A DNA stretch of 24,726 nt from the IMG/VR virus record IMGVR_UViG_3300008448_000604, positions 1 through 24,726 of that record. One strand, 5' to 3'. The notes beneath the pieces were generated by a model that saw nothing but the letters and a program-made list of their open reading frames with translations, searched no databases and was not told where the DNA came from. This DNA comes from a virus. The position numbers and the translations under genes are program-made. Positions 1 to 24,726 of the stretch are shown here, piece by piece (the stretch's first letter is position 1; each line of letters begins with the position of its first letter).

Positions 1-1
1 A

Positions 2-1135
2 TACGATAGCACTACAAATACTTTATCTGTTCCAAGTATAATTGCCACTTCCGCTTTGACAGTGAGTGGTAGTACAAACTTAGATTTTCCAGAAGGTTCA
101 CAATTCTTAGTTAGAAATGACGTTGGTGGAAATTTAATAAATACAACTTCTCCAATCTCTGGAAGAAACCAAATTACTATTGGTAATTTAGATGCCTCAA
201 AAGATACTACAGTAACCATTCAAGGCGCTGGTGATGACTACTTTAATGTAACAATTCCAACAAGCGGAACAACAGCACAATTTACATCAATTACAGCTTC
301 TTTGAATGGAACAGCTTCTTATTCATTAGATACAGATCTATTCGACGGAAGAGACAGTACAACTTTTGCTTCAACTGGTTCTAACACATTTGTTGGTAAT
401 CAAACTGTAACAGGAAATTTAAATGTTAGTGGTGTAATAGATGCAAGAGGAATTCCATTTGCTTCATCATTAACTTCACTAAGAAGATCTATACAATTAT
501 TTCCTGGTGCTGGTAGTATGATGAACACTGTAAGTCCTATAGATAGTACTGCTAACTCACCTTTTGCACAAGGCGGCACAGTCACTCAAGCTTTCAGCAA
601 TGGGTATGCTATTATAGGCTGTACACAAGCTACAACAGCAACTTATGGTATAACAACACAAGATGTTGGAAGCACTAAAGTATTATGTACACCCCAAAGA
701 GGACCAAGTTGGAAAGGTAGCTTTAGGACAGGAAACGATCTAACTTCTAAAAGAATTTTCGTAGGATTTGAAGAATACGCAGGTAACAAAGACGCAGACG
801 ATCCAGCAAATGGCTATGCTCACTTAAGTTATTCAAGCGTTAGAGGAGATTCAACATTTAAAATAATTACAAGAACCGCAAATGGTGTAGGTTCTCAAAC
901 TTTAATAGATACAGGAATTTCTGCATCTATAAGTACAAACTATTATTTTGATATGAAATTGACTTCTGGTTCGTTTGCTGTCACATTAACTAGTGGTTCT
1001 TCAACTTACGCTGGTTCTGTTACTTCAAGCTTACCAAATGTAACCGCAAGTTTGGGAGTTTGTGCTGCTGCTAAGAATGCTGCCTCTGTTTCAAGAACAT
1101 TTTCAATTTATTTCCTTGAATTTAACGATAGTTAG
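2..1135 (+). CDS. Phage tail fibre / receptor-binding protein, 5'-truncated by window edge
   Basis: The reading frame is open from base 2, so the gene starts before the window; the TTG at 56 lies inside the continuing frame and is not a credible start. The visible 377 residues are low-complexity Ser/Thr/Gly/Asn-rich beta sequence typical of trimeric phage fibres, with short motifs (SLNGTASYSL, GNQTVTGNLNVSG) that reappear in modified form in the fibre genes at 1157 and 4671. The last ~170 residues look like a compact globular tip: aromatic/Gly motifs such as RIFVGFEEY, NGYAHLSYSS and TNYYFDMKL. I infer a beta-sandwich receptor-binding head, but no specific ligand can be read. No SD-like spacing problem: stop TAG is followed after 21 bases by the next gene. 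Class (fibre) fairly sure; exact homologue not identified. Confidence 0.75.
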   Translation, partial: YDSTTNTLSVPSIIATSALTVSGSTNLDFPEGSQFLVRNDVGGNLINTTSPISGRNQITIGNLDASKDTTVTIQGAGDDYFNVTIPTSGTTAQFTSITASLNGTASYSLDTDLFDGRDSTTFASTGSNTFVGNQTVTGNLNVSGVIDARGIPFASSLTSLRRSIQLFPGAGSMMNTVSPIDSTANSPFAQGGTVTQAFSNGYAIIGCTQATTATYGITTQDVGSTKVLCTPQRGPSWKGSFRTGNDLTSKRIFVGFEEYAGNKDADDPANGYAHLSYSSVRGDSTFKIITRTANGVGSQTLIDTGISASISTNYYFDMKLTSGSFAVTLTSGSSTYAGSVTSSLPNVTASLGVCAAAKNAASVSRTFSIYFLEFNDS

Positions 1136-1143
1136 TTTTTAAC

Positions 1144-1151
1144 CTATTTAT
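1144..1151 (+). promoter_or_regulatory. CTATTTAT box, candidate late promoter
   Basis: CTATTTAT in the 21-base gap between two fibre genes, only 5 bases before the ATG at 1157. There is no Shine-Dalgarno sequence before that ATG. Read on the minus strand with the next base it gives TATAAATA, the T4 late-promoter octamer, so the orientation is open. Similar boxes occur in five other gaps of the window. Confidence 0.35.
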
Positions 1152-1156
1152 AGTTA

Positions 1157-2200
1157 ATGGCACGAAAAAAGAAAGTAGATACTGCATGGCAACAACCAGC
1201 AACGCCTCCACCACCCTTATTTACAGGTGAAAAAGAGCGCAACCTTGTTAAACAGGTCAATGATGAACTTATTGAGAGAGTCATTGGTCAACAGGTTGCA
1301 TACTTTGCTATAGACATAGATCGTTCAAACTTTCACCCTCTTTATGGTGAAGCAATACAAAAAACATTCCTTCCTCCAATAAGAATCTATGCTCTTGTAA
1401 AGTGGGAAGGTCAAACTCAAGCATTTACACAAAACGTTGGTATCGATAAAGCAACATCAATAGAAATTCACTTTCACAAAAAACGTCTAACAGAAGATCA
1501 AGACGTTTTTGTTCGTGAAGGTGATTTTGTACTTTATGGTGATCGTTATTACGAAATCGCACAAACCTCAGAACCAAAACAATTATTTGGACAAGTAGAA
1601 AATAAATTTGAGATAATGGCAAAATGTATTAGAGCAAGAGAAGGAATGTTTAATCCTCAATTTGTTGCTAACACAGTTCCAACAACAAGAGTTACAACAT
1701 CAACTTCAACTGGTTCTAATTCTGGTTATAATCCAACATCTACTGGCTTATTTACAAATGTAATTGCAGAAAATAATTTAACAGTTAAAAACAATACTTA
1801 TCTTGGCGATAACCCAAATGATACAGTAATAATAACTGGCTCTGTTTACATTAGCGGAAGTTTACTTGTTAATGGAAGTACATTCTCCTTATCAAGTTCT
1901 GCTGTTTCAAACAAAACAATTTTGATTACATCAAGCTATGCAGTGCAATCAGATGATTATTTTATAGGCGTAGACACAAATTATACAGGTATAGTTATAA
2001 CTTTGCCTTCTCTTGCTTCAACAACAAACGGAAGAATACTTCACATAAAAGATGAAAAAGGCTTTGCTGATGTTGGATTGGAAGTAACCGTCTCAGCTTC
2101 TTCTGGTGATTTAGTTGACGATGTTCCTTATGTTGTAATAGATGTTGACCACGGTTCATTAAGTTTATACAAATCAACAAATGGATGGAATCTATTCTAA
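1157..2200 (+). CDS. Neck protein (T4 gp14-like) N-terminal domain fused to a fibre-tip module
   Basis: 347 residues in two parts. Residues ~30-165 match what I recall of the T4 gp14 neck/head-closure layout: a helical start with an E-R-V-I...V-A-Y segment, LYGEAIQKTF, a stretch ending in NVGIDKATSIEI, then EGDFVLYGDRYYEI followed by LFGQVENKFEI. After a Ser/Thr/Asn-rich linker (~165-235) comes a fibre-type module: YISGSLLVNGS, then YFIGVDT (~270), NGRILHIKDEKG, and a terminal GWNLF. This second half is clearly homologous to the whole of the next gene. gp14 seals the portal with gp13 and docks the tail, so the fusion would place a fibre tip at the neck. The start is ATG 1157 with no SD. The stop overlaps the next start (TAATG). 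The gp14 link is from memory of the family; the tip homology is seen directly. Confidence 0.6.
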   Translation: MARKKKVDTAWQQPATPPPPLFTGEKERNLVKQVNDELIERVIGQQVAYFAIDIDRSNFHPLYGEAIQKTFLPPIRIYALVKWEGQTQAFTQNVGIDKATSIEIHFHKKRLTEDQDVFVREGDFVLYGDRYYEIAQTSEPKQLFGQVENKFEIMAKCIRAREGMFNPQFVANTVPTTRVTTSTSTGSNSGYNPTSTGLFTNVIAENNLTVKNNTYLGDNPNDTVIITGSVYISGSLLVNGSTFSLSSSAVSNKTILITSSYAVQSDDYFIGVDTNYTGIVITLPSLASTTNGRILHIKDEKGFADVGLEVTVSASSGDLVDDVPYVVIDVDHGSLSLYKSTNGWNLF

Positions 2201-2610
2201 TGGGATACAAAACATTTAAATCTAAACCAAAAATGGTAGGAGATCAACAAGTAACAAATCGTGTCAAGGCAGATTATTTTGAATCTACTCTTTTTAAAGT
2301 AGATGGTCTTATAATTAACAGAACTATTGTTTCTTCATCGTATGTTATAAGAAAAACAGAATACTTTATTGGTGTTGATACAATAAATACAACTAGTTCA
2401 ATAACAATTAGTTTGCCATTTGCAAGCGGTTCAGTAAACGGAAGAACTTACATAATCAAAGATGAAGGTGGAATGGCAGAAACAAAACCAATAATTATTG
2501 ATACACAAAATGGCGATACAATAGATGGAGAAGGTACTGTAATTATTGAATCTCCTTATGCTTCTTTAAACATTTATACAGACGGTAATTCAAGGTGGTT
2601 TATTTACTAA
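2200..2610 (+). CDS. Small fibre-tip protein sharing the YFIGVDT module
   Basis: 136 residues. It begins MGYKTFKSKPK, resembling the starts of the fibre genes at 2733 (MAYKFQLGKAK) and 4671 (MAFKFYKG), which is why ATG 2200 is preferred over the in-frame ATG at 2185. The start overlaps the previous stop as TAATG, implying translational coupling. Residues ~45-136 form the tip module: EYFIGVDT, ITISLP, NGRTYIIKDEGG, NGDTIDGEG and a final RWFIY, aligned over its length with the C-terminus of the preceding gene. Without a shaft it is likely either a stand-alone tip bound to another fibre or a short fibre. Virion location and receptor role are inferred from context. Confidence 0.6.
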   Translation: MGYKTFKSKPKMVGDQQVTNRVKADYFESTLFKVDGLIINRTIVSSSYVIRKTEYFIGVDTINTTSSITISLPFASGSVNGRTYIIKDEGGMAETKPIIIDTQNGDTIDGEGTVIIESPYASLNIYTDGNSRWFIY

Positions 2611-2665
2611 CAAACTTTTTTTGTTTGTCAAGTGCTTTAGATAAATAATCTTACTACTTAGTAAT

Positions 2666-2713
2666 ACGGCACATAGTCTAACAGTTTCGGCTTTTATACT
2701 ATGTGCCGTTTTT
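2666..2713 (+). terminator. 12-bp hairpin plus T5: terminator or 5'-leader hairpin
   Basis: ACGGCACATAGT (2666-2677) pairs perfectly with ACTATGTGCCGT (2698-2709) around a 20-base loop, followed by five Ts. It has the form of an intrinsic terminator for the fibre genes upstream. It ends only 4 bases before the SD of the next, apparently highly expressed gene, leaving no room for a promoter between them, so it may instead be a 5'-UTR hairpin or an attenuator. A GATAAATA (2640-2647) lies just upstream. Confidence 0.7.
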
Positions 2714-2717
2714 CATT

Positions 2718-2722
2718 AGGAG
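2718..2722 (+). promoter_or_regulatory. Shine-Dalgarno AGGAG fixing the start at ATG 2733
   Basis: AGGAG ten bases before ATG 2733. It rules out the in-frame GTG at 2703, which lies inside the right arm of the hairpin and would add ten non-conserved residues. Confidence 0.8.
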
Positions 2723-2732
2723 CAATCTAAAT

Positions 2733-4574
2733 ATGGCATATAAATTTCAATTAGGTAAAGCCAAACTTTCTGGTTCAGTTGAGCTTGCTGAACAACTCAA
2801 AGTCCAATCTGGTGGTCTTCAAATCACTGGTTCCGTTTTACTTCCAAACGACTCAATTCAAAATGCAGAACTTGAAAATGACTCAATAACTGTCAACGGT
2901 TATGCAACAGCCCTCGGCTCAAGCGTAACACTTGATACAGACGACGTTGCTGAAGGTGGAAGCAATCTTTACTGGACTGAAGCTCGTTTCGACGCAAGCT
3001 TAGCCACAAAAGACACTGATGACCTTGCAGAAGGCTCAAATCTTTACTACACAGATGCAAGAGCAAGAGCTGCTGTTTCTGTAACAGATGTAAGCGGTGA
3101 CGGTTCACTTTCTTATGACTCTGCTACTGGTGTTATCACATACACAGGCCCATCAGCCTCTGAAGTAAGAGCACATCTTTCTGCTGGCGATGGTCTTAGA
3201 TTTGCTGATGGTCAATTTGCTGTTTCATCATCAATCGCTGGTGCAGGTCTTGCTTGGAACGCTGGTGTTCTTAGCGTAGACACTGCTGAAATTGCTGAAG
3301 GTCTTTCTGGCTCAGTAGAAGCAATAGTTGATGCACACTTAGTAGGTGGTACTGGTATTACTTACTCTGCTGGTGACATTTCTATCAACTTCTCAGAATT
3401 TGATTCTGGTGACGTTGTAGAAGGTTCAAACCTATTCTTCACAGACGCAAGAGCAAGAGCAGCAGTATCAGCCGTTGACGCTGGTGGTGATGGTTCATTC
3501 AGCTATGACTCAGCTACTGGTGCATTTACTTACACTGGCCCATCTGCTGCTGAAGTAAGAGCACATCTTGCTAGTTCTGATTTTATCAGCTACGTTTCTG
3601 GTACATTTAGCGTTCTCGGCGCTAGCTTTACTGGTTCAGCAAGAAGCACAGTATCAGCAATAGCAAACGGTGGTCTTGCTTACAATTCTGGAAGCGGTCA
3701 ATTTGGTATTGCTAGCTATGCTGCTGGAAATGGTCTTTCAATCACTTCTGGTACATTTGCTGTTAACGTAGATGCTTCATCTATCGAAATAGCTGCTGAC
3801 ACATTACAAGTCAAAGCTGGTGGTGTTACCAACTCAATGCTCTCTGGTGGTATTGAAAATGCTAAACTTGTCAATAGCTCAGTAACAGTAGTAGCTGGTG
3901 ACGCACTTAGCGGTGGTGGAACAGTAGCTCTTGGCTCATCAATAACTCTCGATGTAGAAGTTAACGGTGATGCTCTTGAGATCTCTGGCGACCAAATCGC
4001 ACTTAAGTCATCTATCTCTGGCGACAGAACATTTGCAAACAATGTAACAATTAGCGGTGATTTGACTGTAAATGGTACAACCACTTACATCAATACCACC
4101 AATTTAGTTGTTGAAGATGCACTTATCCAAATTGCCTCTGGTTCAGCATTCATGGCTGGAATTGGTCTTGAACTTGGTACACAACACTCACTACAAACTG
4201 TAGCTGCTTTTGCTGATGTTGGAAATGCTCTTTCCTCATCACTCCCATTAGTAGCTCCAGCAATGAAAGCTGATTCATTCTACGGTAACCTCGTAGGTTC
4301 AATGCAACTTTCTGTTGAAACCAAGAGCGCAAATGCTACAATCAGCAAGAACGTAACCAGAGCTACAGCTAACATCACACTTACTCTCCCATCTTCACCA
4401 GTAGTTGGTCAAGAGCACAGAGTCAAGTGCTTTGTAGCTGATGGTTCAAATCCAGCAGTAGTAGTTGAAGCACAATCTGGCGCTTCAATTGAAGGCGAAG
4501 CTTCCGTTACCCTCCAATCATACGGCGCTGCTGTATCCTTGGTATGGGACGGTTCTGCTTGGATGATCTTCTAA
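2733..4574 (+). CDS. Large repeat-containing tail fibre / virion appendage protein
   Basis: 613 residues from ATG 2733, set by a good SD. It begins MAYKFQLGKAK. Two long direct repeats occupy residues ~96-150 and ~226-280 (AEGSNLYYTDARARAAVS..., SYDSATG..TYTGPSA.EVRAHL), with a partial copy (SNLYWTEAR) at ~78. The middle is a run of short beta repeats (GAGL.WNAG.LSVD type). A later segment (GDLTVNGTTTY, NLVVEDALIQIASG) is of a kind common in marine phage fibres. The C-terminus (ITLTLPSSPVVGQEHRVKCF ... DGSAWMIF) is a diverged relative of the tip module in the two genes before it. Leucine and other codons are C-rich compared with the flanking fibre genes and resemble those of the capsid gene, suggesting high expression. 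Hairpins bound it on both sides. A fibre or abundant surface appendage is the best call. Confidence 0.75.
   Translation: MAYKFQLGKAKLSGSVELAEQLKVQSGGLQITGSVLLPNDSIQNAELENDSITVNGYATALGSSVTLDTDDVAEGGSNLYWTEARFDASLATKDTDDLAEGSNLYYTDARARAAVSVTDVSGDGSLSYDSATGVITYTGPSASEVRAHLSAGDGLRFADGQFAVSSSIAGAGLAWNAGVLSVDTAEIAEGLSGSVEAIVDAHLVGGTGITYSAGDISINFSEFDSGDVVEGSNLFFTDARARAAVSAVDAGGDGSFSYDSATGAFTYTGPSAAEVRAHLASSDFISYVSGTFSVLGASFTGSARSTVSAIANGGLAYNSGSGQFGIASYAAGNGLSITSGTFAVNVDASSIEIAADTLQVKAGGVTNSMLSGGIENAKLVNSSVTVVAGDALSGGGTVALGSSITLDVEVNGDALEISGDQIALKSSISGDRTFANNVTISGDLTVNGTTTYINTTNLVVEDALIQIASGSAFMAGIGLELGTQHSLQTVAAFADVGNALSSSLPLVAPAMKADSFYGNLVGSMQLSVETKSANATISKNVTRATANITLTLPSSPVVGQEHRVKCFVADGSNPAVVVEAQSGASIEGEASVTLQSYGAAVSLVWDGSAWMIF
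3018..3182 (+). repeat. Fibre repeat unit 1
   Basis: First copy of a ~55-residue coding repeat (residues ~96-150 of the fibre): NLYYTDARARAAVS, GDGSLSYDSATG, TYTGPSASEVRAHL. The second copy is at 3408-3572, about 75 residues further on. Confidence 0.85.
3408..3572 (+). repeat. Fibre repeat unit 2
   Basis: Second copy of the repeat (residues ~226-280): NLFFTDARARAAVS, GDGSFSYDSATG, TYTGPSAAEVRAHL. The DNA of the two copies is similar but has silent and conservative differences, so the duplication is not recent. Confidence 0.85.
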
Positions 4575-4615
4575 TCCTTATACTTTTGTATTTGGTTTAG
4601 TTCCAACAACAAAGT

Positions 4616-4647
4616 GGTGGCACTCTTTCGGGGGTGCCACCCTTTTT
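4616..4647 (+). terminator. Intrinsic terminator after the large fibre gene
   Basis: GGTGGCACTC (4616-4625) pairs with GGGTGCCACC (4632-4641), a GC-rich 10-bp stem with one G-U pair and a six-base loop, followed by C and five Ts. It lies 41 bases after the fibre stop codon and 23 bases before the next ATG. Confidence 0.9.
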
Positions 4648-4659
4648 ATTTGTTTAATA

Positions 4660-4667
4660 CTATTTAT
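4660..4667 (+). promoter_or_regulatory. CTATTTAT box, candidate late promoter
   Basis: TACTATTTAT lies in the only 23 bases between a strong terminator and ATG 4671, three bases before the start codon, with no SD. If the terminator works, the downstream fibre operon needs a promoter here, which makes this the best-placed of the six boxes. Transcription starting just downstream would give an almost leaderless mRNA. Confidence 0.45.
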
Positions 4668-4670
4668 TTC

Positions 4671-5444
4671 ATGGCATTCAAATTTTATAAAGGCAATGAA
4701 GTTATTGGAGACTTGGTTGCTGCTGATGATCCTCAAAAAGATACAAAAATAGATTTTTCAAATGATAAAATTGATTTTATTGTAAGCGGAACTATTGTAG
4801 CTTCTGTTACACCAAATCAATTTAGCGCATCAGTATTTGTAGGAAACGGTTCTTCATTAGAAGGAGTTTCTGGAGGAGGTGGGAGTAGTGGTGACATTAC
4901 TTCTGTAACAGCAGGAACAAATTTAACAGGTGGTGGAACAACTGGTGCTGTTACAATTAATTTAGCAGATAACATAACATTAACTTCAATTACATCTTCT
5001 CTTTTTGGAACTGCATCTTACGCAAATAATTCTGATTCAGCATTAACTGCTTCTTATTTAAATCAACTATCGCAGCCTGTTATAGTTACTGGTTCTTTGC
5101 TCGTTTCACAAAGAATTAAAACCAATCAATACCAGACTTCACTAGTAACTTTAACTGATGCTGCAACAATAACATGGGATGTTTCAAGTGGTTCAATAGC
5201 GCAAGTAACATTAGGTGGTAACAGAGCTTTAGCTGCAATTACCAATGGTTTAGCTGGGTGTGTTTATACATTGATTGTAAAACAAGATTCGGTAGGCTCA
5301 AGAACTTTAACATATGATTCAAGTTATAAATTTGCTTATGGAGTAAAGCCAATCTTATCAACAGTAACTAGCTCTATAGACATTATGACATTTGTTTATG
5401 ATGGTACTTCTTCATATGGTGCGGTACAACAGGATTTTAGATAA
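4671..5444 (+). CDS. Tail fibre protein
   Basis: 257 residues starting MAFKFYKGNEV, which matches the start pattern of the genes at 2200 and 2733; an in-frame GTG at 4614 lies beside the terminator stem and is rejected. After a glycine-rich hinge (GGGGSSG, ~70) come fibre motifs (TNLTGGGTTGAVTINLADN, ITSSLFGTASYAN) related to those of the fibre at the left edge of the window. The C-terminal ~95 residues (TLGGNRALAAITNGLAG, YTLIVKQD, MTFVYDGTSSY) form a beta-rich tip of the kind that ends many phage fibres. The stop overlaps the next gene's ATG (TAATG), so the two are probably translated together and may act in one appendage. Confidence 0.75.
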   Translation: MAFKFYKGNEVIGDLVAADDPQKDTKIDFSNDKIDFIVSGTIVASVTPNQFSASVFVGNGSSLEGVSGGGGSSGDITSVTAGTNLTGGGTTGAVTINLADNITLTSITSSLFGTASYANNSDSALTASYLNQLSQPVIVTGSLLVSQRIKTNQYQTSLVTLTDAATITWDVSSGSIAQVTLGGNRALAAITNGLAGCVYTLIVKQDSVGSRTLTYDSSYKFAYGVKPILSTVTSSIDIMTFVYDGTSSYGAVQQDFR

Positions 5445-6433
5445 TGCTTCTTCCAGCAATGTTTTGGGGTGGTTCATTGCCAAGATTAGTTGCAATGACA
5501 AGTACAACCAAATTAGCTTACACATATGATTATAAAACATGGACTGAAACGCCAGATTTAAATTTAAATTACGATGTTGGCGTAAGAGGTGTAGCATTTA
5601 ATCCGATAGATAATGTCTTAATGATTTTGTGTTATGTAACAAATGTGTCTTTTTTAACTCACACAACTAGATTAACTTCAATAAAAACTTACGATAAAAA
5701 ATCAACCTATTCTGTAAAAGGTTCTCCCGCTGGTGGCTACTATCCAAATGGAGTTACAAAATTGTTTTATGACTCTGGTAAATGGATGTGGGGTTTTATA
5801 AATAGTCAAGCTGCTTTGTCTCAAAATAATGGAACAAATTGGACAGGTTTTAATACATGGAGTTCTAGCACTACAAGAAATCCACAAGTAGTTAGGTATT
5901 TTGCTTCTGCTAATAGATACATTACTTGCTATCCAAACGTACAACAAATTGGCGTATCACCAGTTGGTTCGTTCAATAATGCTACATGGTCTGTTGTTGC
6001 TACAGGGTTTACAAATAATACTAGGTATGTAGCAGAAGGAACTACAGGAAATTATTTAGCTCTTGGCGGTTCTTCAACAGTAGGACAAATAGCTACTTCA
6101 ACAAACTTAACTTCTTGGACTGTTAGAACTTGGATCACTGGAACGCCTTTACCAAATTGGGCTGTTTGGAATGGTACTACTTGGGTTGTTGTAGCAAACG
6201 GTGGTAACATAGCAACATCAACGAATGGTATAACTTGGACGAAGCAAACAAGCCCAACTGTAAATAATTTAACTTGGGTTGATTGGAATTCAAACGACAA
6301 TCAGTTTGTAGCTATAGGAAATGCTATGACAATTTTAACATCTCCAAACGGAACAACTTGGACTCAACAACCAGTTACAACAACTAACTTTCTTTCAAGT
6401 ACTAACCCTATTCAAATAGCGAGAATAAGATGA
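5444..6433 (+). CDS. Putative beta-propeller (Asp-box/BNR-like) virion protein, receptor binding
   Basis: 329 residues with a regularly recurring aromatic motif resembling the sialidase Asp-box (S-x-D-x-G-x-T-W), Asp mostly replaced by Asn: QNNGTNWTG (W133), NNATWSV (W182), TSTNLTSWTV (W225), TSTNGITWTK (W265), TSPNGTTWTQ (W306), plus YDYKTWTE (W33). The spacing of ~40-50 residues over the second half is that of propeller blades, and each motif follows a short hydrophobic strand (VVVANGGNIATS, FVAIGNAMTILTS). I infer a 6-7-bladed propeller used for carbohydrate or surface binding; catalytic sialidase residues are not evident. It is coupled to the fibre gene before it (TAATG) and the gene after it (ATGA). 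The N-terminus (MLLPAMFWGG) is hydrophobic but short and not a convincing signal peptide. Confidence 0.6.
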   Translation: MLLPAMFWGGSLPRLVAMTSTTKLAYTYDYKTWTETPDLNLNYDVGVRGVAFNPIDNVLMILCYVTNVSFLTHTTRLTSIKTYDKKSTYSVKGSPAGGYYPNGVTKLFYDSGKWMWGFINSQAALSQNNGTNWTGFNTWSSSTTRNPQVVRYFASANRYITCYPNVQQIGVSPVGSFNNATWSVVATGFTNNTRYVAEGTTGNYLALGGSSTVGQIATSTNLTSWTVRTWITGTPLPNWAVWNGTTWVVVANGGNIATSTNGITWTKQTSPTVNNLTWVDWNSNDNQFVAIGNAMTILTSPNGTTWTQQPVTTTNFLSSTNPIQIARIR

Positions 6434-6720
6434 AAACACTAACACAAGAAGAATTAAATAGTTTATTACAACTACATCAAGATTTATGGAATGATTTAGA
6501 GACAGGTAAAAGATTAGAACTAGACGATTATAATCTTCAAGGATTAGATTTTTCTAATAAAGAACTGCGTTCTTGTAGATTAGTTAATTGTAACTTACAA
6601 AATTGTAATTTTTCAAATAGTGACATTTCACATTCAGAGTTTATGAAATCAGATCTTCGTAATGCTAATTTAAATGTAATTGCAAGTATTGGAACTGATT
6701 TTACTGATTGTGTTCAATAA
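6430..6720 (+). CDS. Small pentapeptide-repeat protein
   Basis: 96 residues. After an acidic N-terminal segment (~1-33) residues ~34-93 read as consecutive five-residue units with central Leu/Phe: YNLQG LDFSN KELRS CRLVN CNLQN CNFSN SDISH SEFMK SDLRN ANLNV and so on, about a dozen units. These fold as a right-handed quadrilateral beta-helix. Its ATG overlaps the previous stop (ATGA), so it is made with the propeller and fibre proteins. Family members include DNA mimics (Qnr/MfpA) and structural proteins; the position at the end of the fibre operon favours a virion or fibre-assembly role, but function is not known. Confidence 0.75.
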   Translation: MKTLTQEELNSLLQLHQDLWNDLETGKRLELDDYNLQGLDFSNKELRSCRLVNCNLQNCNFSNSDISHSEFMKSDLRNANLNVIASIGTDFTDCVQ

Positions 6721-6744
6721 TTTGGTTTTTTATAAAAATGCCTA

Positions 6745-6752
6745 CTATTTAT
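6745..6752 (+). promoter_or_regulatory. CTATTTAT box, candidate late promoter of scaffold-capsid operon
   Basis: TACTATTTATC in the 69-base gap before the scaffold gene, 37 bases upstream of ATG 6790. Here the distance allows a normal leader carrying the GGAG SD at 6777-6780. Confidence 0.4.
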
Positions 6753-6789
6753 CTTTGATTACTATTAATTATTATTGGAGAACGATTTA

Positions 6790-7872
6790 ATGTCTTCTTT
6801 GTTAGAACAAGCAATTATTGATGCAACAGCACTTAAGGAAGCCGCTCTTAAGAACGCAGAAGCACAAGTATTAGAAAGATACTCAACAGATGTAAAAGAG
6901 GCTTTAAGAAATCTTTTAGAACAAGAAGAAGGATTTACTGAACCATCCGCTACAGAGCCAACAGGTGTAGGTACATCTGCTGTCGGTATGGGTGGCGACC
7001 AAGCAATGGGTGGTGGAGCAAATGTAAGAAATCAAACACCATCAGCTTTCAGAGATAGTCAAAAATTATGTGCGTGCCCAGAAGAAAAAGAACAAGTAAC
7101 AATTGATTTAAATCTTTCTGATATTGAAGACATGGCAAATGAAGCAGGAATTCCAGTTGGTGGCAACATGCCAAATCCAGCTACATTAGGTCCAACTACA
7201 GGTGCAGAACCAGTAGGTCTTCAAGAAGAATATGAAGTTAATAAAGAAGAACTTTTAGATCTTTATGAGAAACTTACAGTCGATGCAGTAGTCGTTCCTG
7301 CTGGTACTTTTCCAATTCCAAACGCAACTGAAATTGAACATGCACAAGACGTTTCACATGCAAAGAAAGCACAACTTGCAGCAGAACAAGAAGCTGCTGT
7401 AGTTGGTGAAGAAAATAAAAAACTTACAAAAGAAAACAAAGTATTGGCAAGAAAACTTGATTCAGTTCAAAATAAACTTGCTAAAATTTCTGAAATTGCA
7501 GAAGCACTCGCAAACAGAGTTGAAGAGTACGAATCAGCAGTTTCAACACTTAAAGAGAGGCTTGACACATTAACAGTATCAAATGCCAAACTTTTATATA
7601 AAAATAAAGTATTGAATAGCAACTCCTTGAATGAGCGACAAAAATCTAAGATTGTCGAAGCACTATCCAATGCCGAATCAGCCGATGAAGCAAAAACAAT
7701 CTATCAAACACTTCAAAGCACAGTGTCGGGTGACAATAAAGTTGCTGCTCCAAAATCACTTAGCGAAGCAATAAGTAGAACTTCATCAATCATCATGCAA
7801 ACCAGACAAAACGATGCACCACCTCCTGTAATTGACAGGATGCAAAGATTAGCTGGTATTAAAAATAAATAA
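6790..7872 (+). CDS. gp22: Prohead core scaffolding protein (T4 gp22-like)
   Basis: 360 residues. The ATG at 6790, nine bases after GGAG, is chosen over TTG 6775, which overlaps the SD. The protein is acidic and largely helical: an N-terminal helix (LLEQAIIDATALKEAALKNAE), a Gly/Pro-rich segment (~60-85), an acidic stretch (~100-165) and a long predicted coiled coil at ~190-275 (ENKKLTKENKVLARKL, RVEEYESAVSTLKERL). It ends with VIDRMQRLAGIKNK. The scaffold directs capsid-protein assembly and is removed before packaging, in T4 by the gp21 protease, whose gene is not in the window. The call rests on its position 19 bases before the capsid gene, its composition and its length; primary sequence of scaffolds is poorly conserved. 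Confidence 0.75.
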   Translation: MSSLLEQAIIDATALKEAALKNAEAQVLERYSTDVKEALRNLLEQEEGFTEPSATEPTGVGTSAVGMGGDQAMGGGANVRNQTPSAFRDSQKLCACPEEKEQVTIDLNLSDIEDMANEAGIPVGGNMPNPATLGPTTGAEPVGLQEEYEVNKEELLDLYEKLTVDAVVVPAGTFPIPNATEIEHAQDVSHAKKAQLAAEQEAAVVGEENKKLTKENKVLARKLDSVQNKLAKISEIAEALANRVEEYESAVSTLKERLDTLTVSNAKLLYKNKVLNSNSLNERQKSKIVEALSNAESADEAKTIYQTLQSTVSGDNKVAAPKSLSEAISRTSSIIMQTRQNDAPPPVIDRMQRLAGIKNK

Positions 7873-7891
7873 CATTTAAGGAGTTATTACT

Positions 7892-9679
7892 ATGTCTATT
7901 ATTGAAAAATTGACAGAGGGTATGGTACAAAGAGATCTTCAAGCAGAAGGCTCAGCCCTCTTAGGAAAATGGGAAAGAACAGGTCTTCTTGAAGGTCTTT
8001 CCTCAGAAAGAACAAAACACACAATGGCTAGACTTCTTGAGAATCAAGCTAAAGAACTTCTTCGCGAGTCCAACACAATGGCTGGTGGCGACGTAGAAGG
8101 TTTCGCAGCAGTTGCATTCCCAATCGTTCGCAGAGTATTCGCTGGTCTTATTGCCAACGACCTCGTATCAGTACAACCAATGAGCCTCCCATCTGGCCTC
8201 ATCTTCTTCCTTGACTTCAAAGTATCAAATACAAATGGTGCTCCAAGACTTGGTTATGATGTAAATGATTCATTATATGGTGGTGGCGTTCTCGGTCAAC
8301 AAATCACTGGTGGTGTTAGCTTAACTGGTGTAAACGAAGAGAAAGGCTTCTACAATATGAATAATGGTTATTCATCACCAACAGGCTCATCTACAGCACT
8401 AACACTTACTGCTGTAGCCTCTGGTACATTCGGTAAAGGCGCAGTAACAAACGCCGATGGTGCTGAAGCTTATCTTGATTCATGGGTTAGATACGATGCA
8501 GACTTTGCTTCTGGTTCAACAAAACTATTTGTTGCTTCAGCAAATCTTTCTGACTTCTCCAATCTAAATGTTAAAGACCTCGTTGCAGTTTCATTCTCAA
8601 GCTCATTGGGTGTTAACGTAACTGGTGCTTTAGGTAGAACACGTTTGGTAAGAAGACTTACAAAGATTGGTGATGGTACTACAATTCTCGGTTCAGCCGC
8701 AACTGACAGATCAAAAGTTTACTTTGTCTATGCTTCAGATACTGCTGCTAACGGCGCTGCTGTAAAAGCCGATGCAACTGATTTGACTCAAATCTTTACC
8801 TTCCCAATAGTTGATCCATTCGGCACATCAGTCGCCGCTGGCGCAACAAACGCTCTTGGCGCAATCGCTGGTACTGGTACATGGGGTCTTGAAGGCAATG
8901 CTAACATCCCAGAAATCGACATTAAAGTTGATTCAATCAGCATCACCGCTGTAACCAAGAAACTCAAAGCAAAATGGACACCAGAACTTGGTCAAGACCT
9001 TAATGCTTACCACAATCTTGATGCAGAAGTTGAGCTTACCTCAATTCTTTCAGAACAAATCGGTCTTGAAATCGACCGTGAAATTCTTGAAGACCTCATC
9101 AAAGGTGCAACTGCTGGTACTTACTACTGGTCAAGAAGCCCAGGTCTTTTCGTCAACAGAACAACTGGTGTCGAAATTGGCGCATCAGCTAAAGCCCCAG
9201 ACTTCACTGGTACTGTCTCAATGTGGTATGAAACACTAATTGAAACAATTAATGACGTTTCAGCTCAAATCCACAGAAAGACACTTCGCGGTGGTGCTAA
9301 CTTCATCGTATGCGGTCCAGAAACTGCAAACATTCTTGAGTTCACATCTGGCTTCAGAGCTAAAGTAACTCACGAAGACGAGAAAGGCGAAGTAGGCGCA
9401 GTTAACGTTGGTTCAATCTCCAAGAAATGGGACGTTTACGTTGATCCATACTTCCTTCGTAACGTAATCCTCGTTGGTCGCAAAGGCTCCAGCTTCCTTG
9501 AATCTGGTTACGTCTATGCTCCATACGTTCCACTACAAGTCACTCCTACCATCTTTGGTACTGAGGACTTCGTTCCACGTAAAGGCGTAATGACCCGTTA
9601 CGCTAAGAAAATGGTTAAACCAGACCTTTACGGCTTGGTCATCATTCGTGGTATGTCTGGCGAAAGCGGCGGCGCATGA
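7892..9679 (+). CDS. gp23: Major capsid protein (T4 gp23-like)
   Basis: 595 residues (T4: 521), HK97 fold. T4-type landmarks: GDVEGFAAVAFPIVRRVF and LIANDLVSVQPMSLPSG (~66-106), LKAKWTPELGQDL (~360), AEVELTSILSEQIGLEIDREIL, GGANFIVCGPETANIL, WDVYVDPYF, GYVYAPYVPL, and the C-terminal RKGVMTRYAKK. The stretch between ~115 and ~340 (LYGGGVLGQQITGGVSL, NNGYSSPTGS, then Gly/Ala/Ser-rich) is larger than in T4 and probably holds an inserted surface domain. L-x-E sites near the N-terminus (LTE at 7-9, LLE at 48-50, LRE at 57-59) are candidate prohead-protease cuts. AAGGAG lies eight bases before the start. Leu codons are mainly CTT/CTC and Ile/Phe often C-ending, unlike its neighbours, as expected for the most abundant protein. 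A strong terminator follows. Confidence 0.95.
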   Translation: MSIIEKLTEGMVQRDLQAEGSALLGKWERTGLLEGLSSERTKHTMARLLENQAKELLRESNTMAGGDVEGFAAVAFPIVRRVFAGLIANDLVSVQPMSLPSGLIFFLDFKVSNTNGAPRLGYDVNDSLYGGGVLGQQITGGVSLTGVNEEKGFYNMNNGYSSPTGSSTALTLTAVASGTFGKGAVTNADGAEAYLDSWVRYDADFASGSTKLFVASANLSDFSNLNVKDLVAVSFSSSLGVNVTGALGRTRLVRRLTKIGDGTTILGSAATDRSKVYFVYASDTAANGAAVKADATDLTQIFTFPIVDPFGTSVAAGATNALGAIAGTGTWGLEGNANIPEIDIKVDSISITAVTKKLKAKWTPELGQDLNAYHNLDAEVELTSILSEQIGLEIDREILEDLIKGATAGTYYWSRSPGLFVNRTTGVEIGASAKAPDFTGTVSMWYETLIETINDVSAQIHRKTLRGGANFIVCGPETANILEFTSGFRAKVTHEDEKGEVGAVNVGSISKKWDVYVDPYFLRNVILVGRKGSSFLESGYVYAPYVPLQVTPTIFGTEDFVPRKGVMTRYAKKMVKPDLYGLVIIRGMSGESGGA

Positions 9680-9702
9680 TAGCGTAGCCTAAATAGGCAA
9701 AG

Positions 9703-9739
9703 AAACCCCTCACTCCGAAAGGAATGGGGGGTTTTCTTT
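9703..9739 (+). terminator. Strong intrinsic terminator after the capsid gene
   Basis: AAACCCCTCACTCC (9703-9716) and GGAATGGGGGGTTT (9721-9734) form a 14-position stem with one C-A mismatch and one G-U pair, closed by a GAAA tetraloop, followed by TCTTT. It separates scaffold/capsid from the neck genes. Confidence 0.92.
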
Positions 9740-9747
9740 ATTTATAA

Positions 9748-9755
9748 CTATTTAA
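9748..9755 (+). promoter_or_regulatory. CTATTTAA box, candidate late promoter
   Basis: AACTATTTAA directly after the capsid terminator and 22 bases before ATG 9778, followed by the SD AAGGAG (9762-9767). It is well placed to restart transcription for the neck genes. Confidence 0.4.
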
Positions 9756-9777
9756 AGTATTAAGGAGTATTTATTAA

Positions 9778-11067
9778 ATGGCAGTTCCTGTTTTAACTCC
9801 AGCATCTACATTAAGCGCAGTTGTATTACCATCTAGTGGAAATCCTGCTGATGTTGCAAATACATTACCATTGGGTATTTATTCTGCTAATGCTGAATTT
9901 CTTTCTGGTGCAGCAGACCAAGTTGCATTTGTTTATAAAAGACTTGGTGGTGATGTATTAGACATTGAATTAACAACAGGAAATGTTTATGCAGCTTATG
10001 AAGAAGCAGTATTAGAATACTCTTATCTTGTCAATCTTCATCAATCAATTAATGCTCTTCCTACAATGTTAGGAGCAGCTACAGGCTCATTTAATCAAGA
10101 TGGTGAGTTTGTTGCTGGCTCTGCTTTGGCTGGAAAGAATCCAGAATTAGCTTATCCAAAATACAATTTACATTACGCCACAAGATATGGAGATGCATTT
10201 TCTACTGAAGCTGGAATGGGTGGTGTTGAACCAATTTATTCAGCTTCTATCCCAATAGTTCCAGAAGTTCAAGATTATGATTTGCAAGCTATTATTGAAT
10301 CAGCTTCTTTAAATAATTATGAACCAGCTACTGGTGGCCCTGTTCCTTATTCTGGTTCTGTTGGAAATAAAAGAGTTATTATTAGACGAGTATTTTACAA
10401 AACTCCAAACTCAATGTGGAGATTCTTTGGATACTATGGTGGTCTAAATGCTATTGGTAATTTATCATCTTATGGTCAATATGCAGACGATAGCACATTT
10501 GAAGTAATTCCAACATGGCATAATAAACTTCAAGCTATGGCATACGAAACAGCTATTTATACAAGAAACTCTCACTTTTCTTATGAGATTAGAAATAATA
10601 AGATAAGATTCTTTCCACAACCACCAGACATAGGCATTACAAATTATTGGGTTGAATTTTCAATTATGAATCAATCTAATCCTTGGGAAACTACATCTGG
10701 TTCAGCCGATGATACTGTAAATGGTGTAAACAATATGAATACACTTCCATTTGCAAACATACCTTACAACAGCATAAACTCAATTGGTAAACAATGGATT
10801 AGAAGATATGCTCTTGCAATTTGTAAAGAAATGCTTGGACACGTTAGATCTAAATTTAGTACAATCCCAATTCCTGGCGAAAGCGTAACCCTAAATGGTC
10901 CTGCCCTAATGTCAGAAGGAAAAGAAGAAAGAAAAGAATTAAAGGAAGAACTTAATAAGATTCTTGAACAAATTACTTATCATAAACTTGCTGAGATCGA
11001 AGGCAAAATGTCAGACGATATGCAGAAGCTTAGTCAAAAGATTCCAGTTCTTATTTATACAGGTTGA
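9778..11067 (+). CDS. gp13: Neck protein (T4 gp13-like)
   Basis: 429 residues (T4 gp13 ~309). SD AAGGAG lies ten bases before the ATG. Family features as I know them: an N-terminal helical part with VAFVYKRLGGDVLDIELT and YAAYEEAVLEYSYLVN (~45-90), a Gly/Ala-rich insertion (~95-165), a central part with NKRVIIRRVFYKTP and MWRFFGYYGG, and the diagnostic C-terminal block WIRRYALAICKEMLGHVRSKF, IPIPGESVTLNG, EERKELKEELNKIL. gp13 binds the portal ring and with gp14 closes the filled head and accepts the tail. Its gp14-like partner lies 8 kb upstream in the fibre block rather than adjacent as in T4. The next gene starts seven bases after the stop. Confidence 0.85.
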   Translation: MAVPVLTPASTLSAVVLPSSGNPADVANTLPLGIYSANAEFLSGAADQVAFVYKRLGGDVLDIELTTGNVYAAYEEAVLEYSYLVNLHQSINALPTMLGAATGSFNQDGEFVAGSALAGKNPELAYPKYNLHYATRYGDAFSTEAGMGGVEPIYSASIPIVPEVQDYDLQAIIESASLNNYEPATGGPVPYSGSVGNKRVIIRRVFYKTPNSMWRFFGYYGGLNAIGNLSSYGQYADDSTFEVIPTWHNKLQAMAYETAIYTRNSHFSYEIRNNKIRFFPQPPDIGITNYWVEFSIMNQSNPWETTSGSADDTVNGVNNMNTLPFANIPYNSINSIGKQWIRRYALAICKEMLGHVRSKFSTIPIPGESVTLNGPALMSEGKEERKELKEELNKILEQITYHKLAEIEGKMSDDMQKLSQKIPVLIYTG

Positions 11068-11073
11068 TAATTT

Positions 11074-11949
11074 ATGGAAGATAATAAACTACAAGAAATA
11101 ACTTTTCAATCTTCTACTATAGAAACAATCGATCTTGCTTTCTATAATTGGTTAAATTATGAAATGAATTTATCTGCAACTTATCCAGAGGGATGGAAAA
11201 AGGTTCCTGTAACTTGGGTATCAGCAGAGAGAACCCATCAGATAAAAAATGATAAAGAAATACGCGATTCATCTGGTATGATTATTTATCCAATCATTAC
11301 AATCGAAAGAAAATCAATAAATAAAGATCCACAAAAAACAGGTTCAATACCAGCAAACTTAAGAGCAGTTAATGATGAAAAAGGTGGAGTTATTACAATA
11401 GCAAGAAGGGTAAATCAAGAAAAGACTTCTAATTTTCAAAATGCCGACAACATAAAACATAATAGATCACCAAAATCAAATCCTGTTTTTCCGTTAAACT
11501 CAACTGGTTACTCTAAGAACAATAAAGTTGTTTATGAAACAATAACTATTCCAATCCCTGTTCACGTTTCTGTGTCTTACCAAATCAACATCAAAACAGA
11601 TTACCAACAACAATTAAATGAATTAACTACTCCATTTTTTACAAGAAACGGAAACACAAGATACATTCAATTGTTACAAGATGGACACAAGTATGATGCT
11701 TTTATTAAAGGCGATTTTAATTTTGAAAACAATTCTGCACAATTAAATGAAGAAAGAAAAACTTATTCATCTTCAATAACAGTAGAAGTTATAGGTTATT
11801 TGATTGGTGATGACAAAAATCAAATAGGTCCAAAGATGACTGTAAGAGAAAGCGCAGTAGAATTCAAGTTTCCAAGAGAAAGAGTTATTGTTGGAGACAT
11901 ACAAGAATTCTTAAATACTTCCAAAAATAAAACAAAATACAGATCTTAA
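11074..11949 (+). CDS. gp15: Tail terminator / sheath stabiliser (T4 gp15-like)
   Basis: 291 residues. Layout matches gp15: a short N-terminal helix (IDLAFYNWLNYEM), VPVTWVSAERTHQI (~47-60), IYPIITIERKSI (~70-82), an extended basic loop (~90-145), then VVYETITIPIPVHVSVSYQINI and YQQQLNELTTPFF (~150-190), and a beta strand pair ending SSITVEVIGYLIGD. gp15 forms the ring that caps the tube and last sheath ring and joins tail to neck, consistent with a place between neck and sheath genes. No strong SD; the ATG is seven bases after the gp13 stop in the same operon. Assignment is by recalled family features and position. Confidence 0.75.
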   Translation: MEDNKLQEITFQSSTIETIDLAFYNWLNYEMNLSATYPEGWKKVPVTWVSAERTHQIKNDKEIRDSSGMIIYPIITIERKSINKDPQKTGSIPANLRAVNDEKGGVITIARRVNQEKTSNFQNADNIKHNRSPKSNPVFPLNSTGYSKNNKVVYETITIPIPVHVSVSYQINIKTDYQQQLNELTTPFFTRNGNTRYIQLLQDGHKYDAFIKGDFNFENNSAQLNEERKTYSSSITVEVIGYLIGDDKNQIGPKMTVRESAVEFKFPRERVIVGDIQEFLNTSKNKTKYRS

Positions 11950-11970
11950 AGCCTTTTGCTGTTTAATAGA

Positions 11971-11978
11971 CTATTTAT
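11971..11978 (+). promoter_or_regulatory. CTATTTAT box, candidate late promoter of sheath operon
   Basis: GACTATTTATT in the 67-base gap before the sheath gene, 38 bases before ATG 12017. The SD AGGAG (12002-12006) lies between. A two-codon ATG-TAA follows the box at 11981 and is probably chance. Confidence 0.4.
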
Positions 11979-12016
11979 TAATGTAATTTCACATAATAAG
12001 CAGGAGTCTAAAATAA

Positions 12017-14830
12017 ATGGCAGCTTCATCATACAGATTTGTTTCCCCAGGTGTTCAAGTACAAGAGATTGATAATTCAATTCGTACTTCCGATTCACAA
12101 CAAACAGGTCCAACAGTAATCGGAAGATTTGAAAAAGGTCCAGCAATGCGACCAGTTTATGTTAATTCATTTTCTCAATTTGTACAAACATTCGGCAATC
12201 CAATTGCTGGTAACGATGGTACAGACGTATGGCGTGATGGTAATTATGTAGGACCAACTTATGCTGCTTATGCTGCACAAGCTTGGTTAAGAAACACACC
12301 AGCCCTTAACGTTATTCGTTTGGTTGGTACAGAGCATCCAAACCATACAAATGCCGATGGTGCAAAAGCAGGTTGGGCAACAGCTAATAGCTTTGCAACT
12401 GGTACTGCTGGTGGTGGTGCTTATGGTTTATTCGTTATGCCTTCTGCTTCTGCTGGTACTGCTGTAACTGGAACTCTTGCTGCTATTTGGTACGTTCAAT
12501 CTGGTTCTGTTCAACTTAAAGATTTAACTGATTCCACACAAGGAACAAACTTAGTTGCCAGATCTGTAACTGGTGGTTCTACTGGCGAATTCAGAGCTGT
12601 CATAACAGGACCAAACGGTACTTACGAATCAAACTTTAACTTTGATCCAGCTTCCGACAAATACATTAGAAAAGTATTTAATACAAACCCAATTCTTACA
12701 AACGCTAGAATTACAAGCACAGCCAATCTTGAAGATTACTGGCTTGGTGAAACATTTGAAAGAAACCTTGTAGATGTATTTACAAATCAATCTACTCCAT
12801 ACACACTTTCAAGTGCTGATTGCTACGGTTTAATAACAGCTCTTAAGGGTACACAATACTCACTTGACAATCATCACAAACCAGCACGTTCAGCAAAAAC
12901 TGGTTGGGTAGTTGCACAAGATTTAACAAATAATGCTGCTTCATTCAATCCAGCTAGCCAACAAAAACTATTCAGACTTTCAACTCTTGATGCTGGTGAA
13001 TACGAGCAAAAGAATTACAAAGTATCTATCGGTGACATAAAAGCTCCAACAAATGATTTTGATGATTACGGAACTTTCTCTGTATTTGTAAGAATGTCAA
13101 GCGACAAAGATTCAACAATTAAATTAGTTGAAAGCTGGACAGGTCTAAATCTCAATCCAGCTTCACCAAATTACATTGCTAGAAGAATTGGTGATAAGTA
13201 TGTCGAATGGGATTCAACACAACTAAGATTAAGAGAATACGGTACTTACGCAAATGCTTCCAAATACATTCGCGTTGAAATGAACGATGATGTTGATGCT
13301 GGTAACGTAGATCCAACATTCCTTCCATTCGGTTTCTTCGGACCACCAAAATTCCCATCATTTAGAATAACAAGTGGTTCTAGCCCAACTACCAACGCAC
13401 CTGTTACTGGCGGTTATGGTGGAAGCTACAATACTGCATTCTTCAATTATACAGCAGTTGACATTACAGCCTCACTTACATTCCCATCACTTCCATTGGT
13501 TGTATCAGCTTCTTCTGCTGGCCTTGGCGATCCACGCGATGCATACTTTGGTATCTCAACTGGTATTTCATCTACAAACAACGAATTTACAAAAGGCTAC
13601 TATGATTTAGTAGGAGCACAAGTTTATGACCATGATGCTGTAGTCGGAACTTACTTGGTCGATTCCTTTGTATTCTCTCTTGACGATGTGTCTGGTTCAA
13701 CCGCTACTGGTGTTGGCGCAGTATACGTATCTGGCTCAAGAACAGCAGGTACTTCATTAACTGCTGTAAGCGGTGGTTATCGTGGCGTTCTAAATGCAGG
13801 TTACAATGGCTTTACAATGCCTCTCTCTAATGGTTTTGATGGTTTCGATGTTACAGAAGCAGAACCATTAAATAACTACACACTTTCACAAGGAACTCCT
13901 ACAGAGACAACCGATTACATCTACAACACATACAAGCGTGCTATCGATACATGTGCAGATCCAGAGACATTAGTAACAGACATAATTGCTGTCCCAGGTC
14001 TTACAAATACATCACTTACAAGTCATCTAGTAAGAACCTGCGAAGCTAGAGCAGATGCACTTGCAATTATTGATCTACCAAATGTATACACACCAGAATC
14101 TGAACAATACTACTCAAATAAATCAAGTAGATACGGAACTGTTTCTGATGCTGTAAATGGCATGAGACAAAGAGGACTAAACAGCAGCTACGGCGCAACT
14201 TACTATCCTTGGGTACAAATAAGTGATACTGTAAATAACAGAGTACTTTTCGTACCACCATCAGTTGTAGCCCTTGGTGCTATGTCTTACGGTCAAGCAA
14301 CACAAGAACTTTGGTTTGCTCCAGCAGGCTTCACAAGAGGCGGTTTAACTGAAGGTCGTGGTGGCGTTCCAGTAATAGGCGTAACTGACCGTCTTTCATC
14401 AAAAGACCGTGACGCACTTTACGAAGCTAACATCAATCCAATTGCACAATTCCCAGCAGAAGGCATTGTAATCTTTGGTCAAAAGACTCTTCAAGTTACA
14501 CCATCTGCTCTTGATAGAATCAATGTTCGTAGAATGATGATCTTCGTTAAGAGAGAAATTTCTAAGATTGCATCAACACTTCTATTTGACCAAAACGTAG
14601 ATGTAACTTGGGCAAGATTTACAGGTCAAGTAAATCCATTCCTTGCAACTGTTAAATCAAGATTGGGTCTTACTGACTACCGCGTAATACTTGACAAAAC
14701 CACAACCACACCAGATTTGGTTGACAGAAACATCATGTACGCCAAGATCTTCTTGAAACCAGCAAGAGCAATTGAATTTATTGCAATTGATTTCACAATA
14801 ACTGATTCTGGTGCATCATTTGTTGACTAA
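12017..14830 (+). CDS. gp18: Contractile tail sheath protein (T4 gp18-like)
   Basis: 937 residues, longer than T4 gp18 (659). N-terminus: SPGVQVQEIDNS (~10-21), then TVIGRFEKGPAM and FVQTFGNP. The C-terminal third is the conserved sheath core: NTYKRAIDTCADPETL (~640), ADALAIIDLPNVYTPE, YYPWVQISDTVNNRVLFVPP, ELWFAPAGFTRGGL, LYEANINPIAQFPAEG, VFGQKTL-type strand IFGQKTLQVTPSALDRINVRR, then LLFDQN, VTWARFTGQVNPFL and a final strand pair (ARAIEFIAIDFTI) that would hook onto neighbouring subunits. Residues ~110-600 hold expanded, partly Ser/Gly-rich sequence, presumably one or more surface domains on the outside of the sheath. SD AGGAG lies ten bases before the ATG. Many codons resemble those of the capsid gene, consistent with abundance. 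Sheath contraction drives the tube through the envelope. Confidence 0.95.
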   Translation: MAASSYRFVSPGVQVQEIDNSIRTSDSQQTGPTVIGRFEKGPAMRPVYVNSFSQFVQTFGNPIAGNDGTDVWRDGNYVGPTYAAYAAQAWLRNTPALNVIRLVGTEHPNHTNADGAKAGWATANSFATGTAGGGAYGLFVMPSASAGTAVTGTLAAIWYVQSGSVQLKDLTDSTQGTNLVARSVTGGSTGEFRAVITGPNGTYESNFNFDPASDKYIRKVFNTNPILTNARITSTANLEDYWLGETFERNLVDVFTNQSTPYTLSSADCYGLITALKGTQYSLDNHHKPARSAKTGWVVAQDLTNNAASFNPASQQKLFRLSTLDAGEYEQKNYKVSIGDIKAPTNDFDDYGTFSVFVRMSSDKDSTIKLVESWTGLNLNPASPNYIARRIGDKYVEWDSTQLRLREYGTYANASKYIRVEMNDDVDAGNVDPTFLPFGFFGPPKFPSFRITSGSSPTTNAPVTGGYGGSYNTAFFNYTAVDITASLTFPSLPLVVSASSAGLGDPRDAYFGISTGISSTNNEFTKGYYDLVGAQVYDHDAVVGTYLVDSFVFSLDDVSGSTATGVGAVYVSGSRTAGTSLTAVSGGYRGVLNAGYNGFTMPLSNGFDGFDVTEAEPLNNYTLSQGTPTETTDYIYNTYKRAIDTCADPETLVTDIIAVPGLTNTSLTSHLVRTCEARADALAIIDLPNVYTPESEQYYSNKSSRYGTVSDAVNGMRQRGLNSSYGATYYPWVQISDTVNNRVLFVPPSVVALGAMSYGQATQELWFAPAGFTRGGLTEGRGGVPVIGVTDRLSSKDRDALYEANINPIAQFPAEGIVIFGQKTLQVTPSALDRINVRRMMIFVKREISKIASTLLFDQNVDVTWARFTGQVNPFLATVKSRLGLTDYRVILDKTTTTPDLVDRNIMYAKIFLKPARAIEFIAIDFTITDSGASFVD

Positions 14831-14833
14831 TAA

Positions 14834-14841
14834 CTATTTAC
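14834..14841 (+). promoter_or_regulatory. CTATTTAC box, candidate late promoter of tube gene
   Basis: AACTATTTAC three bases after the sheath stop codon and 26 bases before ATG 14868. It is followed by the strong SD GGAGG (14854-14858). Tube protein is needed in hundreds of copies, so its own promoter is plausible. Confidence 0.35.
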
Positions 14842-14867
14842 TACTAAAAGGTTGGAGGATTATTTAA

Positions 14868-15479
14868 ATGGCATTCTGGAATGAAGCTGCGTTAGAGCCA
14901 AAAAGAAAGTTTAAGTTTTTAATTAGATTTGGAAGAGCCTCTGGTGATCTACCATCTTTTATTGCAAAAAAGTGTGATAAACCATCATTTGATGTATCAG
15001 AAGTAGCACATGACTTTCTTGGTCATAAGTTCTATTATCCTGGCAAAGTAACTTGGAAAGAAGTTTCAGCCACAGTAATTGACCCTGCTGGTTCTGGTGG
15101 TGTTGGTGACGAAGATTTAGCTACAATTACAGCACCATCAACTGACGTAACTAAATCTGTTTATGAATTGTTACTTCGTGCTGGTTATCAATCTCCTGTT
15201 GCTGCTGGTTCAGCTATAACAGGTGCTGGTGCTGGTGCTACCTTAAGAACAATGGCAAAAGGAACAGCTACAAGACAATTTGATCAAATTCAAATTATTC
15301 AAATTGATGCAAATGGTAATGCACTTGAAACATGGTTACTTAACAATGCTTGGTTAAAAAGCGTAAACTTTGGTGGTCTTGATTATTCATCAGATGACAT
15401 TAATGAAGTTTCATTTACATTTAGATACGATTGGGCTGATGTTATCGTTGGTTCCTTCGATTCTTCTGTAGAATCTTAA
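14868..15479 (+). CDS. gp19: Tail tube protein (T4 gp19-like)
   Basis: 203 residues (T4 gp19 163). It begins with KRKFKFLIRFGR, followed by FIAKKCDKPSFDV, HKFYYPGKVTWKEVSATVIDP, and ends with LDYSSDDINEVSFTFRYDWADV: the single-domain beta-barrel tube fold with a conserved last strand. An Ala/Gly-rich stretch (~80-125) is an insertion relative to T4. GGAGG nine bases before the ATG is among the strongest SDs here. The subunits form stacked hexameric rings inside the sheath. It directly follows the sheath gene, as in T4 and most contractile systems. Confidence 0.93.
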   Translation: MAFWNEAALEPKRKFKFLIRFGRASGDLPSFIAKKCDKPSFDVSEVAHDFLGHKFYYPGKVTWKEVSATVIDPAGSGGVGDEDLATITAPSTDVTKSVYELLLRAGYQSPVAAGSAITGAGAGATLRTMAKGTATRQFDQIQIIQIDANGNALETWLLNNAWLKSVNFGGLDYSSDDINEVSFTFRYDWADVIVGSFDSSVES

Positions 15480-15491
15480 TAGAGGGTTCTA

Positions 15492-16142
15492 ATGTTCTGG
15501 ACCGATAAAGGTGGTATTGAACTAGTAAAAAAGAACTTATTTACTGCAAAGTTTATTGTTACAAATCAAAACAAACTTGATGAGGTAACTAAAGATAAAA
15601 TAGAAGGCTGGAACGGCACAGGAAATCCAGAAATAGAGAAAAACTTTACATTATTAGTAAAGAAGATTGATGCTCCTTCTATGAACATCGGGTTTGAAAG
15701 AGGCTTGGCAAACAATTATGTTCACTACTTTCAACAGGGTGAGATTAATTGGGAGCCAATAACTGTAACTTTTATTGATGCTATTAGCCTACAGAACAAT
15801 AGACTTCCAAATTGGAAAAAGATTTTTTTTGATTATTCAAATAAATTCTTTAGAATAGATAATAGAACTGGTGTTTTAGACTTACCTATTTTTTGTAATT
15901 TTATTGTTATAGAATCAAAAGTAACTTCATTAAATAATAAAGAAACTGATAGTTTAAAAGAACAATCAAAATTATTATCAACACATTTTTCCATTCATAA
16001 TCCAAGAATAACAAAAATCTCTTTTGGTTCATATGACTACGCTTCAGATGATGCAAATGAGATTACTGTGACATTTATACCAGAATGGTGTAGTTATGAT
16101 AATTCAATAGATGAAATAAAAGACAACGCACCAAATTTATAA
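15492..16142 (+). CDS. Second tail-tube-fold protein (gp19 paralogue)
   Basis: 216 residues. It shares the tube landmarks with the preceding gene: ENFTLLV-type strand NFTLLVKKIDAPSMNI, HYFQQGEINWEPITVTFIDA (matching HKFYYPGKVTWKEVSATVIDP) and SYDYASDDANEITVTFIPEW (matching LDYSSDDINEVSFTFRYDW). The N-terminus (MFWTDKGGIELVKKNLFTAKFIV) also parallels MAFWNEAALEPKRKFKFLI. Codons are poorer in C-ending types than in the tube gene, suggesting few copies. A tube-fold protein of low abundance is likely a specialised ring such as a tube initiator at the baseplate (the role of gp54/gp48 in T4) or an end ring; which one cannot be decided here. A GAGGG-type SD lies just before the ATG, 12 bases after the tube stop. 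Confidence 0.75.
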   Translation: MFWTDKGGIELVKKNLFTAKFIVTNQNKLDEVTKDKIEGWNGTGNPEIEKNFTLLVKKIDAPSMNIGFERGLANNYVHYFQQGEINWEPITVTFIDAISLQNNRLPNWKKIFFDYSNKFFRIDNRTGVLDLPIFCNFIVIESKVTSLNNKETDSLKEQSKLLSTHFSIHNPRITKISFGSYDYASDDANEITVTFIPEWCSYDNSIDEIKDNAPNL

Positions 16143-16161
16143 AACTAACAACGAGTGATTA

Positions 16162-17013
16162 ATGAGAAATAACCTAGATAGATTAGGGTTAGAAAATAAC
16201 AAACCCCAAGATGATAATGCAAGTATCACAAGCACTTTAACCTTTGTAGTGCCAACAGAGATTGTAGACCTTCCATCAAAAGGAATGTTCTATCCACCAG
16301 AACATCCATTACATGGAAAAGAAACAATTGAAATTAGATACATGACTGCAAAAGATGAAGATACATTAACAAATCAATCTCTTCTTAAGAAAGGTGTTGC
16401 ATTAGAAAAAGTACTTCAAGACATAGTAATTGATAAAAGTATAAAGATTGATACATTATTGCTTGGTGACAAGAACGCAATCATAGTAGCAGCAAGAAAA
16501 TCAGCTTATGGTGCAGAGTATGAAACAAAAATAACTTGCCCATCTTGTGGTAAACAACAACAATATGAATTTGATCTTAACAACTGTAACATTAAAGAAC
16601 CAGTAGATTTAGATTCATTGAGCGATATGGGTATTAACGTAACTGATAGAGGAACTTTCATTACTCAATTACCTATTTCAAAGTTCAATGTTGAACTAAG
16701 ATTACTAACTGGTAAAGACGAATTGTTCCTTTCTCAAAAAACAAGAGAAGCACAACAAAGTAAAAAAGAAATAGATTCTCTACTTTCATTGCAATTAAGA
16801 ATGATGGTTAATTCAATTAATGATGTAACTGATCCTAAACTAATAACAGAAGCAGTTTCAATGCTTCCTGCAAGAGATTCTATCAAACTAAGACATACTT
16901 ATAAAACAGTTGCACCATCTTTAGATTTGTCTCACGATTTCCAATGTAGAGCTTGTTCAGAGGAAACGAGATTGGAGGTTCCGTTTACAGCGGACTTTTT
17001 TTGGCCTAAGTGA
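16162..17013 (+). CDS. Baseplate-hub / tail assembly chaperone (T4 gp26-like), zero-frame product
   Basis: 283 residues. Features I associate with the T4 gp26-type family: VDLPSKGMFYPPEHPLHG (~36-53), EIRYMTAKDEDTLTNQSLLKKG (~57-78), LLLGDKNAIIVAARKSAYGAEY (~100-121), then CPSC (~127-130). A second Cys pair, CRAC (~261-264), lies near the C-terminus, so the protein may bind zinc. It stands between tube and tape-measure genes, where contractile and siphophages keep the tail assembly chaperones that coat the tape measure. The frame ends only four codons after a T7 run; an open frame without a start codon begins there in the +1 frame (next entries). The chaperone role is inferred from position and frameshift layout; family call is moderately sure. 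SD is weak. Confidence 0.7.
   Translation: MRNNLDRLGLENNKPQDDNASITSTLTFVVPTEIVDLPSKGMFYPPEHPLHGKETIEIRYMTAKDEDTLTNQSLLKKGVALEKVLQDIVIDKSIKIDTLLLGDKNAIIVAARKSAYGAEYETKITCPSCGKQQQYEFDLNNCNIKEPVDLDSLSDMGINVTDRGTFITQLPISKFNVELRLLTGKDELFLSQKTREAQQSKKEIDSLLSLQLRMMVNSINDVTDPKLITEAVSMLPARDSIKLRHTYKTVAPSLDLSHDFQCRACSEETRLEVPFTADFFWPK
16996..17002 (+). promoter_or_regulatory. Candidate programmed frameshift site (T7), +1 or -2
   Basis: Zero-frame codons are GAC TTT TTT TGG CCT AAG TGA. A tRNA-Phe on the second TTT can slip forward one base and keep perfect TTT pairing, after which GGC CTA AGT is read in the +1 frame. A -2 shift or polymerase slippage on seven Ts would reach the same frame. A run of this length just before the stop of a tail chaperone gene is the classic position for such a shift. 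Confidence 0.6.
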
Positions 17014-17188
17014 GAATTATCAAAAACAAGTTTATGAACAATTTTTCATACTAAAGTATCATGGTGGTTGGTCATTTATAGAAGCATACAATCTTCCTAT
17101 TGGTCTTAGGATGTGGTTTATTGAAAGGCTTGCTAAACAAATCAAAGATGAATCAGAAGCTATGGAAAAAGCATCAAAGAAGAAATAA
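17003..17188 (+). CDS. Frameshift-encoded C-terminal extension of the tail assembly chaperone
   Basis: Sixty-one codons in the +1 frame relative to the gp26-like gene, ending TAA at 17186-17188: GLSENYQKQVYEQFFILKYH then GGWSFIEAYNLPIGLRMWFI and a charged helical tail (ERLAKQIKDESEAMEKASKKK). The composition is that of a real helical protein. The frame is open from 16925, but contains no ATG, GTG or TTG before an internal ATG at 17111, which would leave just 25 residues. The extension can therefore hardly be translated except as a fusion of about 341 residues through the T7 site. In T4 the gene after 26 is 51, a hub-assembly chaperone, so a gp51-like role is possible. The organisation parallels lambda G/GT and P2 E/E+E'. 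A terminator starts two bases after its stop. Confidence 0.65.
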   Translation, partial: GLSENYQKQVYEQFFILKYHGGWSFIEAYNLPIGLRMWFIERLAKQIKDESEAMEKASKKK

Positions 17189-17190
17189 TT

Positions 17191-17223
17191 GAAAACGGGC
17201 TTAACGCTCGTTTTCTTTTTTTT
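17191..17223 (+). terminator. Intrinsic terminator after chaperone extension
   Basis: GAAAACGGGC (17191-17200) pairs with GCTCGTTTTC (17206-17215), ten base pairs including one G-U, loop TTAAC, followed by eight Ts. It ends 16 bases before the next ATG. Confidence 0.9.
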
Positions 17224-17239
17224 ATTACTAATTAATAAC

Positions 17240-17668
17240 ATGATAAACAATAAAATTAATGAAGGAAAATTTGTTGATGCTTTTAGTAGACTAGCACAAT
17301 CATTTAATGTACGTAAAAAACCACAACAAACTACTACTACAAAAGTACAACAACAACCAGTTCAGCAAAACCAACCAGTTCAACAAAACCAACCAGAACC
17401 AACACAGGTTCCTTCTGGTTGGAATCCAAAAAAAGGAACTGAAGTAAAATTAAAAAATGTTCCATACAGAGTATCAAAAAATGGAAATTGGGTTATTGCT
17501 GATAAAACTGGTAATGCAGTTGATAAAAGAAATTTAAATTTATTAAATGCTTTGAATCTTGAAGCTTATAAAGTTGAATGGCGACAACAAAATTCTAATA
17601 AAATACCAACTACTATTAGTGAATCATTAGTACTTCGTTGGAAAGAATTAGCAGGAATTAGAGGTTAA
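17240..17668 (+). CDS. Small Q/P-rich protein of unknown function before the tape measure
   Basis: 142 residues from ATG 17240; the in-frame TTG at 17189 is rejected because it would be translated through the terminator hairpin. Three parts: a short helical N-terminus (NEGKFVDAFSRLAQSF), a Lys/Gln/Pro/Thr-rich linker (~25-62) encoded partly by an 18-base tandem repeat, and a compact C-terminal part (GTEVKLKNVPYRVSKNGNWV ... NLLNALNLEAYKVEW) ending SLVLRWKELAGIRG. That ending resembles the scaffold's VIDRMQRLAGIKNK. No SD is evident. The gene sits between a terminator and the tape measure, which begins four bases after its stop, like a later insertion. No function is recognised; a minor virion or head-internal protein is one possibility. 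Confidence 0.65.
   Translation: MINNKINEGKFVDAFSRLAQSFNVRKKPQQTTTTKVQQQPVQQNQPVQQNQPEPTQVPSGWNPKKGTEVKLKNVPYRVSKNGNWVIADKTGNAVDKRNLNLLNALNLEAYKVEWRQQNSNKIPTTISESLVLRWKELAGIRG
17354..17396 (+). repeat. 18-base tandem repeat, 2.4 copies
   Basis: CAACCAGTTCAGCAAAAC, then CAACCAGTTCAACAAAAC, then CAACCAG. The copies differ at one base and encode the QNQPVQ units of the linker; the array is likely variable in length between relatives. Confidence 0.9.
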
Positions 17669-17672
17669 TTAA

Positions 17673-19901
17673 ATGGCAGTTGAAGATTCAGTAACGGCGA
17701 TTGCTAGATTAACAGCAAGAGTAGAGGAACTTATAGCCCGTGGTGTTTCTGACGATGATACAAGAATAACAGATCTTCGTACTGCAATAGAAGCTCATAA
17801 TGCTCGCATGAGAGAATCTTTAGAGCTACAAGAAAAAAGAAACAGATTATTACAAATAGAATTAGATCTATTAGAAAAAAATAAAAGTTTTTATAAAGAA
17901 AAAAATGAAAGTTTAGATGCTTTTATTAGAAAAGAAAAAATAGAATTAGATTTAAATGAAGATTTTGGTCAAAAAAAATTATTTGAACTAAGAAAAGAAG
18001 CAGAATTAAAAGAAGCTAATAGAGAAACAGATGAAGAAGCATATCAACTTGCATTAGATGCATTAGCGGAAGCTCAAAAACGTTATACAATAAGAGAAAA
18101 AGAATTAGAAATAGCTAAACAAATTGGTGATGAAACAAAAAAGATGTTGGGAAGTACCTTTGGTATTTCTACTAAATGGAAAGACACAATTTGGGGTAAA
18201 CTAGGAGATAAAGAATCAGATTTCAAAACTAACATTACAGCAATTGGCAAATCTTTTAGTGATACATTTACAGGAGCAAACATTGCTGGTTCATTGTTAT
18301 TTAAAGGTATAGAAGAAACAATGAAAGCATTTACTCAGTATGATGCTGCTTCTGCTTCAATAGCTAAAGTTGCAGGAGATAATGAAAGATTACAAAATGT
18401 TCTTCAAAATACTGCAAGAGGTGCAACAGCTTATGGTATTTCATTTGCTGAAGCTGGTAAAGCTATTGAAGGACTTTACACAGAACTTAATACTTTCTCT
18501 ACATTATCTCAAAAAGTACAAGAACAGCTTACAGTCTCAACAGCTAAATTAGAAAAGCTTGGAATTTCCTCTCAACAAAGCGCAAAACAAATTGCAACAC
18601 TAACTCAAATAATGGGTATGACAGAAGTTCAAGCAGGTAAAACAGCAGAACAATTAGCTGGTTTTGCTTTGGCTATTGGAAAGTCTCCTCAACAAGTAGC
18701 CTCTGATTTTGCTGGTGCTTCCGACAGATTGGGAGCATATGGTAATAAAATGATTGATGTATTTAAAAATCTTGAAACACAATCAAAAGGAACTGGTGTT
18801 GCTCTAAATGATCTTCTTAGTTTAACAGAGAAGTTTCAAACATTTGAAGGTGCCGCTTCTGCTGCTGGTAAACTTAATGCTGCTCTTGGTGGTGGTTTCG
18901 TTAATGCTATGGAACTGCTTGAGGCATCTTCAGAAGATCCATCAAAAGCAATTGATTTGTTAAGAACAAGATTGAATGATGCTGGTTTAGCTTTTGATCA
19001 ATTGTCTTTCTATGAGAAAAAATTGATAGCTGATGCTGGTGGTTTCAAAACTGTTGAAGAGGCAAGTCGTATTTTATCAATGACAAATGCCGAGGCAGAA
19101 AGAGCAGCCAAAGCAGATGCTGAAAGAGCAGCACAACAAGAATTGGTGAATGACGCAATTCAAAGATCAATTCCAATTCAACAAAAACTTGAATTAATAA
19201 TGGCTAATCTAGCTATCGCAATGGGGCCAGTTGTTGAAGTAATAAGTGATCTTTTTTCTCTATTTGCTATGTTTGTAGATAGTACTATTGGTAAAGTTAT
19301 TATTGGAATTTTGGTAGCTATTGGTATAGCTGCACTTGCTACTAGCTCACCTCTTCTTGCTATTGCAGCAGCCATTTATGGAGTAGCAAAAGCTTTTGAA
19401 TGGTTACATGATACTTTACTAGTTCCACATTCTCCAGTTCTATTTGATTCTCTACTTTCAATGCCAAAAATCTTTGGTGGTATGGCTTCTTCTTTAGGTG
19501 GATTTGATGGACAATTAAATGGAACATTAAATAATTTTGAAAAATTTGAGAAGTCAAGCAAGAGTATAGCATCAAGTCTTGAAACTTTACCAGAGTCTAT
19601 TTCTTTTACAACTCCTCAATTGGGTAAGTTAAATTCAAATATGGAAGTTACTAACAAAATAACAGATGCTACAAAACAATCTGTAGATGTAATAAATAAT
19701 TTGAATACAGATAAAGCTAAAATGTTAGTAAATGTTATGTCACCACAAACACCAAATGTTACTGTGACACCTACAATCAATCAACCAGCACCAGAAGTTA
19801 AAGTTTACTTAGGTAACGAACCAGTGAAGAACATTGTAAACAAAGTTATGAATGGTGGAAGCAATTTGGCACCACAAACATTAGGAGTACCAATTAGATA
19901 A
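17673..19901 (+). CDS. Tail tape measure protein
   Basis: 742 residues. The first ~170 are strongly charged and helical, with long predicted coiled coil (ELQEKRNRLLQIELDLLEKN, RYTIREKELEIAKQ). The centre (~190-480) is Ala/Gly/Gln-rich helical sequence (e.g. GISSQQSAKQIATLTQIMG). A hydrophobic zone at ~503-575 contains VIIGILVAIGIAALA and LLAIAAAIYGVAKAF, typical of tape measures that enter the host membrane. The C-terminus (VTVTPTINQPAPEVKVYLGN) is an extended segment likely bound to the baseplate. Using the usual ~0.15 nm per residue, the tail would be about 110 nm. Position after tube and chaperone genes and before the baseplate genes agrees. No strong SD; the stop overlaps the next ATG (TAATG). 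Confidence 0.85.
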   Translation: MAVEDSVTAIARLTARVEELIARGVSDDDTRITDLRTAIEAHNARMRESLELQEKRNRLLQIELDLLEKNKSFYKEKNESLDAFIRKEKIELDLNEDFGQKKLFELRKEAELKEANRETDEEAYQLALDALAEAQKRYTIREKELEIAKQIGDETKKMLGSTFGISTKWKDTIWGKLGDKESDFKTNITAIGKSFSDTFTGANIAGSLLFKGIEETMKAFTQYDAASASIAKVAGDNERLQNVLQNTARGATAYGISFAEAGKAIEGLYTELNTFSTLSQKVQEQLTVSTAKLEKLGISSQQSAKQIATLTQIMGMTEVQAGKTAEQLAGFALAIGKSPQQVASDFAGASDRLGAYGNKMIDVFKNLETQSKGTGVALNDLLSLTEKFQTFEGAASAAGKLNAALGGGFVNAMELLEASSEDPSKAIDLLRTRLNDAGLAFDQLSFYEKKLIADAGGFKTVEEASRILSMTNAEAERAAKADAERAAQQELVNDAIQRSIPIQQKLELIMANLAIAMGPVVEVISDLFSLFAMFVDSTIGKVIIGILVAIGIAALATSSPLLAIAAAIYGVAKAFEWLHDTLLVPHSPVLFDSLLSMPKIFGGMASSLGGFDGQLNGTLNNFEKFEKSSKSIASSLETLPESISFTTPQLGKLNSNMEVTNKITDATKQSVDVINNLNTDKAKMLVNVMSPQTPNVTVTPTINQPAPEVKVYLGNEPVKNIVNKVMNGGSNLAPQTLGVPIR

Positions 19902-20686
19902 TGGCTGAACTTTATCCTGGCGAGCATTTTTTTCGAAACCAAACTACTGGTCTTATAAAAGTTAAAAGTATAACTTATAATGTTGAAATTTGGTTTCTTC
20001 CTTATGATTTAAAAATTACAGAAAACTTGACTCCAGAATGGAATCAAGAAACTGTAATAGGTAGAATGGACCCTATTGCAAGATTCAAGAGAATGGGAAG
20101 AACTATAAACATTAATTTTAAAGCAAGAGCAAAAGAAAATCTAGGTGATAAAGATGCTTATCTTCCTTATGATGATTTGTTGCATTGTGTAGATCATTTA
20201 AAGAAACTTTGCTATCCAAGATACAATGGCGAACAAATAATGACTTCACCACCAATGTTCAGAATACAACATGAGTTAATAGCTGCTGGTGAAGCTACAG
20301 TTAACAACGGTGTTTTATGTTACATAACTACCTTAAAAGCAGATCCAGTTATGGACAAGAATACTGTATACTATAAAATTAATGGTGAACCTTCTGAATC
20401 TCGTGGTAACATGAGAACTGGTGTCTATCCAAAACAATTTGACATAAACATAGGTTTTACAGTATTGAACGAAAACCTTGCAGAACAACAAGTTAGTGGC
20501 ATTTTAGATAAGAAGTATTTCTATAATTATTCAACTAAAAATGGTCCTAGAAGTGGTCATGTAGATGGAGTAGATAAAACACCAGAAAATCAAAGAAAAA
20601 CAAATCAAGATAATTTATCTGGCGCTGGTGCTAGCGCAAATGTAGATGCCGCACAAACTAAAGTATTAAACCAAGGTCAAGGATAA
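19901..20686 (+). CDS. Tube-proximal baseplate protein (CIS-tube-like)
   Basis: 261 residues. Beta-rich core with ETVIGRMDPIARFKRMGRTI (~50-69), INFKARAKEN, LHCVDHLKKLCYPRYNG (~88-105), SPPMFRIQHEL (~111-121), VLCYITTLKADPVMD and YPKQFDINIGFTVLNEN (~170-190). The order small beta strands, helix ending before PP, then a strand with K-x-F/P-v-x-v-x-f resembles the contractile-injection-system tube/hub-adaptor family (Afp7/Pvc7 N-terminal domain). The next gene is a LysM protein, and Afp7-type proteins carry a LysM domain after this fold, so the two genes may be a split version. The C-terminal ~60 residues are polar and likely disordered. The likely role is linking tube and hub. It overlaps the tape-measure stop (TAATG). 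Confidence 0.55.
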   Translation: MAELYPGEHFFRNQTTGLIKVKSITYNVEIWFLPYDLKITENLTPEWNQETVIGRMDPIARFKRMGRTININFKARAKENLGDKDAYLPYDDLLHCVDHLKKLCYPRYNGEQIMTSPPMFRIQHELIAAGEATVNNGVLCYITTLKADPVMDKNTVYYKINGEPSESRGNMRTGVYPKQFDINIGFTVLNENLAEQQVSGILDKKYFYNYSTKNGPRSGHVDGVDKTPENQRKTNQDNLSGAGASANVDAAQTKVLNQGQG

Positions 20687-20688
20687 TA

Positions 20689-21033
20689 ATGGCAACAAGA
20701 TTCACATTTAATAAAATTGTTACAACTTCAACTAGTGATTTTGATTCTTTAAGTCAGCTTATAGAACAGCGTGGATTAAAAAACATAAGTCACTATACAA
20801 CATCTACATTAGTGTACCCAACTGCTGAGCAAATTAATAGATTAGTTATACAACAACATACTTGGAAGGGTGGTGATAAATTTTGGAAGCTATCAGCTAC
20901 TTATTATGGAGATCCAAAGTATTGGTGGATTATTGCTTGGTATAATAAAAAACCAATTGAAGCCACAATAAACGTTGGAGACATAATTGAAATTCCACAA
21001 CCTTTATCTGACTTACTGGGGTTTATAACCTAA
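20689..21033 (+). CDS. LysM-domain baseplate protein (T4 gp53-like)
   Basis: 114 residues. Residues ~56-105 form a LysM-like motif: HTWKGGDKFWKLSATYYGDPKYWWIIAWYN is its core (GD..WKLS..YYGD..YWW.I..), ending with VGDIIEIPQPL. In T4, gp53 is a wedge protein with a LysM-type domain that binds the inner baseplate, and similar small LysM proteins accompany hub proteins in many contractile systems. The ATG lies two bases after the preceding stop and the next gene starts one base after its own stop, so the three are almost certainly translated together. The LysM motif is clear; the identity with gp53 specifically is an inference. Confidence 0.75.
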   Translation: MATRFTFNKIVTTSTSDFDSLSQLIEQRGLKNISHYTTSTLVYPTAEQINRLVIQQHTWKGGDKFWKLSATYYGDPKYWWIIAWYNKKPIEATINVGDIIEIPQPLSDLLGFIT

Positions 21034-21034
21034 A

Positions 21035-23890
21035 ATGGTAAATGACATAAAATTTAATAGTCAAGCCTTTATCCTATCTTACATAGATCAAATAATTGAT
21101 GATTTAGATCCATCTTACGATCATGTGTTGACATTAGATACAAGCAATAAAAGCTTTTCTGAGTGTATTGCTTTAATGAATGGTAAGAGCGAAGCATTAT
21201 CTATTTCAAAACTTAAAACACACCAATACAATGCTTTAATACCAAAAATAAGATTATTTAGAGTAAATCAAGGCGAGACTCAAGACCAAGGATACTCTGA
21301 ATACGAGTTTGTGTTTAACAAAAATTATAGAACATCCAACATCATGGTTGGAGAAGATTCTTTATTAACAGGAAATAATTGCGGCATCAAATCAATTAAT
21401 TGGATACTTGCTGGAACAAATCCTGTATCAGCAGAAAAGACCATTGAAGTAAAATTAGAATTTTATTTTGATTCAATCAATTCTTTTTCTGGTGGTAGCT
21501 ATGATCAAATGCTTAATTTTTGGAACAATCCTAATCCTTCTTTATTAAACTCTCCATTTGATAACCAACAAAATAAAACTACAACTAATTTTTGGTCACT
21601 CATTTATCATCCTAAACTTAGAGCAGATGAATACCAAAGTCCATTATTCAGAATAAAAGCAGTTGTTGGATGGGAGCAGATAGACCCAAACATAATACAA
21701 CATTTGTTTGATAAAGACATAAACGAAGAACTTTACGATTCAGATTTAGTTATGTATTTAAATTTAGTACAGCATAATTTTGAATTTAATGAAGATGGAA
21801 GTATAAAACTAACAGCAAATTACATTGCTAGTTTAGAAAATTCTTTTTCATCTAAGCCTTTTGATTTATTAAGAGGATTGAAAGAGTCAATTGATAGATT
21901 AAAATTTATTAATGTTAAAACTTTAAATTCTATTAATGCCATAGGAACAGACCTAAGTGGTTTAGGAGATAAATTACAGGGGGCTGGTCTTGCACAGGAA
22001 GCAACTTTTGAAGAAGTAGCTTCAAGAAATGAAAATGATTTAATAAATGCAGCAGAAACTCTTTCTTATACATCTTTAGAATCAAAAATAAAACTTCTTA
22101 GATATGTTAGAGATAATAAAAACTCTTTACAATCTTTTGTAGAAGAAATTGGATGCTCACAAAGCATTTCTCCAGATGATAGAGTAAAATTAATTAATTC
22201 TTTAACACAAGATTATCAAGATAGACTTACTAGTTTAATTGAGACTTTTGAATCTGTTCAAAAAGATACACAAACCGAAATTGATAAAGCAACACAAAAC
22301 ATAAAACTTTATCATTATTCAAAATTATTGCAAAATTTAATAAGAATTAAAGGAAATGGAAAGTATGCAATTTATGGTTTAAGTTTATCAGAAAGGCAAG
22401 TTAAAGAATGGTTAGATTGGAAGAATGGAAAGAATAATAATAAACCATCTTTTACTAATTTAAATGCCGAAGAAAGTGCAAACGTCAGTATTGTTCAAAG
22501 CGCATCAGAAATTCTTTCTTTAAATAGAGAAGCTGGAGATACTTCTGAATGGGTTGAACGTACAAATCCAGTTGAAGTTGCAACAAGAGTATCGACAAAT
22601 AGCCAGGGCGAGAAAATTGATTTAGCTAATTATAATCAGCAGGTAGATAGACCAGATACATTCGATGAAGCAATGGATGTTTTAATTCAAACGGAAGAAT
22701 CAATAGGTGGAAAATCTATTTTCTTTACAACAATAGGCCACGTTGTTGATTCTGCTTTTGAAATTATTAATAAAAATGTAACAGGAGCAGAAATAACAGA
22801 ATTTGCAAAAAATAAAATAATGTTTTCTACTTTTGCTCCATCTCTTACATCAACACAACAATTTAAATCTATTGCGTCTATTCCTATTGAAATGAATTTT
22901 TTAATTAAATTATTAGATGAAATTTTATACCAAAGAGGTGCAACAGAATTATCTTTGTTTCAATTTTTGAAAGAACTAACAGTAAAAGTTGCAGAACCAG
23001 CACTACAATCAAGAGAAATTCCAATTAATGATGGACAAAAGTATGCTAGTACTTCAATTGCTTCTACTGTTGTATCGCTAGGCTCGCAGACAGCAGATCC
23101 TTTAAGTACAAATTTTTCATTACCTAATAGTTTAAAAACTATTTCTTTATTTGGAAAGAAAAAAAGTGATTTAAAACCTTATTATTTAAGTAATTCTAAT
23201 CTTAGAAGTAATACTTTAAAACCATTTAATTATTTTATAATCTATGATAGATTTAATAAAGACTTTGTAGGCTCCGAAAAAATTATAGAAGACGAAGCAA
23301 AAGGTGTTTATCATTTTACAGTAGCACAAAATTATGGTTTGATAAAATCAATTAACTTTACAAAAATTGATCAACCTTTCTTAAAAGAATCAAAATCTGT
23401 TGGCAAAAAAACTATTTACCTTGGACAATTTAGAGATCTTTATAATGCTAGTATAAAGATGATAGGTAATAACATTTTCCATCCAGGTATGATTTTATTT
23501 ATTAAACCAACTATTGAATTTGGAAAAATTATTTCAACTAATTCAGCAAATCCTACTTTTGCTCAATTAACAGGAGTTGGTGGTTATTATACTGTAATTA
23601 AAGTTGATAGTTCTATTACAGATGAAAGCTATACAACTAATCTTACTTGTGTTTTTCATTCTAATGACGGAAACCAGCCAGAAGCGAATAAAGAAGATTG
23701 TAAGGTATCTGAATTAGAAAAAGCTGGTTTAGTAAATCCAGATGGTAGTGTTGCACCGCTTTCTGGCTTCTTAACTTCAAAATTAGAAGAAATTAGAAAT
23801 CAAATTCAAAAAGAGAAAGAAGAAGAAGAACAAAGAAAATTACGAGAGCAACAAGTTGATAAAAGTGTAAATAATAATTTTAATTTATAG
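21035..23890 (+). CDS. Large baseplate hub-type structural protein
   Basis: 951 residues, not recognised with certainty. The N-terminal ~270 residues form a beta-rich domain: HQYNALIPKIRLFRVN (~66-81), CGIKSINWILAGTNPVSAEKTI, VKLEFYFDSINSFSGG, then an F-D-x-D-type segment around ADEYQSPLFRIKAVVGWE. A long helical/coiled-coil part follows (~290-430). Towards the end (~760-890) comes a domain with YGLIKSINFTKIDQPFLKES, YNASIKMIGNNIFHPGMILF, GVGGYYTVIKVDSSI and YTTNLTCVF; the pattern N-x-x-F-x-P-G-M then GGYYxVxxV is typical of hub proteins of the T4 gp27 / P2 gpD type. The last ~45 residues are a charged coiled coil (EEIRNQIQKEKEEEEQRKL). TTA is the commonest Leu codon, suggesting few copies. 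Position in the baseplate run supports a hub protein. Confidence 0.55.
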   Translation: MVNDIKFNSQAFILSYIDQIIDDLDPSYDHVLTLDTSNKSFSECIALMNGKSEALSISKLKTHQYNALIPKIRLFRVNQGETQDQGYSEYEFVFNKNYRTSNIMVGEDSLLTGNNCGIKSINWILAGTNPVSAEKTIEVKLEFYFDSINSFSGGSYDQMLNFWNNPNPSLLNSPFDNQQNKTTTNFWSLIYHPKLRADEYQSPLFRIKAVVGWEQIDPNIIQHLFDKDINEELYDSDLVMYLNLVQHNFEFNEDGSIKLTANYIASLENSFSSKPFDLLRGLKESIDRLKFINVKTLNSINAIGTDLSGLGDKLQGAGLAQEATFEEVASRNENDLINAAETLSYTSLESKIKLLRYVRDNKNSLQSFVEEIGCSQSISPDDRVKLINSLTQDYQDRLTSLIETFESVQKDTQTEIDKATQNIKLYHYSKLLQNLIRIKGNGKYAIYGLSLSERQVKEWLDWKNGKNNNKPSFTNLNAEESANVSIVQSASEILSLNREAGDTSEWVERTNPVEVATRVSTNSQGEKIDLANYNQQVDRPDTFDEAMDVLIQTEESIGGKSIFFTTIGHVVDSAFEIINKNVTGAEITEFAKNKIMFSTFAPSLTSTQQFKSIASIPIEMNFLIKLLDEILYQRGATELSLFQFLKELTVKVAEPALQSREIPINDGQKYASTSIASTVVSLGSQTADPLSTNFSLPNSLKTISLFGKKKSDLKPYYLSNSNLRSNTLKPFNYFIIYDRFNKDFVGSEKIIEDEAKGVYHFTVAQNYGLIKSINFTKIDQPFLKESKSVGKKTIYLGQFRDLYNASIKMIGNNIFHPGMILFIKPTIEFGKIISTNSANPTFAQLTGVGGYYTVIKVDSSITDESYTTNLTCVFHSNDGNQPEANKEDCKVSELEKAGLVNPDGSVAPLSGFLTSKLEEIRNQIQKEKEEEEQRKLREQQVDKSVNNNFNL

Positions 23891-23918
23891 ATGTAGAAAA
23901 ATGCAGGAAAATAAGTAA

Positions 23919-24726
23919 ATGGCAGTACTAGGTAAAAATAATCAAAAAACAGCACAACAATTTATCTTTAGAAAATACTATGATGTTATTTATTATCCAA
24001 AAGATTATACAAACATTATAGATTTTTGGAAGAACTCTTTATTATACGGAAAAGTTGATACAGAATTAGATTCTGTTATGGTAAATACAAATTATTTAAA
24101 AGTATTGAAAACAAATTCTGTTGTTAGATCAACACAAAATTATGCTGTTTCATTTGTTGCAGATTCCTTTAATGAAATGGTTCTTGAATTTCAAAGAGCA
24201 GATCAGTTCAAGATAATACCAAAATCAAAATTAAATCCTTTAAATGTTTCTAATTCTATTATAATACCAAAAACAAAGTATGATGAAACAATTAAACTTT
24301 TCTTAGATTCTTCTTTTACAAAATCTATACTTAAAGATAAAACTTATAATCTTAAAGATTTCTTAAATTATTTTATTTCTATCATTAGTAATACATCATT
24401 AAATGTAAGCCAAACTTCTTTTGTGTCAAGCAACATTTCCAGCCCTTCTATAAGTGGGTTAGTTATAGAGTTAGCATCTTTAGATCACGGTGAGGATAGA
24501 CCAAAAGCTTCTCAGTACTTGGAAGATCCAAACTATCAATTTTTTATAAATACAGCAGAAAAGTATAGTTTTTTTGTTGATAAAAATGCTCCTTGGAGAT
24601 TAGTGTATAACGTCAGTACAAGTTTTGCAGCAGAGAAAATGAAAACATACAATTTTAATTCTGTTGACGAAATGTTTTCTAATGTGTATAGTAAAACTTA
24701 CTTAAGCGATTGGAAGGAATTAAAAA
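23919..24726 (+). CDS. Virion/baseplate structural protein of unknown function, 3'-truncated by window edge
   Basis: ATG 23919, eleven bases after AGGA, opens a frame that runs without stop to the end of the window (269 codons). It starts MAVLGKNNQKTAQQFIFRKY; later segments are YYPKDYTNIIDFWKNSLLYG, NYAVSFVADSFNEMVLEFQR, KIIPKSKLNPLNVSNS, LVIELASLDHGEDRP and SFFVDKNAPWRLVYNV. No signal peptide, membrane segment or known catalytic motif is visible. It follows the hub-type gene after 28 bases in the same direction, so a baseplate or tail structural role is likely. I do not recognise the family. Confidence 0.7.
   Translation, partial: MAVLGKNNQKTAQQFIFRKYYDVIYYPKDYTNIIDFWKNSLLYGKVDTELDSVMVNTNYLKVLKTNSVVRSTQNYAVSFVADSFNEMVLEFQRADQFKIIPKSKLNPLNVSNSIIIPKTKYDETIKLFLDSSFTKSILKDKTYNLKDFLNYFISIISNTSLNVSQTSFVSSNISSPSISGLVIELASLDHGEDRPKASQYLEDPNYQFFINTAEKYSFFVDKNAPWRLVYNVSTSFAAEKMKTYNFNSVDEMFSNVYSKTYLSDWKELK

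Follow-up and report, generated by a model that had tools for sequence, protein, structure and literature searches.

A gp26-like tail chaperone gene of T4-type phages with a conserved site for probable +1 frameshifting into a gp51-like domain

Introduction

The viral DNA analyzed here, a stretch of 24,726 nucleotides (positions 1 to 24,726 of IMG/VR record IMGVR_UViG_3300008448_000604; hereafter the window), contains a gene resembling T4 gene 26 that ends a few codons after a run of seven T residues, and a second frame, offset by +1 and devoid of an early start codon, continues past its stop in the direction of the tape-measure region. This raises the question of whether the two frames are translated into one protein and, if so, what moves translation from one into the other.

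Results

Two overlapping frames at the end of a gp26-like gene

The features that define the locus are as follows:

14868 to 16142, plus strand: two consecutive tail-tube-like genes, 14868-15479 and 15492-16142
16162 to 17013, plus strand: gp26-like tail/baseplate-hub assembly chaperone, short form of 283 aa
16162 to 17188, plus strand: predicted frameshift fusion, long form of 341 aa
16996 to 17002, plus strand: slip site T7, zero-frame TTT TTT T
17002 to 17013, plus strand: zero-frame continuation TGG CCT AAG TGA, a possible slow A-site Trp codon and then the gp26 stop
17003 to 17188, plus strand: +1-frame C-terminal extension (GLSENYQKQVYEQFF...KKK), 61 codons and a stop, gp51-like three-helix domain
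17673 to 19901, plus strand: large ORF of 742 aa in the tape-measure position, assigned by position only

The ORF at 16162-17013 matched the T4_baseplate family PF12322 (E=2.6e-15; 57.2 bits, above the curated cut-off of 24.5) and phrog_150 (E=5.3e-19), and its fold resembled viral gp26 models such as that of SP-15 (E=5e-18). When gp26 and the extension were folded separately, no solved structure was similar to either by fold (best E=1.5) or by sequence; given this lack of a fold relation to known tail chaperones, we do not claim membership by descent in the G/GT chaperones and assign function by analogy. The protein also carries two widely spaced CxxC motifs (residues 123-126 and 264-267), kept in relatives, which could form one zinc site.

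The gp26 frame ends GAC TTT TTT TGG CCT AAG TGA with its TGA at 17011-17013, and the +1 frame stays open between 16925 and 17185 (stop 17186-17188) with its earliest ATG, GTG or TTG at 17111, within the conserved domain, both as an earlier note on this DNA had read them. Its estimate of a fusion of about 341 residues was likewise accurate, since translation with one +1 step at the slip yields exactly 341 aa. Stop readthrough can be ruled out because the extension is out of frame with the TGA, and a -1 reading of the slip (TTG GCC TAA) meets a stop within three codons, which departs from canonical -1 frameshifting. When the downstream sequence was shuffled, the +1 frame remained open that far beyond the gp26 stop in 0.3% of shuffles, and conservation across relatives provides a stronger test than these shuffles. 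The arrangement is far from chance.

The gene lies between the tube-like genes (phrog_4542, E=1.2e-20 and 8.3e-10) and the ORF in the tape-measure position, which is the placement of G/GT chaperones, and as in those chaperones a start-less second ORF lies in another frame that a shift near the first stop would join. The tape-measure-position ORF itself matched no family.

Several further features of the neighborhood were observed. One of the two tail-tube-like genes may encode a terminator or an initiator of the tube. A strong intrinsic-terminator-like hairpin (17191-17215; GAAAACGGGCTTAACGCTCGTTTTC then T8) follows directly on the extension, ahead of the tape-measure region, and a Q/P-rich ORF of 142 aa (17240-17668) with a VQQNQP-like repeat and no solid family match lies between the chaperone and the tape measure. 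Upstream, an unusually large tail sheath of 937 aa (12017-14830) has a long stretch ahead of its subtilisin-like domain.

The site, the offset and the extension are conserved

An IMG/VR scan with gp26 recovered 80 relatives of 45-98% identity, all of which keep the site and the offset; one scan peptide, PFTADFFW, was back-translated degenerately, so TTT was not imposed by that alone. The earlier note had proposed comparing relatives for the site and its frame offset, and all 66 distinct loci, counting that of the window, kept both together with the domain. The site reads TTTTTTTGG in 60 of these, TTTCTTTGG in 3 and TTCTTTTGG in 3, the TGG is invariant, and the gp26 stop always falls 3-4 codons past the slip. 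Codon choice is nearly frozen at the GAG of the Shine-Dalgarno-like (SD) element described below, at GAC and at both Phe codons; TTT makes up 76% of Phe codons elsewhere in gp26, and UUU-Y at the slip is partly forced by the Phe-Phe codons. Among named isolates, Microcystis phage Mel-JY01 and Flavobacterium phage immuto lie nearest to the large environmental clade that contains the window; the label "T4-type phage" applies to it in a broad sense only.

The extension is conserved more strongly than the gene that precedes it. Its dN/dS was 0.07, compared with 0.18 for gp26, indicating strong purifying selection, and identity averaged over divergent pairs was 68% for the extension and 49% for gp26. 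The AlphaFold model of the extension comprises three helices with a pLDDT of 92, and an FGLx[DN]xY motif is conserved from the slip onward. Given this conservation, the low dN/dS and the confident three-helix fold, the extension is very likely a translated domain. Searched alone against the phage collection, it gave one usable match only. A candidate link to DUF6760 (PF20546) was dropped because its E values of 0.058 and 0.17 were not significant. Comparison of sequences thus strongly supports the programmed +1 fusion that the earlier note had put forward, with the two frames, the site, the offset, the upstream signals and the domain all recurring across relatives.

A Shine-Dalgarno-like sequence and a hairpin precede the slip

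Two elements within the 3' end of gp26 lie directly upstream of the slip site:

16974 to 16979, plus strand: internal Shine-Dalgarno-like GGAGGU inside gp26
16980 to 16994, plus strand: mini-hairpin UCCGU-UUACA-GCGGA between the SD and the slip

Of 55 distinct sites in the clade, 52 contain GGAGG; its usual distance to the first Phe codon is 16 nt, and in a few sites it lies 6 nt further upstream. The Glu codon at -9 is always GAG. By synonymous sampling GGAGG was observed in 30 of 38 sequences against 7.9 expected, and in the window's clade the hairpin region had a mean MFE about 3.7 kcal/mol below that of synonymous variants, figures that are not formal probabilities as related sequences are non-independent. 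Elsewhere along gp26, 27 of 28 folding segments stayed within about +/-0.5, and the one exception (-0.97) overlaps the hairpin. Several genes of the window carry SD sequences, and its host should therefore read GGAGGU.

The hairpin is a selected element whose effect is strong only in the window's clade; in the immuto and Mel-JY01 groups the effect amounts to about -1.2, and cyanophages show none. The hairpin takes different forms, UCCGU/GCGGA in some phages and GCCC-UUCG-GGGC in others, and a test for covariation in a fixed register did not reach significance, probably owing to register differences among clades.

Related phages reach the extension in other ways

Named phages and further scans brought the comparison to 368 loci, among which the +1 offset recurs in the WIN, immuto, Mel-JY01, LR756508, SP-15, GXN1 and BRock groups; scans with the SP-15 and PhiW-14 gp26 gave no new relatives. 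Sites in the immuto group read TTTCTTTGG, TTTTTTTGG, TTTCTATGG and TTTCTTTAC, and LR756508 relatives carry TTCTTTTGG with the +1 offset, which is shared by Mel-JY01 and about 60 relatives. Two groups more distant than the close relatives thus retain both site and offset even though their T runs are interrupted (TTTCTTTGG, TTCTTTTGG, TTTCTATGG). The junctions of SP-15 and LIS04 (TTT TTT CAC / AGT), GXN1 (TTT CGT) and BRock (TTT CGC) are likewise +1, and a CTT TGG C slip was found in some relatives. In every classified +1 locus T or C comes directly after a zero-frame UUU, with the exception of two immuto relatives, L363 and L368, in which UUU-Y is lost (TTC TTG TAT and TTC CTT TGG) and the extension has moved to a different frame with its own ATG just past the gp26 stop. 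These two loci act as a natural control.

In 84 cyanophage-type loci the extension instead lies in the -1 frame after T_TTT_TTC/A/T. The -1 arrangement was also found in S-SM1, MED4-213, Melnitz-2, C48C1, ACP17, OLIVR5, PhiW-14 and nACB2 and in the jumbo phages Paride, Atu_ph07 and Munch, such that its users comprise cyanophage, other T4-like and some jumbo relatives, at T_TTT_TTY. Several records list this -1 extension as a gp51 ORF, "baseplate hub assembly catalyst". The +1 and -1 extensions look homologous at the profile level (hhalign probability 94, E=1e-7), and three -1 jumbo phages (L089, L090 and L091) nevertheless fall near the +1 half of the gp26 tree, which suggests a switch of shift direction.

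A third arrangement, a TAATG stop-start overlap, was found in the Ackermannviridae VAP7 and Ds16CZ, Vibrio phage K362 and the huge phage LR756511. The earlier note had held that relatives encoding the extension with its own start would count against a frameshift; besides these phages and L363 and L368, there were none. In Stenotrophomonas phage IME-SM1 (L261, 1492-2334) gp26 runs about 30 codons past the expected junction, and the extension was not recognized there in any frame.

T4 gp51 resembles the long form

T4 encodes exactly two PF12322 proteins, gp26 and gp51, from divergent neighboring genes. Residues 1-201 of T4 gp51 match PF12322 (E=3.9e-52), residues 3-248 match phrog_150, and residues 147-246 match phrog_634, the cyanophage gp51 family; against the -1 fusion of C48C1, gp51 aligned nearly end-to-end by BLAST (E=5e-12 in a small set). 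The profile of the +1 extension compared directly with T4 gp51 gave no match (E=0.82), and the two connect via the -1 extensions.

From these matches T4 gp51 is, by sequence, gp26-like and continues in frame into the extension. Since gp51 matches both PF12322 and the extension family and aligns with a -1 fusion, it is organized like the long form, and gp26 like the short one, and T4 genes 26 and 51 look like the two forms held as paralogues. The suggestion in the earlier note that these genes are split counterparts is therefore right in spirit, except that gp51 is not the extension alone. In the gp26 tree T4 gp26 groups with gp51 (99/71), and the date of the duplication is unsure because both are long branches. 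The likeness of T4 to the present locus lies in this pairing of forms; the difference is that T4 uses two separate divergent genes and no frameshift. A 2016 review (PMC5009743) calls T4 the exception to G/GT frameshifting, and two separate genes may explain how T4 manages without it. In the open-access literature we found no paper linking T4 26/51 with short and long forms; gp26 and gp51 already share one Pfam family, so paralogy itself is implicit in PF12322. Homologous -1 shifting in cyanophages and the in-frame gp51 of T4 suggest that the fusion is a genuine product.

T4-type phages would then have four routes to the extension: a +1 shift, a -1 shift, reinitiation at TAATG and, in T4, duplication into 26 and 51. 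We propose, with somewhat less than even confidence, both that GGAGGU, the hairpin and UUU-UUU-UGG act as one composite +1 stimulator and that the gp26 junction has switched repeatedly among these four routes.

Probable ribosomal +1 frameshifting and its alternatives

Judged by these comparisons, the fusion of gp26 to the extension is very probably real, and ribosomal +1 frameshifting probably makes it. Most ribosomes would reach the TGA at 17011 and release the 283-aa short form, and a minority would shift by +1 at UUU UUU U to complete the 341-aa long form with its gp51-like domain. Peptidyl-tRNA-Phe, with the Trp codon UGG waiting at the A site, would slip from UUU to the overlapping UUU, GGC being read next; in relatives tRNA-Phe would slip from UUU to UUU or UUC. 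UUU-Y is prone to shift in E. coli, and frameshifting at UUU-pyrimidine was reportedly described by Schwartz and Curran in 1997 and by Fu and Parker in 1994. The GGAGGU inside gp26 probably stimulates the shift; at 16 nt it is too far by linear distance, and we infer that the hairpin shortens the SD spacing, as it could fold the spacer to about 2-5 nt, which approaches the tight spacing at RF2 (prfB). The two forms are assigned roles by analogy to lambda gpG/gpGT: the tape measure would be coated by the short one, and the additional domain of the long one would recruit the tube or hub. PMC7230728 cites +1 shifting at UUU_CGN in influenza A and amalgaviruses.

The main rival, named already in the earlier note, is slippage of RNA polymerase, stimulated by the nascent hairpin, whereby some mRNAs would carry six U instead of seven and ordinary translation would yield the 341-aa fusion. 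It keeps this standing because the hairpin precedes T7, ending 0-4 nt (mostly 1) before the run and scoring, together with T7, as terminator-like; the run is intact in 33 of 38 distinct clade site sequences, and according to PMC5009743 a stem-loop beside a slippery run makes the polymerase drop one residue in a Roseiflexus IS. However, the SD, the hairpin and the frame are retained at all five clade sites whose run is interrupted (T3CT3 or TTCT4), T3CT3 occurs at many immuto-type sites, and slippage would leave the conserved GGAGGU unexplained. As 35 immuto-type loci have TTTCTTTGG and the broken-run clade sites retain both signals, the homopolymer is not needed. We thus regard the polymerase as an unlikely agent of the shift and the ribosome as the probable one.

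The broken T runs argue against simple polymerase slippage and also against -2 ribosomal frameshifting as in phage Mu, which the earlier note had kept as an alternative. T7 would let tRNA-Phe re-pair two bases back and enter the same frame with one extra Phe; at TTC TTT TGG (L038, L045, L063 and nine LR756508-like loci), however, tRNA-Phe would sit on UCU with a middle-base mismatch, and pairing is also poor at TTT CTA TGG, making a -2 shift very improbable. Slightly less credible still is separate synthesis of the extension, from a start codon of its own or through reinitiation beyond the end of gp26. The TAATG phages and the ATG of L363 and L368 demonstrate such arrangements and GGAGGU could serve as a ribosome-binding site, but the first start codon of the window falls inside the domain, conservation of FGLx[DN]xY begins at the slip itself, and about half of the +1 relatives have an ATG, GTG or TTG in that frame no more than 8-10 codons from the slip, though at no single conserved position. 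Homopolymers of seven are error-prone in principle, but a sequencing or assembly error or pseudogene decay, the read error that the earlier note had allowed for, is already refuted by the breadth of conservation, the offset being common to hundreds of metagenome contigs and named isolate genomes and the extension being under the purifying selection described above, and its probability is negligible.

Discussion

If ribosomal +1 frameshifting and the T4 parallel are true, gp51 gains a testable role as the T4 counterpart of the long GT form, T4 would no longer be an exception to G/GT frameshifting, and many cyanophage "gp51" genes would be re-annotated as frameshift extensions. The +1 sites known from viruses of bacteria would also gain a well-conserved member, with a stimulator of SD and hairpin that looks new. 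What is new here is the SD and hairpin of the clade, the -1 fusion in cyanophage, T4-like and jumbo relatives, the TAATG overlap in Ackermannviridae and the reading of gp51 as a long form.

The tail assembly chaperones gpG and gpGT of phage lambda, reportedly made by a -1 frameshift according to Xu, Hendrix and Duda in 2004, resemble the present locus in the position of the gene between tail tube and tape measure and in the gain of a C-terminal domain through a frameshift shortly ahead of the stop. In the window, however, the shift would be +1 and the chaperone belongs to the gp26/PF12322 family of contractile T4-type tails. Cyanophages (Kyanoviridae) have the same chaperone in the same place with a homologous extension, but differ in their -1 offset, their canonical T_TTT_TTY heptamer and the annotation of the downstream ORF as a separate gene.

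PMC7230728 and PMC5009743 propose a +1 shift for the tail chaperones of the HF1 group and of HSTV-2, again between the tube and tape-measure genes of a myovirus. The HF1-group slip given in the former is TTT-CGC, UUU followed by a pyrimidine, and BRock and GXN1 share this UUU_CGN form. These haloviruses are likened to the window by site and position; their hosts are archaeal, and we saw no report of an SD with a hairpin for them.

In the stimulatory signals, a close likeness is the autoregulatory +1 frameshift of RF2 (prfB), where at CUU UGA C the P-site tRNA re-pairs from CUU, as it would here from UUU, to UUU ahead of a slow A-site codon and downstream of an internal SD. The window differs in that the A-site codon UGG is a sense codon rather than a stop, that a hairpin lies between the slip and a distant SD, which would match the RF2-like spacing of about 3 nt only if the hairpin folds the spacer, and that the shift is not obviously regulatory. 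The Roseiflexus IS likewise has a nascent hairpin directly before its slippery run and a +1-frame product (PMC5009743), whereas among the present loci the run is often broken and an SD is conserved. By analogy, a striking parallel, and one in the same place, is the split ribosome-binding site of T4 genes 26-25, in which the 3' end of gene 26 carries an SD and, in the spacer, a hairpin that shortens the distance from the SD to its site (PMC3014915); the T4 element starts gene 25, whereas that of the window is followed by a slip site and no start codon.
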